This document shows, piece after piece, positions 1 through 64,000 of a stretch of DNA of 64,000 bases. The DNA is from Armatimonadota bacterium (GTDB lineage Bacteria > Sysuimicrobiota > Sysuimicrobiia > Sysuimicrobiales > Sysuimicrobiaceae): the NCBI GenBank assembly GCA_031432545.1, contig JAVKGX010000001.1, positions 70,411 to 134,410 on the forward strand, given 5' to 3'. Both the position numbers and the translations under genes were made by a program. How positions within the stretch are numbered: the stretch's first letter is position 1; each line of letters opens with the position of its first letter. The notes beneath the pieces were generated by a model. That model had not been told where the DNA came from, made no database searches, and saw nothing but the letters and a program-made list of their open reading frames with translations.

Positions 1-584
1 AGTCGGACCTCGGGCAGGGGGAACGTCTCCCCGAACTGCTTGTTGAATCGCTCTGCAATGTCCCGCATCAGCTCGATGTGCTGCACCTGGTCTTCGCCCA
101 CGGGCACCAGCCTCGCCTTGTAGAGCAGGACGTCCGCCGCCTGCAGGACCGGATAGTTCAGCAAACCGGCCATCACCCCTACCTTGCCGCCGAGCTGACG
201 CGCCTTCTCCTTGTACTGCGTCATCCGCTCGAGCTGACCGACCGGTGTGACCGTGTTCAGCAGCCACATCAGCTCGCAGTGCTCGGGGACGTGCGACTGT
301 ACGAACAGCACCGAGCGCGCCGGGTCGATGCCGGCCGCAATGTTGGCCACGGCCGCGTCCAGGACCCGACGGGGAAATTCCTGCGGCTCGTAAGGCACGG
401 TGATCGCGTGCAGGTCCACGATGCAGAAAAAGGACTCGTAGTCGCGTTGGAGCTCGGCCCACTGCCGGATCGCTCCGACGTAGTTGCCCACGTGGACGAC
501 GCCCGTAGGCTGAATGCCGGAGAAGACCCGCACGCCGACACCCGCCGGCGTCGTCGCCGCCGACCTCGTCGCCGTCCGTTCCAT
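1..584 (-). CDS. trpS: Tryptophanyl-tRNA synthetase, N-terminal part (runs off left edge)
   Basis: Class I aminoacyl-tRNA synthetase that charges tRNA-Trp in the cytosol. About 194 N-terminal codons are visible. The FSGIQPTG segment (residues 21-28) and the HIGH-type motif in its TrpRS form, HVGN (31-34), are present. The KMSKS loop would lie beyond the edge. The ATG at 584 overlaps the trpC stop as TGATG, so translation is probably coupled. It is the last visible gene of the operon behind the tRNA-Trp T-box at 6562-6899, so uncharged tRNA-Trp would raise both Trp synthesis and the charging enzyme. Family assignment is firm; the extent to the left is unknown. Confidence 0.95.
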   Translation of the reverse strand, partial: MERTATRSAATTPAGVGVRVFSGIQPTGVVHVGNYVGAIRQWAELQRDYESFFCIVDLHAITVPYEPQEFPRRVLDAAVANIAAGIDPARSVLFVQSHVPEHCELMWLLNTVTPVGQLERMTQYKEKARQLGGKVGVMAGLLNYPVLQAADVLLYKARLVPVGEDQVQHIELMRDIAERFNKQFGETFPLPEVR

Positions 585-1405
585 CAGACCCTCCTCAGCG
601 CCCGCAGCGTGGCCGCGGGGTCGGTGCTTGCCATCAGCGCCGTCCCGATCAGGACCGCATGCACACCGGCCTGCCGAACGCGTGCGAGGTCCACCGGGCT
701 CCCGATGCCGCTCTCGCTCACCACCAGCACGTCGTCCGGGATGAGGGGCCGCAGCCGCAGGGTCGTCTGCAGATCCACGGAGAAGGTCCGCAGGTCGCGG
801 TTGTTGATGCCCACGATGCGGGCACCGGCACCGATCGCCCGCCGCACCTCTGCCTCCGTGTGGACCTCGACGATCGCCGCCATCCCCAAGGACTCCGCGA
901 GCTGTCGGAGTCTCAGCAGCGATCCGTCGTCGAGGATCGCCGCGATCAGCAACACAGCATCGGCGCCCAGAGCCCTCGCCTCGTACACGTGGTAGGGCGC
1001 CAGCGTGAAGTCCTTGCGCAGAACCGGCAACGACACTGCCCGGCGCACCTGCATCAGATGCTCCGGCGCTCCGTCGAAGAACCTTCCGTCCGTCAGCACC
1101 GAGATCGCCTGCGCGCCCCCCTCCTCGTACGCGCGCGCCAGCGCAACCGGATCCGCTCCGGCACGGAGGACGCCGGCCGACGGCGAGGCCGCTTTGATCT
1201 CACCGATCACGGCGACCGACCCGGTGCGCAGGGCGGCGGCGAAGTCGCGCGGTGCGGGTGCCTGCAGCGCGCGTGTGCGCACGATGGCCTCCGGTACGTC
1301 CGCGGCCGCCCGGCGGAGTTCCTGCCGCTTGTGCGCGACGATCGCCTCCAGCACCCAGAACCCGCGGGGCGCCGTTTGGGCGCCGTGCCTTCGCCTCGCC
1401 GTCAT
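584..1405 (-). CDS. trpC: Indole-3-glycerol-phosphate synthase
   Basis: Converts CdRP to indole-3-glycerol phosphate in tryptophan synthesis. At 273 aa it has the usual length for a single-domain (beta/alpha)8 barrel. Expected catalytic positions are visible: Lys71 in GEIKAASPS, Lys131 in LRKDF, Glu180 in IVEVH, Asn201 in GINNRDL, and the SESGI phosphate-binding segment. The ATG overlaps the trpD stop by four bases. The protein is not fused to TrpF; trpF, trpB and trpA are not seen in this window and may lie beyond the left edge or elsewhere. Confidence 0.96.
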   Translation of the reverse strand: MTARRRHGAQTAPRGFWVLEAIVAHKRQELRRAAADVPEAIVRTRALQAPAPRDFAAALRTGSVAVIGEIKAASPSAGVLRAGADPVALARAYEEGGAQAISVLTDGRFFDGAPEHLMQVRRAVSLPVLRKDFTLAPYHVYEARALGADAVLLIAAILDDGSLLRLRQLAESLGMAAIVEVHTEAEVRRAIGAGARIVGINNRDLRTFSVDLQTTLRLRPLIPDDVLVVSESGIGSPVDLARVRQAGVHAVLIGTALMASTDPAATLRALRRV

Positions 1406-2421
1406 GCCGTCACCGAAGGGGCCAGAAAGGCCCGCAGAGCCTCGAGCTTGCCGTACGCCGCTCCCGTCTCGATCGCCTCCGCCGCACGGGCCACGCCCTC
1501 CCGAAGGTCCGCAGCCTCCCCGGCGACCATCAGCGCCGCCGCGGCGTTGAGCACGACGACGTCGCGGTACGGGCCCCGCTCACCCCGCAGCACGCGCACC
1601 GCGATGTCGGCGTTGTCCGACGCGTCTCCGCCGCGAATGGCTTCCGGAGGATACCGCGGCAGATCGGCGTCGTCCGGCGACAGCACGAGGGTTCGAATCG
1701 TATCCCCGCGCACTTCCGCCGCCAGCGAAGGGCCGCTGATCGAGATCTCGTCGAGTCCTCCCCCGTGCACCACCAGCGCATGCTCGGCCTGCAGGGCCCG
1801 CAGGACCTCCGCGATCCGTCCCACCAGCGAGGAAGCGTACACCCCGACGACCTGACGGCGCGCGTGGGCCGGATTGGTGAGCGGCCCCAGCACGTTGAAC
1901 ACCGTCCTCAGTCCGATCTCCCGCCGCGGTCCCACGGCGTGCCTCATCGCGGGGTGGAATCGGGGGGCGAACAAGAAGCCGATGCCGATTTGCTCGATCG
2001 CCTCGGCCACACGCGCCGGAGCGGCGTCGACCCGGATCCCCAGAGCCTCGAGCAAATCCGCGCTGCCGCACCGGCTGCTGACTGCTCGGTTGCCGTGCTT
2101 GGCGACGTGCACACCCGCGCCTGCCACGACGAACGCCGCGACGGTCGAGATGTTGAAGGTGCCGGCGCCGTCGCCCCCGGTGCCGCAGGTGTCGACCACG
2201 AGGGGCACGCGGGGTCGGATCGTCTCGGCGCGCGCCCGCATCGCGGTGGCGAATCCGGCGATCTCCTCGGGCGTCTCCCCCTTGATCCGCAACGCGGTGA
2301 TCAGCGCGGCGATCTGCGCCGCAGTCGCCTCTCCATCCATGATCTGACCCATGACCCGGGCCGCTTCGTCACGACCCAGCGACCCGCCGTCTGCCACCTT
2401 CTGTATGGCCTCTCGAATCAT
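1402..2421 (-). CDS. trpD: Anthranilate phosphoribosyltransferase
   Basis: Transfers phosphoribosyl from PRPP to anthranilate, the second committed step of tryptophan synthesis. The protein is 339 aa, a standard length. The PRPP/metal signature GTGGDG is at residues 80-85, the anthranilate-contacting KHGNRAVSS starts at Lys108, and a GPLTNP segment follows. It is a stand-alone enzyme, not fused to TrpG. A 42-base gap separates it from trpG upstream, and it overlaps trpC downstream by four bases. It belongs to the T-box operon. Confidence 0.97.
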   Translation of the reverse strand: MIREAIQKVADGGSLGRDEAARVMGQIMDGEATAAQIAALITALRIKGETPEEIAGFATAMRARAETIRPRVPLVVDTCGTGGDGAGTFNISTVAAFVVAGAGVHVAKHGNRAVSSRCGSADLLEALGIRVDAAPARVAEAIEQIGIGFLFAPRFHPAMRHAVGPRREIGLRTVFNVLGPLTNPAHARRQVVGVYASSLVGRIAEVLRALQAEHALVVHGGGLDEISISGPSLAAEVRGDTIRTLVLSPDDADLPRYPPEAIRGGDASDNADIAVRVLRGERGPYRDVVVLNAAAALMVAGEAADLREGVARAAEAIETGAAYGKLEALRAFLAPSVTA

Positions 2422-2463
2422 GTCCCGCCTCAGGCAAACAACCTCCCCCGGCGCGGTGGTCCT

Positions 2464-3105
2464 CTACCCGCGTCGCGGCCTCCCCTCCACCCCGACAGGG
2501 CCTGCGTGCGCGCCCCACACACCCGTCGCGTGCCACCGACGCACCAGCTCGAGGAAGTTGCGCAGCAGGTCACGTCCGCCTTCTGTGAGGATCGACTCTG
2601 GGTGGAACTGCACGCCCTCCACCGGCAGCGTCCGGTGGCGAAGCCCCATGACCAGACCGTCAGGCGAGCGCGCGGACACCTCGAGATCCGCCGGCAGTCC
2701 GTCGTCTTCCACCACGAGCGAGTGGTAGCGCGTCGCAGCAAAGGGGTTGGGCAGGCCCGCGAAGATCGTTCGCCCGTCGTGTCGGATCTGCGACGCCTTG
2801 CCGTGGACCTCGCGTGGCGCCAGCCCCACACGCCCGCCGAAGACCTGCCCGATGCACTGGTGCCCCAAGCAGATGCCCAGAACCGGCACGCGGTGCGCCA
2901 GTTGCCGCAGCACGTCGTTGGACACGCCCGCCTCGTCCGGGGTGCACGGACCCGGCGACAGCACGACCGCCTCCGGTTGCATCGCGCCGACCGATTCGGC
3001 CGTGATCGCGTCGTTTCGGAACACACACACCTCCGCCCCCAGCTCGCCGAGGTACTGGGCGACGTTGTAGACGAACGAGTCGTAGTTGTCGATCACGACG
3101 ACCAC
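2464..3105 (-). CDS. trpG: Anthranilate synthase, glutamine amidotransferase subunit
   Basis: Class I glutamine amidotransferase that supplies ammonia to TrpE, and may also serve folate synthesis as PabA. The triad is visible: Cys79 in GICLGHQ, and His168 and Glu170 in FHPES. The N-terminal IDNYDSF hallmark follows directly. The open frame extends to 3177, but the chosen start is the GTG at 3105: family similarity begins there and a GGGAG sits seven bases upstream, whereas the extension would run into the end of trpE. Predicted length is 213 aa. The downstream trpD suggests the Trp role is primary. Confidence 0.93.
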   Translation of the reverse strand: MVVVIDNYDSFVYNVAQYLGELGAEVCVFRNDAITAESVGAMQPEAVVLSPGPCTPDEAGVSNDVLRQLAHRVPVLGICLGHQCIGQVFGGRVGLAPREVHGKASQIRHDGRTIFAGLPNPFAATRYHSLVVEDDGLPADLEVSARSPDGLVMGLRHRTLPVEGVQFHPESILTEGGRDLLRNFLELVRRWHATGVWGAHAGPVGVEGRPRRG

Positions 3106-3142
3106 GGCTCCGCTCCCATCACCTTCTCCCTTCGGTCGTCGA

Positions 3143-4630
3143 TCACAGGCTGCCCGACCCCGCCAGTTCCACGGCACCGAGCAATGCCTTGGCCTTGTTC
3201 ACCGTCTCCTCGTACTCGCGGTGGGGATCCGAGTCGGCGACGATGCCGGCGCCGGCCTGCACGTAGGCCGTGCCCCCGTGGATCACGAAGGTGCGGATCG
3301 CCAGGCAGGTGTCCATCGTCCCGTCGAATCCCACGTACCCGACCGCCCCCGCGTACGGGCCCCGGGCGACCGGTTCCAGTTCGTCGATAATCTCCATCGC
3401 GCGGACCTTGGGCGCCCCGGTGACGGTGCCGTGGGGGAAGACGGCCTGGAGCACGTCGAACGCATCCCGCCCCGGCTGCGGCTCGCCTCGTACCGTGCTG
3501 ACCATGTGCATCACGTGCGAGTACCTCTCGACGACCATCAGCTCCGTGGTTCGCACGCTTCCGTACCTGGAGATCCGCCCGAGGTCGTTGCGGGCCAGGT
3601 CCACCAGCATGACGTGTTCGGCCCGTTCCTTTTCGTCCGTCCGCAGACCGTGCTCCAGCGCCGCGTCTTCGGCGAAGTCGGCTCCGCGCGGCCGTGTGCC
3701 CGCGATCGGGCGCATGCACACCTCGCCATCGGCCATCCGCACCAGCAGCTCCGGAGACGACCCAGCCAGGCGGGCGCCGCCGAACTCGAGGTAGAAGAGG
3801 AACGGCGAGGGGTTGATCGCCCTGGCGGCCCGGTACAGGAGAAAGGAGTCCAGCGCGCCGATGTCGGCCGCGAACCGCTGCGAGAGGACCACCTGGAACA
3901 CGTCGCCCGACCGGATGTAGCGCTTGCAGCGCAACACCCGCTCCGCGAACGCCGTGCGCGTCAGGTTCGATGTCACCGCCGCCGGCGGAGCACCGGCGGC
4001 GGGTTGCGGGGTGAACGGACGGTGCAGCCGCTCCAGCATTTCGTCGATGCGCTCGCAGGCGGCGCGGTAGGCAGCCGCGGCGCCCTCCTCGGCGAACGCA
4101 TGGGCGACGATCCGGATGCGCCGGCGCACGTGATCGAAGGCCAGGACCGTGTCGTACAGCCCCATCTCCGCGATGGGAACGCCCAGGTCGTCGGGCGGGC
4201 GGGCCGGGAGGTGCTCCCAGTCGCGTACGAGGTCGTAGCCCAGGTAGCCGACCAGGCCACCGGCAAAGCGCGGCAGGTCAGCACCCGCCACTGCGCGGTA
4301 CGGCCGCAGCACCTCCCGGACGGCCGTCAAGAACGGGCCGGGCCGCGTGCGGCTGCCGGCACCCTCGATGCGCACCGACTGTCCGTCGTACGTCAGCCTC
4401 TCCCGGGGGCGGGCACCCAGGAACGAATACCGACCCAGCCGCTCCCCACCTTCCACGCTTTCCAGCAAAAACGGTTCGGGCAGGTCGCGGATCTTGAGAA
4501 ACGCCGAGACGGGCGTTTCCAGGTCGGCGACGATTTCGCGCGACACTGGCACCAAGTTGCCTTCGCCCAGCGCCGCCTCGTAGGCGCGCGGCGTCGGCAT
4601 TACCTCGTGCACCCTCGTGCGGATCCTCAT
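3143..4630 (-). CDS. trpE: Anthranilate synthase component I
   Basis: Chorismate-using subunit that makes anthranilate with TrpG. The 495-aa length is typical. The N-terminal region carries LLES at residues 55-58, the motif that binds tryptophan for feedback inhibition, so the enzyme should be allosterically controlled as well as T-box controlled. The C-terminal chorismate-binding domain (about 235-490) shows IAGTRPRG, the DLARNDLGR region, HGTVTGAPK and the GAGIVADSDP segment. Its ATG overlaps the tyrA stop by four bases. Confidence 0.96.
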   Translation of the reverse strand: MRIRTRVHEVMPTPRAYEAALGEGNLVPVSREIVADLETPVSAFLKIRDLPEPFLLESVEGGERLGRYSFLGARPRERLTYDGQSVRIEGAGSRTRPGPFLTAVREVLRPYRAVAGADLPRFAGGLVGYLGYDLVRDWEHLPARPPDDLGVPIAEMGLYDTVLAFDHVRRRIRIVAHAFAEEGAAAAYRAACERIDEMLERLHRPFTPQPAAGAPPAAVTSNLTRTAFAERVLRCKRYIRSGDVFQVVLSQRFAADIGALDSFLLYRAARAINPSPFLFYLEFGGARLAGSSPELLVRMADGEVCMRPIAGTRPRGADFAEDAALEHGLRTDEKERAEHVMLVDLARNDLGRISRYGSVRTTELMVVERYSHVMHMVSTVRGEPQPGRDAFDVLQAVFPHGTVTGAPKVRAMEIIDELEPVARGPYAGAVGYVGFDGTMDTCLAIRTFVIHGGTAYVQAGAGIVADSDPHREYEETVNKAKALLGAVELAGSGSL

Positions 4631-5481
4631 CGATTCCTCTCGACGGTGCGCCCCAGATGGTGCGCGCGTTCCAGCAGCGGGCGCAGCGCGTCTTGCGCGA
4701 TCCCGTCCTCGATCTCGTCCAGGCGCGCGCGAACCCCGCGCAGGGCGCGGACGACCTCATCCCGGTTCATGCGCGTGATCGCGTCCCACATCGCCACCGG
4801 GTTGCGCGCCATGCGGGAGAGGTCTTCGAACGCCGGCCCGGCCATCCGGAACGACTCCGGCTCGTCCCCCGCGGACAGCACCACCGCACAGGCCACCAGG
4901 TACGGCGCATGGCTGATCAGCGCCGCCAGCCTGTCGTGCACCTCGGGCTGCATCACGACCGGCGTCATCCCGATCGCACGCACCACCTCCGCGAGTTCCG
5001 ACACGGCCTGACGATCCGTGAAGCCCGTCGGCGTCAACACGTACGGACGCCCCCGCAGGAAGTCCGGGTCTGCCGCCTCGATGCCCGCTCCCTCGCTTCC
5101 AGCCATGGGGTGCCCTCCCACGAATCGCACCGGCGGGGCAAGGCGCTCCACCGACGCCACGATCGGCGCCTTCACGCTGCCGACATCCGTCAGGATGGTG
5201 CCCGCCGGAAGGTAGGACAGCAGCGCCTTGCACACCGCGACGATCTGCTCGAGAGGGACCGCGACGAACACGATCTGCGCGTCTGCCGCCTCGCGGAGAT
5301 CCGAGGTCGCTGCGTCGGCGGCTCCCCGCTCGACGGCACGGACCGCTGCCGTGGGGTCGCGGTCGACCGCGGTCACCCGCCGTGCCAGACCTCCCCGCCG
5401 CAGCGCCATGCCCAGGGCCCCGCCGATCAGCCCGGTGCCGACCACCGCCGCGTGCCCGAAGCGTGCGCGCCGCCCCGACAT
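4627..5481 (-). CDS. tyrA: Prephenate dehydrogenase (tyrosine branch)
   Basis: NAD(P)-dependent oxidative decarboxylation of prephenate to 4-hydroxyphenylpyruvate. The predicted protein is 284 aa: a Rossmann domain with GTGLIGG at residues 15-21, then the family signature GGHPMAGSE, then the all-helical domain with SHAPYLVA. No ACT or chorismate-mutase domain is attached. The open frame continues upstream to 6216 through aroF in another frame. The chosen start is the ATG at 5481, nine bases after the aroF stop and just before the Rossmann strand. Its place between aroF and trpE puts a tyrosine gene under the tryptophan T-box. Confidence 0.93.
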   Translation of the reverse strand: MSGRRARFGHAAVVGTGLIGGALGMALRRGGLARRVTAVDRDPTAAVRAVERGAADAATSDLREAADAQIVFVAVPLEQIVAVCKALLSYLPAGTILTDVGSVKAPIVASVERLAPPVRFVGGHPMAGSEGAGIEAADPDFLRGRPYVLTPTGFTDRQAVSELAEVVRAIGMTPVVMQPEVHDRLAALISHAPYLVACAVVLSAGDEPESFRMAGPAFEDLSRMARNPVAMWDAITRMNRDEVVRALRGVRARLDEIEDGIAQDALRPLLERAHHLGRTVERNR

Positions 5482-5489
5482 GGTCGTCG

Positions 5490-6524
5490 CTACACCGGTG
5501 CGGCCACCGGCCGCCCGATCGCGGCGCCGATCTGCTGCACGTGCTTCATCATCGCGGCGAACTCCACCGGCCGCAGCTGCTGGGGGCCGTCGCTGAGTGC
5601 ACGCTCCGGGTCGGGGTGGACCTCGACGATGAGCCCGTCGGCTCCCGCGGCAACCGCCGCGCGGGCCAGCGGAGGCACGATGTCGCGCTTGCCGGCGGCC
5701 TGGCTCGGGTCGACCAGCACCGGCAAGTGCGTCAGACGCTTGAGAACCGGGACGGCGCTGATGTCCAGGGTGTATCGCGTGTGCGTGTTGTCGAACCCGC
5801 GGATGCCGCGCTCGCACAGCACGACGTTGGGATTGCCCTCCGACACGATGTACTCGGCGGCGAGCAGCATCTCTTCGAGCGTCGCGCTGGGTCCGCGCTT
5901 GAGGAGCACGGGGTGACCCGATCGCCCGACGTCGCGCAGCAGCGTGTAGTTCTGCATGTTGCGCGCGCCGATCTGCACCATGTCGGCGTAGCGCACGACG
6001 AGTTCGAGTTGGCGCGCGTCCATGGCCTCGGTCACCACGGCCAGGCCGGTCGCCTCGCGTGCCTCGGCGAGCAGCCTCAGACCCTCTTCCTCCAAGCCCT
6101 GGAAAGAGTACGGCGACGTCCGCGGCTTGAACGCACCGCCGCGCAGCATCACCGCACCGGCCGCACGGACCGCGCGCGCGGTCGCCATCAGCTGCTCCCG
6201 GCTCTCGACCGAACACGGGCCGGCGATGACCGCCAGCTCCGCGCCCCCGATGCGGGCCGCCCCCACCCGCACGACGGTGTCCTCGGGCTGGAAGTCACGG
6301 CTGACGAGTTTGAACGGCTGCAGGACCTTGACGATGCGCTCGACGCCCTCCATCGCACCCAGCATGCCGCGCAGTTGCTCCTTGGTGCTGTCGTCACCGA
6401 TGACCCCGATCACGGTCCGCAGGACGCCCTCGGACAGGTGCGCCCCCAATCCGGCCTCGCGTACGCGTGCGACCACGGCGTCCACCTGCTCGCGGGTCGC
6501 CTTCGATCGCATGATGATGATCAT
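5490..6524 (-). CDS. aroF: 3-deoxy-7-phosphoheptulonate (DAHP) synthase, AroF type with N-terminal regulatory domain
   Basis: First step of the shikimate pathway, condensing PEP and erythrose-4-phosphate. The predicted protein is 344 aa. A ferredoxin-like N-terminal domain (about residues 1-70, starting MIIIMRSKA) resembles the regulatory domain of the Thermotoga-type enzyme. The barrel follows, with AGPCSVES, RGGAFKPRTSPY, KRGPSAT and DPSQAAGKR segments. The start is the ATG at 6524, preceded by AGGGGG at eight bases. A TTG at 6569 would lie inside the T-box terminator and is rejected. It is the first gene after the T-box. Confidence 0.95.
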   Translation of the reverse strand: MIIIMRSKATREQVDAVVARVREAGLGAHLSEGVLRTVIGVIGDDSTKEQLRGMLGAMEGVERIVKVLQPFKLVSRDFQPEDTVVRVGAARIGGAELAVIAGPCSVESREQLMATARAVRAAGAVMLRGGAFKPRTSPYSFQGLEEEGLRLLAEAREATGLAVVTEAMDARQLELVVRYADMVQIGARNMQNYTLLRDVGRSGHPVLLKRGPSATLEEMLLAAEYIVSEGNPNVVLCERGIRGFDNTHTRYTLDISAVPVLKRLTHLPVLVDPSQAAGKRDIVPPLARAAVAAGADGLIVEVHPDPERALSDGPQQLRPVEFAAMMKHVQQIGAAIGRPVAAPV

Positions 6525-6561
6525 CGCCGTCGCCCCCTGGCTTCGCGCCCGTTCTGCCTCA

Positions 6562-6599
6562 AAATGCAAAACCTCCCGTCCCCGTTGGGACGGGAGGTT
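6562..6599 (-). terminator. Intrinsic terminator of the trp T-box
   Basis: A near-perfect hairpin: the arm AACCTCCCGTCCC pairs with GGGACGGGAGGTT around a four-base loop, and the transcript then reads TTTTGCATTTT. The 5' arm is also available to the T-box antiterminator. Confidence 0.9.
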
Positions 6600-6899
6600 C
6601 AGATCCTTCCCGCGGTGCCACCCGACTTCCCGACGGCCGTCGCCCGACCGGCCGCCCGGCTCTGTTCGGAACGGGGCACGTGCCCGATTCCGCCTGCTGT
6701 GATCACGGGCCAGGAACCCCGTCGGAGCCTACTCGCGCCGCATCCCGCAAACCCGCCGCGCAAAACGGTCGGCGGTCGGCAGCCTTTCGGTCCGCCCCTC
6801 CCGGGCCCATTCCGCCGGCTTGGCGCTGCCGCACTCCCACCCGTGCGCGGCTCTCTGCGAGCCCACCACCGGCGTACTCGCCCCGGTCATCGGGTTTGT
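6562..6899 (-). promoter_or_regulatory. T-box leader, predicted tRNA-Trp specific
   Basis: The untranslated region upstream of aroF holds all T-box landmarks. Stem I has AGTA opposite a GAATGG loop, so the likely specifier codon is TGG (6809-6807). The AGAGAG distal bulge lies between them. The conserved T-box GGGTGGCACCGCGG is at 6623-6609, and an intrinsic terminator follows. The bulge reads UGGC, which pairs with an acceptor end whose discriminator is G, as in bacterial tRNA-Trp. Uncharged tRNA-Trp would stabilise the antiterminator and allow aroF-trpS transcription. The specifier was assigned by eye. Confidence 0.93.
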
Positions 6900-6905
6900 G
6901 CGCGC

Positions 6906-6935
6906 ATCATACCACGCCCGTCAAGACGGCGACAA
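6906..6935 (-). promoter_or_regulatory. Sigma-70-type promoter of the trp T-box operon
   Basis: -35 TTGTCG (6935-6930), 18-base spacer, -10 TATGAT (6911-6906). The predicted start at about 6899 gives a leader of roughly 335 nt before the terminator end, a normal T-box size. The promoter lies just downstream of the LysR gene that ends at 6949. Confidence 0.65.
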
Positions 6936-6948
6936 TCCGTCGGTTCCG

Positions 6949-7854
6949 TCAGCCCGCCACACCCGAACCGACGGCTGACAGGAACTTCTCCTCCACAGAT
7001 CCCTCAGGCACCTGCCCACGCCAGATGACGTAGACCCGACGGAAAAGGGGCGGCAGATCGGTGATGTGGATGCGCGCCAGCTGCCCGGCCTCTAGCTCGT
7101 GGCGCACCGTGCTCTCTCCGAGGAACGTCAGCCCGACACCTTGGAGGACCATGCGCTTGGCCGCCTCCGCAGGATCCACCTGCACGGCGGGTGAGAACTC
7201 CTCACCCAGTCGCGTGCGCAGCGCCTGCTGGAGCGGTTGGAAGCCCTCTCCCCACCGCGCGAGCAGCACGAGCTCCCGGCTCAAAGCCTCCAAGGGCACC
7301 TGCCGGCCGGCCAGCTCGTGCGTCGGCGGTCCCACGAGGGTCACCGGGTCTTCGAGGATCAACCGGCTGGAGATCTCCTCGTGCTGGGGACGGACGACCA
7401 CAAAGCCGACTTGGATCGTACCCTCAAGCAGCATCTGCGCCACGGCACGGGAGTGCCCCGTCCGCATGACGACGTGGACCTGCGGGTGGCGGGCGTGGAA
7501 CCGATCCAGGATCGTCGGCAGCATGTCCAGACTGACCGACACCACCGTTCCGACGACCAGCGTCTGCACCGCCCCGTCTGCACGCACTTCCGCCAGACCG
7601 TCTTCGATCGCGGCCAGGCCGCGTTCGACGTGGGCGAGCAGAGCCTCCCCGGCGGGTGTGAGCTCGACGCCCCGTCCCGTCCGACGGAACAAACGGTGCC
7701 CGACCTCGCGCTCGAGCGCTCTGATCTGCGCTGAGACGGCGGGCTGAGACAGAAAGAGGGCCGCGGCCGCGCGCGTGATGCTGCGCTCGTGTGCCACCCG
7801 CCGGAACGTCCACAGGCGCTGGAGGTTGAGTGAGGCGTTCCCACCCACAGGCAT
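6949..7854 (-). CDS. LysR-family transcriptional regulator
   Basis: 301-aa LysR-type regulator: an N-terminal winged helix-turn-helix (about residues 10-70, with TRAAAALFLSQPAVSAQI) and a type 2 periplasmic-binding-like effector domain (about 95-295). Its ligand is unknown. It is divergent from the peptidase/dipeptide-permease cluster that begins at 7988, the classical arrangement for a LysR regulator and its target. A GTTAG-N11-CTAAC palindrome lies between them. No Shine-Dalgarno is visible; a TATAAA box lies only eight bases before the ATG, so the mRNA may be leaderless. It is unlikely to control the trp operon, which has its own promoter and T-box. Confidence 0.9.
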   Translation of the reverse strand: MPVGGNASLNLQRLWTFRRVAHERSITRAAAALFLSQPAVSAQIRALEREVGHRLFRRTGRGVELTPAGEALLAHVERGLAAIEDGLAEVRADGAVQTLVVGTVVSVSLDMLPTILDRFHARHPQVHVVMRTGHSRAVAQMLLEGTIQVGFVVVRPQHEEISSRLILEDPVTLVGPPTHELAGRQVPLEALSRELVLLARWGEGFQPLQQALRTRLGEEFSPAVQVDPAEAAKRMVLQGVGLTFLGESTVRHELEAGQLARIHITDLPPLFRRVYVIWRGQVPEGSVEEKFLSAVGSGVAG

Positions 7855-7862
7855 AAGCCGTT

Positions 7863-7868
7863 TTTATA
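7863..7868 (-). promoter_or_regulatory. -10 box of the LysR gene, possible leaderless start
   Basis: TATAAA on the minus strand with eight bases between it and the ATG at 7854. The -35 position falls inside the palindrome at 7882-7902, so binding there would plausibly repress the gene. No good -35 hexamer is visible. Confidence 0.5.
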
Positions 7869-7881
7869 GGGCCCATTGCGA

Positions 7882-7902
7882 GTTAGTATTAGACATTCTA
7901 AC
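7882..7902. promoter_or_regulatory. LysR-type operator palindrome (T-N11-A)
   Basis: GTTAG, 11 bases, CTAAC: a perfect five-base dyad of LysR spacing in the 133-base divergent region between the regulator and the first M24 peptidase gene. It overlaps the expected -35 position of the LysR gene. Confidence 0.7.
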
Positions 7903-7987
7903 AACGCCTCCGTAAACTGTCGCGCAAACCTCTTTGCGGGCGCGGCTTGGCAGCCTGTCGCCGGCTTTCGAGTTTGGAGGGACTCTC

Positions 7988-9127
7988 GTGGACGTTCGTC
8001 TCCGGCTCCAGGCGATCCGGCAGGCGATGGACGGCGAGGCCATCGACGCGCTCTACCTGCGCCCCGGTGCCAACCTGACCTACCTGACCGGGATCCGGCG
8101 CCAGCAGCCCCATCACACCGACACCAACGCCTACGCGGACTGGATCGAGGGCGTCTACCTCGGGGCCCACCGTGCGGTCCTCGTCGCCCCCCGGATGGGT
8201 TCGGAGTTCTTCCTGCAGCAAGCGCGGGGCAAGCCGTGGATCACCGACGTCCGGGTCGTCCTGGAAGGCGAAGATCCCACCGCGGTGATGCGCGACGTGC
8301 TCCAGCAGGTGGCCCCCGGCGCCCGCCGGGTGGCCGTGGACGACCGGGCCTGGGCCCCAGTGGTTCAAGCCTTGCACGCCGCGGGCCTCGAGGTGTCCGC
8401 GGCCCGTCGTCTGATCGATCCCATGCGGATGGTCAAGTCGGCGGAGGAACTCGACGCGATGCGCAAGGCTGCCCAACTGGCCGACGACGTGTACGCTCAG
8501 GCCCTGGCGGTGCTGCGCGAAGGCGCCAGCGAGCTGGACGTCGCCCACGAAATCGACTACCGGTTCGCCCTGGGGGGAGCCGACTACCCTTCGTTCGTGA
8601 CCGGCGTCCGGTTCACCCGCCCAAACAGCGACCGCCCGCACGCCCTGCGGCACGGCGCCCGGACGCTGGCGCCGGGGGACGCGGTGACGTTCGACTTCGG
8701 CTGCGTGCATGAAGAGTACTGTTCGGACTTCGGCCGCACCGCATTCGTGGGTGAGCCGCCCCGCGAGTTCACGACCATGTTCGATGCGGTGCTCGCGTCC
8801 CAGCACGCGGCGATGGCCGCGATGCGCGCCGGAGCCGTTACCGCGGAGGACGTCCACCAGACGGCACGACGCGTGCTGCAGGAAGCCGGCTACGCCGACT
8901 ACTTCACCCACCGCACGGGCCACGGCATCGGCATGACCGTGCACGAGCCGCCCTACCTGGACAGCGGGGACCGCACCGTCTTGCTCGAACACATGACGTT
9001 CACCGTGGAACCCAGCAGCCGCGTGCCCAACGGGTATGCCTGCCGCATAGAGGACGTGGTCGTCGTGACCCCGCAGGGCGCGGAGCCGTTGACGACTGCG
9101 CCCCGTACCCTGGCGGTGATCGAATGA
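7988..9127 (+). CDS. M24-family metallopeptidase (Xaa-Pro dipeptidase-like), copy 1
   Basis: Cytosolic metallopeptidase of the pita-bread fold, 379 aa from the GTG at 7988, which is preceded by GGAGGGA. The frame is open from 7934 but the upstream part has no ribosome site. All five metal ligands of the M24 family are present: Asp in FDFG, Asp in SDFGRT, His in TGHGIG, Glu in TVEP and Glu in IEDVVVV. The N-terminal creatinase/prolidase domain occupies about residues 1-150. It overlaps the next, related gene by ATGA. Likely role: cleavage of imported X-Pro peptides; the substrate is not proven. Confidence 0.92.
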   Translation: MDVRLRLQAIRQAMDGEAIDALYLRPGANLTYLTGIRRQQPHHTDTNAYADWIEGVYLGAHRAVLVAPRMGSEFFLQQARGKPWITDVRVVLEGEDPTAVMRDVLQQVAPGARRVAVDDRAWAPVVQALHAAGLEVSAARRLIDPMRMVKSAEELDAMRKAAQLADDVYAQALAVLREGASELDVAHEIDYRFALGGADYPSFVTGVRFTRPNSDRPHALRHGARTLAPGDAVTFDFGCVHEEYCSDFGRTAFVGEPPREFTTMFDAVLASQHAAMAAMRAGAVTAEDVHQTARRVLQEAGYADYFTHRTGHGIGMTVHEPPYLDSGDRTVLLEHMTFTVEPSSRVPNGYACRIEDVVVVTPQGAEPLTTAPRTLAVIE

Positions 9128-10320
9128 TCGAGCGCCCCGACCCGACGGTCTACGAGGCACGGGTGGACCGCTACCGGGCGGCGATGGACCGCTGGGGCGT
9201 CGACCTGTTGTTCTTGAACTTCGGGCCGGATCTGTACTACCTGTCCGGGGTGCTCACGCCGCGCTACTACTTCATCCTCAAGAGTGCGGCCGACTGGGTG
9301 AGCGGACTGTGGCTGCCGCGCGACGGTGCCCCGTTTTTGACGTTGTCCCGCTCGATGGCCGTCGACGCCGCGGAGCAGACGTGGATCTCCGACCTCCGCG
9401 TGATCGGCGGACCCGGCGGGCGGGACTTCAACGAACTGCGCACCGACGAGGATCCGGTCGCGTTCTTCAACGCGGCCGCCCGCAGCGTCGGCTCAGTCCG
9501 CTCGATCGGCACGACAGACAAAGTGTGGGCACAGACCGCCCACCACCTGCGGGAGGCGTTCCCGCAGGCCCAGCCGGTGATCCTCACGCCGTCGATGATG
9601 GACGGCCTGCGCATGATCAAGGACCCCTTTGAACTGCGGATGATGGCCAAAGCCGCCGAGATCACAGACCTCGCGATGGGGGCGACGCTGAGGCAGCTGC
9701 GCCCCGGCATGACCGAGCGGGACGTCGCCGTCGAGGTAGAGTACCAGATCCGCCGGTTCGGCGGGGACGGCTACTCCTTCCAGCCCGGCATCATCTGCGT
9801 GAAGCCGGGCAGCGAGACGCACCGCAGCGTCCTGACCCGCAACACGGACCTGGTGCTGACGCCGGGGACGTCGATCGCCTTCGACTTCGGTGTGCTCTAC
9901 CAAGGTTACTGCTCGGACTTCGGCCGCAGCGCGTTCGTCGACCCGCCCGACCCGGAGGCGCTGCGCGCGTACGCGGTGATCACCGAGGGTGTTCGGGAGG
10001 CCTGCGCCCTGTTCAAGGACGGCGCGATGAGCCCGGCCGGGATGTGCGAGTGGTTCAACGAATATGTCGGCGCACGGGGGTTCGGCGACGCGTACTGGTA
10101 CCTGGGGCTGGGGCACGGCATCGGCCTAGAGGTGCACGAGGACCCGCGCATTCGACCCGGATTCGACAAGCCGGTGCGCACGAACATGTGCTTCACGCTG
10201 GAGCCGAAGATCTGGCGCCACGGACGGTACTACGTCCGCAGCGAGGACGTCGTGGTCGTGGGTCCCGAGGGCAGCACGCCCCTGACGCGGTTCACCTACG
10301 CTCCCCTGGTGATTGCATGA
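9124..10320 (+). CDS. M24-family metallopeptidase (Xaa-Pro dipeptidase-like), copy 2
   Basis: Second M24 peptidase, 398 aa, a diverged paralogue of the preceding gene and translationally coupled to it. The metal ligands are again complete: FDFG, SDFGRS, GLGHGIG, LEP and SEDVVVV. The creatinase N-terminal domain covers about residues 10-160 and the catalytic domain about 170-395. Two adjacent paralogues suggest different peptide preferences or a heteromeric enzyme (inference). Its stop overlaps the dppC start as ATGA. Confidence 0.92.
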   Translation: MIERPDPTVYEARVDRYRAAMDRWGVDLLFLNFGPDLYYLSGVLTPRYYFILKSAADWVSGLWLPRDGAPFLTLSRSMAVDAAEQTWISDLRVIGGPGGRDFNELRTDEDPVAFFNAAARSVGSVRSIGTTDKVWAQTAHHLREAFPQAQPVILTPSMMDGLRMIKDPFELRMMAKAAEITDLAMGATLRQLRPGMTERDVAVEVEYQIRRFGGDGYSFQPGIICVKPGSETHRSVLTRNTDLVLTPGTSIAFDFGVLYQGYCSDFGRSAFVDPPDPEALRAYAVITEGVREACALFKDGAMSPAGMCEWFNEYVGARGFGDAYWYLGLGHGIGLEVHEDPRIRPGFDKPVRTNMCFTLEPKIWRHGRYYVRSEDVVVVGPEGSTPLTRFTYAPLVIA

Positions 10321-11210
10321 GCACCCGGGCGACGTCGCTGACCGCAGCGGTCGTGTCCGAACGCCCGCAGACGTACGCCGCGATCGTGCGGGCGCAGTTG
10401 CTGCGCAATCGCGGCGCGGTGGGTGGTTTGGTGCTGCTGGTCTTTGCCATCGGCGTAGCCGTGGGCGCGCCCTGGCTGGCGCCGTACGATCCGACCTACC
10501 AGGATCTGTTGGCACCGTTGGAGCCTCCGTCTCGCAAGCACCCGTTCGGCACCGACGAGGTCGGGAGGGACATCCTCAGCCGGGTCATCTACGGCTCCCG
10601 CATCTCGCTGAGCGTGGGCCTCATCTCCGTCAGCATCGGCGGCACCGCCGGCGTCACGCTGGGGCTGGTCAGCGGGTTCTACGGCGGCCGACTGGACGAC
10701 GTCATCCTGCGCGTGATGGACCTCATGCTGGCGTTTCCGGGCATCCTGCTGGCCCTGGCCATCGTCGCGGTCCTGGGCCCAGGCCTGTTCAACGTGATGA
10801 TCGCGGTCGGCATCGCGGCGACGCCCTCCTTCACACGGGTGACGCGCGGACAGACCCTCAGCGTGCGCGAGATGGACTACGTCGTCGGCGCGCGCGCCAT
10901 CGGCTGCACGAACGCGCGGGTGATCTGGCGTTACGTGCTCCCCAACGTGCTGCCCTCCATCATCGTGTTGGCGACGTTGGGGCTGGCGTCCGCCATCCTG
11001 GCGGCGTCGGGCCTGTCGTTCCTGGGTCTGGGCGCACAGCCGCCGACACCGGAGTGGGGCGCGATGCTGTCGTCAGGCCGTGCCTATCTGCGCCAGGCAT
11101 GGTGGATCACGACATTCCCCGGACTCGCGATCATGCTGACTGTGCTCGGCATGAACATGCTCGGAGACGGTTTGCGCGACGCGCTCGACCCGAAGCTGCG
11201 GCGGGCCTAG
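10317..11210 (+). CDS. dppC: Dipeptide/oligopeptide ABC permease, DppC type
   Basis: 297-aa inner-membrane permease with an N-terminal anchor helix (about residues 30-50), the PFGTDEVGRDILSR segment typical of DppC/OppC, and a five-to-six-helix binding-protein-dependent transport domain. The EAA-type cytoplasmic loop is visible around GARAIGCTNARVIWRYVLPN. The start ATG at 10317 overlaps the upstream peptidase; the longer open frame from 10044 is a shadow of that gene. No ATPase gene (dppD/dppF) is in the cluster, so the motor must be encoded elsewhere. Confidence 0.93.
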   Translation: MSTRATSLTAAVVSERPQTYAAIVRAQLLRNRGAVGGLVLLVFAIGVAVGAPWLAPYDPTYQDLLAPLEPPSRKHPFGTDEVGRDILSRVIYGSRISLSVGLISVSIGGTAGVTLGLVSGFYGGRLDDVILRVMDLMLAFPGILLALAIVAVLGPGLFNVMIAVGIAATPSFTRVTRGQTLSVREMDYVVGARAIGCTNARVIWRYVLPNVLPSIIVLATLGLASAILAASGLSFLGLGAQPPTPEWGAMLSSGRAYLRQAWWITTFPGLAIMLTVLGMNMLGDGLRDALDPKLRRA

Positions 11211-11240
11211 CCGCCGGATCACATGGAGGAGGTGGAAACG

Positions 11241-12869
11241 ATGCTTCGCGACCTACGGACCGGGCGCCGCGGGCAGATCGCCGGGCTCGCGGCGGGACTT
11301 CTGGCGGTAGTGCTGAGCCTACCCGCGCCGGCGCAGGAAGCCCGCGGGACGCTCATCCACGCCCAGGGCACCGTGTGCGCCGACACGCTGAACCAGCACC
11401 TGTCGAACAACACACCCTGCCGGATGGTGGCACGGCACGTGCTGGACAACCTGGTGGCCGTCAACCCCGCCGACGGCACGGTGCACCCGTGGCTGGCGGA
11501 ATCGTGGGAGATCACGGCCGGGGGCCGCATCTACACGTTCCGGCTGCGCCGCGGCGTGCGTTTCCACGACGGCACCCCGTTTAACGCCGAAGCGGTCCGG
11601 TTCAACTTCGAGTGGACGATGTCCCCCGACCGGCCGCGGCGGGGGTTCCGCTACCTCGCGATGGGCGGCCCTCGATACATCCGCACCGAGGTCGTCGACG
11701 AGTTCACGGTGCGCGTGGTCTTCCGCGAACCGCACGGGGGATTCCTCACCTACCTCAGCGACGGCGGACTGGGCATCGACTCGCCCGCCGCGCTGCGCCG
11801 GCTCGGGGACGACTACGGTTCCCGAGAGCTGGTGGGCACCGGGCCGTTCCGGCTCGTGAGCTGGACGCGCGGCGCCGAAGCCGTGCTCGAACGGAATCCG
11901 GACTACCGGTGGGGCGCCAGGGTGTTCGGCCACACCGGCCCCGCCTTCGTCGAACGGCTCGTCTACCGGCAGGTGCCGGAGGCCGCCACGCGCGCGGCGG
12001 TCGTGGAGACCGGACAGGCCACCAGCAGCCAAATCACGCCGCCGGACATCGCCGTGCTGCGCGGCAAGCCGGGGGTACGCATCGTCCTCGTCCCGAAGGC
12101 CGGGACCGCACGGATGATGCTGCTGAACACCAAAGAGAGCCCGACCAACGACATCCGCGTCCGGAGGGCCATCAACCACGCGATCAACAAGCCGCTGCTA
12201 ATGCGGCTGCCCGCGTGGAGCGGTACGGGACGACCGGGATTGGGTCCGCTGCCCACGAACATGGTGCCCCGGGCCTTCCAGGGGCTGTACCGGAGCCAGC
12301 TCCAGCCGGTGGACCTCGAGTACAACCCGGACCGTGCGCGGCAGCTGCTGGAGGAAGCGGGCTGGCGGGTCGGCCCCGATGGCATCCGGGTGCGGGGATC
12401 CGAACGGCTGGTCCTCGACCACGTCATCCCCGAGGGGACAGCCGTGCGCGAGTCCGAGCCGCTGCAGGCGATGCTGCGGCAGGTCGGCATCGAACTGCGC
12501 TTCCGGATCGGAGACTTCAACTTCTGGATCGGGACCGTGAGCAAGGGCGAATACCGGTCCACGATCATGAGCGACTCCGGGTACGAGAGCGCGGGCATCC
12601 TGTCCTCGTTCTTCCGAACCGGGTCGGTCTACAACTGGTACGGGTTCAGCTCACCTGAACTTGACCGGATGCTGGACACCGCGGTGGCTTCCGCCGACCC
12701 GGAGACGCGGTGGCGCAACCTGATCGGTGCCATGCGGATCATCCTCGCGAATGCCGTCGGGGTGATGGGCTGGGAGGAGGACTACGTCTTCGCGGCCCGC
12801 GCCAACGTCGAAAACCTGCAGTTCAACGAGGTGGCGTTCCCTTACTTCTACGCGACGCGGTTGCGGTAG
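11241..12869 (+). CDS. Peptide ABC transporter substrate-binding protein (SBP family 5)
   Basis: 542-aa extracytoplasmic binding protein of the DppA/OppA type. The start is the ATG at 11241 behind GGAGGAGGTG; an ATG at 11223 overlaps that ribosome site and is rejected. Residues 1-31 form a Sec signal peptide (basic start, hydrophobic core, PAPAQ cleavage region) with no lipobox cysteine, so the protein is probably released rather than lipid-anchored. Family features include AESWEI, FHDGTPF and GTGPF. It sits between the two permease genes, an unusual order. Confidence 0.93.
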   Translation: MLRDLRTGRRGQIAGLAAGLLAVVLSLPAPAQEARGTLIHAQGTVCADTLNQHLSNNTPCRMVARHVLDNLVAVNPADGTVHPWLAESWEITAGGRIYTFRLRRGVRFHDGTPFNAEAVRFNFEWTMSPDRPRRGFRYLAMGGPRYIRTEVVDEFTVRVVFREPHGGFLTYLSDGGLGIDSPAALRRLGDDYGSRELVGTGPFRLVSWTRGAEAVLERNPDYRWGARVFGHTGPAFVERLVYRQVPEAATRAAVVETGQATSSQITPPDIAVLRGKPGVRIVLVPKAGTARMMLLNTKESPTNDIRVRRAINHAINKPLLMRLPAWSGTGRPGLGPLPTNMVPRAFQGLYRSQLQPVDLEYNPDRARQLLEEAGWRVGPDGIRVRGSERLVLDHVIPEGTAVRESEPLQAMLRQVGIELRFRIGDFNFWIGTVSKGEYRSTIMSDSGYESAGILSSFFRTGSVYNWYGFSSPELDRMLDTAVASADPETRWRNLIGAMRIILANAVGVMGWEEDYVFAARANVENLQFNEVAFPYFYATRLR

Positions 12870-12941
12870 CCGCCCAACCGCACGACGGCGGCGGGGGCCG
12901 GGGCCCGATCCCCGATCCCCCGCCGCACCGGTCAACACGTC

Positions 12942-13868
12942 ATGTCCAAGTACATCCTCCGCCGCGTGCTGACGGCCATCCCTGTGCTGGTCGGGGTCAC
13001 CGTCTTGACGTTCTCGATGCTGCACTTCGTGCCGGGCGACCCCGTACTGGCGATGTTCGTCGAAAGCGGCGGTGTCACGGCCGAGCAGGTGGAGGCCATC
13101 CGCAGGAACCTCGGTCTCCACGAGCCGCTGCCGGTGCAGTACGGTCGGTTCCTCGTCCGCCTGCTGGAGGGCGACCTGGGTCGGTCCATCTGGGGCAACC
13201 ATCCGGTGGCCGAGTTGATCCTCGAACGGTTCCCACCGACCTTCCAGCTGGCGGTGGCGGCCATGGGGACGGCGATTTTCATCGGCACGACCCTGGGCGT
13301 GCTCGCGGCGATCCACCGCGGGCGTCTGGCCGACAACGTGACGATGCTGGTGGCGCTGCTGGGTGTGTCGATCCCGTCGTTCTGGTTGGGCTTTTTGCTC
13401 ATCTACGTGTTTGCGATCTGGCTGGGGCTGCTCCCGGTGACCAGCGGACCGGGACTGCAGGGGTTGATCCTGCCGGCCGTCACCCTGGGATTCGGCGCGG
13501 CGGCAATCATCGCCCGCATGGTGCGCAGCAGCCTCGTGGAAGTCCTCAGCGAAGACTACGTGCGCACGGCGCGGGCGAAGGGTCTGGGCCCGTGGAGCGT
13601 GATCGTGCGCCACGGGTTGCGCAACTCGCTCATCCCTGTGGTGACGATCCTGGGCCTGCAGTTCGGCGGGCTGCTTTCCGGCACGGTCATCGTGGAGTCG
13701 GTCTTCGCCCGGCGCGGCGTGGGCCGGCTGCTCGTCGAAGCGATCCAGAGCCGCGACTTCCCGGTCGTCCAGGGCGGCGTCCTGTTCATTGCGGCGATCT
13801 ACGTGATCGTCAACCTGACCGTCGACCTGCTGTACGGCTACCTCGATCCGCGCATCCGGTACGACTGA
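12942..13868 (+). CDS. dppB: Dipeptide/oligopeptide ABC permease, DppB type
   Basis: 308-aa permease with the family N-terminus (ILRRVLTAIPVLVGVTVLTF) and the periplasmic loop FVPGDP. The transport domain follows, with the EAA-like loop TARAKGLGPWSVIVRHGLRN. It partners DppC at 10317. A 72-base gap follows the binding-protein gene, and its stop overlaps the next start as TGATG. The neighbouring peptidases suggest import of short, perhaps proline-containing peptides. Confidence 0.93.
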   Translation: MSKYILRRVLTAIPVLVGVTVLTFSMLHFVPGDPVLAMFVESGGVTAEQVEAIRRNLGLHEPLPVQYGRFLVRLLEGDLGRSIWGNHPVAELILERFPPTFQLAVAAMGTAIFIGTTLGVLAAIHRGRLADNVTMLVALLGVSIPSFWLGFLLIYVFAIWLGLLPVTSGPGLQGLILPAVTLGFGAAAIIARMVRSSLVEVLSEDYVRTARAKGLGPWSVIVRHGLRNSLIPVVTILGLQFGGLLSGTVIVESVFARRGVGRLLVEAIQSRDFPVVQGGVLFIAAIYVIVNLTVDLLYGYLDPRIRYD

Positions 13869-15184
13869 TGCCGACGACCCCGCCTTCTGGGTCCACGTCC
13901 CGGCTGGTCGCGTTCTGGCTGCCGCTGGCCCTGTCGTGGCTGATGATGTCGCTCGCACAGCCGATCGTCGCCGCGGGCATCGGCCGCCTCGCGAACGCCG
14001 AGGTCCATCTGGCCGCCTACGGCGTCACGCTGGACTTGGCCGTGCTCATCGAGAGTCCGATCATCATGCTCTTCTCGGCGTCCGTCGCCCTGACGAAGGA
14101 CGAGGCGACCTACCGGCTGCTGCGCCGATTCATGCTGATCTTCGCGGTGGGGCTGACGGCGCTGTTCGCGGTCGTCGCCTTCACGCCCCTCGCCGACGCC
14201 GTGCTGTCCGGCCTCATCGGCGTGCCGCCGGCGGTGGCGGCCGAAGCGCGCACCGCGCTGCGTTGGCTGCTGCCGTGGGTGCCGGCGATCGCGTGGCGGC
14301 GGTTCTACCAGGGTCCGCTGCTGCGGGCGGACATGCCCCGATGGATCGGCTACGGCACCGCGTTCCGGCTGGCCGCCCTCGCCGGTGCGGTCGTCGCCGG
14401 CACGGCCGCAGGGTTGCCCGGAGCGACGATGGGCGCGATCGCGCTGTCGGCCAGCGTCGTTGTCGAGGCCCTTGTCGTCACCGTGTGGGCGCTGCCGGTG
14501 GTGCGCGCCCTCCCGGCCGGCGCGCGGGAGACCCTGACGATGGGCGACGTGGCGCGGTTCTATGTGCCGCTGGCCACCACCGACGTGATGCGCGTGGTCT
14601 CGCGCCCCATCGTGACGGCTGGGGTCGCCCGCGCGGCGCTGCCGGACATTTCGCTGGCGGCGTGGCCGGTGACGAGCGGGTTCGTCCACCTGTTGACCGC
14701 GGCCGTCATGGCGTTCCAGGAGATGGTGGTGGCCGTCCGGGACACCGCCGGCTACCGAGCCGTGGCCCGGTTCGTCACGCGCACCGGTGTGATTTTCTCC
14801 GCGGTGCTGGCGCTGGTCGCGTTCACGCCCCTGGCGGACGTCTACGTCGTGCGGATCCTCCAGCTGTCAGCCCCGCTGCGCGACGCGGTCGTCACCGCAT
14901 TGCGCACCCTGGTGGCCCTGCCGGCCTTGCTCGCCCTGCGGAACCTGTTCCGCGGGGCGCTCATCGCCGGCCGGCGGACCGCGCGCGTGCAGCAGGCCAT
15001 GGCCGGCAACCTGGTCACGCTGGCGGTCGTACTGATTGTCGGGGCCGCAGCGGCGGTGCCGGGGATCGTGCTCGCAGCCTGGGCGACGCTCATCGCGCAG
15101 GCCGCCGAGGTGGCCCTCCTGGTGGCCTTCTTGCGGATGGATCCATCGCCCGGCGTGTCGCTCCCGGAGGCGGCGGGGCGATGA
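13868..15184 (+). CDS. MOP-superfamily membrane protein, ANKH/MATE-like, copy 1
   Basis: 438-aa polytopic membrane protein with about 12 hydrophobic segments in two similar halves, as in the MOP flippase superfamily (MATE, Wzx, ANKH). Two sequence marks recall the ANKH (progressive ankylosis) branch: the first-half PLALSWLMM segment and, after the midpoint, FYVPLATTDVMRVVSRPIV, comparable to a WPLA...SRPIV pattern in ANKH. That reading is from memory, not a search. It overlaps dppB upstream and its own paralogue downstream by four bases. Substrate is unknown; in this cluster it could export a product of peptide breakdown (inference). Confidence 0.72.
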   Translation: MPTTPPSGSTSRLVAFWLPLALSWLMMSLAQPIVAAGIGRLANAEVHLAAYGVTLDLAVLIESPIIMLFSASVALTKDEATYRLLRRFMLIFAVGLTALFAVVAFTPLADAVLSGLIGVPPAVAAEARTALRWLLPWVPAIAWRRFYQGPLLRADMPRWIGYGTAFRLAALAGAVVAGTAAGLPGATMGAIALSASVVVEALVVTVWALPVVRALPAGARETLTMGDVARFYVPLATTDVMRVVSRPIVTAGVARAALPDISLAAWPVTSGFVHLLTAAVMAFQEMVVAVRDTAGYRAVARFVTRTGVIFSAVLALVAFTPLADVYVVRILQLSAPLRDAVVTALRTLVALPALLALRNLFRGALIAGRRTARVQQAMAGNLVTLAVVLIVGAAAAVPGIVLAAWATLIAQAAEVALLVAFLRMDPSPGVSLPEAAGR

Positions 15185-16497
15185 CGCCGGTGTCGTGGCG
15201 CTCCCTGCTGGCCTTGTACGTCCCGCTGATGCTCAGCGGCCTTTTGATGACCCTCGAGGCACCGCTCATCGTCGCCGGCATCGCACGCCAGCCCGCCGCG
15301 GAGCTGTTCCTCGCCGCGTTCGGCGTCGCCTTCGCGATCGCGCTGATCTACGAGGCGCCCGTCATCATGGTCCTGGAGGCCTCCATCGCCCTCACCGACG
15401 GTTGGGCGGCCTACCTGCGGTTGCGGCGCGCCTACCTGCTGCTGGGGGGCGCGCTGACGGCGCTGGGGATCGCGGTCTTCTTCACCCCGGTCTACGATCT
15501 GCTCACCGCGCACCTGATGGGCATCCCCGAGCCCATCGCCCGCGCAGCACGGCCGGCGCTGATGATCCTAACGTTCTGGCCGCTGCCGATCGGCTGGCGC
15601 CGGCTGCATCAGGGCGTGCTGATCCGCTACGAGCGCGCGGGCATCATTTCGGTGGCGACGGGCATCCGACTGCTCATCCTCGCCGCTGTCCTGTTCAGCG
15701 GCGTGTTCCGCACGGCTGACGGCGCCGTGCTGGGGGCGTTGGCGATGGTGGTCGGCGTCACGGTAGAGGCGGTCGTCGTCACGATCCCGGCTCTGACGCT
15801 GCTGGGGCCTCGCCCGGGGGCAACGGGGCAGCGCCCCTGGCGCGCGCTGTGGTCGTACTACTGGCCGCTGGCGGGCACCACGCTCCTCCAGCAAACCAGT
15901 CGGCCGTTGATCACCACCGGCGTCGCCGCGGCCCGGGACGGCGCCCTGTCGCTGGCTGCGTGGCCGGTGGTGCTCAGCATATCGATGTTCAGCTGGGGGC
16001 CGCTCAACGCGCTGCAGCAGGTGATCATCGCCGTGGCCGACCACGAGGCGAACCGTCGCCGTGTGCTGCGGTTCGTCCTGGCCATCGGGGGCGGACTGAC
16101 TGCGACCCTCGTGCTGGTCACGCACACCGCGCTGCTGGACGTGCTCTTTCGGCAAGCGTTCGGCATCTCGTCGGCGCTGGCAGCGCTGGCGACGCCCGCA
16201 GCGAGGTTGCTCTCGGTGATCCCTCTGGTGATGGCCCTGCAGTCATACTTCCGCGGCCGGCTGATCCGCGACGGACGCACCCGCGTCGTGCAGCGCGCGA
16301 TGCTGGCGAACCTGGCGGTCGTGGCCGGCGCGGTGGCGGGGGCGTTGACGTTCGGCCCCCTGTCGGGGGCGGTCTTCGGTGCCTTGGCGATCCTGTCGGG
16401 GGGCGTGGCCGAGATGGGCGCGCTGTGGTGGGGTGGACGCACCGCGGCGGCGCCGGCGCCGACACCCGAGATGGTGGAAGTCAGCAGACCGCTGTAA
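15181..16497 (+). CDS. MOP-superfamily membrane protein, ANKH/MATE-like, copy 2
   Basis: 438-aa paralogue of the preceding gene, with the same length and aligned motifs: PLMLSGLLM near the start, an acidic EAPVIM segment, WRRLHQG, and YYWPLAGTTLLQQTSRPLI after the midpoint. The two adjoin by ATGA, so they are co-translated and may form a heterodimer. The longer frame from 13936 is a shadow of copy 1. Function is not known beyond the likely transport class. Confidence 0.72.
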   Translation: MTPVSWRSLLALYVPLMLSGLLMTLEAPLIVAGIARQPAAELFLAAFGVAFAIALIYEAPVIMVLEASIALTDGWAAYLRLRRAYLLLGGALTALGIAVFFTPVYDLLTAHLMGIPEPIARAARPALMILTFWPLPIGWRRLHQGVLIRYERAGIISVATGIRLLILAAVLFSGVFRTADGAVLGALAMVVGVTVEAVVVTIPALTLLGPRPGATGQRPWRALWSYYWPLAGTTLLQQTSRPLITTGVAAARDGALSLAAWPVVLSISMFSWGPLNALQQVIIAVADHEANRRRVLRFVLAIGGGLTATLVLVTHTALLDVLFRQAFGISSALAALATPAARLLSVIPLVMALQSYFRGRLIRDGRTRVVQRAMLANLAVVAGAVAGALTFGPLSGAVFGALAILSGGVAEMGALWWGGRTAAAPAPTPEMVEVSRPL

Positions 16498-16510
16498 CGA
16501 GGAGGCCAAT

Positions 16511-18442
16511 ATGGACCGGGCAGCAAGTCCCCAAACAGCGACGCACGCCGGACCGCCACTCAGCATCGACCAGCTCCTGGCCATCCGACCGGCGGTGCTG
16601 CCGGAGGCACCCCAGTGGGCGCCGGACGGCTCGGCGATTCTGTTCGTGTCCGCGATGTCGGGCGAACCGGATCTGTGGACGGTGTCCCCGTCGGGCGGAC
16701 TGCCGACCCGCCTGACGACCGGGATGGGCGAGATCCCTTTCTTGGGCGCGCGGATGCCGCAGTGGTCGCCCACCGGTGATTGCATCGCTTACATCTCCGC
16801 CAAGAGCGGGACGCCGGAGATCTGGCTTTGGACCGGCCGCGGTCCGGACCGGCGGCTGACGCGTCTGGGTGCTGCGATCGAGGCCTTCCGCTGGGCCCCC
16901 GACGGGCGTGCGATCGTGCTGGCCGGCAACCGCTACGGCCAGTACGACATCTACCGCGTGGCCGTCCCCTCGGGCGAGGCGACCCGTTTGACGCGCGATC
17001 CGCGTTACGAGGTGTACCCTGCGTTCACTCCCGACGGCCGCATCGTCTACGTACGGCTCAATGAGGCGTGGACCGATCACGACGTGGTGCTGATGGATGC
17101 CGACGGAGGCAACGCTCGCGTCGTGGTGCGCGACACGGATATGTTCGACTACCACTACGGCCGTACCTTCGGAACGCCGCAGCCATCGCCGGATGGAACC
17201 CACCTGCTGATCCGCTCCCAGCGGTCGGGTTGGTTCAACTACTACATCGCACCGCTGGCCGGCGGAGACCTGCGCCCCGTGGCCGCGGCCGCCGCCGATC
17301 AGAGCGACGCCGTCTGGTCGCCCGACGGGAGGTCGGTGGCCTACGTCGAGAACCACGACGGCACGCTGCAGATCCGGATCGCTCCGGCCTCCGGAGGCGA
17401 ACCGCGGGTGCTGGTCGATCCCGACGAGGGCGTGTGTTCGTTTCCGCAGTGGTCGCCCGACGGTGCCCGGATCTGCTACCTCTTCCAGACCACGACGGCT
17501 CCGCAGGACCTGTGGGTCGTGGATGTGGACAGCGGACAGACCCGTGCGCTGACCACGTCGGTGCCGGCCTGGGCCGCCCCAGCGCTGGTGCGACCGAAAA
17601 AGGTCCGCTATCCGACCGACGACGGGCTGACGATCTCGGCCTATCTGTACCCCGGCCGGGGTCTGGGACCGGGCGAGAAGAGTCCGGGAATCCTGTGGAT
17701 CCACGGCGGTCCCACCTCGCAGTTCCTCGACACCTTCCAGCCGTCGGTGCAGTTCTTCGCCGGCCAGGGCTACTCGGTGCTGCTGCCCAACATCCGCGGC
17801 AGCTCCGGCTACGGGCGCGCGTTCGAGGACCTCAACAACAGGGACTGGGGCGGAGGTGACCTGCGCGACGCGATCGCCGGAAAACGGTACCTGGCCACCT
17901 TACCCGAGGTGGACCCCGACCGCACCGGCATCACGGGCACCAGCTACGGCGGCTGCCTGACGATGTCGGCGGTCTGCTACGCGCCGGAGGAATTTCAGTG
18001 CGCGGTGGCGTGTTCGGGCTATGCGAACTGGGTGCGCCACTACCGCGAACTGGAACTGCGGCACATCAAACTCCTAGAGTACGAGTTCGGTGGACCGCTT
18101 CAGGGCAACGAGGACGTCTACTACCGGTGCTCGCCCATCTACAAAGTCTCGCAGGCGACGACGCCGTGCTTCGTCCTGCACGGGGAAGGGAAGTGGCCGT
18201 GGAGCGACGCCGGGTTGGAGTTCGCCCGGGCGCTGGAGCGGGAGTACAAGACCTTTCGATACAAGGTCTACCCGAACGAGAACTACTACGTGCTCTCCAC
18301 ACCCAACGTCCGGCAGATGCTGCTGGACATGCTGGAGTGGTTCGACCTCTACCTCCGCGACCGCGCACCCGCCGGAGGCGGACACGGCGGCCAGCGAACA
18401 CGCGGATGGACCGGCCCGGTCAGTCGGGATGTGGCGGAGTGA
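16511..18442 (+). CDS. S9-family (prolyl oligopeptidase-like) protein with degraded catalytic triad
   Basis: 643-aa protein. The start is the ATG at 16511 behind AGGAGG. Residues about 30-360 contain repeated WSPDG/WAPDG blades of a beta-propeller (TolB/DPP4-like). The C-terminal alpha/beta hydrolase domain starts with LWIHGGP and has the nucleophile elbow GTSYGG. The usual Asp after LHGE is missing (LHGEGKWPWSD), and the usual catalytic His position reads YPNENYY instead of a YPxExH form. Only the serine of the triad is obvious. It may be a non-peptidase esterase, a binding protein, or use other residues. It ends the peptide-utilisation operon. Confidence 0.85.
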   Translation: MDRAASPQTATHAGPPLSIDQLLAIRPAVLPEAPQWAPDGSAILFVSAMSGEPDLWTVSPSGGLPTRLTTGMGEIPFLGARMPQWSPTGDCIAYISAKSGTPEIWLWTGRGPDRRLTRLGAAIEAFRWAPDGRAIVLAGNRYGQYDIYRVAVPSGEATRLTRDPRYEVYPAFTPDGRIVYVRLNEAWTDHDVVLMDADGGNARVVVRDTDMFDYHYGRTFGTPQPSPDGTHLLIRSQRSGWFNYYIAPLAGGDLRPVAAAAADQSDAVWSPDGRSVAYVENHDGTLQIRIAPASGGEPRVLVDPDEGVCSFPQWSPDGARICYLFQTTTAPQDLWVVDVDSGQTRALTTSVPAWAAPALVRPKKVRYPTDDGLTISAYLYPGRGLGPGEKSPGILWIHGGPTSQFLDTFQPSVQFFAGQGYSVLLPNIRGSSGYGRAFEDLNNRDWGGGDLRDAIAGKRYLATLPEVDPDRTGITGTSYGGCLTMSAVCYAPEEFQCAVACSGYANWVRHYRELELRHIKLLEYEFGGPLQGNEDVYYRCSPIYKVSQATTPCFVLHGEGKWPWSDAGLEFARALEREYKTFRYKVYPNENYYVLSTPNVRQMLLDMLEWFDLYLRDRAPAGGGHGGQRTRGWTGPVSRDVAE

Positions 18443-18463
18443 GCGGGGGGCCCGCGGCCCCGC
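18443..18463. terminator. GC-rich hairpin between convergent genes (weak terminator candidate)
   Basis: GCGGGG and CCCCGC arms around a nine-base loop in the short gap between the S9 gene (plus) and the kefB-like gene (minus). There is no T tract on either strand, so function as an intrinsic terminator is doubtful. Confidence 0.3.
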
Positions 18464-18471
18464 GAACCGGA

Positions 18472-20424
18472 TCACTCGGCGCCCTCGTCAGTGCACAGCC
18501 GCTCGAGCCGGTCGAGTTGATCGCCGCTGCCGATCGCCAGCAGGCGGTCTCCGCGCCGGAGCGGCTGCTCAGGCTCGGGGTTGATGACCTCGCGGCCCTC
18601 GTGCACCACGCTGACGACCACCGCGCCCGTGCGCTCCGGGATCCGGGCCCGCCACAGCGGACGGTCGGCGACCTGCGGGCTGCGGATCACGATCTCCCGC
18701 GCCTCCAGCCGCCCCGCGGGCTCCGGCCCATCACCCTCGTCCGCCCCCGGCCACCTGCTGCGGGCCTGCTCCAGATAATGGCGGACCTGCGGGCGGTCCA
18801 CCCCCAGCCGCACCAGGCTGTGGCCGACGATCGTGAGCGCCGCCTCGACCTCGGGCTGGATGACTTCGGTGGCGCCGGCTTCGACCATCGACGCCCGATG
18901 CCGCTCCTGGTGGACCCGAGCAAGGATCGGCAGGTCCGGGCGCATCTGTCGCGCCGCTCGCACACACCGGTGAGCAGTCTGGAACTCCGGGATCGCGACG
19001 ACGAGGAGTTCGGCGCGGTCGACTGCGGCCCGCTGCAGGACCGCGGGATTGCCCGCGTCGCCGAAGACCGCGCCCGCACGCCGCGCACGGGCCGCCCGCA
19101 GGGCCTCCGGATCCAGATCCACGACGACGTAGGGTAGGCCGAAGGCGTCGAGTGCGTCGGCGACGCCCCGCCCGACCCGCCCGAAGCCGCAGACGACCAC
19201 GCGCGGGCTGGCCGTCACCGCGGCCGATGGCGCCTCCCGCGCGGGCTCCAGACCCGCGATCCGACGCTCCAGCCAGGAGGGCACGCGCCGGAAGAGCAGC
19301 GCGTTCAGCAGGATCGTCAGCAGCGAGGAGGCCAAGACGGCCTCGTACACCGCTGTGCTGACCAGACCCTGAGCGCGGCCCAGACCGGCGAGGATGTAGG
19401 AGAACTCACCGATCTGGGTGAGGCCCAGACCCGCCAGGATGGCCGTGCGCGCGCCGTATCCGGCGGCCCGGACGATGACGGACCACACCAAGAACTTGCC
19501 GACAGTGATCAGCACGACCAGCAGGACGACCACCTGCGCCTCTGCGAGCAGGGAGGCGGGGCGGACGAACGTCCCGATCGAGACGAAGAACACCGCCACG
19601 AAGATGTCGCGCACGGGCAAGATCCGCGCGAGGGCCTCGTGCGCGAACTCGGACTCGCTGATCACCAGTCCGGCCAAGAAGGCCCCCAAAGCCAGAGAAA
19701 GCCCCAGGCCCGCGGTCAGCGTCGCGGTACCGATGGCCATCGCGAGGGTGACCATCAGGAACAGCTCCATGTTGCGCGTGCGCGCGACCCGCGCCAGCAC
19801 CTTGGGGACGACCCGGCGGGCCAGCCACAGCAGCGGGATCAACAGCAAAGCCGCCTGCAGCAGGCCGCGGCCGAACAGCGCCAGCCGGTGCTCGCCGCCG
19901 AGCGCCAGCACCGGCAGCAGGATGGTCATCGCGACCACCGCCAGATCCTCAACCAGGGTGATGCCGACGGCGACGCGGCCGTGCGGGGCACCCAGCTCGC
20001 CGCGCTCCTGGAGGAACTTGATGAGGACCATGGTGCTGGCCACGCTGATCGCACCGCCCACGACGAGCGACTGGGCAAGCGGCCAGCGCAGCAGCCAGCC
20101 GACACCCACGGTCAGCAAGACGGTCAGCGCGATGCCTGCAGGACCCCCCAGCAGGGCCACACGCCGCACGCGGAACAGTTCGCGGATCGAGAACTCGACA
20201 CCCGCCGAAAACAACAGCAGCACGACGCCGATCTCCGCGAACAGTTCGAACGCGCGGACGTCCGTGACCGTAGGACCCGGCGTGAAGGGACCGACCGCAA
20301 TACCCCCGAGGATGTAGCCGACGATCAGCGGCTGCCGGAGCGCATGGGCCAGCAGTCCCCCACCGAGGGCGGCCAGCATGAGCAGCCCGAGATCGGCAAA
20401 CAGCCGGGCGGCATGGGCTTCCAC
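18472..20424 (-). CDS. CPA2-family cation:proton antiporter with TrkA-N and TrkA-C domains (KefB/YbaL-like)
   Basis: 650-aa membrane protein. Residues 1-385 form a Na+/H+ exchanger domain of about 12-13 helices, with GITLVEDLAVV matching the conserved acidic pore region. Residues about 405-525 form a Rossmann RCK_N domain (VVCGFGRVGRG), and about 560-645 a TrkA-C domain. This domain set fits a K+ or Na+/proton antiporter gated by a bound nucleotide. It starts with GTG at 20424 and is divergent from the Mrp operon, suggesting joint control of pH and sodium. The ion cannot be decided from the sequence. Confidence 0.9.
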   Translation of the reverse strand: MEAHAARLFADLGLLMLAALGGGLLAHALRQPLIVGYILGGIAVGPFTPGPTVTDVRAFELFAEIGVVLLLFSAGVEFSIRELFRVRRVALLGGPAGIALTVLLTVGVGWLLRWPLAQSLVVGGAISVASTMVLIKFLQERGELGAPHGRVAVGITLVEDLAVVAMTILLPVLALGGEHRLALFGRGLLQAALLLIPLLWLARRVVPKVLARVARTRNMELFLMVTLAMAIGTATLTAGLGLSLALGAFLAGLVISESEFAHEALARILPVRDIFVAVFFVSIGTFVRPASLLAEAQVVVLLVVLITVGKFLVWSVIVRAAGYGARTAILAGLGLTQIGEFSYILAGLGRAQGLVSTAVYEAVLASSLLTILLNALLFRRVPSWLERRIAGLEPAREAPSAAVTASPRVVVCGFGRVGRGVADALDAFGLPYVVVDLDPEALRAARARRAGAVFGDAGNPAVLQRAAVDRAELLVVAIPEFQTAHRCVRAARQMRPDLPILARVHQERHRASMVEAGATEVIQPEVEAALTIVGHSLVRLGVDRPQVRHYLEQARSRWPGADEGDGPEPAGRLEAREIVIRSPQVADRPLWRARIPERTGAVVVSVVHEGREVINPEPEQPLRRGDRLLAIGSGDQLDRLERLCTDEGAE

Positions 20425-20449
20425 ACTTCTTTCATATCACGGCGCTGGT

Positions 20450-20479
20450 TTGACGGCCTTCGGCGGCGTCCGGTAGCCT
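20450..20479 (+). promoter_or_regulatory. Candidate promoter of the mrp operon
   Basis: -35 TTGACG (20450-20455), 18-base spacer, -10 TAGCCT (20474-20479), 25 bases before the mrpA ATG. The -35 is good, the -10 mediocre. It lies in the 80-base divergent region shared with the kefB-like gene. Confidence 0.4.
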
Positions 20480-20504
20480 GAGGACGATCCGGTTCGTCGC
20501 GCAG

Positions 20505-22703
20505 ATGTCCACCGCTCTTCTTTGGGTCCCTCTGATTCCGATCGTCGGCGCCGCGTTCATCGCCCCGCTGTCGAGGCGGGCGGCCGCTGCGGGGGCGCTG
20601 GGGGTCTGCGCCGTCACCCTGGCCCTATTGGGTGCCCTCTCGCGACAGGCTCTGCCGGTTTCGGCGGGCGCACAGTGGTTGCCCGCCCTCGGCGTGCGCT
20701 ACGCGCTGGCCTTGGACGGGCTGGGGTCGGTGTTCTCGCTGCTCATCGCGGGCGTGGGCATCCTCATCGTCGCGTACGCGATCGGCTATCTGCCCAAGGA
20801 AGCGCGGCTGGGCACGTTCTTCGCGTTCTTGATGCTGTTCATGGGATCGATGCTGGGGCTGGTGCTGGCCGACGACCTGATCGTCCTGTACGTCTTCTGG
20901 GAGCTGACGTCGGTCGCGTCGTTTTTGCTCATCGGCTTCCACCACGAAGACCCCGAAAGCCGCCGGTCGGCGATCCGTGCGCTGGTCGTCACGGTCCTGG
21001 GCGGTCTCGCCATGCTCGCGGGAATCGTGCTGATGGGTACCACCGCCGGCACGTTCGCCGTCTCGGCGCTCGTCGGGCGGGCCGACGCGGTGCAGGCCAG
21101 CACGGTGTACCCATGGATCGTCGGCCTCCTGCTGGCCGGCGCGTTCACGAAGTCGGCGCAGGTTCCGTTTCACTTCTGGCTGCCCTCCGCGATGGTCGCA
21201 CCCACTCCGGTGAGCGCCTACCTGCACTCGGCCACGATGGTCAAAGCCGGAGTGTTCCTGCTGCTGCGCCTGGGCCCCGTACTCGGCGGAACCCAAACGT
21301 GGAGCGCCTGGGTGGTCCCGGTCGGGATGGCCACGTTCCTGTTCGCCGCTGCGGTCGCCGTCTTCCAGGACGACCTGAAGGCGCTGCTGGCCTATGCGAC
21401 GGTGAGTGCGCTCGGCCTGGCGACGGCACTGGCCGGGACGGGCACGGTCGCCGGCCGCGACGCGGCGTTGCTGGTCTTGCTCACGCACGCCGCCTACAAG
21501 GGCACCCTGTTCTTGGTGGCCGGCGCCGTGGAGCACGAAACCCACAGCCGTTCGATCCGCCGGCTCGGTGGCCTGGCCCGGACGATGCCGATCACCGCCG
21601 TGCTGTCCGGCGCAGCGGCGATGTCGATGCTGGGGATCCCGGGGTTTGGGGGGTTTTGGGCCAAGGAAGCCGCGTCTGCAGCTCTGCCGACCGTCGAGGC
21701 CGCGCTGCTGTCGGCGGGGTCGGTCTTCACCGCCGCGTACGGCTTCCGGTTTTTGTCCATCTTCTGGAGGCCGCCGGACGCCGAGCCGGGCGCCCACGAC
21801 GCGCCGACGCTGTTGGCGCCGGCCGCCGTGCTGGCGGCGACCGGTGTGCTGTTCGGGTTGTGGCCCGCGTCGCTGGAGCAGGTCGTCGCGCCCGTTGCGG
21901 GGACGGTGAACCTGTGGCATGGCCTCAAGCCCGACAAGCTCGGTCTGACGATCCTCACGCTGGCGTTGGGGGCCGCGCTCGCGCGGTGGGGGAGCGCGCC
22001 GGCGCTGCCCGTCGAAGGCGGCAGGATCTTCGATCGCTGGATGGACATGCTGATGGCGTTCGCAAAGTTCCTCGCCCGGCGGACGATCACCGGTGTCCTG
22101 CGCGACTACCTCGCCGCGGTGCTGGTGACCGCGATCGCCGGGGCGGGCTTCGCACTGTGGCGCTTCGGGGACTGGTCGGGCACGGATCCCTTCCGTCCCT
22201 TTCCCCACGAGGTCATGGTGGTCGTCCTCGCCATCGCGGCGGTCGTCACCGCGACGGTCGTGCGCAGTCTCGTGGCCGTCGTGATCGCGCTGGGCGCGGT
22301 CGGCTACACCGTCGCGCTGCTGTTCCTCTCCTTGCTGGCACCCGATCTGGCTCTGACGCAGGTCCTCGTCGAGACCGTCACCTTGGTCCTGTTCCTGACC
22401 GTCGTGACGCACCTGCTCACCCCCGACGAGCCCAACCGCCACCCGGGGATGGCGGTCGACGCGCTGCTGGCGGTGGGAGCCGGACTGACCGCCGCGGGCC
22501 TGGCATCCCAGATCCTACGCCGGTCCGAAGACACGCGGCTGGCGACGTTCTTCGCGGAACACGCACAGGCCGCCGGCGGCACGAATCTGGTGAATCTGAT
22601 CCTCGTGGACTTCCGCGGTCTGGACACGCTCGGCGAGATCACCGTCTTGGGCATCGCGGCGCTGGGGGTGTTCGCCCTGGCGCAACGGCGGAGGCCGAGA
22701 TGA
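20505..22703 (+). CDS. mrpA: Mrp Na+/H+ antiporter subunit A
   Basis: 732-aa polytopic protein homologous to the NuoL proton channel. The ion-path residues expected in the family are visible: the Glu in WELTSVASF, the Lys in FTKSAQVPFHFWLP and the Lys in HSATMVKAG. The C-terminal extension (about residues 570-730) contains the MrpA-specific helices, including SLLAPDLALTQVLVETVTLVL. It is first of seven overlapping genes with the full mrpABCDEFG order. The complex exports Na+ in exchange for protons at the cytoplasmic membrane. Confidence 0.95.
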   Translation: MSTALLWVPLIPIVGAAFIAPLSRRAAAAGALGVCAVTLALLGALSRQALPVSAGAQWLPALGVRYALALDGLGSVFSLLIAGVGILIVAYAIGYLPKEARLGTFFAFLMLFMGSMLGLVLADDLIVLYVFWELTSVASFLLIGFHHEDPESRRSAIRALVVTVLGGLAMLAGIVLMGTTAGTFAVSALVGRADAVQASTVYPWIVGLLLAGAFTKSAQVPFHFWLPSAMVAPTPVSAYLHSATMVKAGVFLLLRLGPVLGGTQTWSAWVVPVGMATFLFAAAVAVFQDDLKALLAYATVSALGLATALAGTGTVAGRDAALLVLLTHAAYKGTLFLVAGAVEHETHSRSIRRLGGLARTMPITAVLSGAAAMSMLGIPGFGGFWAKEAASAALPTVEAALLSAGSVFTAAYGFRFLSIFWRPPDAEPGAHDAPTLLAPAAVLAATGVLFGLWPASLEQVVAPVAGTVNLWHGLKPDKLGLTILTLALGAALARWGSAPALPVEGGRIFDRWMDMLMAFAKFLARRTITGVLRDYLAAVLVTAIAGAGFALWRFGDWSGTDPFRPFPHEVMVVVLAIAAVVTATVVRSLVAVVIALGAVGYTVALLFLSLLAPDLALTQVLVETVTLVLFLTVVTHLLTPDEPNRHPGMAVDALLAVGAGLTAAGLASQILRRSEDTRLATFFAEHAQAAGGTNLVNLILVDFRGLDTLGEITVLGIAALGVFALAQRRRPR

Positions 22704-23092
22704 CCTCCCCGATCCTGCAGACGGTCACCCGCTGGGTCACGCCCGCGATCGTGGCCTACTCCTGGTACCTCCTGCTGTCGGGGCACTACAGCCCCGGCGG
22801 CGGGTTCGTGGCGGGGTTGATGACGGCGCTCGCCGTGATCGTCTGGACCCTCGCGTTCGGCCCGGACGTGTTCCGCAGACGGTGGCTGCGCGGCGTGTCG
22901 GCTGGGCTGCTGCTCGCGGCGGGAACGGGCATCGGGGCGATCCTGGCGGGCGAACCCTTCCTGACGCACGCGCTGGTGTCTTTGGGAGGCCTGAAACTGT
23001 CGACCTCGTTGCTGTTCGAGATGGGCGTCTACCTCACCGTGGCGTCCGCCGTGCTGGCCGCAGTACAGGCCCTGACCGGGGTCCGGCGGTGA
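22700..23092 (+). CDS. mrpB: Mrp Na+/H+ antiporter subunit B
   Basis: 130-aa membrane protein with four hydrophobic segments and the MrpB hallmark SGHYSPGGGFVAGL. The ATG at 22700 overlaps the mrpA stop (ATGA), and its own stop overlaps the GTG of mrpC. It is shorter than some MrpB proteins but complete for the domain. Confidence 0.93.
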   Translation: MTSPILQTVTRWVTPAIVAYSWYLLLSGHYSPGGGFVAGLMTALAVIVWTLAFGPDVFRRRWLRGVSAGLLLAAGTGIGAILAGEPFLTHALVSLGGLKLSTSLLFEMGVYLTVASAVLAAVQALTGVRR

Positions 23093-23391
23093 GGATCCTC
23101 CTGCCGGCGCTCATCGGGCTGCTGGTCGGCTCCGGCGTCTGGTTGCTGCTCGGGCGTCAGCTCCTGCGTCAAGTGATCGGGTTGGTGCTGATCAGCCACG
23201 CCGCCAACCTCATGCTCCTCGCCGCCGGCGGCGTCCGGCGCGGCAGTCCGCCGATCCTCGGCAACCCCGCGCCGCTGGCCGACCCGCTGCCGCAGGCGCT
23301 GATCTTGACCGCGATCGTGATCGGCTTCGGTGTGATCGCCTTCGTCCTGGCGCTGGGGTACCGCATGCACGCGTTCGAGGAGGAGCCGTGA
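23089..23391 (+). CDS. mrpC: Mrp Na+/H+ antiporter subunit C
   Basis: 100-aa NuoK-like subunit with three hydrophobic segments and the family segment GLVLISHAANLMLL, followed by DPLPQALILTAIVIGF. The start is the GTG at 23089, overlapping mrpB as GTGA. Upstream sequence in this frame is mrpB shadow. Confidence 0.94.
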   Translation: MRILLPALIGLLVGSGVWLLLGRQLLRQVIGLVLISHAANLMLLAAGGVRRGSPPILGNPAPLADPLPQALILTAIVIGFGVIAFVLALGYRMHAFEEEP

Positions 23392-24842
23392 ACGCCCCCG
23401 TGGTCCCGGTCGTCCTCCCGCTGCTCACAGGTGCCATGCTCGCCGCGGTCGGGCGGCGGCGGCTGCGGTGGACAATCAGCCTGGCGTCAGCCGCCTTGAC
23501 GCTGGCGGCGTCGGTGCGACTCGTCGGAGCCGTGAGGGAAGCCGGCATCCACGTCGTGCCGCTGGGGAGCTGGCCGCCCCCGTTCGGCATCCCGTTCGTC
23601 GCGGACATGCTGGCCGCCTTGATGTGTGCCATCGCCAGCTTCGTGGCGCTCGTCACGCTGCTGTTCGTGGCCGCCGAACCCGATCCGCGGCGGGAGCGCT
23701 TCCTACACGCCGGTTGGCACCTGCTGCTGGCGGGGATGAACGGCGCGTTTCTGACCGGCGACCTGTTTAACCTGTACGTGTTCTTCGAGATCATGCTGCT
23801 CGCATCGTACTTCTTGCTGACGCTCGGCAACACGCGCGCACAGGCCCGCGAGGCGTTCACCTACGTGGCCATGAACCTCACGGCCTCCGCCTTCTTCCTC
23901 ATCGCGGTCGCGCTGCTGTATTCGGCGACCGGCACGTTGAACATGGCCGACCTGGCGCGCCGCCTGCCCGAGGCTCCCCCGGCGACCGCGCGCGCCGGAC
24001 TCGCCCTGCTGGCCACGGCGTTCGGTGTCAAGGCGGCGGTCTTCCCCCTGTACTTCTGGTTGCCACACGCCTACGCGATCCCCCCCGGCGGCGTCGCCGC
24101 ATACTTCGGCGGCATGCTCACGAAGGTCGGCGTGTATGCGCTGTTCCGACTGTTCACGACGATCCAACCGTTGGGGGGGGCCGATCCGCTGCTGCTGGTG
24201 GTCGGGGGGTTCACCATGACACTGGGTGTGCTGGGAGCGCTGGCGCAGGAGGAGATTCGGAGGATCCTGTCTTTCCACATCGTCAGCCAGATCGGCTACA
24301 TGGTGATGGCGCTGGGGCTGCAGACACCGCTGGCCCTGGCGGCCGGGATCTTCTTCGTCTTGCACAACATCGGAGCCAAGACGTCTTTGCTCCTCGTCGG
24401 CGCCGCGGTCGAGCGCGCCTACGGCAGTGGGAAACTGGAGGCGGTGGGGGGTCTGGCCGGACGGCACCCGGCCCTGGGCATCTTGTTCGTCGTCGCGGCG
24501 CTCTCGCTGGCGGGCGTACCGCCCTTCAGCGGTTTTTTGGGCAAGTTCGCGCTGGTGCGGGCGGGCCTGGAAGCCGACCAGGCCCTGGTCACCGCCGTGG
24601 CGATCGCCGTCAGCTTGCTCACGTTGCTGTCGATGGTGAAGATCTTCGTGAACGTCTTCTGGGGAGCGCCGGTCGCTCCCCGGAGGCCCGTGCGCTTCCC
24701 CACACTCGCGCCCGTGGCCGCCATCGCGGCGCTGTCGGTCGCCTGGGGCCTGGGTGGGCAGAGTCTGTTCGACCTGACCGAGATCGCCGCGCGGCACCTG
24801 CTGGATCCGGCCGAGTACGGCGGCGCGGTGCTGGGGCGCTAG
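23388..24842 (+). CDS. mrpD: Mrp Na+/H+ antiporter subunit D
   Basis: 484-aa NuoN/NuoM-like proton-path subunit with about 14 hydrophobic segments. Ion-path motifs include the Glu in YVFFEIMLLASY and the Lys in GVKAAVFPLYFWLPHAYA. A run of eight G (24173-24180) encodes part of a periplasmic loop. The GTG start overlaps mrpC. With MrpA it forms the two antiporter-like channels of the complex. Confidence 0.95.
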   Translation: MNAPVVPVVLPLLTGAMLAAVGRRRLRWTISLASAALTLAASVRLVGAVREAGIHVVPLGSWPPPFGIPFVADMLAALMCAIASFVALVTLLFVAAEPDPRRERFLHAGWHLLLAGMNGAFLTGDLFNLYVFFEIMLLASYFLLTLGNTRAQAREAFTYVAMNLTASAFFLIAVALLYSATGTLNMADLARRLPEAPPATARAGLALLATAFGVKAAVFPLYFWLPHAYAIPPGGVAAYFGGMLTKVGVYALFRLFTTIQPLGGADPLLLVVGGFTMTLGVLGALAQEEIRRILSFHIVSQIGYMVMALGLQTPLALAAGIFFVLHNIGAKTSLLLVGAAVERAYGSGKLEAVGGLAGRHPALGILFVVAALSLAGVPPFSGFLGKFALVRAGLEADQALVTAVAIAVSLLTLLSMVKIFVNVFWGAPVAPRRPVRFPTLAPVAAIAALSVAWGLGGQSLFDLTEIAARHLLDPAEYGGAVLGR

Positions 24843-24851
24843 GAGGGTTCG

Positions 24852-25178
24852 ATGCGCAGGGTCTGGGCGTTCGCGCGCCTCGTACTGACCGTCACCGTCC
24901 AGATGATCCGGGCCAACCTGATCATGGCAGCGATCATCCTCAATCCGCGACGGCGCATCCGTCCCGGGCTGATCCGCCTGCCCCTGGAGGTCCGTACGGA
25001 CCTCGCCATCACCACCCTGGCGAACATCATCACCCTGATCCCGGGCACGATGACCGTGGATCTCACGGCCGACCGCAGAGCCCTGATCGTCCACGTCTTC
25101 GACCTCCCCGATGCGGACGCCGAGGTCCGGACGATCAAGCGGAATCTGGAGGCCGTCGTCCGGGAGGTCTTCGAGTGA
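24852..25178 (+). CDS. mrpE: Mrp Na+/H+ antiporter subunit E
   Basis: 108-aa protein with two hydrophobic N-terminal segments (an RPGLIRLPLEVRTDLAITTLANIITL-like core, here read around residues 35-60) and the family TPGTMTVD-type segment, here IPGTMTVDL. It starts at ATG 24852 after AGGAGGG. Its stop overlaps the mrpF GTG. Confidence 0.9.
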   Translation: MRRVWAFARLVLTVTVQMIRANLIMAAIILNPRRRIRPGLIRLPLEVRTDLAITTLANIITLIPGTMTVDLTADRRALIVHVFDLPDADAEVRTIKRNLEAVVREVFE

Positions 25179-25444
25179 TCGCAGAGATGGCCTCGGTGGC
25201 CCTCGTGGCCCTGCACGTCGCCGTTGCGTGCTGTGTGGCCGTGCTGGCCCTCGGTCCGGACTTCGCAGACCGCGTCGTCGCGACGGATACTCTGGTGCTG
25301 GCCTTGATCAACATCGTCGTCACCGTGGACGTCCTGGTGGGCACCCGCCACTTCCTGGACGTAGCGGTCGTGCTGGCCGCGCTGAGCTTCGTCGCCACGA
25401 TCGCGGCCGCGCAGTTCATCCATCGCGGAGGACCCCTTGCCTGA
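25175..25444 (+). CDS. mrpF: Mrp Na+/H+ antiporter subunit F
   Basis: 89-aa small membrane protein with three hydrophobic segments and the MrpF pattern GPDFADRVVATDTL. GTG start, overlapping mrpE by four bases. Its end overlaps the TTG start of mrpG by eight bases. Confidence 0.9.
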   Translation: MIAEMASVALVALHVAVACCVAVLALGPDFADRVVATDTLVLALINIVVTVDVLVGTRHFLDVAVVLAALSFVATIAAAQFIHRGGPLA

Positions 25445-25742
25445 CTTCGTCGCGGGTGTGTTCTTGCTGGCCGGCGCCGCGTTCACCCTCATCGCCAGCT
25501 TCGGCCTGCTGCGGTTTCGTGACACGTTCAGCCGGTTGCAGGTCTCCAGCAAGGTGGCCACGCTGGGGACCGCGTGCGCGCTGATCGGCTCGCTGGCGAA
25601 CTTCGGCTGGGGGTTGAAGGAAGTCGCGGTGATCGTCTTTCTGTTCCTGACCGTCCCGGCGGGGGCTCACATCCTGTCCAAGGCCATCTACCGGGCAGAA
25701 GGAGAACCGGCGGAGGAGGGCGGTGTTGAGCAAGATGGATGA
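25437..25742 (+). CDS. mrpG: Mrp Na+/H+ antiporter subunit G
   Basis: 101-aa membrane protein with the MrpG pattern GLLRFRDTFSRLQVSSKVATLG and three hydrophobic segments. The start is a TTG at 25437, supported by GGAGGA a few bases upstream; no ATG or GTG fits the family N-terminus. It closes the antiporter operon; the next gene overlaps its 3' end. Confidence 0.9.
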   Translation: MPDFVAGVFLLAGAAFTLIASFGLLRFRDTFSRLQVSSKVATLGTACALIGSLANFGWGLKEVAVIVFLFLTVPAGAHILSKAIYRAEGEPAEEGGVEQDG

Positions 25743-26313
25743 AGAAGTCCTCGTCGTGCCGCGCAACACCCTCCTCGCGGAGGGGACGTTTTGCGGGATG
25801 CGCCCACCTCTGCCGGTCTACCTGGAGCGCATCCGCTCCGGCGCTTTCTTCCGACGGCGCGGCGCGGTCGAAGACGACCCGTCCCTCAAGCAGATCATCC
25901 CCTACGTCGTGGTCCGGCGCGGCGAGACGATCTTTCTGTTCCGGCGCACGGATCGGGGTGGCGACGTGCGGCTCCACCACCGCTATTCAATCGGCATCGG
26001 CGGCCACGTCAACCGCTCCGACGTCGCCGGCGTGGACCCGATCGAGGCGGCGCTTGCGCGCGAGGCCGAAGAGGAACTCGTCTTTCAACGGCCTTGGACG
26101 GCGCGTCTGGTCGGCGTGCTGAACGACGACCGCAACCCGGTGGGGCGGGTCCACTTCGGGCTCGTGTACGAGGCGCATACCGACGGGGAGGTGTCGGTGC
26201 GGGAGACGGACGTGCTTGCCGGCGCGTTCGTGCCGGTGTCGGTCGTCCGGGAGCAGTACGACCGGATGGAGACGTGGTCGCAGCTCGTGATGGAGGGCAT
26301 GGGGTGGCGGTGA
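25723..26313 (+). CDS. Nudix hydrolase (phosphoesterase-type)
   Basis: 196-aa protein whose central part (about residues 60-150) is a Nudix domain, with GGHVN followed by AREAEEEL. The spacing between the Gly and the REAEEEL part is longer than the classical 23-residue box, as in the YfcD/phosphoesterase subgroup. The substrate is unknown. The GTG at 25723 follows CGGAGGAGG; an in-frame ATG at 25735 is an alternative. It overlaps mrpG by 20 bases and the following glycosylase gene by four. Confidence 0.82.
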   Translation: MLSKMDEEVLVVPRNTLLAEGTFCGMRPPLPVYLERIRSGAFFRRRGAVEDDPSLKQIIPYVVVRRGETIFLFRRTDRGGDVRLHHRYSIGIGGHVNRSDVAGVDPIEAALAREAEEELVFQRPWTARLVGVLNDDRNPVGRVHFGLVYEAHTDGEVSVRETDVLAGAFVPVSVVREQYDRMETWSQLVMEGMGWR

Positions 26314-27194
26314 GACCGCCGATTGCCGACCATGAAGCCACGACCTTTGAGGGAACCTCCTTCTCGCTGCCGCGGCGCGGCCTCGACCTGCGGCGTACGC
26401 TGGAGTGCGGGCAGGTGTTTCGCTACCGGTGGGCCGACGGCACCGCGGTCATCGTCGCCGGCGCCGCGGTGCTGCGCGTCCGTTCGGACCGATGGCGTCT
26501 GCACGTACGAAGCCGCATGCCGGCGGAGCACGTCGAGCGCTACCTGTGGGGTTGGGGCCCGATTCGGCCGTTGGAACGCGACCTCGCGCGCGATCCGGTC
26601 CTCGCGGCCGTCCTGCCGCACACCCGGGGCATCTCCATTCTCGGGCAGGATCCGTGGGAGACGCTGGCCACCTTCGTGATCTCTCAGAACAACAACATCC
26701 CCAAGATCCGCCTCAGCGTGGACCGGCTGTGCGCAGCGCTGGGCGAGCCCTCGGGGACGGGGCAAGACGCCTACTTTGCGTTCCCGGATCCTGCTCGCCT
26801 GGCGGATGCTCCGGAGCGGTTGCTGCGCGATGCGGCCGTCGGCTACCGCGCCCCGTACCTTCGCGCATTGGCACGTCGCATCGCCGAGGGCGATCCGACC
26901 CTGGAGGACCTGGCGGCCGCACCGTTCGACCGGGCGCGCGCGGCGCTGCTGGACCTGCCCGGCGTTGGCGAGAAGGTCGCCGAGTGCGTACTGCTGTTCG
27001 GGCTGGGACACCGCCAGGCGTTCCCGGTCGACGTGTGGGTGCAGAGGGCGGTCGAATCCCTCTACTTCGGCGGGCACCGGCGGAGACCGCGGGACATCCA
27101 GACCTTCGCCCGGGACCGTTTCGGTCCGCTGGCCGGACTAGCCCAGCAACACCTATTCCACTTCGCGCGGATCGTCCGCCGTAGCGCTGTCTGA
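26310..27194 (+). CDS. 8-oxoguanine DNA glycosylase/AP lyase, OGG1 type
   Basis: 294-aa base-excision repair enzyme. The N-terminal OGG_N-like domain (residues 1-110, with RRTLECGQVFRY) precedes the helix-hairpin-helix core. LPGVGEKVAEC gives the catalytic Lys, and PVDVWVQR gives the catalytic Asp, 17-20 residues later as in OGG1. The NNNIPKI segment is also conserved. The start is the GTG at 26310, overlapping the Nudix stop. Pairing with Nudix hydrolases fits oxidised-nucleotide defence (inference). Confidence 0.92.
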   Translation: MRPPIADHEATTFEGTSFSLPRRGLDLRRTLECGQVFRYRWADGTAVIVAGAAVLRVRSDRWRLHVRSRMPAEHVERYLWGWGPIRPLERDLARDPVLAAVLPHTRGISILGQDPWETLATFVISQNNNIPKIRLSVDRLCAALGEPSGTGQDAYFAFPDPARLADAPERLLRDAAVGYRAPYLRALARRIAEGDPTLEDLAAAPFDRARAALLDLPGVGEKVAECVLLFGLGHRQAFPVDVWVQRAVESLYFGGHRRRPRDIQTFARDRFGPLAGLAQQHLFHFARIVRRSAV

Positions 27195-27195
27195 C

Positions 27196-27262
27196 CTGCG
27201 CGCGTGCTCGCGCTGCGGGGGCCGGCTCGAAGTCCGGGCATTCGGTCGCTCCCGCCACCCCG
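27196..27262 (+). other. Stranded N-terminal half of a zinc ribbon, out of frame with the downstream Nudix gene
   Basis: Read in the frame one base off from the Nudix gene, this stretch encodes CSRCGGRLEV..., a typical first knuckle of the zinc ribbon of Nudix/NudC-like proteins. The second knuckle (CAGCG) is in the Nudix frame from 27266. No ATG, GTG or TTG opens the upstream frame after its last stop, so a single indel does not by itself restore a conventional gene. Confidence 0.5.
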
Positions 27263-27730
27263 GTGTGTGCGGGATGCGGGTTCGTCCTGTGGCAGAACCC
27301 CAAGCCGTGCGTGAACGCCCTCATCGTGCGGGATAGCGCCGGATCGGGGGGCGGAACCCGCCACAAAGTGCTCCTGACGCGGCGGGCGGTGGAGCCACAC
27401 AAGGGCATGTGGGACACCCCCGGCGGCTTCGTCGACATCGGAGAGCTGACCGAAGAGGCAGTGATCCGCGAGTGCGCGGAAGAACTCGGCGTCGAGGTGC
27501 GAATAAGGGGGCTGGTGAGCATCTCGGCCGACACCTACGGCGGCGAGCACACCCTGGTGCTGTCGTACTGGTGCGAGCTGGGCTCCGGCGAGCCGCATCC
27601 GGCTGACGACGTGGACGCGGTCGCCTGGTTTCCCGTCAGCTCCCCGGCCCCGCTGGCCTTCCGCAACGGGCAAGAAGCGATCCGCGCGTTGCGCGGTCTG
27701 CTGGACGATCCGCAGACCGCCCCCCGTTAA
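27263..27730 (+). CDS. Nudix hydrolase with half a zinc ribbon
   Basis: 155-aa protein as read from the GTG at 27263. The Nudix box is perfect: GGFVDIGE...RECAEELGV (Gly-x5-Glu-x7-Arg-Glu-x2-Glu-Glu-x-Gly). The opening CAGCGFVLWQNPKP is the second half of the zinc ribbon found in NADH-pyrophosphatase-like proteins; the first half lies upstream in another frame. The true N-terminus is therefore uncertain (frameshift, sequencing error or a shortened protein). Likely hydrolysis of a nucleoside diphosphate derivative. Its end overlaps uspA, which is convergent. Confidence 0.82.
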   Translation: MCAGCGFVLWQNPKPCVNALIVRDSAGSGGGTRHKVLLTRRAVEPHKGMWDTPGGFVDIGELTEEAVIRECAEELGVEVRIRGLVSISADTYGGEHTLVLSYWCELGSGEPHPADDVDAVAWFPVSSPAPLAFRNGQEAIRALRGLLDDPQTAPR

Positions 27731-28191
27731 CGAGCCGCCCTGTGCCGCACCGTCAGGACCGGCACGTCGCTGTGGCGCACGACGTGTTCGGCCACGCTGC
27801 CAAAGAGCACGCGGGCCAGTCCACTCCGCCCGTGCGTGCCCATCACAATCACGTCCGCCCGTTCGTGCGCAGCCACCTCCACGATCTTCGGGCCCGGGGT
27901 CCCGTCCACGAGGAGAGTGCGGGCGTGACGGAATGCGGCGCTGACGCGCGCGATCTCGCCCTCGGCCTGCCGGCGAACCTGCTGGAGGATCTCTGTGACC
28001 GCCTGGGGGTCTGCCCCGGCGGCCGGCACCGGGCCGAGGGGAGGCACGGCCGGTGCGACCGCCACCGTGTCGATCACGTGGAGCACCAGCGCCTCCGCGC
28101 CGAACGCCTCCTGGAGCGTTCGGGCCCACTCGAGCGCCGCCGACGATGCCTCCGAGAAATCCGTGGGAACGAGGATCCGCGAAATCTTCAT
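27727..28191 (-). CDS. Universal stress protein, UspA family
   Basis: 154-aa single-domain USP with the alpha/beta fold start ISRILVPTDFS and the ATP-binding pattern GTHGRSGLARVLFGSVAEHV near the C-terminus, so it should bind ATP. The start is the ATG at 28191 behind AGGAGG; the frame is open to 28242 without support. It lies 29 bases downstream of selD on the same strand and may share its transcript. Confidence 0.92.
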   Translation of the reverse strand: MKISRILVPTDFSEASSAALEWARTLQEAFGAEALVLHVIDTVAVAPAVPPLGPVPAAGADPQAVTEILQQVRRQAEGEIARVSAAFRHARTLLVDGTPGPKIVEVAAHERADVIVMGTHGRSGLARVLFGSVAEHVVRHSDVPVLTVRHRAAR

Positions 28192-28220
28192 CCCTTTGCC
28201 TCCTGGGTGCTTCTGCACGC

Positions 28221-29273
28221 CTACGCCACGACCTCGATCCATCCCTCCCCCGAATCCAGGACCTCACCCACCTCCGCGGCCACGCGGACGCCGCGCGCGG
28301 TCAGTGCCGCCCGCAACGCCCCGATACGCTCGGGCGCCACGGCGATGAGCAGACCCCCGCTTGTCTGCGCATCGCACAGGAGCACACGGGCTTCCTCGGA
28401 CACGGCATCGCTCCAGCGCACGTAGCCTTCGGCCGCGGCACGGTTGCGCTGACTGCCGCCGGGCACCACGCCCGCCCGCGCCAGCACCCACGCCTCCTCC
28501 AGAACCGGCACGGCCCCTACCCGCAGCCGTGCGGCCACCCGCGACGCCTCCGCCATCTCCCGCAGATGCCCGATCAGACCGTACCCGGTGACGTCGGTGC
28601 ACGCGTGCACGCCGACTGCGAGCATCGCGGCAACCGCGGGCCCATTGAGCTGGAGCATGACCTGCGTTGCGGATTCCACCGTCTCCTCCGACGTGCGTCC
28701 GTACTTGATGCCGGTCGTGACGACGCCGAGTCCGATCGGCTTGGTGAGCACCAGGCGGTCGCCCGGTCGAGCGCCGGCGTTCGTCACGATGCGATCGGCG
28801 GCTGTGAACCCGGTCACCGCATACCCGAACTTCACCTCGCGGTCTTCGATCGAGTGACCGCCGCCGATCACCACGCCCGCCTCGGTCATCTTGTCCGCAC
28901 CGCCCCGTACGATCTGAACGACGACCTCCCGGGACAGGTGCGCCCGCGGGTACGCCAGGAAGTTCAGGGCGAGCGCCGGATCCGCTCCCATGGCGTAGAT
29001 GTCGGACAGGCTGTTGGCCGCAGCGATCGCCCCGTAGGCGTACGGGTCGTCCACGAAGGGGGTGAAGATGTCGAGGGTCTGTACCAGCACCCGATCCCCG
29101 CTCACGCGGTAGACGGCCGCGTCGTCGCGTGTGCGCAGTCCGACCAGCGGCCGCGAATCGGCCGCGGCCGGCAGGTTGGCCAAGATGGCGGCCAGGTCCT
29201 CCGGACCCAGTTTCGACGCTCAGCCGGCGCAGTCCACCAGGCTGGTGAGCCGCACCCGCTCCCGCTCGGTCAC
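28221..29273 (-). CDS. selD: Selenide, water dikinase with selenocysteine (in-frame UGA)
   Basis: Makes selenophosphate from selenide and ATP, the selenium donor for Sec-tRNA and selenouridine. A frame starting at TTG 29183 misses the N-terminus. Reading through TGA at 29222-29220 gives 350 aa from the GTG at 29273, which follows AAGGAGG at a good distance. The N-terminus then reads ...LTSLVDCAG-U-ASKLGP, placing Sec18 exactly where E. coli SelD has essential Cys17 and keeping the following essential Lys (Lys21). Further family marks are TLDIFTPFVDDPYAYG, GGGHSIED and DAQTSGG. A hairpin lies 9 bases past the UGA codon. selA, selB and selC are not in the window. Confidence 0.93.
29192..29210 (-). 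promoter_or_regulatory. Candidate bacterial SECIS hairpin in selD
   Basis: Immediately 3' of the UGA, the coding strand can form CTGGGTCC / GGACCTGG with a GGA loop (five Watson-Crick pairs GGTCC/GGACC, extended by two wobbles and a C-G pair). Distance and position suit a SelB-binding element. Folding was judged by eye. Confidence 0.6.
29220..29222 (-). other. UGA selenocysteine codon of selD
   Basis: In-frame TGA at codon 18, at the family's active-site Cys/Sec position, with strong SelD homology on both sides and a good ribosome site upstream. Confidence 0.9.
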
Positions 29274-29354
29274 CGTCCGTTCCTCCTTTCGCAGACGCAC
29301 TCCCATTGTACGGCCTGCTGCGGCGGCACGACCGGGGCGCCGTGGGCGGGAGGC

Positions 29355-29383
29355 TTGGGGCGACCCGCGCGGCCAGGTATAGT
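29355..29383 (+). promoter_or_regulatory. Promoter of the second LysR gene, possible leaderless start
   Basis: -35 TTGGGG (29355-29360), 17-base spacer, -10 TATAGT (29378-29383). The ATG begins nine bases after the -10 and no Shine-Dalgarno fits, so transcription may start at or very near the start codon. Confidence 0.55.
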
Positions 29384-29392
29384 GGATGTGGA

Positions 29393-30322
29393 ATGCTCAA
29401 CGTGCACCAGCTCAAGATCTTCCACACGGTGGCGCGGGCGGGATCTTTCTCCCGCGCGGCGGAAGAGTTGCGCATCACGCAGCCGTCCGTGAGCATCCAG
29501 GTGCGCGAACTGGAACGGACGTTGGGCGTAGAGTTGTTCGACCAGATCGGCAAGCGGATCTTCTTGACCGAGGCCGGGCGCGTGCTGGACGAGTACGCGG
29601 TACGCGTGCTGGGCCTGCTGCAGGAAGCCGAGGCCGCGATCCGCGATCTCCGGGGGCTTGCTGGAGGGACCCTGCGCGTGGGTGCCAGCAACACGCCGGG
29701 TACGTACCTGCTGCCCCCGCTGCTGGGCGAGCTGCGCCGGCGCGTCCCCGACGCGGAGATCACGCTCGACATCGCCGGTACCCGGCGCGTCCACGAGCGC
29801 ATTCTGCGCAACGAACTCGACGTCGGTGTCGTCGGCACGGGCATGCGGCACGATTCCCTGGTCGCCTTCCCCTACCGCAGCGATGAGATGGTGACCATCG
29901 CCGCCCCCGACAGCCCGTTGGCGCATCGCGGGGAAGTCCGCGCGGCCGACGTCCTCCGCGAGCGGCTGATTTTGCGCGAGCGCGGCAGCGGCACGCGCGA
30001 GGCGGTGGAGCAGGCGTTCCGCTCGCTCGGTCTCGTTCCCTCGCCCGCCATGGAGATTTCGAGCAACGAGACGATCGTCAATGCCGTGGCCGCCGGCTTG
30101 GGGGTCGGGATCGTCTCACAACTCGCCGTCGAGGACACCCAGCGTGCCGGGCGCGTCCGGGTCATACCGGTGGCCGACCTGAGGGCCGTGCGCACGCTGT
30201 GGGTCGTGCGACACCGCGAGAAGCGGCTGACGTCGCTGCTGCGGGCCTTCCTCGAGATGCTGGGCGACCCGCAGCTCGTACAGGCGGCCGGGTCCGGCCT
30301 CACCGACGCGGGCCTGCGCTAG
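29393..30322 (+). CDS. LysR-family transcriptional regulator (selD-divergent)
   Basis: 309-aa LysR regulator: a helix-turn-helix in residues 1-65 (HQLKIFHTVARAGSFSRAAE... ITQPSVSIQ) and an effector domain at about 90-300. Segments such as GTREAVEQAF and GLGVGIVSQLAV resemble the CysB/CbbR-like subgroup. It starts at ATG 29393; the earlier frame from 29306 is not supported. It is divergent from selD (119-base gap), so it may control selD, but no clear T-N11-A palindrome was recognised there. The archease gene follows closely. Confidence 0.9.
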   Translation: MLNVHQLKIFHTVARAGSFSRAAEELRITQPSVSIQVRELERTLGVELFDQIGKRIFLTEAGRVLDEYAVRVLGLLQEAEAAIRDLRGLAGGTLRVGASNTPGTYLLPPLLGELRRRVPDAEITLDIAGTRRVHERILRNELDVGVVGTGMRHDSLVAFPYRSDEMVTIAAPDSPLAHRGEVRAADVLRERLILRERGSGTREAVEQAFRSLGLVPSPAMEISSNETIVNAVAAGLGVGIVSQLAVEDTQRAGRVRVIPVADLRAVRTLWVVRHREKRLTSLLRAFLEMLGDPQLVQAAGSGLTDAGLR

Positions 30323-30326
30323 GGTC

Positions 30327-30740
30327 TTGCCGTTCGAGATCCTCGAGCACACCGCCGAGGTCGGCCTGCGGGCCGAGGCTCCCACGCTGCCCGCGCTGCT
30401 GGCCGACCTGGGCATGGGCCTGTTCTCCCTGATCACCGACGTGCAGACGGTGCGCCGCGTCCGGACTTGGGATGTCGAGGTGGCTTCCCCGGACCTGCCG
30501 TCTGTTGTGGTGGACTGGCTGAATGAGTTGCTGTTTTTGCATGCGCGGGACGGCGCGCTGGCCGCAGAGGTCTGCGTCCACGAGGTCTCGCCGACCCACC
30601 TGCATGCCACACTGCACGGGGAGCCCTTCGACCCGCAGCGTCACCCGCGCGGCATCGAGGTCAAGGCTGCCACCTACCACCAGCTCCGGGTCGACTCCGT
30701 TGACGGGACCTGGACGGCGGTGGTCTATCTGGACATCTGA
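30327..30740 (+). CDS. Archease (RtcB RNA-ligase cofactor family)
   Basis: 137-aa archease-like protein with the family landmarks LEHTAEVGL near the start, DWLNELLFL at about residues 65-75, GIEVKAATYHQL, and the C-terminal YLDI. Archeases help RtcB reload GTP and metal. The first metal-site residue, usually Asp in HTADIG, is Glu here, a conservative change; the last Asp is kept. It starts with TTG at 30327, just after the LysR stop. No rtcB gene is in the window. Confidence 0.85.
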   Translation: MPFEILEHTAEVGLRAEAPTLPALLADLGMGLFSLITDVQTVRRVRTWDVEVASPDLPSVVVDWLNELLFLHARDGALAAEVCVHEVSPTHLHATLHGEPFDPQRHPRGIEVKAATYHQLRVDSVDGTWTAVVYLDI

Positions 30741-30759
30741 CAGGCAGCCACGGTATCGT
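30730..30759 (+). promoter_or_regulatory. Candidate promoter of the serine T-box operon
   Basis: -35 TGGACA (30730-30735, five of six consensus), 18-base spacer, -10 TATCGT (30754-30759). It overlaps the end of the archease gene. The predicted start near 30766 gives a leader of about 285 nt up to the terminator end. Confidence 0.5.
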
Positions 30760-30765
30760 ACGGAA

Positions 30766-31050
30766 TAACCCGGCCGCGTGGCCCTTCAGACGAACGCGAC
30801 GAAGGGGACGGGTTCGCGGCGGCCGCAAAGCGAGCCGGCGGTGGGTGCGAGCCGGCCGGTGGCTGCGGACGTTTCCATCCTCCGAGCTCCGGCGAGAGCC
30901 GGCGGGCGCGCCCGTGACAGCGACAAAGAGCGCCGTGGTCGGGTCGACGGCAAAGCGCGAGCCATCGCGGGACCGTCGCCCGATCCCGGAAGCAGAGTGG
31001 CACCGCGGGAGGCCTCCCGTCTCTGAGCAGACGTCGGAGGCATTTTCGTT
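30766..31050 (+). promoter_or_regulatory. T-box leader, predicted tRNA-Ser specific
   Basis: The roughly 380-base gap before the aminotransferase gene is a T-box riboswitch. Stem I has the distal motif AGCGAG followed by GGTGGGTGCGAGCC. A TCC at 30874-30876 is the best specifier candidate (Ser). The T-box AGAGTGGCACCGCGG lies at 30994-31008 and a terminator follows. The bulge UGGC pairs with an acceptor having discriminator G, as in tRNA-Ser. The downstream genes serA and serS confirm the amino acid. The specifier is less certain than the T-box itself. Confidence 0.9.
31012..31050 (+). terminator. Intrinsic terminator of the serine T-box
   Basis: GCCTCC pairs with GGAGGC (31036-31041), with an inner GTCT/AGAC stem, followed by ATTTTCGTT. 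The 5' arm overlaps the antiterminator region GGGAGGCC, as expected for a T-box switch. Confidence 0.8.
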
Positions 31051-31120
31051 GGGGGCAGGAGGACCCAAGATGGCTTCCTGCAGCGGGCGGCAACCCGCCG
31101 CAGGTCTACGGAGGTGCACC

Positions 31121-32278
31121 GTGGATGAGTTGTTGCTGATTCCCGGACCGACGCCCGTTCCCCGGTCCGTGCGCGAGGCGCAGGCACGCCCGATGATGAA
31201 CCACCGCAGCGAGCCGTTCGCCCAGATCCTGCGCGAGGTGCTCGACGGGTTGCGGTGGCTGTGCGTCACACAGCAACCCGTGCTGCCGTACGCATCCTCC
31301 GGCACGGGCGCCCTGGAGGCGGCGGTGACGAACGTGCTCTCGCCCGGCGATCGCGTGCTGGCGCTGGTCTGCGGCGCGTTCGGAGACCGCTTCGCCCGCA
31401 TCGCCCAGGCGTACGGCGCCGAGGTTCGGAGGATCGACACAAAGTGGGGCACGGCGGTTCCGCCCGAACGGGTCGGTGACGCGCTGGAACGGGACGAATA
31501 CCGGGCCGTGCTCGTCACGCACAACGAGACGTCCACCGGCGTGCAGAACGATCTGGCGGCCATCGCCGCCGCCCGCAAGGACCATCCAGCCCTGCTGCTC
31601 GTGGACGCGGTGTCATCGCTGGGGGCGATCCCGCTGGAGATGGACGCCTGGGGTGTCGACGTCGTCGCCAGCGCGTCGCAGAAAGCGCTTCGGTGCCCGC
31701 CGGGTGTGGCCTTCGTCGCAGCGAGCGAACGGGCCTGGGCGGCGCACCGCCAAGCCCGCATGCCCCGCTACTACTGGGACTTCTCGATCACGCGCAACGC
31801 CCTGGAGCAGCGCCTCACGCAGACGCCCTTCACGCCCCCGGTCTCCCTCTTCTACGCGCTTCAGGAGGGGCTGCGCCTGATCCGCGACGAGGGCCTGCCC
31901 GAGGGCTTCGCGAGGCACCGTCTGCTCAGCCGGGCCACCCGCGCGGGCATCGAGGCGATGGGGCTGCGGCCGGTCGCCGAAGCCGGCTGCGCGTCGTGGG
32001 CGGTCACCGCGGTCTGGCTCCCAGAGGGTATCTCCGCCGGGCAGGTCGTCGGCCCCATGCGCGACCGATACGGCATCGTCCTGGCTGGCGGGCAGGGCCA
32101 ACTGGAGGGCAAGGTGTTCCGCATCGGCCATCTCGGCGCTGTCTACCCCGCCGACATCCTGCGGTGCATGGAGGCGCTCGAACGCGTGCTGCGCTCTCTC
32201 GGTCTAGCGGTGCCGGAGGCAGCCGGCGTGCGTGCCGCCCAACGGGTTTTCGACGAGGAGGCCGCGGGGGTCGCGTGA
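31121..32278 (+). CDS. Class V PLP aminotransferase, probable serine-pathway transaminase
   Basis: 385-aa fold-type I aminotransferase of the alanine-glyoxylate/serine-pyruvate group: LIPGPTPVP at the N-terminus, VDAVSSLGA with the cofactor-binding Asp, and the PLP Lys in SASQKAL. The GTG start at 31121 follows GGAGGT. Co-transcription with serA and serS behind a serine T-box suggests it performs the phosphoserine aminotransferase step (3-phosphohydroxypyruvate to phosphoserine) in place of a classical SerC. Serine-glyoxylate or alanine-glyoxylate transamination remains possible. Its stop overlaps the serA start. Confidence 0.88.
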   Translation: MDELLLIPGPTPVPRSVREAQARPMMNHRSEPFAQILREVLDGLRWLCVTQQPVLPYASSGTGALEAAVTNVLSPGDRVLALVCGAFGDRFARIAQAYGAEVRRIDTKWGTAVPPERVGDALERDEYRAVLVTHNETSTGVQNDLAAIAAARKDHPALLLVDAVSSLGAIPLEMDAWGVDVVASASQKALRCPPGVAFVAASERAWAAHRQARMPRYYWDFSITRNALEQRLTQTPFTPPVSLFYALQEGLRLIRDEGLPEGFARHRLLSRATRAGIEAMGLRPVAEAGCASWAVTAVWLPEGISAGQVVGPMRDRYGIVLAGGQGQLEGKVFRIGHLGAVYPADILRCMEALERVLRSLGLAVPEAAGVRAAQRVFDEEAAGVA

Positions 32279-33912
32279 AGACGGCACACCGCTTTGCGCC
32301 CATCGCGGATCGACCGCTCACGTCCGACGGCGAGCCTTTCCGCGTGCTCGTCACCGACGACATCGGGCAGGCCGGGCTGCAGCATCTGCAGGCCCGCACC
32401 CACCTCGAAGTCCGTTCGGATCTGGAAGAAGACGCGCTCATCGCGCACATCGGCGGTCGCGACGCGCTGGTCGTCCGCAGCCGGACGCGCGTCACGCAGC
32501 GCGTCATTGAAGCCGCAGACCGCTTGCGGGTGATCGTACGCGCCGGCGTGGGCACCGACAACATCGACCTCGATGCGGCCACGCGGGCCGGCATCTTGGT
32601 GATCAACACCCCGGACAGCAGCGTACGCGCGACGGCCGAGCACACGATCGCGATGCTGCTGGCGCTTTGCCGCAACATCCCGCAGGCACACGCCTCCGTC
32701 GTCCGTGGGGAGTGGCAGCGCGAGCGCTTCGTGGGCACCGAGATCTACGGCAAGACCCTGGGCGTCGTCGGCCTGGGACGCATCGGCGGGCAGGTGGCGC
32801 GCCTTGCCGGTGCGCTGGGCATGCGCGTGATCGCCCACGATCCCTACGTGACCGAAGATCGCGCCGCGCAGTCGGGCGCCACCCTCGTCCCGCTCGATCG
32901 GCTGTGGGCGGAATCCGATTTCATCACCCTCCACCTGCCGCTCAACACCCAGACGCGAGGGACGATCGACCGCCACGTGCTGTGGAACATCAAGCCGGGC
33001 GTGCGGATCGTCAACTGTGCGCGTGGCGGCCTGATCGACGAGGCAGCGCTGCACGAGGCCCTGGAGGACGGGCGGGTCGCAGGTGCCGCCTTGGATGTCT
33101 TCGAATCCGAGCCACCTCTCGACCGGAGGCTGATCGACCACCCCCGTGTGATCGCAACCCCGCACCTGGGGGCGTCCACGCGCGAAGCCCAGGAGGCCAT
33201 TGGCCTGGACGCGGCCGAGCAACTCCTCCAGGCGCTGGAGGGCCGACTTCCACGGGGGACCGTCAACGTCGCCGCGCTGCGCCCCGAGGCCTGGGAGCGC
33301 CTGGCCCCGCACCTGGAGCTGGCGCGGGTGCTCGGCGCCCTCGCGCGCCAGCTCGGCCCCGGGCCGGCTGAGGTCGTGGAGGTACGCCTGGAGGGTGAAC
33401 TCGCCTCCGCCGAGCCGTCGCTGCTCACCTCGTCCGTGCTGGCTGGCCTGCTCGGAGGCGTCACCGCTCAGACCGTCAATCTCGTCAACGCACCGCTGGT
33501 GGCCTCCGAGCGCGGGCTGCGCGTCGTCGAGAGCCGACAGGACAGCAGCGACGACTTCGCCAGCCTCATGGTCGTCACCGCGCGTACGGGCGTGGGGGAA
33601 CTCTCGCTGGCCGGGACCCTGTTCGGCCACCGCGAGCCGCGCATCGTGCGCATCGGAGAGTATCGCATCGACCTGGCGCCGGCCGCGCACATGCTGTTCG
33701 CCTGGAACACCGACCGCCCCGGCATGATCGGGCGCGTCGGCACGATTCTGGGGCGCTTCGGCGTCAACATCGCGGGGATGCACCTGGGCCGCCAGAACCC
33801 GGGAGGCGTCGCCGTGATGGTGCTCACCCTGGACGACCCCGTGCCGGCGGCGGCGGTCGCCGAGATCCAGTCCGTAGACGGGATCTACGACGTCAAGGTG
33901 GCGCAACTGTAG
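32275..33912 (+). CDS. serA: D-3-phosphoglycerate dehydrogenase, long form with ACT domain
   Basis: 545-aa NAD-dependent enzyme, first step of serine synthesis. From the GTG at 32275 there is an unusual lead of about 22 residues before FRVLVTDDI. The catalytic and Rossmann domains (about 25-335) show GVVGLGRIGGQ, NCARGGLIDE and the catalytic His in TPHLGAST. The allosteric substrate-binding domain (about 340-470) and a C-terminal ACT domain (about 475-545, with DRPGMIGRVGTILG) follow, so serine feedback is expected in addition to T-box control. Confidence 0.95.
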   Translation: MKTAHRFAPIADRPLTSDGEPFRVLVTDDIGQAGLQHLQARTHLEVRSDLEEDALIAHIGGRDALVVRSRTRVTQRVIEAADRLRVIVRAGVGTDNIDLDAATRAGILVINTPDSSVRATAEHTIAMLLALCRNIPQAHASVVRGEWQRERFVGTEIYGKTLGVVGLGRIGGQVARLAGALGMRVIAHDPYVTEDRAAQSGATLVPLDRLWAESDFITLHLPLNTQTRGTIDRHVLWNIKPGVRIVNCARGGLIDEAALHEALEDGRVAGAALDVFESEPPLDRRLIDHPRVIATPHLGASTREAQEAIGLDAAEQLLQALEGRLPRGTVNVAALRPEAWERLAPHLELARVLGALARQLGPGPAEVVEVRLEGELASAEPSLLTSSVLAGLLGGVTAQTVNLVNAPLVASERGLRVVESRQDSSDDFASLMVVTARTGVGELSLAGTLFGHREPRIVRIGEYRIDLAPAAHMLFAWNTDRPGMIGRVGTILGRFGVNIAGMHLGRQNPGGVAVMVLTLDDPVPAAAVAEIQSVDGIYDVKVAQL

Positions 33913-33925
33913 GGAGTGGCATCCA

Positions 33926-35212
33926 ATGATCGACCTCAAGCGGCTGCGCGAGGACCCCGAGTACTTCCGGTGGGCGCTGCGACACAAGCAACGCGACCCG
34001 GCCCTGGTGGACCGCGCGCTGGAAGCCGACCGTGCGTGGCGGGCGGCGCTGGCACGCGTGGAAGGACTGCGCGCCGAACAGAACCGAGCGAACCAGGAGA
34101 TTCCTCGGCTCGATGGCACCGAACGCCAGCGCCGCATCGACGAGCTCAAGCAGATCGCGGCGCAGATCCGCGCCGAGGAACCCGAAGTCCGGGCCCTGCG
34201 CGAGGCGCTCGACCGGATCCTGCTGCAGATCCCCAACCCCCCCCACCCGGACGTCCCGCCCGGCGAGGACGAGCGCGGCAACGTGCCCGTGCGTTACTGG
34301 GGACATCCCCCCCGGTTCGACTTCCCCACACGGGACCACATCGAACTGGGGACCGCGCTGGGCATCCTGGAGTTCGAGCGCGCGGCGAAGGTGTCGGGTT
34401 CGCGCTTTTACTTCCTGACCCGCGAGGGCGTGATCCTCCAGCAGGCGCTCATGCGGTTCGCGATGGAGTCGTTGGTGCAGGAGGGGTTCGTGCCGGTCTT
34501 CCCCCCGACTCTCGTGCGGCCGCACGTGGTCCTCGGGGCGATGGGCGGGGCCGAGATGGACACCCAGCAGGTCTATCACCTGGCCGACGACGACCTGGCA
34601 CTGATCGGGACTTCGGAACATCCCATCGTCGCGATGCACATGGACGAGGTGCTCGACGCCCGGCACCTGCCGCTGAGGTACGTGGGATATTCCACCTGCT
34701 ACCGACGGGAAGCGGGAACGTACGGGCGCGAGAGCCGCGGGCTGTATCGCGTACACCAGTTCGACAAGGTCGAGATGGTCTCGTTCGCGCACCCCGACCG
34801 TTCGTGGGAAGAGCACGACCACCTCGTGGCCCTCCAGGAGCGCATCATGCAGCGGCTGGGGATGCCCTACCGGATCGTGAACATCTGCGGGGGGGACCTG
34901 GGCGACCCAGCCGCCAAGAAGTACGACTTGGAGACGTGGATGCCGGGGCGTGCAGACTACGGTGAGACGCATTCGTGCAGCAACTGCACGGACTTCCAGG
35001 CGCGGCGGTTGCGGATTCGCTTCCGCGACGGTGCGCAGGTAGACTTCGTGCACACGCTGAACGGGACCGCCATTGCCGCGACCCGCGCGATCCTCGCCAT
35101 CCTCGAGAACGGTCAGCGCGCCGACGGCAGTGTGGATGTCCCCCGGGCTTTGGTTCCCTACACGGGCTTCGACCGCATCGCTCCGCGGCATGCCCCGGGG
35201 CGGGAGGGCTAG
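33926..35212 (+). CDS. serS: Seryl-tRNA synthetase
   Basis: Class II synthetase of 428 aa. An N-terminal coiled-coil arm (residues about 1-105) is followed by the catalytic core with motif 2 (TCYRREAGTYGRESRGLYR) and motif 3 (NGTAIAATRAILAILEN). It may also supply Ser-tRNA-Sec for selenocysteine, relevant to the UGA in selD. The ATG at 33926 follows AGGGAG. A run of eight C at about 34237 is in frame. Last tRNA-related gene of the serine T-box operon. Confidence 0.97.
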   Translation: MIDLKRLREDPEYFRWALRHKQRDPALVDRALEADRAWRAALARVEGLRAEQNRANQEIPRLDGTERQRRIDELKQIAAQIRAEEPEVRALREALDRILLQIPNPPHPDVPPGEDERGNVPVRYWGHPPRFDFPTRDHIELGTALGILEFERAAKVSGSRFYFLTREGVILQQALMRFAMESLVQEGFVPVFPPTLVRPHVVLGAMGGAEMDTQQVYHLADDDLALIGTSEHPIVAMHMDEVLDARHLPLRYVGYSTCYRREAGTYGRESRGLYRVHQFDKVEMVSFAHPDRSWEEHDHLVALQERIMQRLGMPYRIVNICGGDLGDPAAKKYDLETWMPGRADYGETHSCSNCTDFQARRLRIRFRDGAQVDFVHTLNGTAIAATRAILAILENGQRADGSVDVPRALVPYTGFDRIAPRHAPGREG

Positions 35213-35213
35213 G

Positions 35214-35753
35214 GTGCCGTCGCTCGAGTTCGTTGAGGCGCTGGCGCGCGGGGAGGAACTCCTCGACCAAGACGACCTCCGGCAGGCGGAAGCCTCGCTG
35301 CGCCAGGCCGTGGAGCTCGACCCCAACTCGGCTCGTGCCCGCAGCAAGCTGGGGGTGGCGCTCGCGCGCCAGGGGCGGTACGAGGAGGCCATCGAGCAGT
35401 TCCGGCGGTCGTTGGAAGCCGATCCCCTGCACGCCCCGGCGTACTCCAACCTCGGCACCGTCTACCAGGAGCAAGGTCGGACCGAAGAGGCGATGGCCGC
35501 CTACCGCAAGGCGATCGAGGTAGACCCGGACTACTGGGTCGCCCACCAGAACCTCGCCGCGCTGTACAAGAGGCAGGGCAACTACGTCGAGTTCGTCCGC
35601 CACATCAAGAAGGCGACCCGGCTCGCCGCCAAGGCCGACCCCAAGCGCCGTTCGCATACAGGCGACGTGCCGCGCCGCACAGGTTGTCTGCCGGCTGTCG
35701 CCCTGCCCGCGGTGATTGCTGCGGCATGGCTCGTGGCGGGCAGGGGCGGATAG
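35214..35753 (+). CDS. TPR-repeat protein with C-terminal membrane anchor
   Basis: 179-aa protein with about three to four tetratricopeptide repeats (residues 8-125; recognisable by A..NLG..Y...G...EA....KA and DP spacing), then a basic linker and a C-terminal hydrophobic stretch (about 155-175) that may anchor it. The GTG at 35214 follows GGGAGG. It overlaps no neighbour but is one base from the serS stop, so it is probably the last gene of that operon. Role unknown; TPRs usually bind partner proteins. Confidence 0.8.
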   Translation: MPSLEFVEALARGEELLDQDDLRQAEASLRQAVELDPNSARARSKLGVALARQGRYEEAIEQFRRSLEADPLHAPAYSNLGTVYQEQGRTEEAMAAYRKAIEVDPDYWVAHQNLAALYKRQGNYVEFVRHIKKATRLAAKADPKRRSHTGDVPRRTGCLPAVALPAVIAAAWLVAGRGG

Positions 35754-35774
35754 CCGGCGGGCTCGCTCGGCCGC

Positions 35775-36899
35775 TCAGGCCGGCACGTCCGCGCCGAGCT
35801 CGGTGCGCAGCCGGATCAGGTGCATGAGGTCACTGCGGGTGAGGATCCCGGCCAGCTCGCCGTCGGCATTGACGACCAGCAGCCGTCCGACACCGGCTTG
35901 CACCATCCGCGCCAGCGCATCGTAGGCACCCGTACCCGGCCGGACCGTCTTCACCTGGGCGATCGGGGTCATGGCGTCACGCACGCGCGTCTGGTTCCAC
36001 CTGTCCCGCGGCACCTGCTTGACGTCGTGCAGGGTCAGGATGCCCACCAGACGGTCGCCCCACGTCACCGGATATCCTCCGTGCTTGTGGGGCAGGAAGT
36101 AGTTCGACACGGCGTCTTCGATGGTCAGGCTGGCGTCGAGCGCGATGACGTCCCTGGTCATGATGTCCTCGACGCGCACGCCGCGCAGGGCGTTGCGCAG
36201 CACCAGTTGCTGGTAGGAGGCACCGGCACCCTGGTCCAGGAACCACCCGATGAGGACCAGCCACAGCCCATTGATCACACGCCCGGTGAAGATCGCAAAG
36301 ACACCCAGGACGACGAACGCTGCGGCGGTGGCGTGCCCCAGCGTGGTGGTGACCCTCGTGGCGCGTTCTAGGCCCAGGAAGTTCCACAGGATCGCCCGCA
36401 GCACCCGGCCGCCGTCCAGCGGAAAGGCGGGGATCATGTTGAACCCAGCCAGCAGCAGGTTGACCCACGACAGATATCCCATCAGGGCGGTCGCCGGCAC
36501 CGGTTCGGCGCGGGGCGTGGCGAACCAGAACAGTCCCGCCAGAGCCACGGAGGTGACGGGACCGGCGATCGCCACCCAGAACTCGTGCGCCGGGCGCTCG
36601 GGCTCGCGGGCGATCTGTGCCACGCCACCGAACAAAAACAGCGTGATGCTGCGCGTGGGGATGCCCAGTGTGCGCGCCGTCAGCGCGTGGCCGAACTCGT
36701 GCACCAGCACGGACGCGAACAGCAGCAGTGCGCCCGCCACCCCCATCGTCCAGTAGGTGCCCGAAGGCAGACCCGGGATCTGTTGCGGGAACACCCCCTG
36801 CGCCAGTGACCAGGAGATGACCCACACCGCGATGAACCACGTGAAGTGGATCTGGACCGCGATCCCGAACAGCCGCCCCAGCCGAATCGATCCTCCCAC
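35775..36899 (-). CDS. Site-2 protease-type M50 metallopeptidase with two CBS domains
   Basis: 374-aa intramembrane metalloprotease. The zinc motif HEFGH lies in an early helix (about residues 67-71) and the second motif NMIPAFPLDGG at about 153-163 gives the third ligand. Residues 1-225 are the membrane part; about 245-370 form a CBS pair (IMTRDVIALD and MTPIAQVKTV), suggesting regulation by an adenine nucleotide. It starts with GTG behind GGGGAGGAG. It is convergent with the TPR gene. The substrate is unknown. Confidence 0.93.
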   Translation of the reverse strand: MGGSIRLGRLFGIAVQIHFTWFIAVWVISWSLAQGVFPQQIPGLPSGTYWTMGVAGALLLFASVLVHEFGHALTARTLGIPTRSITLFLFGGVAQIAREPERPAHEFWVAIAGPVTSVALAGLFWFATPRAEPVPATALMGYLSWVNLLLAGFNMIPAFPLDGGRVLRAILWNFLGLERATRVTTTLGHATAAAFVVLGVFAIFTGRVINGLWLVLIGWFLDQGAGASYQQLVLRNALRGVRVEDIMTRDVIALDASLTIEDAVSNYFLPHKHGGYPVTWGDRLVGILTLHDVKQVPRDRWNQTRVRDAMTPIAQVKTVRPGTGAYDALARMVQAGVGRLLVVNADGELAGILTRSDLMHLIRLRTELGADVPA

Positions 36900-37047
36900 G
36901 GGAACTCCTCCCCGGCGCCCGCCGCGGTGTTTCCGCCAAGCGCCCCTGTGCCCCTGTTCGGTCGCGCGACCATAGGATCCTGTTAGGAATATCTCAGGCC
37001 GCCGGGCGGTTTACAAAAACATCGACGCGAACGACAGGAGGCTGTGT

Positions 37048-37386
37048 ATGGCGGGCAAGACCGTCGTAGCCACCGACGCCAACTTTCACACCGAGGTGCT
37101 CGAGTCTCAAACCCCGGTCGTCGTGGACTTCTGGGCCGTGTGGTGCGGCCCGTGTCGCATGATCGCTCCGATCGTGGAGGAACTGGCGGCGGAGTACGAA
37201 GGCAGGGTGAAGTTCGCGAAGCTGGACGTGGACCACAACCCCGGGACCGCGATGCGCTACCAGGTGATGTCCATCCCCACGCTCGGCGTGTTCAAGGGTG
37301 GCCAGATGGTGGACCGCATCATCGGCTACATGCCCAAGCCCGAACTGAAGAGGCGGATCGAGGCGGCCGTCGGCACGCGAGCCTGA
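37048..37386 (+). CDS. trxA: Thioredoxin
   Basis: 112-aa thioredoxin with the active site WCGPC (residues 33-37), the cis-Pro in SIPTLGVF and the DFWAVWCGPC context. The ATG at 37048 is behind AGGAGG. It is convergent with trxB, whose stop is 10 bases away, so the two partner genes adjoin but are transcribed separately. Confidence 0.96.
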   Translation: MAGKTVVATDANFHTEVLESQTPVVVDFWAVWCGPCRMIAPIVEELAAEYEGRVKFAKLDVDHNPGTAMRYQVMSIPTLGVFKGGQMVDRIIGYMPKPELKRRIEAAVGTRA

Positions 37387-37396
37387 CCCGGGCTCG

Positions 37397-38317
37397 CTAC
37401 TCCTGCGCGGCCAGCCAGCGCTCGGCCTCCATCGCTGCCTGGCAGCCGTAGCCGGCGGCGGTGACGGCCTGCCGGTACGTGTGGTCGTGGACGTCCCCGG
37501 CCGCGAACACACCCTCGACGCTGGTCATCATCCCCTGCTTGAGCACGACGTAGCCGCCCTCGGTGAGCTCCACCTGCCCACGGAACGGCTCCGTGTTGGG
37601 GAGGTGGCCAATCGCCACGAACAACCCCTCGGCGGGGATTTCGTGCGTTTCGCCCGTCTGCACGTGCCGCAGGCGCACGCCCCGCACACGGGAGTCCGCG
37701 CCGAGCACCTCGTCTATCACGTGGTTCCAGATGAACGAGATCCTGCGGTTGCGGAAGGCCCGGTCCTGCATGATCTTGCTCGCGCGCAGGGCGTCCCGGC
37801 GGTGAACGACCGTGACCGACTCGGCGAGGTTCGCCAGATACAGCGCCTCCTCCATCGCGGTATCCCCGCCGCCGACGACCACGACCCGCTTGCCCTTAAA
37901 GAAGAACCCGTCGCACGTCGCGCAGGTCGAGACGCCGTAGCCCAGGTACCGCTGCTCGGAGGGCAAGCCGAGCATCTTGGCGCGCGCCCCCGTGGCGAGG
38001 ATTACCGAGCGTGCCTCGTACACCTCGCCGCTGCTGGCCTTGACCTTGAAGGGCCTGGCATGGAAGTCCACCTCCACCGCGTCGTCGGGCACGAACTCCG
38101 CGCCCACGCGCTCGGCCTGGCGGCGCATCTGCTGCATCAGCTCCGGGCCCAGAATCCCGTCCGCAAAACCCGGGTAGTTCTCGACCTCCGTTGTCAACAT
38201 CAGCTGCCCGCCGGGCTGGGAGCCTTCGAGCACGAGCGGTCCGAGCGCTGCCCGCGCCGCGTAGATCGCGGCCGTCAGGCCTGCGGGGCCCGATCCCAGA
38301 ATGATCAGTTTGCGCAT
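37397..38317 (-). CDS. trxB: Thioredoxin reductase
   Basis: 306-aa NADPH-dependent flavoprotein. The FAD motif GSGPAGLTAA is near the N-terminus, the redox disulphide CATC sits in STCATCDG (about residues 134-137), the NADPH motif GGGDTAMEEA follows, and the C-terminal FAD segment is GVFAAGDV. The start is the ATG at 38317 behind GGGAG; the open frame to 38422 is not supported. It would reduce the thioredoxin encoded next to it. Confidence 0.96.
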   Translation of the reverse strand: MRKLIILGSGPAGLTAAIYAARAALGPLVLEGSQPGGQLMLTTEVENYPGFADGILGPELMQQMRRQAERVGAEFVPDDAVEVDFHARPFKVKASSGEVYEARSVILATGARAKMLGLPSEQRYLGYGVSTCATCDGFFFKGKRVVVVGGGDTAMEEALYLANLAESVTVVHRRDALRASKIMQDRAFRNRRISFIWNHVIDEVLGADSRVRGVRLRHVQTGETHEIPAEGLFVAIGHLPNTEPFRGQVELTEGGYVVLKQGMMTSVEGVFAAGDVHDHTYRQAVTAAGYGCQAAMEAERWLAAQE

Positions 38318-38421
38318 CGTCTGTTTCTCCCTCGGCACCCTGACAAACGCCGACGGCGGGCTACCCATTCCATTTGCGGCCAGGGCACCGGCCGGCAGGG
38401 TTTTGCCCCTCCAAGGGCGCA

Positions 38422-38427
38422 TACAAT
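38422..38427 (+). promoter_or_regulatory. -10 box directly before the J-domain gene
   Basis: TACAAT ending six bases before the ATG at 38434. No Shine-Dalgarno is present, so a leaderless mRNA is likely. No good -35 hexamer was found. Confidence 0.55.
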
Positions 38428-38433
38428 CTTGCG

Positions 38434-39231
38434 ATGAGCGAGCCCTTCCGACGCGACGTCGACTACTACGAAGTCCTCCAGGTCCACCCGCACGCCCATC
38501 CGGCTGTCATCCGCAAAGTCTACCACGTGTTGATGCTCGAGTTGAAAAACCATCCTGACCTGGGGGGGCACATCGAGACCGCACAACTGATCAACGAGGC
38601 GTTCGCTGTGCTCTCCGATCCGGATCGCAGGCGCGCGTACGACCGGTTCCGCCTGGACGCGGGGCTGCACAGCGAGGCGCCGGGGGCGGTCCGGACCGGC
38701 GCGTCTGCCCCGGCCGCCGACCCCAAGGTGTTCCAGGACCTGATCGTCGAACTCGAGGACGCCATGACCGCCCTGTCGGCGTGGCCGCCGCGTCGATCCG
38801 CCCCGCTGTTCTGCCGCGGTCAGGTCGGCGTGCTGGAAGGCGGTCCGCTGTCGGATCGCTTCGGCTTCCGCTTTACCGGATCGCTGCGGGACACCCAAGA
38901 GCGGTTCGGGGCGGGGATGGACTTTCGCACGTACGCGCAGCCCCGGACCGACGTGCGGATGCTGGTCGTCGCGGTCGGCAGCACCATCACCGCGGGGCTG
39001 CTGACCGGTCCCCACAAGGCCATCGAACAGGAAGGGCTAGTCGCTGCGTTCGCGGCGGAGATCTCCGGTGGCGGGCTGGACACCCAGTCGCTGGCCAGGC
39101 TGCTGCATGCGGTCACCTACCTGGACACCGGGGAACCCCGCCGCCGCACCAAGGCCGTGGACCTGTGGCTCGCCTGCGTGACCCGGGAAGGCGAGCGCAC
39201 CGGCCTGACCCTCGCCGCCTACCCCCTGTGA
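38434..39231 (+). CDS. J-domain (DnaJ-like) protein with unknown C-terminal domain
   Basis: 265-aa protein. Residues 8-70 are a J domain (DYYEVLQVHPHA, the HPD motif in KNHPDLGG, and VLSDPDRRRAYD), so it should stimulate a DnaK ATPase. The remaining ~190 residues carry no zinc-finger or CTD repeats and no domain I recognise; they include a run rich in Thr/Gly around GSTITAGLLTGPHKAIEQEG. The start ATG at 38434 is immediately after a -10 box; the longer frame from 38374 has no support. It is divergent from trxB. Confidence 0.82.
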   Translation: MSEPFRRDVDYYEVLQVHPHAHPAVIRKVYHVLMLELKNHPDLGGHIETAQLINEAFAVLSDPDRRRAYDRFRLDAGLHSEAPGAVRTGASAPAADPKVFQDLIVELEDAMTALSAWPPRRSAPLFCRGQVGVLEGGPLSDRFGFRFTGSLRDTQERFGAGMDFRTYAQPRTDVRMLVVAVGSTITAGLLTGPHKAIEQEGLVAAFAAEISGGGLDTQSLARLLHAVTYLDTGEPRRRTKAVDLWLACVTREGERTGLTLAAYPL

Positions 39232-39317
39232 CACCCGTTCCGAACGCGGGCGCGACGCGTGACACAACCGTGAAAGTGCCCCGCTACAGTCTGCGTGTCA
39301 GCCAAGGGGGTGATTGT

Positions 39318-39779
39318 ATGCGCGTTGCGGGCACGCTGCTCGCAGTGATCGTCTCGCTCGCGCTGGTCGTGGCGACGGCTCCAGCGCAATACGGCGGAGA
39401 GTACTCCTCACCCACGCCACCGCCGCGGGGGGAGGCGGCGTGGCGGGTCCAGGCGCGCACCGCGGCGCAGCACGCCGGCTTCGCGGCCGCCGCCGACGCC
39501 GTCGCCAGCGTCCGGCAGCACCTCGGCCACGCGCTGAACTGCATCGAAGGAGCCCGGGGCAGAAACTTCAACGCGCAGTGGGGGCACGTCTGCCAGGGAC
39601 AGGGCAACGGCATCCTGGTCGACCTGCGTGCGGACCGCAACGGGCAACCGTGGCTGCTCGTGGCCGAAGCCGCCGGCGAGCTGGCCGTGGCGGGTGTGCG
39701 CACCCAGGACCTCGCACAGATGAAAAACGCCGCCCGGGGCGTAGGCGAGTTGATGAAGCTGATCGCCGAATCGAGGTGA
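39318..39779 (+). CDS. Small secreted protein with a Cys pair, unknown function
   Basis: 153-aa protein. Residues 1-24 form a Sec signal peptide (LLAVIVSLALVVATAPAQ). The mature part is mostly helical, with two cysteines 19 residues apart in LNCIEG and HVCQGQGNGI that may form a disulphide. I do not recognise a family. The ATG at 39318 follows AAGGGGGTG. It sits between a J-domain gene and the cytochrome c maturation genes and could be an envelope protein of that pathway (weak inference). Confidence 0.72.
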   Translation: MRVAGTLLAVIVSLALVVATAPAQYGGEYSSPTPPPRGEAAWRVQARTAAQHAGFAAAADAVASVRQHLGHALNCIEGARGRNFNAQWGHVCQGQGNGILVDLRADRNGQPWLLVAEAAGELAVAGVRTQDLAQMKNAARGVGELMKLIAESR

Positions 39780-39851
39780 GTGCGGCGCAACGTCCACAGC
39801 CCGCTCCCGGTCGCGGCATCCCGACGCTGCTCCCGGCGCGACCCGCCGTGG

Positions 39852-39857
39852 GATAAT
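39852..39857 (+). promoter_or_regulatory. -10 box before the ResA/CcmG-like gene
   Basis: GATAAT ending ten bases before the GTG at 39868, with no Shine-Dalgarno between them. A near-leaderless transcript is possible; no clear -35 was seen. Confidence 0.4.
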
Positions 39858-39867
39858 GTAGATTGCT

Positions 39868-40449
39868 GTGTCCTCGGTCGCCGGGAGCTCCACGCGAGGC
39901 ACGACGACCGCACCGCCCCCCAGCTGCCGCTGGCTGAGGGCCGGCGCGGTCTTTGTCGTCGTTGTGGCGATGATCGTCGCCTTCGCGTACGCGATGCGCC
40001 CCCGTGCGACAACCCCCGCCCCGTCGCTGGCAGGGCGTCCAGCCCCGGCATTCGTACTCCCGCTGTTCGACGGCGGGGTGCTGTCGTCGGGGGAGCTGCG
40101 CGGCAATGTCGTCGTCGTCAATTTCTGGGCTTCGTGGTGTGTCCCGTGCCGTGACGAGGCGCCGATCCTCCAGGCGCTGTGGCAGTCGGCCCGACGCGCC
40201 GGCCTCGTCGTCGTCGGCGTCAACGTCTGGGACCGCGAGGCGGATGCGCGCGCGTTCATGCGCCACTACGGCCTGACGTTCCCGACCGGCCCCGACCGCG
40301 ACGGCCGCGTCGCCGTCGCCTTCGGCGTGCGCGGGATTCCGGAGACGTTCGTCGTCGACCGTGCAGGCCGCATCGTTCACCGGTTCGCCGGACCCCTCGA
40401 CCCCGCGCGCCTGCGGGAAGTGCTGGACCCCCTGGGGGTTGCGCCGTGA
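39868..40449 (+). CDS. Membrane-anchored thiol-disulphide oxidoreductase, ResA/CcmG-like
   Basis: 193-aa protein: one N-terminal membrane helix (about residues 25-43) and a periplasmic thioredoxin-like domain with WCVPC (about 92-96), the cis-Pro in GIPETFVVD and an AlkyHP/TlpA-like ending. It would keep apocytochrome c cysteines reduced for haem attachment. Its stop overlaps the ccmF GTG as GTGA, tying it to cytochrome c maturation. The start GTG at 39868 is inferred from the -10 position and the family length. Confidence 0.9.
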   Translation: MSSVAGSSTRGTTTAPPPSCRWLRAGAVFVVVVAMIVAFAYAMRPRATTPAPSLAGRPAPAFVLPLFDGGVLSSGELRGNVVVVNFWASWCVPCRDEAPILQALWQSARRAGLVVVGVNVWDREADARAFMRHYGLTFPTGPDRDGRVAVAFGVRGIPETFVVDRAGRIVHRFAGPLDPARLREVLDPLGVAP

Positions 40450-42581
40450 CCGCGCTCGCAGCGGCGGGGGTGTGGATCGCGCTGCTGTCGGCCGTGTACG
40501 CCATCGGAGCGCTGGCCTACGGGCTCGCCGCGCGCAAGCGGACCTGGATCGACAGCGGCATGAACGCAGCCGTCATGCCCGCCGTACTGCTGACTGTCTC
40601 CTCGTCCATTCTGGTGCACGCGCTCGTCACTCACGACTTCAGCCTGGTCTACGTCGCACGCAACAGCAGCCTCGAGACCCCTCTCCTATACCGCGTCAGT
40701 GGGCTGTGGGGAGGTCAGGCTGGGTCGCTGCTGTTCTGGACGTGGATGATGGCGGTCCTCGCCGCGGTCGTGGTCTACCGGCACCGCCGCGCGGACCCCG
40801 AACTGATGCCGGCTGCCGCCATCGTGCTGATGGCGATCCTGGCGTTTTTTGCGTTCATCGTGGCTGCAGTCGAGAGCCCCTTCCGGACCCTGCCGTTCCC
40901 GCCGACCGACGGCCGGGGACTCAACCCGCTGCTGGAAGATCCCGGGATGGTGATCCACCCGCCTTTGCTGTATCTGGGCTACGTGGGGTTCGCAGTACCC
41001 TTTGCGTTTGCCCTCGCGGCGCTGGCCACCGGGCGGCTGGATCCGGAATGGCTGGCAGCCACGCGGCGCTGGGCGTTGCTCAGCTGGGCTGCGCTGGGTG
41101 CCGGGCTGTTGGTCGGCGGCTGGTGGGCGTACCGCACGCTGGGTTGGGGCGGCTACTGGGGCTGGGACCCCGTGGAGAACGCCGCGCTGATGCCCTGGCT
41201 GGTGGCCACGGCCTACGTCCACTCCGCGATCATCCAGGAACGCAGGGGGCTGTTCGCTGCGTGGAATGTCACCCTCGTGATCCTGACGTTTGCGCTGGCG
41301 TTCTTGGGGACGTTCCTCACGCGCAGCGGCCTGGTCGTCTCCGTGCACACCTTCGCGCAGTCCGAGATCGGCGCGTACTTTTTGGCCTTGTTGGCCGTGC
41401 TCCTGCTGGGATCGTTCGGGCTGCTCGCATGGCGGTGGGACGACTTGCGGGACCCAGCGCCGCTGGATTCTTTGGCCTCGCGGGAAGGGGCGTTCCTGTT
41501 CAACAACGTCCTGTTCTTGGGATTCGCGTTCGCCGTCTTGGTCGGTACCCTGTTCCCGATCCTCAGCGAGGCGGTGCGCGGCGTGCAGATCTTCGTCGGG
41601 CCGCCATACTTCCGGCAGATCTCCGCGCCCATCGGGATCGCCCTCCTCGTGCTGATGGGCGTCGGCGTGCTGCTCCCGTGGCGGCGCGCCACCGTGCGCA
41701 CGCTGGTTCAGTTCCGCTTCCCCCTGTTCGTGACGCTGTGCACCTCCGTCGCGGCCGCGGTCCTGCTGCGCAGGCCCGGTGTGGTGCTGGCGCTGGCCGC
41801 CGTCGCCTTCGCACTCGGCGCGACGCTCCAGGAATACCACCGCGGGGCGAAGTCCACGGTTCCTCCGAGGGGGCGTTTCGCGCCTGACTCTCCCACCGGG
41901 GGGGTGGGGGCATACCTCCTGGGCTTGGCCCACCTGTTCGTCCACCAGCGCCGGCGGTACGGCGGGTATCTGGTCCATTTGGCGACGCTGGTGATCGTCG
42001 TCGGCGTCGTCGCCAGCCACGCGTACGTCCGCGAGCGCGAGGTCACCGTACGGCCTGGCGAATCGTTTCGGGTGGGGTCGTACACCGTGACCTACCACGG
42101 CCTGCGCCGAGGGACTGCTCCCAACGCCACGGCCACCTGGGGTCTGCTCGAGGTCCGCGGCGGTGGGCGCGCCTGGACGGTGGAGCCGCTGCGCCTGTTC
42201 TATCCGAAATGGAACCAGCCGGTCAGCCGGCCGGGCATCCGGTCCACGCTGCAAGACGATGTCTACGCGGTGCTGGCGGCGTTCGAACCGGACGGGCGCG
42301 CCACCTTGCGCGTGTGGGTGAACCCGATGGTGAGGTGGATCTGGATCGGCGGCATCGCGTTCTTGCTGGGCACGGCCGTCGCGGCCTGGCCCGACCGGCT
42401 GCGTGCGGGCACCCGGACACGATGGCCGCTGCAGACACTGCGCGACCTGGAGGCCGACTGGAGGACCGGTAAGCTGTCGCAGCGGGACTACGAGCAGACC
42501 GTCCCGCAAGCACAGCGCCACCTGCTGCGCGCCGCCGAGGAGGAGCGCGCGGGTGCGTCCGCACAGAAGGAGGGAGGATGA
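40446..42581 (+). CDS. ccmF: Cytochrome c maturation protein CcmF with CcmI-like tail
   Basis: 711-aa haem lyase subunit with about 14-15 membrane helices. The WWD haem-handling signature WGGYWGWDPVENAALMPWL is at about residues 235-253, and conserved Pro/His loops such as VIHPPLLYLGY are present. The C-terminal soluble tail (last ~45 residues) reads LRDLEADWRTGKLSQRDYEQ, a pattern otherwise seen in the cytosolic part of CcmI-like proteins; no separate ccmI is present. The GTG start overlaps the upstream gene and its stop overlaps ccmH. ccmA, B, C and E are not in this window. Confidence 0.94.
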   Translation: MTALAAAGVWIALLSAVYAIGALAYGLAARKRTWIDSGMNAAVMPAVLLTVSSSILVHALVTHDFSLVYVARNSSLETPLLYRVSGLWGGQAGSLLFWTWMMAVLAAVVVYRHRRADPELMPAAAIVLMAILAFFAFIVAAVESPFRTLPFPPTDGRGLNPLLEDPGMVIHPPLLYLGYVGFAVPFAFALAALATGRLDPEWLAATRRWALLSWAALGAGLLVGGWWAYRTLGWGGYWGWDPVENAALMPWLVATAYVHSAIIQERRGLFAAWNVTLVILTFALAFLGTFLTRSGLVVSVHTFAQSEIGAYFLALLAVLLLGSFGLLAWRWDDLRDPAPLDSLASREGAFLFNNVLFLGFAFAVLVGTLFPILSEAVRGVQIFVGPPYFRQISAPIGIALLVLMGVGVLLPWRRATVRTLVQFRFPLFVTLCTSVAAAVLLRRPGVVLALAAVAFALGATLQEYHRGAKSTVPPRGRFAPDSPTGGVGAYLLGLAHLFVHQRRRYGGYLVHLATLVIVVGVVASHAYVREREVTVRPGESFRVGSYTVTYHGLRRGTAPNATATWGLLEVRGGGRAWTVEPLRLFYPKWNQPVSRPGIRSTLQDDVYAVLAAFEPDGRATLRVWVNPMVRWIWIGGIAFLLGTAVAAWPDRLRAGTRTRWPLQTLRDLEADWRTGKLSQRDYEQTVPQAQRHLLRAAEEERAGASAQKEGG

Positions 42582-43069
42582 ACCGACGCCGACATCCCCT
42601 GTCCGGCTCCGCCGTGGCGGCCGTCCTGGCGCTGCTGGTCGGGGTCGGGCCACCCGCGCTCGGCCAGACGCTCGACGACCGGGTTCGGGAGATCGCGTCC
42701 CAGTTGATGTGCCCGGTGTGCGAGGGCCGAACGGTGGCGGACTCGCCCTCCGAACTGGCCGGTCAGATGCGCGAGATCATCCGGCAGAAGCTGCGGGCGG
42801 GTGAGTCGCCGGAGGAGATCGTCGCCTACTTCGTGGACCGCTACGGGCCCGCAGCCCTCGCCGCTCCTGCCCGAAGCGGCTTCGGCCTCCTGGTCTGGCT
42901 GGCGCCGGCCTTCGCCATCGCGGCCGGCGCGCTGTTCTTGTTCTTGCGCTTCCGCACCGATCACGCCCCTGCCCACCTGGTAGGGCCTGCGCTCAGCAGC
43001 GAGGAGGGCCGACACCTTCGGCGTCTGCTGGGGGAGGCCGAGCCCGAAGACGATGGCGTACCAAGCTGA
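42578..43069 (+). CDS. ccmH: Cytochrome c maturation protein CcmH
   Basis: 163-aa membrane-anchored thiol protein. It has a Sec-type signal (residues 1-29), the redox motif LMCPVCEG (family form LRCPVCQ) at about 44-51, a three-helix bundle, then a transmembrane helix at about 108-128 and a short cytosolic tail. It works with CcmG and CcmF to present reduced apocytochrome c. The start overlaps ccmF as ATGA. Confidence 0.95.
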   Translation: MNRRRHPLSGSAVAAVLALLVGVGPPALGQTLDDRVREIASQLMCPVCEGRTVADSPSELAGQMREIIRQKLRAGESPEEIVAYFVDRYGPAALAAPARSGFGLLVWLAPAFAIAAGALFLFLRFRTDHAPAHLVGPALSSEEGRHLRRLLGEAEPEDDGVPS

Positions 43070-44033
43070 CAAGGGGCCGCACCCCCTTGCGGCCCTCGTG
43101 GGTGTCCTCGCGACCTCCGTGTTCGCCGCGCATGCCGGCGCCGCGACAGGCGGGGTGGTCGTCACCGGCCACGTCCTGCAGGGAGAGACCGGCAGACCGG
43201 TAGCCGGCGCACAGGTGCGCGTGCTCGGGATGGAGACCGGACAGCAACCCGTCGAGCGCCTCACCCGCACCGGCGCAGACGGACGCTTCACGTTGCGCGT
43301 GGACGTCTTGCGCCGGACCTACGTGATCCAAACGGAGTACCGCGGCGTGGTCTACACCTCAGGCCCCCATCCCGCAGATCGCCGCACGCTGGACGCAACG
43401 CTCCGCGTATACGAGGTCACCGACGACCCCGGTGGCCTGTACATCGCGCGCCGCGCGTTGTTGGTCGAGCAGGCCGAGCCGCACGCGCTGGACATACGCG
43501 AGGTCGTCGTCGTGGGTAATGCGCTGCCCCGCACCTACGTCGGCCAGCCCGAAGGCGACGGCCGCGCTACCCTGCGTCTGCCCCTGCCCGCCGGCGCACA
43601 GGGCGTCTCGGTGCGCCAGGGCATGGCACCGCTGGGGCTCGATGCCGAGGGCGCGGTGGTGGATTCGCTGCCGATCACGCCCGGCGAACGGCAGATCGTG
43701 CTCACCTACCGCGTCCCGTTTCGCGGGACTCGGGTCGCCCTGCGCATCCCGGTGCAGCTGCCCACGCTGGCCGCGGACGTGTTCGTGGCCGCACCGCTGT
43801 CCGCGCACAGCGACGCGCTCCCACGCCGTGAGGAGCGCACGGTGCAGCAGCGCCGCGTGCTGCGGCTCGCCGGCGCGAATCTCCCACCCGGCACCACCAT
43901 CGAACTGCGGCTGTCCGGCCCGACCCGACCGACCGCGAATGTGCTGCCGGCCGTCGGCATCGCCACCCTCGCGCTGCTGGTTTTCTGGGCTGCGGCCCTT
44001 CCCTGGCTGCGCACCCTCCGCACGCCCACCTAA
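43053..44033 (+). CDS. Exported protein with carboxypeptidase-regulatory-like domain and C-terminal membrane helix
   Basis: 326-aa protein beginning with a signal peptide (about residues 1-31). Residues about 35-115 resemble a carboxypeptidase regulatory-like/Ig fold (VTGHVLQGETGRPVAGAQV, DGRFTLRV). A second beta-rich region follows, and a C-terminal helix (about 300-318) would anchor it in the membrane facing outward. It overlaps ccmH by 17 bases, so it is probably part of the cytochrome c operon, but its role is unknown. Confidence 0.82.
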   Translation: MAYQADKGPHPLAALVGVLATSVFAAHAGAATGGVVVTGHVLQGETGRPVAGAQVRVLGMETGQQPVERLTRTGADGRFTLRVDVLRRTYVIQTEYRGVVYTSGPHPADRRTLDATLRVYEVTDDPGGLYIARRALLVEQAEPHALDIREVVVVGNALPRTYVGQPEGDGRATLRLPLPAGAQGVSVRQGMAPLGLDAEGAVVDSLPITPGERQIVLTYRVPFRGTRVALRIPVQLPTLAADVFVAAPLSAHSDALPRREERTVQQRRVLRLAGANLPPGTTIELRLSGPTRPTANVLPAVGIATLALLVFWAAALPWLRTLRTPT

Positions 44034-44055
44034 GACCTCCTGCGCCCGACGCCGC

Positions 44056-44700
44056 CTACTCCTGGCCGATGACGGCCGGGTCGGTGGATGGGAGCTTCAG
44101 GTAGCAGGTGTCGTTGATCGCCACGACCCTGACACCCACGTCGTCTCGGTACTCCACCAGATTGATGGCGCCGTTGTGCTGCTGCAGGCGGAAGTACGAG
44201 TCCAGCGGCGCGCCCAGAAGCGTGAGGAGGATGAGCTTGTTGACCCCTCCGTGCGCCACGACCACCACCGTCTCATTCGGGTGCGACGCGAGGATGCGCC
44301 GGAAGGCGGCGTAGGCGCGATCGCGAGCGGAGGCCAGCGGTTCCCCCTGTGGGATCACCACGTTGGCGGGATCGCGCCACCAGCGCCGCACCACCTCCCC
44401 CAGATGCTCTTCCATCTCGTCGATGCGCAACCCATCCAGCAGCCCGTGGTTCAGTTCGATCAGATTCGGCTCGACGACCGGGCGCAACCCGTGGTGCGCG
44501 GCGATGCGCTCCGCGCTCCAGCGGCACCGCTGCAGGGGGCTGGTGTACACCGCGCGCACCGGCTCTGCGGCCAGCGCCGCAGCGAGGCGGCGCATCTGCT
44601 CGCGCCCGAAGTCGGTGAGGGCCGATTCCCTCTGTCCCTGATAGCGGCGCTCGAGGTTCCAAACCGTCTGGCCGTGGCGTACCAGGTAGACGCGGGTCAT
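44056..44700 (-). CDS. Histidine phosphatase family protein (phosphoglycerate-mutase-like)
   Basis: 214-aa branch-1 histidine phosphatase. The phospho-accepting His is in VRHGQT (residues 7-12), the acid in LIELNHG, and the second His in VVAHGG. Substrate cannot be told from sequence; candidates include cobalamin pathway or sugar phosphatases. It lies 12 bases downstream of rsgA on the same strand and ends convergently with the exported-protein gene. Confidence 0.9.
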   Translation of the reverse strand: MTRVYLVRHGQTVWNLERRYQGQRESALTDFGREQMRRLAAALAAEPVRAVYTSPLQRCRWSAERIAAHHGLRPVVEPNLIELNHGLLDGLRIDEMEEHLGEVVRRWWRDPANVVIPQGEPLASARDRAYAAFRRILASHPNETVVVVAHGGVNKLILLTLLGAPLDSYFRLQQHNGAINLVEYRDDVGVRVVAINDTCYLKLPSTDPAVIGQE

Positions 44701-44712
44701 GTGGACCCCCGA

Positions 44713-45648
44713 TCAGCGATAGCGTCGACGCTCGCCTTCCTCGGCCTCAGCGAGCAGCGTCAGATAGCTGTCGTACCGCGAGCCTGCGATCCGGCCTTCC
44801 AAGACCGCCCGCCGCACCGCGCAGCCGGGCTCCTGGCGGTGTCGGCAGTCGGCGAACGCACACTGCGTCCCCACCTCCCGGATCTCCAAAAACGCCCGGC
44901 GCACGGTGTTGGGATCGAGGTGCACCAGCTCCAAGACCTGGACGCCGGGCGTGTCTACGACGAACGCGTCGGCGCCGACCGGCAACAGTTCGGCGGTGGT
45001 GGTGGTGTGGCGCCCGCGGCCGCGGCGACCCACCTCCCCGACCGTTCGACGCGCCTGCGGGGCCAGCGCGTTGACCAGGCTGCTCTTGCCGACTCCCGAG
45101 GGCCCGGCGATGACCGTCAGGTGCCCGGACAGCGCCCGTCGCAGCGCGTCCAGCCCTTCGCCGGTGCGCGTGCTCGTCCGCAGGACCCGATAACCGGCCC
45201 GCTCGTACAGGGTCGACAGAGGACTCACATCGGCGAGGTCACACTTGTTGAAACAGAGCAGGTGTCCCAGCCCTGAGGCCTCCGCCAGGGCCAGGAATCG
45301 ATCGATCGCGTGCGGCTCCGGATCCGGTGCGCGCGCCGCGAACACGACGCAAGCCTGGTCCACGTTCGCCGCGATCACCTGCAGGCGATCCGGGTCGCCG
45401 TGCAGCGGCCGGGACAGCTCGCGACGCCGCGGCAGCGTCTGCTCGATCACGCCCTCCTGCAGCGACAGCGGCGCGAAGCGCACGCGATCCCCGGGCACGA
45501 TCTGCGATGTGCGCACGCCGGCCTCCCGGTCACGGCGCCGCAGGCGGCCGCGCGCCACGCACCGGTAGATCCTGCCCTCGTGGTAGACGAAGAAGAAGCC
45601 GCCGAGCACCTTAGTGACGATCCCCGTCAGGCCTTCGCGGTCTGCCAT
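44713..45648 (-). CDS. rsgA: Ribosome small-subunit biogenesis GTPase RsgA
   Basis: 311-aa circularly permuted GTPase that matures the 30S subunit. It has an OB-fold at about residues 5-75, then G4 (FNKCDL) before G1 (GPSGVGKSSL) and G3 (DTPGVQ), the permuted order. A C-terminal zinc site CAFADCRH...EPGC follows. The start is the ATG at 45648; the open frame to 45714 gives an unlikely extension. Confidence 0.95.
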   Translation of the reverse strand: MADREGLTGIVTKVLGGFFFVYHEGRIYRCVARGRLRRRDREAGVRTSQIVPGDRVRFAPLSLQEGVIEQTLPRRRELSRPLHGDPDRLQVIAANVDQACVVFAARAPDPEPHAIDRFLALAEASGLGHLLCFNKCDLADVSPLSTLYERAGYRVLRTSTRTGEGLDALRRALSGHLTVIAGPSGVGKSSLVNALAPQARRTVGEVGRRGRGRHTTTTAELLPVGADAFVVDTPGVQVLELVHLDPNTVRRAFLEIREVGTQCAFADCRHRQEPGCAVRRAVLEGRIAGSRYDSYLTLLAEAEEGERRRYR

Positions 45649-45714
45649 GCCCGACGCAATCTCCCGCTGTGGCGTTGGCGCACCGCACCGCAGCGCAACC
45701 GGCGGCCGCCGCAC

Positions 45715-46128
45715 CTAGGGGCGCCGGGTTGCCTGGCGGCCCACGGCGGCCAGGTAGCGCCGGTAGTAGCGCTCGACGGTGCGGCGGTCGATCCGCAGCG
45801 ACAGCGACCGCTCCGGCCGTATGCCACCGCTGAACGTGGTGGGGATGTGCAGAAGCTCGTGGATGATCACCCGGTCCTGCTGGCCGGGGGGGAGCCGATC
45901 GAACGCCGGTTGGAGGAACTCGATGACGTACACGGCGGGAAGTCCCAGCGCATGCTGGAAGATCGGCGGCAAGCCCCAGATGCGGGCCCAGGCGTTCGCG
46001 CGCGATCCGTACACGCGAACGCAGTGCACCCGCCCGGGATCCACGTGCACGAACTCCAAGGCCGTGGCGATGCGCCTGAGCCGCGCCTGCAGATCGGGAG
46101 CTGGCAGCCAGGTCATCTGGGCAGGCAT
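45715..46128 (-). CDS. Putative zinc metallopeptidase (HExxH) of the small YjbQ/phage-metallopeptidase-like type
   Basis: 137-aa protein with a HELLHIP zinc-binding motif near residue 90 preceded by a strand-rich region (RVHCVRVYGSRANAWARIWGL). This resembles short 'putative metallopeptidase' proteins common in archaea and GC-rich bacteria; no biochemical role is known to me. The start is the ATG at 46128; the frame open to 46221 overlaps the divergent oxidoreductase gene and is rejected. It lies 66 bases beyond the rsgA start codon and may be expressed with it. Confidence 0.7.
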   Translation of the reverse strand: MPAQMTWLPAPDLQARLRRIATALEFVHVDPGRVHCVRVYGSRANAWARIWGLPPIFQHALGLPAVYVIEFLQPAFDRLPPGQQDRVIIHELLHIPTTFSGGIRPERSLSLRIDRRTVERYYRRYLAAVGRQATRRP

Positions 46129-46219
46129 CCTGTGTGTTCCCTTCGAAACACACCGCCGCCTTCTCCTGCTGGACGGGAAGGGGGCGGCAGCCCCGGTGGC
46201 CAAGCTGGAGAACCGGGTC

Positions 46220-47416
46220 ATGACCGTATCCTTTTGGCTGGACGAACCCTACACGCCGCGCCCACCGCTGGCGAGCGACCTCACGGCACCGGTGGCGATC
46301 CTCGGGGGCGGGATCAGCGGCGTCGCGACCGCGTACTGGCTGTCGCGGGCCGGCTGCGCCTGCGTCCTCGTGGAACGCAACGTCCTCGCCGGCGGCGCGA
46401 CCGGGCGCAACGCCGGGTTCCTCCTGGAGGGCACGGTCCCTCCCTACGACGCGCTCGCAGAACGCTACGGGCTGGATACGGCCTCCGCGGTGTGGGAGTT
46501 CACCGTCGAGAACCGGGAGCGGTTGATCCAGACCTGCCAAGACGAACGGATCGCTTGCGAGTGCATCCGCTGCGGCAGCGTCGTCGCCGCGTCATCGGCC
46601 GCCGAGTTCGAGGACCTGCGACGACACGCACAGACGCTGAACGCCAGCGGTTTCCCGCGCGAGATCTGGGATCGCGCCGCGATGCTGGAACGCCTGGAGG
46701 GCGTGGGGGGCTTCTTCGGCGCGGTGTACAACCCGCAAGACGCCGGGCTGCATCCGGTGCGGTTCGTGCGCGGCTTAGCCACCGTCGCCGAGCAGGCGGC
46801 GGCACGGATCTTCGAAGGAAGCCCCGTCCGCTCTCTTGTCCGCCACGGGAACCACTGGTCCGTCACAACCCCCTCCGGTTCGGTGCGGGCCACCTCCGTG
46901 GTGCTGGGGTTGAACGCGTACGCCGCGACGGTCGACCCGACGTGGTACGGCCTCATCGAGCCGGTGCGGGGCCAGGCCCTCGCGACGGCGCCGGTGGGGA
47001 GGGAGGTGTTCGCGCACCTCCTCTACGCGAACCGGGGATTCGAGTACTGGCGCCAGCTGCCCGACGGGCGCATCGTGCTGGGCGGGTTGCGCCATCTCGC
47101 ACCGGCTGAGGAAGTGGGGACGTTGGACACGCTGCACCCGCGCATCCAGGATGCTCTCACCCGCTACTTGCGGGATCTGGGCATTCCGCCGCACGTGGGG
47201 GTGACCCACCGCTGGAGCGGGATCATGGGATTCGTGCCGGACCGCATGCCGCTGATCGGCCCGGTGGTCGACCGGCCCGGCCTCTACCTCGCCGGCGGCT
47301 ACTCGGGGCACGGGCTCGCGTTCGCCTTCCTCGCCGGGCGCATGATCGCCCAGTTGATCGTCGACGGCGACACCGAGTATCCGCGCATCCTCTTTCCCGA
47401 GCGCCTGGTGCCTTGA
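46220..47416 (+). CDS. FAD-dependent oxidoreductase, DAO family
   Basis: 398-aa flavoprotein of the glycine/D-amino-acid oxidase type: the dinucleotide motif ILGGGISGVATAYWL (about residues 28-42), the ATGRNAGFL segment contacting flavin, and the C-terminal GYSGHGLAFAFLAG. Substrate is likely an amine or amino acid, unknown. The ATG at 46220 is 11 bases after a GGAG; the open frame from 45779 is a shadow of the metallopeptidase gene. Confidence 0.88.
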   Translation: MTVSFWLDEPYTPRPPLASDLTAPVAILGGGISGVATAYWLSRAGCACVLVERNVLAGGATGRNAGFLLEGTVPPYDALAERYGLDTASAVWEFTVENRERLIQTCQDERIACECIRCGSVVAASSAAEFEDLRRHAQTLNASGFPREIWDRAAMLERLEGVGGFFGAVYNPQDAGLHPVRFVRGLATVAEQAAARIFEGSPVRSLVRHGNHWSVTTPSGSVRATSVVLGLNAYAATVDPTWYGLIEPVRGQALATAPVGREVFAHLLYANRGFEYWRQLPDGRIVLGGLRHLAPAEEVGTLDTLHPRIQDALTRYLRDLGIPPHVGVTHRWSGIMGFVPDRMPLIGPVVDRPGLYLAGGYSGHGLAFAFLAGRMIAQLIVDGDTEYPRILFPERLVP

Positions 47417-47445
47417 ACGCTCCGCCTGTTCCGGCCGCGCCTTCG

Positions 47446-47700
47446 CTATCCGAACCGCAGCCACTGGGGCCCCGCCAGCAGCGTCACGATGCCCAGCAGG
47501 GCCCACAGGGCACTCTTGGTGCCCTCCACCGGTTCGTGGTAACGGAATTCCCGTGCGGCTTCGACCACCGGAAGGATCGTCATCACCAGCACCGACCACG
47601 GCCCGATCACCCCGAGCAACTCGGGCAGTCCGCCGCTCAGGCGCCGGTAGATCTCCAACGCCGCGGCCAGTACCCAGAAGGCCGCCAGCCCCGCTCGCAT
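47446..47700 (-). CDS. Small membrane protein, unknown
   Basis: 84-aa protein with three hydrophobic segments (about residues 4-16, 28-46 and 63-79). Not recognised as a named family. The ATG at 47700 overlaps the DinB stop (ATGA) and is preceded by GGGGGAG, so it is translated after DinB. Longer upstream frame is a shadow of the dinB-like gene. Confidence 0.7.
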   Translation of the reverse strand: MRAGLAAFWVLAAALEIYRRLSGGLPELLGVIGPWSVLVMTILPVVEAAREFRYHEPVEGTKSALWALLGIVTLLAGPQWLRFG

Positions 47701-48158
47701 CAACTCCCCCGGATCAACTTCACGTGCATGCGCAGCTGCCCGTGGTGGTAGGCGTAGTGCGCCAGCGTATGCAGGATCGCGTAGTGCTTGGAGACTTCCA
47801 TCGTGCGACCCGCGCGTGTGGTCACCACCTCCTCGTCCAGCGCGGTGTCCGGAAGAGCGCGGAGGATCTCGCGCGTCCGCCGCGCAACAGCCTCCAACTC
47901 CGCCAGGGCAGCGTCCTTGCGGACCGGCGTGGCCGGATCGAACTCCGCGGCGCGGTCTCGCCGGTATGCGTCGCCTCCGACCAGCCGATGGATCCACTCC
48001 CGTTCCGACCCGGCCAGGTGCCGCAGCAGAACTCCGGGCGTGTTCACCAGCCCCCGCGGCTGCGTGTTGAGCTGGGCTTCGTCCAGCGGTGCGACCGCCT
48101 CCCGCACCGCCTCCCGCAGTTCTTCCAGGTAGTCCAACAGCCGTTGTGAGTGGCCCAT
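47700..48158 (-). CDS. DinB-family (DUF664-like) four-helix protein
   Basis: 152-aa protein of the DinB/YfiT-like putative metalloenzyme superfamily. The metal-binding histidines are visible: one in LLRHLAGSEREW, and two in LAHYAYHHGQLRM near the C-terminus. Such proteins are often thiol-dependent transferases; the substrate is unknown. It is followed by the overlapping small membrane protein gene. Confidence 0.85.
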   Translation of the reverse strand: MGHSQRLLDYLEELREAVREAVAPLDEAQLNTQPRGLVNTPGVLLRHLAGSEREWIHRLVGGDAYRRDRAAEFDPATPVRKDAALAELEAVARRTREILRALPDTALDEEVVTTRAGRTMEVSKHYAILHTLAHYAYHHGQLRMHVKLIRGS

Positions 48159-48177
48159 TCGCTTTTCCTCCGTGCCC

Positions 48178-49085
48178 TCACAGGTCTTTGCGGACGATCA
48201 CCATCTCGCCCCATGCCTCGCGGCGGGGGAGGCCAAGCCGGTCCAGGATCCCCAGCAATCGGCGATCCCGGCGCGCGTCCACTTCGGCGCGGTCCCACCT
48301 CCGACCCTCGAACACGGCGCGCAGCAGTGCCCCCACCTCCGGGGCGCCTCCGTCGATCGCACCGATCACCCCCGTGACCTGCCCGCGACGTCGACCCGCT
48401 CCGACCACAGACAGAACGCGCCCGCACCCACCACCAGCGCCCGGCCCTCGCGCACGTACCGCGCCGCTTCCTGTGGCGTTGCCACCAGCGAATGGTGGCC
48501 GTCGTGACCCCGAAGGATCCCCCCGTGTGCGGTGGCGTACACGCTGGCCGACCAGCGACGCCAGAGGTCTTGTGGACAGCCCGCACGGTGCGGCTGCGGA
48601 CCGGCGGCCGCCGGAAGCGGCAGACCGCGCTCCCACCGATAGCGCACTGGGAAGGCGACGGCCCGGAATCCGCACGACAAGAACATGCGCTGCGAAGCCT
48701 CGTTGTCGACGTGGGTGGCCGCCAGGGCCCGCTGCGCCCCAAAGCGGCGCTGTGCCTCCGCCGGCCAGTAGCGCGTCAGAGCGCGACCGAACCCCCGGCG
48801 CTGGAAGGCGCGGTGGACCCGCACACCCATTCCCCACGCATCCTGTGGTGAGACCATGCGCACATGCATCACTGCGACGGGGCGGCCTGCATGCTCGGCG
48901 ACCAGCGTGAAGGCGCGAGGCTGGGCCAGCCAGGTCGAAAACGCCTGCGGCACGTAGTCGTCCGGGTCGATGCTGCGGCAGATCCCGACCACCGCGTCCG
49001 CGTCGGAGGGCAGGGCTTCTCGCACGGCGATGGTTTCCTCGATGGGATCCGCGCCACCACACCGCATCCCGGACCCCTGCCACAT
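48178..49085 (-). pseudogene. GNAT-family acetyltransferase, probably split by a one-base frameshift
   Basis: The N-terminal part (49085 to about 48381) is a GNAT acetyltransferase: HVRMVSPQDAWGMGVRVHRAFQRRGFGRAL gives the acetyl-CoA loop (a QRRGFGRAL pattern). The frame then ends prematurely at 48366. The missing C-terminal tail (VIGAIDGG..., ending WGEMVIVRKDL) continues in the next frame to 48178. One extra base near 48381 joins them. Start: ATG 49085, six bases after the upstream gene's stop; ATG 49067 is an alternative. It may be a true pseudogene or a sequencing error. Confidence 0.7.
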
Positions 49086-49090
49086 CCAGA

Positions 49091-49915
49091 TCAACGGACG
49101 TCTGTCCGCGCGAACACCGCAAGCCCTTGGGTACACCACTGGTGGGACGCAAACCCCTCCTCCCGCAGCCGTCGGCTCTCTTCGGACTCCCTCGGCGCGA
49201 ACGTGGCCACCCGGCCCTCTGCGGGCAGGTCTGCGCAAACCGCATCGAGCAGGCGCCATGGCTGTGCACAGACGAGCACATTCACCACGCGGTCCACTCC
49301 ACGCCGCAAAAAGAGCGCCACCCCCGCCGGGTCTCGCTGTGCGAGCAGACGGCTTTCACGGGCGGCACCGGCGGCGATCTCGTCGGCAAACCGCCGGAAC
49401 CTCCACCCCAGCGCCATCAGCCCCCCTGTCCGCTCCGCGAGCTCCTTGCGCAACCACCCGATCCAGGCTGCGCCGTCGTTCCGTCGGACGATCTCGACAT
49501 CCGGCGGCGCCGTCACGGGCGAGGCATCCGCCACCAGGACGTCGAACGCGGCCACCTGCTCGAACCCGTGACGCCGCAGCCACCCGGATGGGGCGGATGC
49601 CGGCGCACAGGCGCGTACGACGAGGGCCCCGTACCGCCGCGCCAGCGCTAGGGCCTCCCGGACCAGCGCGTCCTCGGTCTCCACCTCGCCCGGCGTGCGC
49701 GTGCGCACGCCCTCCACCCACCCTTCCGCACGACCGACCATCGCGACGTGCGCCGCCCCCACGACCTGTCCGCCCCGGACCGCGACGATCGTGCGGTGCG
49801 GTTCGTCGGCCCAGAGGTCCCACTCCGCGGGCAACGCACCCGCGCCCGGACTCCGGTCCAGCTCCGCGAGGTCGGGACCGTCGCCCGGTTCGGACTCACG
49901 CACCCGCAGCCCCAT
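49091..49915 (-). CDS. GNAT-family N-acetyltransferase-like protein
   Basis: 274-aa protein with a GNAT-like N-terminal half (LRVRESEPGDGPDLAELD..., GQVVGAAHVAMV) and a second, weaker GNAT-like half (about residues 150-270). The classical Q/RxxGxG/A loop is not obvious, so catalytic activity is uncertain. The start is the ATG at 49915; the frame continues to 49957 without support. It is adjacent to a second two-domain GNAT gene of similar size on the same strand, so the pair is probably an old duplication. Confidence 0.72.
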   Translation of the reverse strand: MGLRVRESEPGDGPDLAELDRSPGAGALPAEWDLWADEPHRTIVAVRGGQVVGAAHVAMVGRAEGWVEGVRTRTPGEVETEDALVREALALARRYGALVVRACAPASAPSGWLRRHGFEQVAAFDVLVADASPVTAPPDVEIVRRNDGAAWIGWLRKELAERTGGLMALGWRFRRFADEIAAGAARESRLLAQRDPAGVALFLRRGVDRVVNVLVCAQPWRLLDAVCADLPAEGRVATFAPRESEESRRLREEGFASHQWCTQGLAVFARTDVR

Positions 49916-49940
49916 CGAACGCGACCCTCGCAGATGAAGA

Positions 49941-49965
49941 CGCCCGGAGGAACCCACTCCGGGCG
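49941..49965 (-). terminator. Hairpin downstream of the HU gene
   Basis: A perfect nine-base stem CGCCCGGAG/CTCCGGGCG with a seven-base loop, 76 bases after the HU stop. On the minus strand it is followed by TCTTCATCT, only a weak T-tract. Confidence 0.5.
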
Positions 49966-50040
49966 CCGAGGGCGCCGGCGTACTTCCCGGCGCGTTGGAC
50001 GGGAAGTCGACCGCCTGCGCTGCGACCGAACAGCCCTTGC

Positions 50041-50313
50041 CTACTTGACCGCGTTCCTCAATTCCTTTCCCGCCGTGAACGCGGGGACGCGGCGCGCGGG
50101 GATACGGATCTTCTCTCCGGTCTGCGGGTTGCGGCCCTCGCGCGGCTTGCGCTTGCGCACGACGAAGCTCCCGAACCCGACCAGCGTCACCTTCTCACCC
50201 TTCTTCAGCGCACCCGTGATCGCCTCCACGATCGCGTCGACCGCCTCGTTGGCCTGCTTCTTGCTCAGGTCCGCCTTCGCCGCCACCCGCTCGATCAACT
50301 GCTCCTTGTTCAT
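50041..50313 (-). CDS. hupB: DNA-binding protein HU
   Basis: 90-aa histone-like protein. The HU signature GFGSFVVRKRKPREGRNP (about residues 46-63) is complete, with the DNA-intercalating Pro in RNPQTGEKI. It shapes the nucleoid. The ATG at 50313 is behind GGGAGGGGAG, suggesting strong translation. A TAGAAT -10-like box lies at 50361-50356 between gyrA and this gene. HU here lies downstream of gyrA in the origin block. Confidence 0.97.
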   Translation of the reverse strand: MNKEQLIERVAAKADLSKKQANEAVDAIVEAITGALKKGEKVTLVGFGSFVVRKRKPREGRNPQTGEKIRIPARRVPAFTAGKELRNAVK

Positions 50314-50383
50314 CTTCTCCCCTCCCGCTGTCGTGTGCTCCGTCCGGCCCTTGGGATTCTACGATCCGCGTCCTGACTCCTTT

Positions 50384-52819
50384 TCAGCCCTCGGACTTCT
50401 CGCCCTCGATGACGGCCACCGCCGAGATCCGCTCGCCCGGGTCGAGTTTCATGACCCGTACCCCCTGCGCGGCGCGGCCGACGGTCCCGATTTCGCGCAC
50501 GAGCATGCGGACGATCTTCCCGCTCTGGCTGGCCAGCAGCATCTCGTCGGCGCTGTCCACCGCCCGGATCGCCACCACCTTGCCGTTCTTGCTCGTCAGC
50601 CGGATGTTGCGGACGCCGTACCCGCCCCGTGACTGGAGGCGGTACTCCGAGGCCGGGGTGCGCTTGCCGTAGCCGAGGTCGGTGATGGTGAGGATCTCGG
50701 GCTTTTCGCCCGCCACCGCGACTCCGACGACCTCGTCGCCCTGGCGCAGCCGGATCCCGATCACACCTGCGGCCGTCCGGCCCATCTCTCGCACACCCGA
50801 CTCCTTGAACCGGATGCTCTGCCCCTCGCGCGTGCCGAGGATGATCTCCTGACGCCCGTCGGTCAGTCGCACGCCGACGAGTTCGTCTGTCCCCTTCATG
50901 GTGATCCCTACGATGCCCGCGCGTCGGGCATTGACGAACTCCATCAGCCCCGTCTTTTTCACCATGCCGCGCTTGGTGGCCATCAGCAGCGTCCCCGCGT
51001 CCTCGAACGAGCGGATCGGGATGATCGCGTTCACGCGCTCGGCCTGCGAGATCCCGATCAGGTTCATCAGCCCCGTACCCCGGGCTGTCCGGCCCGACTC
51101 GGGGACCTCATACGCCCGCAGCCTGTAGACCTTGCCGCGGTTGGTGAAGAACAGCAAGAACGCGTGGTTGTTCGTAACCACTACGTGCTCGACGAAGTCC
51201 TCTTCCTTCGCCGCCGCTCCGATGATCCCCCGGCCGCCGCGACGCTGCGCGCGGTAGGTGCCCAGCGGCACGCGCTTGATGTACCCCTCCCGCGTCAACG
51301 TGACGACGACGTCGGTGTCGGCGATCAGATCCTCCTCCTCGAACTCCGCCTCGCGACCGGAGATGATCTTGGTGCGCCGTGCGTCCCCGTACCGGCGCTT
51401 GACGTCCTCCAGTTCCGTGCGGACGATCCCGTCCACCTTGCGCGGGTCCCTGAGCACGTCCTGGTAGTACGCGATGGCCTTCAGCAGCTCCCGGTACTCC
51501 TCGTCCACCCTGCTGCGCTCCAGCGCCGTCAGGCGCGCCATCCGCATCTCGAGGATCGCGTCGGCCTGCCGCTCAGTCAGTTTGAAGTTCTTGGTCAGGT
51601 CGGCGCGCGCTGCGGGAACATCCTTCGACTTCCGGATCAGTCCGATGACCGCGTCTAGGTGATCCAGGGCGATCTTCAGGCCTTCGAGGATGTGTGCGCG
51701 CTCCTCGGCCCGCGCCAGCTCGTAGCGCGTCCGCCGCGTGACGATCGCTCGCCGGTGATCTAGGTAGTGCGAGAGCATGTCGCGCAGCGTGAGCTGCCGC
51801 GGCACGCCTGCCACCAGTGCCAGCAGGATCACGCCGAAGTTGGCCTGCATCTGCGTGTGCTTGTACAGCTGGTTGAGCACCACCTGCGGGTTGGCCTCCC
51901 GACGCAGCTCGATGACGATCCGCATGCCCTCCCGGTCGGACTCGTCGCGCAGGTCCGCGATCCCCTGGATCTTCTTGTTGCGCACCAGCTCGGCGATGCG
52001 CGCGATCAGTGCGGCCTTGTTGGTCATGTAGGGCAGTTCGGTCACGACGACAGCCGTCCGCCCTCCGCGCAGTTCCTCGAACGCCGCTCGGGCACGCATC
52101 ACGATCGACCCGCGGCCGGTCGTGTAGGCCTCCCGGATGCCCTCGCGGCCCAGGATGAAACCACCGGTCGGGAAGTCCGGACCCTTGACGATCTTCGCCA
52201 GCGCTTCGGCCGGCATTTGGGGTTCGTCGATCAGACCCACCAGCGCGTCGCAGATCTCGGTGAGGTTGTGGGGGGGGATGTTGGTGGCCATCCCCACCGC
52301 GATGCCACTGGCCCCGTTCACCAGCAGGTTGGGGATGCGCGCCGGCAGCACCACCGGCTCCTTGCGCGTCTGGTCGAAGTTGGGGACGAAATCCACCGTG
52401 TCCTTGTCCAGATCTGCCAGCATCTCCATGGCGATCGGCGTCAGGCGCGCCTCGGTGTACCGCATCGCGCCCGGTGGGTCGTCGTCCATGCTGCCGAAGT
52501 TGCCCTGTCCGTCCACCAGCGGGTAGCGCATCACCCACGGTTGGGCCAGGCGCACGAGGGTCGGGTAGACGACGGCCTCACCGTGCGGATGGTAGTTGCC
52601 CGAGGTGTCGCCGCAGATCTTCGCGCACTTCCGGTAGGGGCGGTTAGGCGCCAGCCCCAGGTCGTTCATCGCCACGAGGATGCGCCGCTGGACAGGCTTC
52701 AAGCCGTCGCGCACGTCGGGAAGCGCCCGCGACACGATGACCGACATCGCGTAGTCGAGGTACGCCTCCTGCATCTCCCGCTCGATCGGGCGTGGGACGA
52801 TCCGTTCCTCGATGGCCAA
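50384..52819 (-). CDS. gyrA: DNA gyrase subunit A
   Basis: 811-aa type II topoisomerase subunit. The catalytic Tyr is Tyr121 in AMRYTEARL, and the C-terminal beta-pinwheel carries the GyrA box QRRGGRG (about residue 530), marking gyrase rather than topo IV. In the quinolone-resistance region the sequence is [13 protein letters not shown]: Ala82 and Pro86 stand where E. coli has Ser83 and Asp87, changes that would weaken quinolone binding. A 71-base gap follows gyrB. Confidence 0.97.
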
Positions 52820-52890
52820 GGGGAACCCTCCGGATCAGCGGTCAGCCGCCGCGCGAGGGGTGTGACAGCGCATCGCTGACGGCCGACGCC

Positions 52891-54813
<1,923 letters not shown>

Positions 54814-55018
54814 TTACCCCGGGCGGGGGTTTAGTTGCTCACGACATTCAACGGGCACCCGCCCATCAGAGCGCGTGCCCCTAACCCTATATAGATGAAA
54901 GATATCACCCAGGTCCGGCGGTCGTCAACGGCGCAATCCCGCTTGGGAAGCCGATTTGCCGCCGTCGACCGCTACTGGATGCTTGGAGGCGATCGTATGT
55001 TCTACTGCGTACGTTCGG

Positions 55019-55270
55019 CTACATCCCCTGATACAGTTCGCGCACCCGGGTGGCGACGGTCGAGGGCGAGATCTGAGACGGGTACAGGCCGCGGGTGGTC
55101 ACGACGACCGAACGGGCGTCGCTGAGGCGTTCCCCGCGCAGCCACCCGGCTGCCGCGGCCCGCTGAAAGAACTCCTGGTTCACCTCAGCGGTCTGCGCCA
55201 GCCGCGCATCGACGATGGCCACAATCTCGTCTGCCCGCACGACCACATCTTCCCCGATGTGCACGTACAC
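55019..55270 (-). CDS. RemB/YaaB-like DUF370-family regulator
   Basis: 83-aa protein beginning YVHIGEDVVVRADEIVAIVD, the pattern of RemB (YaaB), a DUF370 protein. In Bacillus, remB likewise lies between recF and gyrB. RemA-type proteins bind DNA and remB is related; function here is unknown. Starts with GTG at 55270, six bases after the dciA-like stop. The C-terminal half differs from Bacillus RemB. Confidence 0.78.
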   Translation of the reverse strand: MYVHIGEDVVVRADEIVAIVDARLAQTAEVNQEFFQRAAAAGWLRGERLSDARSVVVTTRGLYPSQISPSTVATRVRELYQGM

Positions 55271-55276
55271 GGCGTC

Positions 55277-55864
55277 CTACCGCAGCGGTGGGGCGTCGCT
55301 GGCTGGCCGGCAGAACGGGCACACCTCTCGGCGGTGGGGATCCGTGAGCGTTCCACACCTCGGACACGGCCGCCATCCCATAGCCAGCCGCGCCGCCCGC
55401 AACCGCGCCACCCGCATCAGCACCCTGCGTGCGGCCTCCCGGGTGCTGGCGTCCCCGATGCGGGCCACCTGCTGGTCGATCTGCTCGGCCTCGCCGGCTG
55501 CCACGGGCGGCTCGGACGCCCGCGCCCCCTCCGCCGCCCGCCCGACCCCCTCGCCTGTCTCCCATCCATCGGCGCGGTGAGCCACCCGAATCGACCGCAC
55601 CACCTCCCGCCCCAGACGGGTGTTGATCTTGCGGCGAATGGCCTCGCGCCGCAGGCTGACCTCCTGGGCGGCGGCGGGACTCCGGGCGGCCAGCAGCATC
55701 TCCCCCGCTCGAAACCCTTCCACCCGACAGAGGCTGCCGAGTGGTCCGGCCACGGCTTCCCACGCGGCGAGGGCTTTCGCGCCTTCCAGTCCTGCCCCCA
55801 GCGTGCCCTCCCTGGCCAGGTCCCGCAGTACGTCTGCGATCGGCACAGGCCGCCTTCTGTTCAC
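55277..55864 (-). CDS. DciA-like (DUF721) protein with C-terminal zinc ribbon
   Basis: 195-aa protein. The N-terminal part (about residues 5-95, with AWEAVAGPLGSLCRVEGFRAGEMLLAA around 34-60) is the DUF721/DciA fold, whose members recruit or load the replicative helicase. Residues about 165-185 add a zinc-ribbon pair CPRC...CPFC not found in typical DciA. The GTG start overlaps the recF stop as GTGA. Position between recF and gyrB fits a replication role. Confidence 0.82.
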   Translation of the reverse strand: MNRRRPVPIADVLRDLAREGTLGAGLEGAKALAAWEAVAGPLGSLCRVEGFRAGEMLLAARSPAAAQEVSLRREAIRRKINTRLGREVVRSIRVAHRADGWETGEGVGRAAEGARASEPPVAAGEAEQIDQQVARIGDASTREAARRVLMRVARLRAARLAMGWRPCPRCGTLTDPHRREVCPFCRPASDAPPLR

Positions 55865-56901
55865 GGCCCCACCACGACCACTGTCGCCGCCGTGTGCACG
55901 GCCGACCGGTCCGTCGCCGTCAATACCGCCTGACCGCAGCTCGATACGATCTCCAACAGCCTCGCGGCGCGGGCCCGGTCAAGATCCGACAGCACGTCGT
56001 CGAACAGCAGCACCGGATCCTCCCCCATCTCCTTCCGCACCACCTCCCGCTCGGCCAATCTCAGCGCGACCACCACGGCGCGCTGCTGGCCGCGGGAACC
56101 AAACGCCCGGACGGCGATGCCGTCCAGGGTGATCTCGAGGTCGTCCCGGTGCGGCCCGGTCAGCGTCACCCCGCGGCGGTACTCCTCCCGCCGGGCCTTG
56201 AGCAGCGCCACCCTCGCCCCCTCCGCCTCCCCGCTCCATGACGGCAGGTAGCGAAGCCCGACCCCGCCACAGCCCAGCGCCGCCCCTGCCTCCGAGGCAT
56301 GCTGTGCCAGCCGCCGCACCAGCGACGCACGGCGATCCGTGATCGCTGTGCCCAGCTCGATCAATTGCTCATCCCAGACCTCAAGCAGCTGCGCCGGCGC
56401 GCCGGCCCGCAGCAGGCGGTTCCTCTGCTGCAGCACCCGTGCGTACCGAAGCAGGTTCCGGTAGTGGGAGGCGCTGAGCTGGCACAGCACCCCGTCCATC
56501 AGGCGCCGACGGTGTCCGGCCGGTCCGGCTACGACCTCGCTGTCCTGCGGACCCGAAAGCACGCGCACCACCCGGCCCAGCAGCCCGGCGCGGCTGGTCC
56601 GCGCACCGTTGATGCGGATGTGCTTGAGCCCGCTGCGATACAGCCGAACCTCCGCCACGTGCCCGCCCCCCGCCCGTTCGTAGGCCGCCCGCGCCACGGC
56701 CTGCTCCGCACCGAACCGGATGACCTCCGTCTCTCGAACGGTCCGGTGGCTGCGGCCGGTAGCCGTCACGTCCACGGCCTCCAGGAGGTTCGTCTTGCCG
56801 ACCCCGTTGGGCCCCACGATCACGTTGAGCCCGGGCTCAAACGCGACTTCTGCGCGCGCCTGATTCCGGAAGTCCACCACGAACACGGACCGGACGCGCA
56901 T
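55861..56901 (-). CDS. recF: DNA replication and repair protein RecF
   Basis: 346-aa SMC-like ATPase for gap repair. The Walker A motif GPNGVGKTN lies at about residues 30-38, the ABC signature in GSRGQQRAVVVALRLAE, and Walker B in LLFDDVLSDLD. Start ATG 56901 overlaps the S4 gene stop (ATGA); the frame open to 57063 is a shadow of that gene. Standard dnaN-S4-recF order. Confidence 0.96.
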   Translation of the reverse strand: MRVRSVFVVDFRNQARAEVAFEPGLNVIVGPNGVGKTNLLEAVDVTATGRSHRTVRETEVIRFGAEQAVARAAYERAGGGHVAEVRLYRSGLKHIRINGARTSRAGLLGRVVRVLSGPQDSEVVAGPAGHRRRLMDGVLCQLSASHYRNLLRYARVLQQRNRLLRAGAPAQLLEVWDEQLIELGTAITDRRASLVRRLAQHASEAGAALGCGGVGLRYLPSWSGEAEGARVALLKARREEYRRGVTLTGPHRDDLEITLDGIAVRAFGSRGQQRAVVVALRLAEREVVRKEMGEDPVLLFDDVLSDLDRARAARLLEIVSSCGQAVLTATDRSAVHTAATVVVVGP

Positions 56902-57137
56902 CAGACCTCCGCCACCACGACCAGGCGAACCCCGGCGGCGTCCACAACATCGCCCGGCACCACGGCCCGCGACCGGCGGGTCTCTACCGCTCCGTTCACA
57001 CGTACCCGCCCCTCCTGCACCATCCTCTTGGCTTCGCCCCCCGTGCCCACAACACCGGCCCACTTCAGCAACGCGCCCAGTTCGATCCGCTCACCCCGAA
57101 TCGCCACCCACCGTCCCCCACGCGCCGAGGCGGACAT
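56901..57137 (-). CDS. S4-domain RNA-binding protein (YaaA/RlbA-like)
   Basis: 78-aa protein with an S4 fold: IELGALLKWAGVVGTGGEAKRMVQEG followed by VRVNGAVETRRSRAV (about residues 18-60). In Bacillus the same small gene (yaaA/rlbA) sits between dnaN and recF and its product associates with ribosome assembly. It starts six bases after the dnaN stop. Confidence 0.9.
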   Translation of the reverse strand: MSASARGGRWVAIRGERIELGALLKWAGVVGTGGEAKRMVQEGRVRVNGAVETRRSRAVVPGDVVDAAGVRLVVVAEV

Positions 57138-57143
57138 CGCCGA

Positions 57144-58247
57144 CTACCCGTACACACGAACCGGTGCCAGCACGTACACGTAGTCCTCCCGCCCCACGGG
57201 CCGAAGCGCGCCCGGGGACAGCGGTCCCGTCAGGTCGAACGACACCTCGTCGGCGTCCATGACCGACAGCGCGTCCATCAGGTAGCGTGCATTGAACGCT
57301 GCCTCGATGCCCTCGCCCTCCGTGTGCACCTCGATCTCCTCCTGCGCCCGACCCACCTCCGGTGTGTTCGATTGCAGCCGCAGGACGTCGCCCACCGCGC
57401 TGAACCGAACCACGGTCGCCGAGTCCCGCGCCGTGATCGACACCCTCCGCACCGCTGCGTGCAACCGCTCCGTCCTGACGCGTACCTTCTGCTTGAACTC
57501 CTTGGGGATCACCTGCTGGTAGTTCGGAAACTGCCCGCCGATCACGCGCGACACCACACGCACCTCACCCACCGATACGACCACCTGGTTGTCCACCAAC
57601 CCGATCGCGACCTCCTTGTCCGCTCCGGCCAGCAACCTCACCAGCTCGTGCATCGCCTTGCCGGGCACGATGGCAGCCATGCTTGCGCCCTTGCCGATCC
57701 TGGCGGTGCGCAGCGCCAGCCGACCGCCGTCCGTGGCCACCAGACGCATCTCGCCACCTTCCACCACCACGTAGACCCCCGTCAAAAACGGCCGTGTCTC
57801 GTCGGTGCTCACCGCGAAGATCGTCTGCCGGATCATCCCCCGCAGAAGCCCTGCGTCCACCCGACAGACCGGATCCACCTCCGTGTCGGGCAGCCGCGGA
57901 AAGTCCCCCGCCGGCAGGCCCAGGATCTCGAAGGCCGATCGCTCGCACAGGATCTCCGCCTGGCTGGCGCCCTCCTCCACCCGGATCTCCACCGGGGCGG
58001 CCGGCAGGTTGCTTACGATCTCCGTCAACAACCGCGCCGGCAACGTCACCATCCCGCCCCGGTCCACCTGCGCCGGCACCTCCGTGCGGATGCCCAGCTC
58101 CAGGTCCGTCGCCGACACCCGCACCCCATCGCGGGTCGTCTCCAGCAGCAGGTTGGCCAGGATCGGCATCGTCGTCCGCGACGACACAGCCCGACCCGCG
58201 GTGTGCACCGCCCGCGACAGATCCTCCTGCGAACACCGTATCCTCAT
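57144..58247 (-). CDS. dnaN: DNA polymerase III beta sliding clamp
   Basis: 367-aa clamp with three similar domains. Seen: start MRIRCSQEDL, ILANLLLE, the ATDGGRLAL hairpin, and the C-terminal SPGALRPVG...YVLAPVRV, which ends with the hydrophobic peptide-binding cleft region. The ATG at 58247 is behind GAGGAGG; the frame open to 58286 has no such site. It follows dnaA after a 231-base spacer. Confidence 0.96.
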   Translation of the reverse strand: MRIRCSQEDLSRAVHTAGRAVSSRTTMPILANLLLETTRDGVRVSATDLELGIRTEVPAQVDRGGMVTLPARLLTEIVSNLPAAPVEIRVEEGASQAEILCERSAFEILGLPAGDFPRLPDTEVDPVCRVDAGLLRGMIRQTIFAVSTDETRPFLTGVYVVVEGGEMRLVATDGGRLALRTARIGKGASMAAIVPGKAMHELVRLLAGADKEVAIGLVDNQVVVSVGEVRVVSRVIGGQFPNYQQVIPKEFKQKVRVRTERLHAAVRRVSITARDSATVVRFSAVGDVLRLQSNTPEVGRAQEEIEVHTEGEGIEAAFNARYLMDALSVMDADEVSFDLTGPLSPGALRPVGREDYVYVLAPVRVYG

Positions 58248-58382
58248 ACCCACAAGCCTCCTCCGCCGGGCGGGACGGATTGCCACTGTGTATCAGGTCG
58301 TAGCAACCGTCGTAGGGGGTGTGTGCGGTGTGCAAAATCCCCGAACTGATTCTACGACGCGGCGTTGCGTCCTGCCGAAAGC

Positions 58383-58391
58383 TGTGGACAA
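58383..58391. promoter_or_regulatory. DnaA box in the dnaA-dnaN spacer
   Basis: TGTGGACAA (complement TTGTCCACA), eight of nine bases of the consensus box. Apart from it, the 231-base spacer (58248-58478) shows no other repeated signal that I could recognise. Confidence 0.55.
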
Positions 58392-58478
58392 CGGGCCGCG
58401 GCCCGTCCCCACCGTCCCCGGCCCCAAGGGGTATGGGCGGGAGGGTGTGGGCGGAGGGCGGGCTGTCCCCAGGTGGGT

Positions 58479-59858
58479 TTACCCGATGCGCTGGAACTGC
58501 TGGATGAGAGCGTGGACGGTGGCTGCCAGATGGGGATCGCGCTGCATCTGCTCTCGGACGCGGTCGCAGGCGTGCATGACGGTTGTGTGGTCGCGGCCCC
58601 CGAACTCGTCGCCGATCCTGGGAAGCGACGAGTCGGTCAGTTCGCGGGCGAGGTACATCGCGACCTGGCGGGGGAAGGCCACGCCCTTGGTGCGTCTTTT
58701 GGCCTTCATGTCGTCCAGCCGGAGCCCGAACTTCTCGGCCACCGCCTTCTGGATGGCGGCGATGGTGATCGGCTGCGGCCGAGTCTGCGGGAGGAGGTCG
58801 CGTAGGACGGTCCGCGCCAGGTCCACCGACGGCGGCACGCGCGTGAGCGTAGCGTAGGCCACGACGCGCACGAGGGCTCCTTCGAGTTCGCGGATGTTGG
58901 ACTGGAAGTGCTGGGCGATGAACTCCGTCACGTCGTGGGGCACGCTCATGCGCTCCAGCTCGGCCTTCTTGCGCAAGATGGCCACGCGGGTTTCGTAGTC
59001 GGGGGGTTGGACGTCGGCGATGAGGCCCCACTCGAAGCGCGATCGGAGGCGATCTTCGAGGGTGGGGATGTCCTTGGGCGGCCGGTCCGAGGTCAGGATG
59101 ATCTGTTTGCCGGCATCGTGCAGCGCATTGAAGGTGTGGAAGAACTCCTCCTGGGTGCTGGGTTTGCCGGCGATGAACTGGATGTCGTCGATCAGCAGGA
59201 CGTCGACGCTGCGGTACTTGCGGCGCAGGTCCTCGGTGCGGCCGCCCTGGATGGCGCTGATTACCTCGTTGGTGAACTTCTCGCCGGTGCAGTAAAAGAT
59301 CCGAATCTCGCCCCGCCGGGCAACGAGCTTGTGGGCGATGGCCTGTAGGAGGTGCGTCTTGCCCAGACCGACGCCTCCGTAGATGAACAAGGGATTGTAG
59401 GCGCGTGCGGGGGACTCTGCGACGGCGAGGGCGGCTGCGTGAGCGAAGCGGTTGCCCGACCCCACGACGAACGTGTCGAAGGTGTAGCGCGGGGACAGGT
59501 GCATGCCGTCGGGCGGCACCGTGCGCGGTCCGTCCAGGCTGGCGCGCGGATCGGACGGCAGTTCGTCCTGGTAGCCGCCGTCGTCGGAGACCAGCAGGCG
59601 GACCGAGATCTCCCGGCCGAGCAGGCGGTGGAGTTCCTCGCGGATCGTGGCGAGGTACCTCTCCTCCACCCACTGCTTGGCCATCGCGTTAGGGACCGCC
59701 AGCAGGATGGCGTCGTCTTCCAGCAGCAGCGGGCGGGCGCTCTTCAGGAACATCTCGACACCCACACCCGGCCGGCTGAGGCGTTCCTGCAGCCGGCTGA
59801 GGGTGTCTTGCCATACCTGCTGCACGCGGGACTGCGGCATGCGCGAGGTGGTCTCCAT
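58479..59858 (-). CDS. dnaA: Chromosomal replication initiator DnaA
   Basis: 459-aa AAA+ initiator. Domain I spans about residues 8-90, a short linker follows, then the AAA+ domain with Walker [10 protein letters not shown] (161-169) and Walker [11 protein letters not shown]. The C-terminal helix-turn-helix binds DnaA boxes through the signature [15 protein letters not shown] (about 418-432). The ATG follows GAGGAG. It lies 64 bases downstream of the GHKL-ATPase gene and about 1.1 kb from the box cluster at 60.93-61.09 kb. Confidence 0.97.
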
Positions 59859-59921
59859 GGTGGCGAACTCCTCGGGGTCGGTGATCCCAGACTAGCACCG
59901 GCTGCGCGGGCCGGGAACCGA

Positions 59922-60704
59922 TCACGAATTCGACTTGAAGATCTCGTCGACGAACCGCACGCCCTGCTCGGTGAGGGTGCGGCGGCCGCCCGGATGCGCG
60001 CGGAGCAAGTCGAGCCGTTCGAGCGCGGCGAGCTCCCGGTACGCCGTGCTCAGACTGATGTCCAGTTCTTTGGCAACCGTCGTCGGGCCCGCGCTTCCCA
60101 TCTCGGCGACCAGGAGCAGTACGCGGTTTTGGCGTTCGGTGGTCTTCGCGAGGGTGGGTCGGCTCGGAGCCGAAGGGGGCGTGGTCCGCTCCGGGGCCAT
60201 GCGGAGCGTGACGACGGTGCCGCCGTCGAGGTTGTCCTCCAGCGTAATTGCGCCGCCCAGAAAGGTCAGCTGCTCCCGCGCCACCGGCAATCCCGATCCG
60301 ACGCCCCGGATCACCTTGCGCATCGCCGACGTCGCTGTGGTGAAGCCGGGCTGCATCGCGCGCTCCTTGTCGCGGATGCCGGGGCCTTGGTCCGAGATGC
60401 GAATGGTGTTGCCCTCGTCGGTGATGGTGATCACGGCGTTGCGAAAGTGTGCATGGATGAGGTTCTCGACGATCTCCCGGATCACGACGAACGGGATACG
60501 ACTGCCACGGCGTTGGGCGTGGTCGAACGTGCTCGTTGCGAGCTTGGCCACCAGGTCGTGAAAGTCATCGCTGGACAGCGAGATGACACGCGGCTCGGCC
60601 AGCGGCGAGTCGTATACGGCCAGCCGGACTTCGGGGGCCGCGTCGGACGCCTGCGTTGCCTCCCGCTCGCCGAGGATCTCGTTGAGGAGGTCGCGCAGTG
60701 ACAT
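59922..60704 (-). CDS. GHKL ATPase fused to a winged helix, next to oriC
   Basis: 260-aa cytosolic protein. Residues about 40-168 form a histidine-kinase-like ATPase fold: N-box REIVENLIH (76-84), G1 DQGPGI (105-110), G2 GVGSGLPVA (134-142). There is no phospho-accepting His domain or receiver. A disordered Pro/Ser linker (about 170-188) joins a C-terminal helix-turn-helix of DeoR/wHTH type (about 191-250, STAYRELAALERLDLL). The fold resembles RsbW/SpoIIAB-type proteins. It sits between oriC and dnaA on the dnaA strand, so a role in initiation control or in a stress response is possible, but unproven. The start ATG has only a weak ribosome site. Confidence 0.85.
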   Translation of the reverse strand: MSLRDLLNEILGEREATQASDAAPEVRLAVYDSPLAEPRVISLSSDDFHDLVAKLATSTFDHAQRRGSRIPFVVIREIVENLIHAHFRNAVITITDEGNTIRISDQGPGIRDKERAMQPGFTTATSAMRKVIRGVGSGLPVAREQLTFLGGAITLEDNLDGGTVVTLRMAPERTTPPSAPSRPTLAKTTERQNRVLLLVAEMGSAGPTTVAKELDISLSTAYRELAALERLDLLRAHPGGRRTLTEQGVRFVDEIFKSNS

Positions 60705-60899
60705 GGTGTCTGCATGCCCTCAGGCGAATTGGCCATGCGCCCACCGACTCCTCCGCCGACGGGCTGGTCCGGTGTGGTTTTCGGCACCTTCCGCGGGAAC
60801 TCTTGCCGATGTCAGAGGGTCGCCGAAAAGTACGCCATCTGCGGTGAAACCCGTCTGGCCGAGGGCGAGGGTCAGCCGGCGGGATTGGCGGGAACCTGC

Positions 60900-61110
60900 G
60901 TGGAAGGGTTGTTTTGCCGGTCCGCAGAGATTGTCCACAGAAGGTGAAAAAGCTGTTGACAACTTGCTTCTGCACCGCCACGTGCAGCCGTCGGTCGCCA
61001 GACAGTCGGGGGCAGGCTCATGTGTTCGAGGGCACCGTGGCATGGGCATTCTGTGGAAAACCCCCCGGTTTGCGGACAAGTTATCCACAGGTGGGTGTAC
61101 CGCATCGTCT
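60900..61110. other. Probable chromosomal origin oriC (DnaA-box cluster)
   Basis: Five DnaA-box-like nonamers in 160 bases: TTGTCCACA (60931-60939), TGTTGACAA (60954-60962, reverse), TGTGGAAAA (61052-61060, reverse), TGCGGACAA (61071-61079, reverse) and the perfect TTATCCACA (61081-61089). Genes diverge here: dnaA side on minus, rpmH side on plus, the usual dnaA-oriC-rpmH layout. The rest of the 503-base gap (60705-61207) has no gene; 60940-60970 and 61141-61200 are its most AT-rich parts. Confidence 0.85.
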
Positions 61111-61149
61111 GCCGGCACGTCGTAGGGTGCCGCCGGCATGCGGCTTTCT

Positions 61150-61158
61150 TGGTATACT
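61150..61158 (+). promoter_or_regulatory. Extended -10 promoter of rpmH
   Basis: TGG directly before TATACT (61153-61158) makes an extended -10 element; no -35 is convincing. The predicted start near 61165 leaves a leader of about 43 nt before rpmH. Confidence 0.55.
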
Positions 61159-61207
61159 ACATTGCGGCTTTTGCCGCCGTGGGGATTTCGTTTGACGGGA
61201 GTCGAAG

Positions 61208-61342
61208 GTGAAGCGCACCTATCAGCCGAAGAAGCGCCGCCGCGCGCGCGTCCACGGGTTCCGGGCGCGGATGCGCACGCCCGGAGGCCGCAACGTCTTG
61301 CGCAGGCGGCGCGCCGCCCGGCGCAGGAGGATCGCCGGTTAG
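61208..61342 (+). CDS. rpmH: 50S ribosomal protein L34
   Basis: 44-aa, highly basic protein of the large ribosomal subunit. The GTG at 61208 is preceded by GGGAG, and the sequence begins [17 protein letters not shown], with GFRARM and R-rich tail typical of L34. Length matches the family. It sits at the classic position between oriC and rnpA. The rnpA reading frame is open through all of it. Confidence 0.97.
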
Positions 61343-61356
61343 CGGGCCCGAGCACG

Positions 61357-61764
61357 GTGACGGCGGTCGGGGGGCAACCCGAGCACGGCATCGATCGCCT
61401 CCGGACCCCGCGGGACTTCCGCCGTGTGTACGATGAAGGTCGGCGGCATGTCGCCGATCTTTTTGTCCTCTACCGGCGTCCGCTGCCGGGTCCGGCGCGC
61501 GTGGGGATCTCGGTCGGGCGCCGCGTGGGAACGGCCGTGGTGCGCAACCGGGTGCGGCGGAGGGTGCGGGAGATCCTGCGACACATCCCCCTGGGGCGGT
61601 GTCAGGAGGTCGTGGTCGTGGTGCGCCCGCAGGCCGCGCGGGCGGACTTCGCAGCCTTGCGGTCGCAGCTGGAAGCGCTGGTGAGGGAAAGCGGGGCGCT
61701 GCGCGCGCCGTCGGAGGGACGGGGCCGTGCAGAGGGAGACGATGGGCGCTCGGGTGGGAGCTGA
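61357..61764 (+). CDS. rnpA: Ribonuclease P protein component
   Basis: 135 aa from the GTG at 61357. The family signature [28 protein letters not shown] (read as several shorter motifs around residues 48-75) includes the RNR motif that binds the RNA subunit. It matures tRNA 5' ends. The GTG has little ribosome site. The frame is open back to 61138 through rpmH, and a TTG at 61192 has a GGGGA in front, so a Thermus-like longer form is possible. Confidence 0.93.
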
Positions 61765-61996
61765 AGCCGGTGGCGCGGCGGCGTCGGTTGCAAAGGCCGT
61801 GGTGGCGCTGATCCGCGTCTACCAGAAGACGATTTCGGCCTGGACGCCGCGCACGTGCCGGTACTACCCCACGTGCTCGGAGTACGCGGCGCAGGCGGTG
61901 ACGCGCTACGGCGCAGTGCGCGGGCTGTGGATGGCGGCGCGACGGATCGTGCGGTGTCATCCGTTCGCGCCGGGCGGTCACGACCCGGTGCCCTGA
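61742..61996 (+). CDS. yidD: Membrane protein insertion efficiency factor YidD
   Basis: 84-aa protein with the YidD core [23 protein letters not shown] and the C-terminal CHPF segment. It has an amphipathic N-terminal helix and helps YidC in membrane insertion. The ATG at 61742 follows AGAGGGAGA; it overlaps rnpA by 23 bases. Confidence 0.94.
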
Positions 61997-62024
61997 GCAC
62001 CGAGGTCTGACGAGGGAGGCAACC

Positions 62025-62831
62025 TTGTTCGGTTGGTTCAATGCGATCGTCTCGGTGATCAATGGGGCGCTGCAGTTCTTCTATGGCATTACGGGGTCGT
62101 ACGGGTGGGCGATCATCGCCCTGACGCTGGCGGTGAAGCTGGCGCTGCACCCGCTGACGCGCAAGCAGCTGCGGTCGATGAAGGAGATGCAAAAACTCGG
62201 CCCCCACCTCCGGGCCCTGCAAGCCAAGTTCAGGGACGATCCGCAGCGGCTGAACCGCGAGATGATGGATCTGTACCGGGCGCACGGCGTCAATCCCTTC
62301 GGGGGCTGCCTGCCGATGCTGCTGCAGATGCCGATCCTATTTGCGCTGTTCCAGGTCCTCAACAACGCGCAGAACTTCGTCAAACCCAACGGCGAGGCGC
62401 TGACCGCGGTGCCGTTCGGACCGTGGGACCTACTCGTGCACCCGATGACGGTCCTGTCCAACGCGGGCGGCGCGGGGGTGGGGGCCGTGGTCGCGTACGC
62501 GGCGGTGCCGGTCCTGATCGGACTGTCGACGTACGTTCAGCAGAGGGTTTCGGTGACCGACCCGCAGCAGGCCAGGATGTTCATCTTCATGCCGTTCTTG
62601 ATCGGCTACTTCAGCTTGAACTTCGCCGTCGGCCTCTCGCTGTACTGGTTCGTCTCCACGCTCACCTACATCGCGGAGTACCTGCTTGTCGTGGGTTTGC
62701 CCAAGCCGCCCCAGGCGGTGCCCGTGGAAGCGGCAAGGCCGGCCGAGGCCGCCGGGAGCCCCGGGCGCAGCAGAAGGCGCAGAAACCGGGTGAAGGCCGC
62801 ACGCACCGGGGGCGCGTCGAGCCAGTCGTGA
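62025..62831 (+). CDS. yidC: Membrane protein insertase YidC (SpoIIIJ/Oxa1 type)
   Basis: 268-aa insertase without the large periplasmic domain of Gram-negative YidC, as in Gram-positive lineages. Five membrane helices are visible, with the conserved LALHPLTRKQLRSMKEM cytosolic coiled-coil region and the MLLQMPILFALFQVL helix. The start is TTG at 62025, six bases after GGGAGG; no better start exists. Its stop overlaps the jag GTG. The basic C-tail (about 250-262) may contact ribosomes. Confidence 0.94.
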   Translation: MFGWFNAIVSVINGALQFFYGITGSYGWAIIALTLAVKLALHPLTRKQLRSMKEMQKLGPHLRALQAKFRDDPQRLNREMMDLYRAHGVNPFGGCLPMLLQMPILFALFQVLNNAQNFVKPNGEALTAVPFGPWDLLVHPMTVLSNAGGAGVGAVVAYAAVPVLIGLSTYVQQRVSVTDPQQARMFIFMPFLIGYFSLNFAVGLSLYWFVSTLTYIAEYLLVVGLPKPPQAVPVEAARPAEAAGSPGRSRRRRNRVKAARTGGASSQS

Positions 62832-63571
62832 GCCGCAGCGAACACCGACCGGGCCCAAACAGCGCGCGGGAGGTCGTGGCCACCGGGCGCACGGTCGAGG
62901 AGGCGATCGCTGCCGCGCTGGAGCGGGTCGGGCTGACCCGGGAGGACGTGGAGATTCACGTCCTCGACGAGGGGTCCCGCGGCGTGTTCGGTCTGGGCGG
63001 CAGAGAGGCACGGGTCCGGGTGGCGCCGAAGTCGGCCTTGCCGGAGGGCGAACCGGCGGATGCGGCTACGATCGCGGCGGCGATCGAGATCACACGCGGG
63101 CTGGTTCAACGAATGGGATTCGACGCGACGACGACGGGGCATGCGACCGAGCGAGGGCTCCACCTGGATGTGCGGGGCGAGGGCCTGGCCGCCTTGATCG
63201 GCCGTCATGGCCAGGGGATCGAGGCACTGGAGACGGTGGTGTCGCTGATGCTGGCCAGGTCCACCGGTGCTCGCACACACGTGGAGGTGGACGTCGCCGG
63301 GTACCGGACGCGGCGGCGCGAGCGGGTGGCGGAGATGGCGCGCCGCGCGGCACGGCGCGCGGTCACCGAGGGGACGGCCGTCCACCTGCCGCCGATGGAC
63401 GCGCGCGACCGCAGGACGGTGCATTCCACGCTCAGCGAAGACGTAAGGGTCACGACGCACAGTGAGGGTGAAGGCGCGGCCAGGCACGTTGTGATCCAGC
63501 CCGTCCCCAAGCGGCACCCCGGACAGGCGCGCAGAACCGACGGCACGGCCGGGTCCAAGCCCAGCAGATGA
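62828..63571 (+). CDS. khpB: RNA-binding protein Jag/KhpB (Jag_N-KH-R3H)
   Basis: 247-aa protein with three domains: Jag_N (about 13-63, with SRGVFGLGGREARV), a KH domain (GLAALIGRHGQGIEALETVV, about 115-140), and an R3H domain (MDARDRRTVHSTL, about 195-207). It binds RNA and influences cell division and translation in Firmicutes. GTG start overlaps yidC; stop overlaps rsmG. Confidence 0.94.
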   Translation: MSRSEHRPGPNSAREVVATGRTVEEAIAAALERVGLTREDVEIHVLDEGSRGVFGLGGREARVRVAPKSALPEGEPADAATIAAAIEITRGLVQRMGFDATTTGHATERGLHLDVRGEGLAALIGRHGQGIEALETVVSLMLARSTGARTHVEVDVAGYRTRRRERVAEMARRAARRAVTEGTAVHLPPMDARDRRTVHSTLSEDVRVTTHSEGEGAARHVVIQPVPKRHPGQARRTDGTAGSKPSR

Positions 63572-64000
63572 CCCTCGAAGAAGGTGCGTCCGCGCTGGGT
63601 CTGCACCTGAGCGCGGAGCAAACGGCCCGCCTGGACCGCCACCTGCGGTTGCTGATCGAGTGGAACCGCCGCATGAACCTGGTGGCGCACGCCCCGCCCG
63701 AACGAATCGTCGAAGACCACTTCCTCGACAGCCTGCTGTTGCTCGTGATGGCGCGCCCGGCATGGGGGTGGCGGGTGGCCGACATCGGCAGCGGCGCCGG
63801 TTTTGCGGGGCTGGTGTGGGCGGCTGTACGTGCGGATCTTTGCGTGACCCTGATCGAGGGACGCCAAAAGCGGGCGGCGTTCCTCGAGCGCGTCCTGCTC
63901 GAGACCGACATACACAACGCCCAGGTGGTGGCCCGGCGTGCGGAGGATCTGCGCGGGGACCCAGACCACGGCGCGGCGTACGACATGGCGGCCGCCAGGG
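63568..64000 (+). CDS. rsmG: 16S rRNA (guanine-N7) methyltransferase RsmG, 5' part
   Basis: First 144 codons of the SAM-dependent enzyme that methylates G527 of 16S rRNA; the rest is beyond the right edge. Seen: the N-terminal helix with WNRRMNLVAHAP, the HFLDSLLLL segment, and the SAM motif VADIGSGAGFAGLVWA followed by VTLIEGRQKRAAFLE. The ATG overlaps the jag stop. Adjoins jag as in many Firmicutes. Confidence 0.95.
   Translation, partial: MTLEEGASALGLHLSAEQTARLDRHLRLLIEWNRRMNLVAHAPPERIVEDHFLDSLLLLVMARPAWGWRVADIGSGAGFAGLVWAAVRADLCVTLIEGRQKRAAFLERVLLETDIHNAQVVARRAEDLRGDPDHGAAYDMAAAR

Follow-up and report, generated by a model that had tools for sequence, protein, structure and literature searches.

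The window, a 64,000-nucleotide stretch of DNA, encodes an S9-like protein that keeps the nucleophilic serine of the S9 peptidases and has lost both of its catalytic partners, the aspartate being replaced by Lys561 and the histidine by Tyr592. The protein belongs to a clade of six that all lack this Asp and His, and its gene forms part of an operon for peptide import. It is probably a non-hydrolysing S9 homologue, an S9 pseudopeptidase, that binds a peptide or a partner. Annotation at the level of the Pfam family labels it merely a prolyl oligopeptidase.

Architecture and catalytic columns

The gene opens with an ATG at 16511, preceded by AGGAGG at about 16500, and continues to 18442 (Table 1). 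The span of 17640-18442 in the original prediction corresponds to the C-terminal part and falls short of the whole gene. Membership of family S9 by descent is established by the Pfam Peptidase_S9 profile (PF00326, 131.8 bits against a curated cut-off of 22.6), and the PD40 repeats score 89.8 bits. The S9 layout of a propeller followed by a C-terminal α/β-hydrolase domain is found in the Pfam matches, in the predicted structural elements and in the fold match described below.

Table 1 The S9-like protein, its motifs and the neighbouring genes (positions in the window)
Feature	Position	Strand	Remarks
LysR-family regulator, divergent from the operon	6949..7854	-	75% identical in G026
M24a, M24 metallopeptidase, Xaa-Pro dipeptidase-like	7934..9127	+	76% in G026
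M24b, second M24 metallopeptidase	9124..10320	+	no separate copy in the G026 operon
DppC/OppC-like peptide ABC permease	10317..11210	+	83% in G026
SBP_bac_5 peptide/nickel-type solute-binding protein	11223..12869	+	86-87% in G026
DppB/OppB-like peptide ABC permease	12942..13868	+	84% in G026
MATE/ANKH-like multi-helix membrane protein 1	13868..15184	+	no Pfam/NCBIfam match; resembles the product of the next gene; 70% in G026
ANKH-like membrane protein 2, start uncertain	15175..16497	+	PF07260, 24.5 bits against a cut-off of 22; no separate G026 copy
S9-like protein, 643 aa	16511..18442	+	PD40/TolB-like beta-propeller ~aa 17-350; Peptidase_S9 alpha/beta-hydrolase domain ~aa 355-617; variable tail 618-643
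GTSYGG nucleophile elbow, Ser478 kept	17936..17953	+	
HGEGKWPW (from aa 557), Lys561 at the catalytic-Asp column	18179..18202	+	Asp in 49/49 canonical relatives
YPNENYY (from aa 587), Tyr592 at the catalytic-His column	18269..18289	+	His in 49/49 canonical relatives

The catalytic domain was aligned with those of 54 distinct relatives, a copy of the query (L055) being excluded from all counts. In the canonical relatives, the three catalytic columns hold Ser, Asp and His without exception (49 of 49 for each), a count that covers the neighbourhood of the query and not all of S9, because the relatives were collected by similarity to the query and one phylum is heavily represented. In the window protein, the nucleophile of the GxSxG motif is retained as Ser478, Lys561 falls exactly in the column of the catalytic Asp that follows strand β7, and Tyr592 falls exactly in the column of the catalytic His that follows strand β8. 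The original prediction had described an intact GTSYGG elbow, a replaced Asp site (LHGEGKWPW) and a Tyr at the usual His site (YPNENYY), and the alignment bears out all three. The window genome also encodes three S9 proteins with the full triad (C3:112500-119500 and C6:64000-68500; L088, L089).

An AlphaFold model of the protein, built from 5 alignment rows, is of modest confidence, with a mean pLDDT of 68.7, a pTM of 0.71 and 150 residues below 50. Each site shows the usual topology in the predicted secondary structure: strand 467-476 and helix 479-490 flank Ser478, strand 553-558 and helix 565-577 flank the loop with Lys561, and strand 582-587 and helix 599-616 flank Tyr592. The best whole-length S9 fold match is 8wt1_A (Z 27.7 and rmsd 5.4 across 528 residues). 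Foldseek again places 8wt1_A at the top, but at a TM-score of 0.67 and with a global rmsd of about 9, so it is uncertain how the model positions the two domains relative to each other.

A clade of six proteins without the catalytic Asp and His

An ortholog with 84% identity and the same Lys and Tyr changes is encoded by a genome of another family in the same order (G026). Four further proteins, paralogues on one contig of a genome from another phylum (G408), match the window protein at 523-592 bits in phmmer and are likewise devoid of Asp and His; their Asp sites read HGEGKPP, HGEGRGP, HGEQSGP and LGEGKKP, and their His sites NERYYV, DEGYYV, GEIYYV and GESSSV. The replacement is therefore neither a sequencing error nor a chance event. 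The six proteins form one clade and represent one change, with an SH-aLRT support of 98 in a 55-row tree from which the three motif stretches had been removed, the tree being made by a quick method with no bootstrap and its checks pointing to an odd letter make-up in two G408 clade rows and to long end branches in other rows.

Ser478, Tyr592 and a basic residue at position 561 each occur in five of the six members. The basic residue and Ser478 are found together in the same five and are both gone in the sixth, the paralogue G408:C83 24192-26120, in which the nucleophile is Ala (GRAFGG). The original prediction had raised the question of whether homologues share YPNENYY: Tyr592 is indeed present in five members, including the G026 ortholog, and is missing from the paralogue G408:C83 26219-28135, where Ser (SSS) stands in place of Tyr592 and Tyr593. 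The paralogue without Ser and the basic residue and the one without the Tyr pair are adjacent and on the same strand (L076 16193-18118 and L077 2220-4133).

Comparison of the window gene with its ortholog in G026 gives dN/dS values of 0.116 for the whole gene, 0.08 for residues 351-617 (the catalytic domain) and 0.26 for the tail (618-643), ratios that are rough, since dS is about 1 (Nei-Gojobori with Jukes-Cantor, own script). The lowest value of all stretches measured, 0.057, belongs to residues 549-612, which contain both replaced sites. Five other genes from the set of operon and regulator, with DppC left out, give 0.11-0.26. The S9-like gene is under strong purifying selection and is not decaying. 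With one clade of six, dN/dS values of 0.08 and 0.057 and a conserved operon, the proposal of a distinct subfamily rather than decay is upheld.

The clade is rare: over the scans made, it is found in three genomes, two of them with the peptide-import operon. A query of the C-terminal 121 residues retrieved the window genome (G000), G026 and G370 from 386 relatives of G000; G370, a weak match, is canonical (GEKDYR, DEGHWV) and is not counted in the clade. From 385 relatives of G051, a sample that overlaps the former in genomes, the same query retrieved G408 together with G420 and G459, which retain Asp and His. The clade alignment (A4) matched G408 only among 132 genomes of its phylum, and matched nothing in 4, 10, 291, 17 and 40 genomes of five further phyla, in scans run with no internal positive control. 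The C-terminal query gave no match in plasmids. A G408 paralogue is matched by 364 plasmid records, of which six were inspected and all six are canonical; another search matched 299 plasmid records, and the one inspected (H1) is among the same six. All 4 matching loci in a collection of genome contigs are canonical, and four scans of viral contigs found no relative.

Operon context and conservation of the propeller

The neighbours of the S9-like gene are assigned to the families LysR, Peptidase_M24 (both M24 proteins), BPD_transp_1 (both permeases) and SBP_bac_5, and M24a is nearest to the Xaa-Pro dipeptidases and aminopeptidases. Family profiles detect no ABC ATPase among the eight neighbour proteins. 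For the DppC/OppC-like gene, listed as an open reading frame of 10044-11210, the start was set at the ATG matching the G026 gene start. The G026 operon follows the same order, with LysR, M24a, DppC, the binding protein, DppB, membrane protein 1 and the S9-like protein. Among 43 genomes of the phylum, a close relative of the binding protein (87%) is found only in G026, the next reaching at most 39%; the operon therefore looks like a rare and possibly transferred unit. Two M24 peptidases stand in tandem within it (7934-10320), as do two ANKH/MATE-like membrane proteins (13868-16497).

As judged by eye, the window protein and its G026 ortholog have no evident signal peptide, and the G408 paralogues look exported. 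The gene neighbourhood of these paralogues differs from the operon. In the region G408 C83 19848-31281 (L076/L077), the paralogues at 20655 (-) and 24192 (+) each adjoin a small exported-looking protein; these small neighbours share about 65-70% identity and could be partners. An S9-domain-only hydrolase that retains Asp and His (28183, +) is located in the same cluster.

The balance of conservation between the two domains differs in the clade from that of the canonical proteins. The canonical set comprises 21 full-length relatives, a subset of the 49 drawn from a chosen list of 22 loci, and yields 106 pairs with enough aligned columns and a hydrolase identity of 30-65%. The hydrolase domain is the better conserved of the two in 102 of these 106 pairs, and the propeller at least equals it in the other 4; mean identity is 28.9% in the propeller and 38.8% in the hydrolase domain. 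In the 15 clade pairs, by contrast, the identities of the two domains lie within 4 points of each other in either direction, and the window protein shares 46-48% with the G408 paralogues in each domain. Pairs within this comparison, canonical or clade, are not mutually independent. Similar conservation of both domains would be expected of a protein whose function has passed to the propeller.

Thirteen propeller residues, D163, R165, E167, E185, D189, H190, D213, R235, R238, D263, H282, R289 and C309, are invariant across the six clade members and occur in no more than 4 of the 21 canonical rows, with His190 and His282 each occurring in 1 of the 21. By our own reading of the predicted strands, most of them appear to belong to D-A and B-C loops and so to a single propeller face. 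In the hydrolase domain, H398 of the HGGP loop is the only His of the window protein common to all six, and it is equally present in 21 of 21 canonical rows.

Function of the S9-like protein and relation to known systems

S9 peptidases act through a Ser-His-Asp charge relay, which cannot operate in its normal form in the S9-like protein because the acid has become Lys and the base Tyr. Catalysis is presumably absent on the evidence of these residues, and the protein would be retained for binding, with both the binding and its ligand suggested by the gene neighbours. The sequence, and the fold match of a model of modest confidence, show a retained two-domain cage, in which the serine elbow and the HGGP loop persist beside a Lys at the position of the acid and a Tyr at that of the base. 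The best candidate for the ligand is a peptide that contains proline or is blocked in some other way; the ABC importer of the operon would bring it in and the M24 dipeptidase-like protein would process it. The S9-like protein would be their partner in the cytosol, binding or holding peptides or having a regulatory role. The charged, His-containing residues typical of the clade may form the main binding surface on the propeller, and the exported-looking G408 paralogues would bind outside the cytoplasm.

Neither Ser nor Tyr is indispensable, since one clade member lacks the Ser (GRAFGG) and another lacks the Tyr pair (SSS). Together with the conservation of the propeller, these losses favour a non-catalytic role, and the different activity suggested in the original prediction, if taken as an enzymatic one, is not supported. 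On the other side, the presence of Ser478, Tyr592 and a basic residue at 561 in five of six members each goes beyond what binding by itself demands.

The conservation of these three positions bears on the alternative of a clade made active by a rebuilt site, which is unlikely; we know of no precedent in family S9 for either arrangement considered here. One is a hydrolase or transferase with a Ser-Tyr-Lys site, in which Lys561 would lower the pKa of Tyr592 and so let Tyr592 act on Ser478 as its base, much as in the chemistry of class C β-lactamases and family VIII esterases or of SDR enzymes. The three residues occupy exactly the Ser, Asp and His columns, the basic residue and Ser478 are kept together and lost together, and the stretch with both replaced sites has the lowest dN/dS; however, one paralogue has Ser for Tyr592 and Tyr593, another has Ala as its nucleophile, residues 561-563, Lys561 included, have a pLDDT below 50 in the model, and to our knowledge such a triad has no known case in an α/β-hydrolase; we regard this site as quite improbable. 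The other arrangement would draw the base for Ser478 from the propeller, with His190 or His282 and nearby acids reaching over the domain interface. In its favour, both His residues and the accompanying D163, R165, E167, E185, D189, D213, R235, R238, D263 and R289 are invariant in the clade and scarce in canonical rows, most of them on what appears to be one propeller face. The paralogue with Ala in place of Ser nevertheless retains His190 and His282, which speaks for a role independent of Ser, and a propeller-completed site is very improbable.

An ordinary S9 hydrolase with its acid and base at shifted positions is about as improbable as the Ser-Tyr-Lys site. The window sequence does offer H510, H518, H557, E559 and D566 near the site, but H510 and H518 are confined to the window protein and its G026 ortholog, with none of the four G408 paralogues having either, D566 lacks conservation, and H557 (5/6) and E559 (6/6) also occur in 11/21 and 15/21 canonical rows that have their own Asp and His besides. 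Alternative triad residues within the hydrolase domain were rejected, as they are not conserved across the clade. The absence of the catalytic residues could also reflect a recently inactivated gene that is being lost, a reading that is improbable in the extreme: the frame is open and has a ribosome-binding site, dN/dS is low over both gene and catalytic domain, and the ortholog, which lies in the corresponding operon, carries both replacements too. Decay of the S9-like gene is rejected by dN/dS.

The closest known systems are the PD40-propeller S9 peptidases of the acylaminoacyl peptidase/S9 carboxypeptidase group (8wt1, 5yzm; NCBIfam Dpp5 and AtxE2), which share the two-domain architecture, the whole-length fold match, the GxSYGG elbow and the HGGP loop. 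The S9-like protein differs from them in the replacement of both Asp and His, and scores far under the NCBIfam cut-offs for Dpp5 (145 bits against 900) and for the lasso isopeptidase AtxE2 (139.4 against 400). In the passages of PMC4350108 that concern them, DPP6 and DPP10 are inactive animal S9B homologues that have lost Ser (Gly651 in DPP10), DPP10 retaining His and Asp (His759, Asp727), and both are kept for a role on another protein. The likeness lies in an S9 fold without peptidase function, which for the window protein is deduced from its residues; relative to that account, the window clade shows the reverse pattern, with Ser mostly kept and both Asp and His gone (Lys and Tyr in the window protein), it is bacterial, and the window gene lies in an import operon. 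The pattern of a replaced Ser with Asp and His kept is not found in the S9-like protein. MEROPS, in the relevant text of PMC4702814, maintains a class of ‘non-peptidase homologues’, likewise peptidase homologues without essential residues, although the class is a catch-all label. Going by these sources, non-peptidase homologues are already known as a kind, and what varies here is the residue pattern; our literature search found no description of an S9 clade with Ser kept and Asp and His replaced. If non-catalytic, the clade would offer a bacterial model for an S9 cage turned into a peptide- or protein-binding device; if catalytic, it would bring a novel arrangement of the active site to a hydrolase fold that ranks among the best studied. 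TolB shares the PD40 propeller, and its profile TIGR02800 matches the S9-like protein at 149.8 bits. TolB has no hydrolase domain, whereas the S9-like protein carries one and remains below the TIGR02800 cut-off of 343.15.

Follow-up and report, generated by a model that had tools for sequence, protein, structure and literature searches.

A UGA-type selD gene probably stranded by recent decay of the selenocysteine machinery in a member of the Armatimonadota

Yersinia pestis CO92 has recently lost selenocysteine (Sec): its selB is a pseudogene, and an unreadable UGA is left stranded in a formate dehydrogenase gene (PMC1273633). In H. mustelae, a Sec-containing SelD is the sole selenoprotein (PMC4607533). 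Orphan selD genes are known from other bacteria and are thought to serve another use of selenium, such as a selenium cofactor (PMC5029168, PMC2276186). Among insects, readthrough without Sec has been proposed for the SPS1-UGA of Hymenoptera (PMC4561486). In the open-licence papers searched, we found no report of a bacterium that lacks working selA, selB, and selC and in which a UGA-type selD is stranded. Here we describe a selD gene of an Armatimonadota bacterium that is probably in this state.

The selD gene, its UGA codon, and its surroundings

The gene lies in a stretch of 64,000 nucleotides, hereafter called the window, in which we considered the following features.

28221..29273, minus strand: selD, UGA-type selenophosphate synthetase gene, 350 codons plus stop, open except for the UGA at codon 18
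29220..29222, minus strand: in-frame TGA at the catalytic Sec/Cys position (residue 18) of selD, present at the same site in 29 relatives
29271..29290, minus strand: GTG start of selD (29273-29271) and ribosome site GAAAGGAGGA (29290-29281), read from the sequence
29174..29228, minus strand: region around the selD UGA and 3' of it; GGGUCC-GGA-GGACCU hairpin as a candidate bacterial SECIS, with the upper stem as in the family and the lower stem altered
29387..30322, plus strand: LysR regulator, divergent from selD, best match NF040786 (listed ORF start, 29306)
33926..35212, plus strand: serS, seryl-tRNA synthetase, named from its sequence and position, in a conserved neighbourhood

The selD gene is present as a single copy in the genome, and an AAGGAGG lies about 8 nt 5' of its GTG start. 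The N terminus reads VTERERVRLTSLVDCAG-U-ASKLGPEDL, where U is the TGA at 29222-29220, and the frame then stays open as far as its stop, a TAG at 28221. If the UGA is translated as cysteine, the product matches the SelD family model TIGR00476 with 376.5 bits (cut-off, 125). A sequence-only reading of this DNA had placed the TGA at the catalytic Sec/Cys site of SelD and had pointed to the GTG with its ribosome site. The sequence bears out both, and the former is also in agreement with the TIGR00476 match and with conservation throughout the phylum. The catalytic positions were likewise assigned correctly: the UGA is residue 18, the equivalent of E. coli Cys17, and, given readthrough of the UGA, a lysine (Lys21) follows three residues later. 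The gene is indeed truncated by ordinary ORF calling, as had been anticipated, the first start found being a TTG at 29183 that gives a product of 320 aa without the catalytic residues.

SelD was found in 38 of the 43 genomes of the phylum, and every match covering the site carries exactly one in-frame TGA, with the exception of one divergent copy; the three matches devoid of a TGA are two C-terminal fragments and this divergent second copy, found in G030. All 30 SelD proteins checked have the UGA within the motif ACAGU or DCAGU, followed by ASK or, once, by AAK. At the same site, 80 SelD loci from other phyla have either a stop (28) or a cysteine (52). The serine at position +2, which had been read as a replacement of the usual cysteine, does set this protein apart from Cys-type SelDs, but it is not unusual for a UGA-type SelD: among the 28 outside UGA-type proteins, alanine (13) and serine (10) are commoner at +2 than cysteine (5).

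G030 also harbors a compact second selA-selB-selC cassette (G030:C34:3962-8412), possibly acquired, which adjoins a SelD without TGA that is 44% identical to the query SelD. At other places, G030 carries the usual UGA-selD and selABC as well.

The best model for the LysR gene next to selD is the selenium-metabolism-associated LysR NF040786, with 240.5 bits, just below the cut-off of 250. LysR, an archease-like gene, an aminotransferase, serA, and serS surround selD in a neighbourhood common to G035 and G036, and selD therefore occupies its inherited place. Judging from its sequence, the gene is a descendant of a UGA/Sec selD common to the whole phylum. The hairpin after the UGA is found family-wide; in this genome alone it has a z value of -0.55 and is individually not significant. 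As a detector of SECIS elements, RF00031 (SECIS_1) was discarded as uninformative, since it matched nowhere, controls included.

The state of selA, selB, and selC

The whole genome, a draft of 2.19 Mb in 21 contigs that is rated 100% complete, was searched for the remaining Sec genes. No intact selA, no intact selB, and no tRNA-Sec were found. What is present lies outside the window, on contig 12:

L018:4498-7610, contig 12: selA and selB pseudogenes, flanked by an intact PHP-domain gene and by valS

Compared with G035, G036, and G042, selA consists of three fragments in two frames, with two frame changes and a 15-codon deletion. The selB-specific matches lie just downstream and form four fragments, with three frame changes and about 76 codons missing. 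The neighbours are intact, and valS sits behind a T-box-like leader. In G035 and G036 the orthologous selA/selB locus is intact and is followed by tRNA-Sec. The remaining selB matches in the genome were rejected, as their length and score resemble those of EF-Tu, IF-2, and similar GTPases.

Neither a pattern search nor R1, a covariance model based on 18 relatives (score in 33 relatives, 96-109 bits), detected a tRNA-Sec in the whole genome, and no remnant of selC was found in the spacer between selB and valS. RF01852 alone proved misleading for tRNA-Sec, its best match, above the cut-off, being a tRNA-Ser(tga), and we used the pattern and the phylum-specific model instead. The tRNAs matched by the Rfam tRNA-Sec model carry other anticodons, and among the tRNAs examined none has a UCA anticodon.

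We then asked how far such frame breaks occur in other genes, by scanning the coding frames of the window, contig 12, and part of contig 8 (about 132 kb of sequence, of which about 123 kb is coding). In five frame switches, the upstream stop is at a distance of over 100 nt; all five are in selA and selB, and none is elsewhere. Seven weaker calls, with a stop within 100 nt, fall at gene boundaries or overlaps. Two of the selA/selB lesions remove about 45 and 230 nt, unlike typical sequencing errors; the others are small and, by eye, mostly located in C or G runs, which are sites of sequencing errors as well.

Positions 61500-64000 of the window hold closely packed rnpA-yidD-yidC-jag-rsmG-like genes (named by inspection), an arrangement typical of the vicinity of a replication origin. 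Frame switches at 61.7-63.5 kb, among these packed genes, were rejected as frameshifts, the stops being within 100 nt.

The sequence-only reading had further held that the organism decodes UGA as Sec. This is not borne out by the whole-genome search, which shows a broken selA, a broken selB, and no detected selC; an absence of selB and selC was the outcome it had named as speaking against it. Of the genes it considered necessary (selA, selB, selC, and serS), serS alone stands; its product would charge tRNA-Sec, but serS is a housekeeping gene. Its view of selD as a selenoprotein gene is correct as to descent, with a UGA at the Sec site, but Sec decoding by the organism is not supported.

Other uses of selenium and formate dehydrogenase

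The genes that would mark an orphan SelD serving another use of selenium, mnmH and yqeB, are both absent from all 43 genomes, the E. coli control being positive. No client of SelD except Sec synthesis was therefore found in the phylum.

A formate dehydrogenase gene with one TGA (UGA-FdhA) is present in G035, G036, G039, and G040. In this genome and in G038, none was detected at E <= 1e-60, a cut-off at which fragments could be missed. Directly downstream of proS, where G040 has its UGA-fdhA, this genome and G038 both have a TGA-free oxidoreductase of the FdhF/YdeP family. In this genome it is found as follows:

L251:7223-11887, contig 1: proS, FdhF/YdeP-family molybdopterin oxidoreductase gene, and fdhD in a row

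This YdeP-type enzyme is 72-77% identical to those in G003, G020, G001, and G038. A switch of formate dehydrogenase may have made Sec dispensable, but genomes of other families retain their Sec genes alongside the YdeP-type enzyme. G038, which is 95% complete and belongs to the same family, has no match to selA or selD and no selB-specific match, and it reaches only 55 bits with the tRNA-Sec model, like ordinary tRNAs. It possibly represents a second, completed Sec loss in this family.

In G001, G003, G029, G042, and others, selA, selB, selC, and UGA-selD are present and no UGA-FdhA was found at the cut-off applied; their sole selenoprotein may be SelD, or further ones may remain to be found. 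In G039:C34 (L222) and G040:C14 (L223), tRNA-Sec is grouped with selD and an fdhD-like gene and directly abuts the contig end, so that both drafts lack selA and selB at the same point. A loss of selA and selB in these two genomes was considered and dropped, since the contigs of both end beside selC.

Readings of the locus and comparison with known systems

We consider it very probable that a Sec trait which died recently has left selD stranded, its UGA now being a stop. SelD, being a component of the Sec system as well as one of its products, would be stranded once that system fails. A change of formate dehydrogenase could have come first, followed by relaxed selection and then by decay of the Sec genes. 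Because selA and selB are broken and selC is undetected, the UGA is expected to terminate, barring a second intact set in assembly gaps; translation would then give a 17-residue peptide and no selenophosphate synthetase. The rest of the selD frame would still be open because too little time has elapsed. SelD resembles outgroups as closely as the SelDs of its relatives do, and the broken selA and selB likewise match theirs in this respect, suggesting that the loss is recent relative to the age of the genus. Against this explanation stand the selD frame, intact but for the UGA, the unchanged motif around the UGA, a rate of change in SelD no higher than in relatives, and the draft state of the assembly in 21 contigs, along with the C or G runs that hold several of the small frame changes and the strict cut-off of the fdhA search.

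The perfectly conserved UGA and motif would also fit a working selenoprotein whose intact selA, selB, and selC are missing from the draft or mis-assembled, and the contigs of G039 and G040 ending beside selC indicate that this locus can break assemblies. However, the genome is rated 100% complete, and selA and selB are present at the ancestral locus yet broken, with the deletions of about 45 and 230 nt among their lesions. Together with the lack of a tRNA-Sec, of frame breaks anywhere else in the scan, and of a detectable UGA-FdhA, this makes a working selenoprotein unlikely.

Alternatively, a near-cognate tRNA could read the UGA without Sec, and a full-length SelD-like protein could be retained for a function different from selenophosphate synthesis. 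In favor of such readthrough, selD is open over 1 kb while selA and selB have about six lesions in 3.3 kb, and the hairpin is still present after the UGA. At the lesion density of selA and selB, however, only about 1.9 lesions would be expected in selD, and the chance of none is about 0.15; as the loss also looks recent, the intact frame is no evidence of selection. Any coding conservation after the loss would have to be read from a single genome of the genus and over a span too short to measure it. Furthermore, five residues that are invariant in the other 29 SelDs are changed here (most others have 0 or 1 such changes, though a lone long branch inflates the count), and we found neither a UCA-anticodon tRNA among the tRNAs examined nor a SelD-dependent pathway. 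We therefore regard readthrough as very improbable. That a Cys codon was misread as TGA in sequencing, conceivable given how often SelDs outside the phylum are of the Cys type (52 of 80 loci), can practically be dismissed, since the same TGA recurs in all site-covering relatives except for the divergent second copy in G030.

If selD has indeed been stranded by a recent Sec loss, the loss of the 21st amino acid would be caught here part-way, with selC gone, selA and selB broken, selD open, and intact relatives at hand for comparison. The locus would then exemplify how a self-dependent selenoprotein gene can become stranded. It is also a warning that a UGA in selD alone does not prove Sec decoding by the organism.

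The gene shares family, UGA site, motif, and inherited position with the UGA-type SelDs of the rest of the phylum; unlike there, selA and selB are broken and selC is undetected, which leaves a UGA without a known reader. As with orphan SelDs, selD is found here without selA, selB, selC, or mnmH, selA and selB persisting as fragments; in contrast to them, yqeB is absent and selD itself requires UGA decoding. As with hymenopteran SPS1-UGA, a selenophosphate synthetase gene keeps its UGA in an organism that lacks Sec or, here, probably lacks it. The insect gene, however, is a conserved paralogue with evidence of readthrough, whereas here there is no paralogue and translation across the UGA is unsupported; we would give very little credence to a UGA SelD kept by readthrough as its bacterial counterpart. 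The likeness to H. mustelae lies in the loss of formate dehydrogenase (here, the Sec type is undetected) and in SelD as the last known UGA gene, but H. mustelae retains its Sec system while the one described here has decayed. In Y. pestis CO92, as probably here, a UGA has been stranded by recent damage to the Sec machinery. Y. pestis CO92, however, keeps selA, selC, and selD, and a client is stranded, whereas in this bacterium selA, selB, and selC are all affected and it is a part of the machinery itself that would be stranded.
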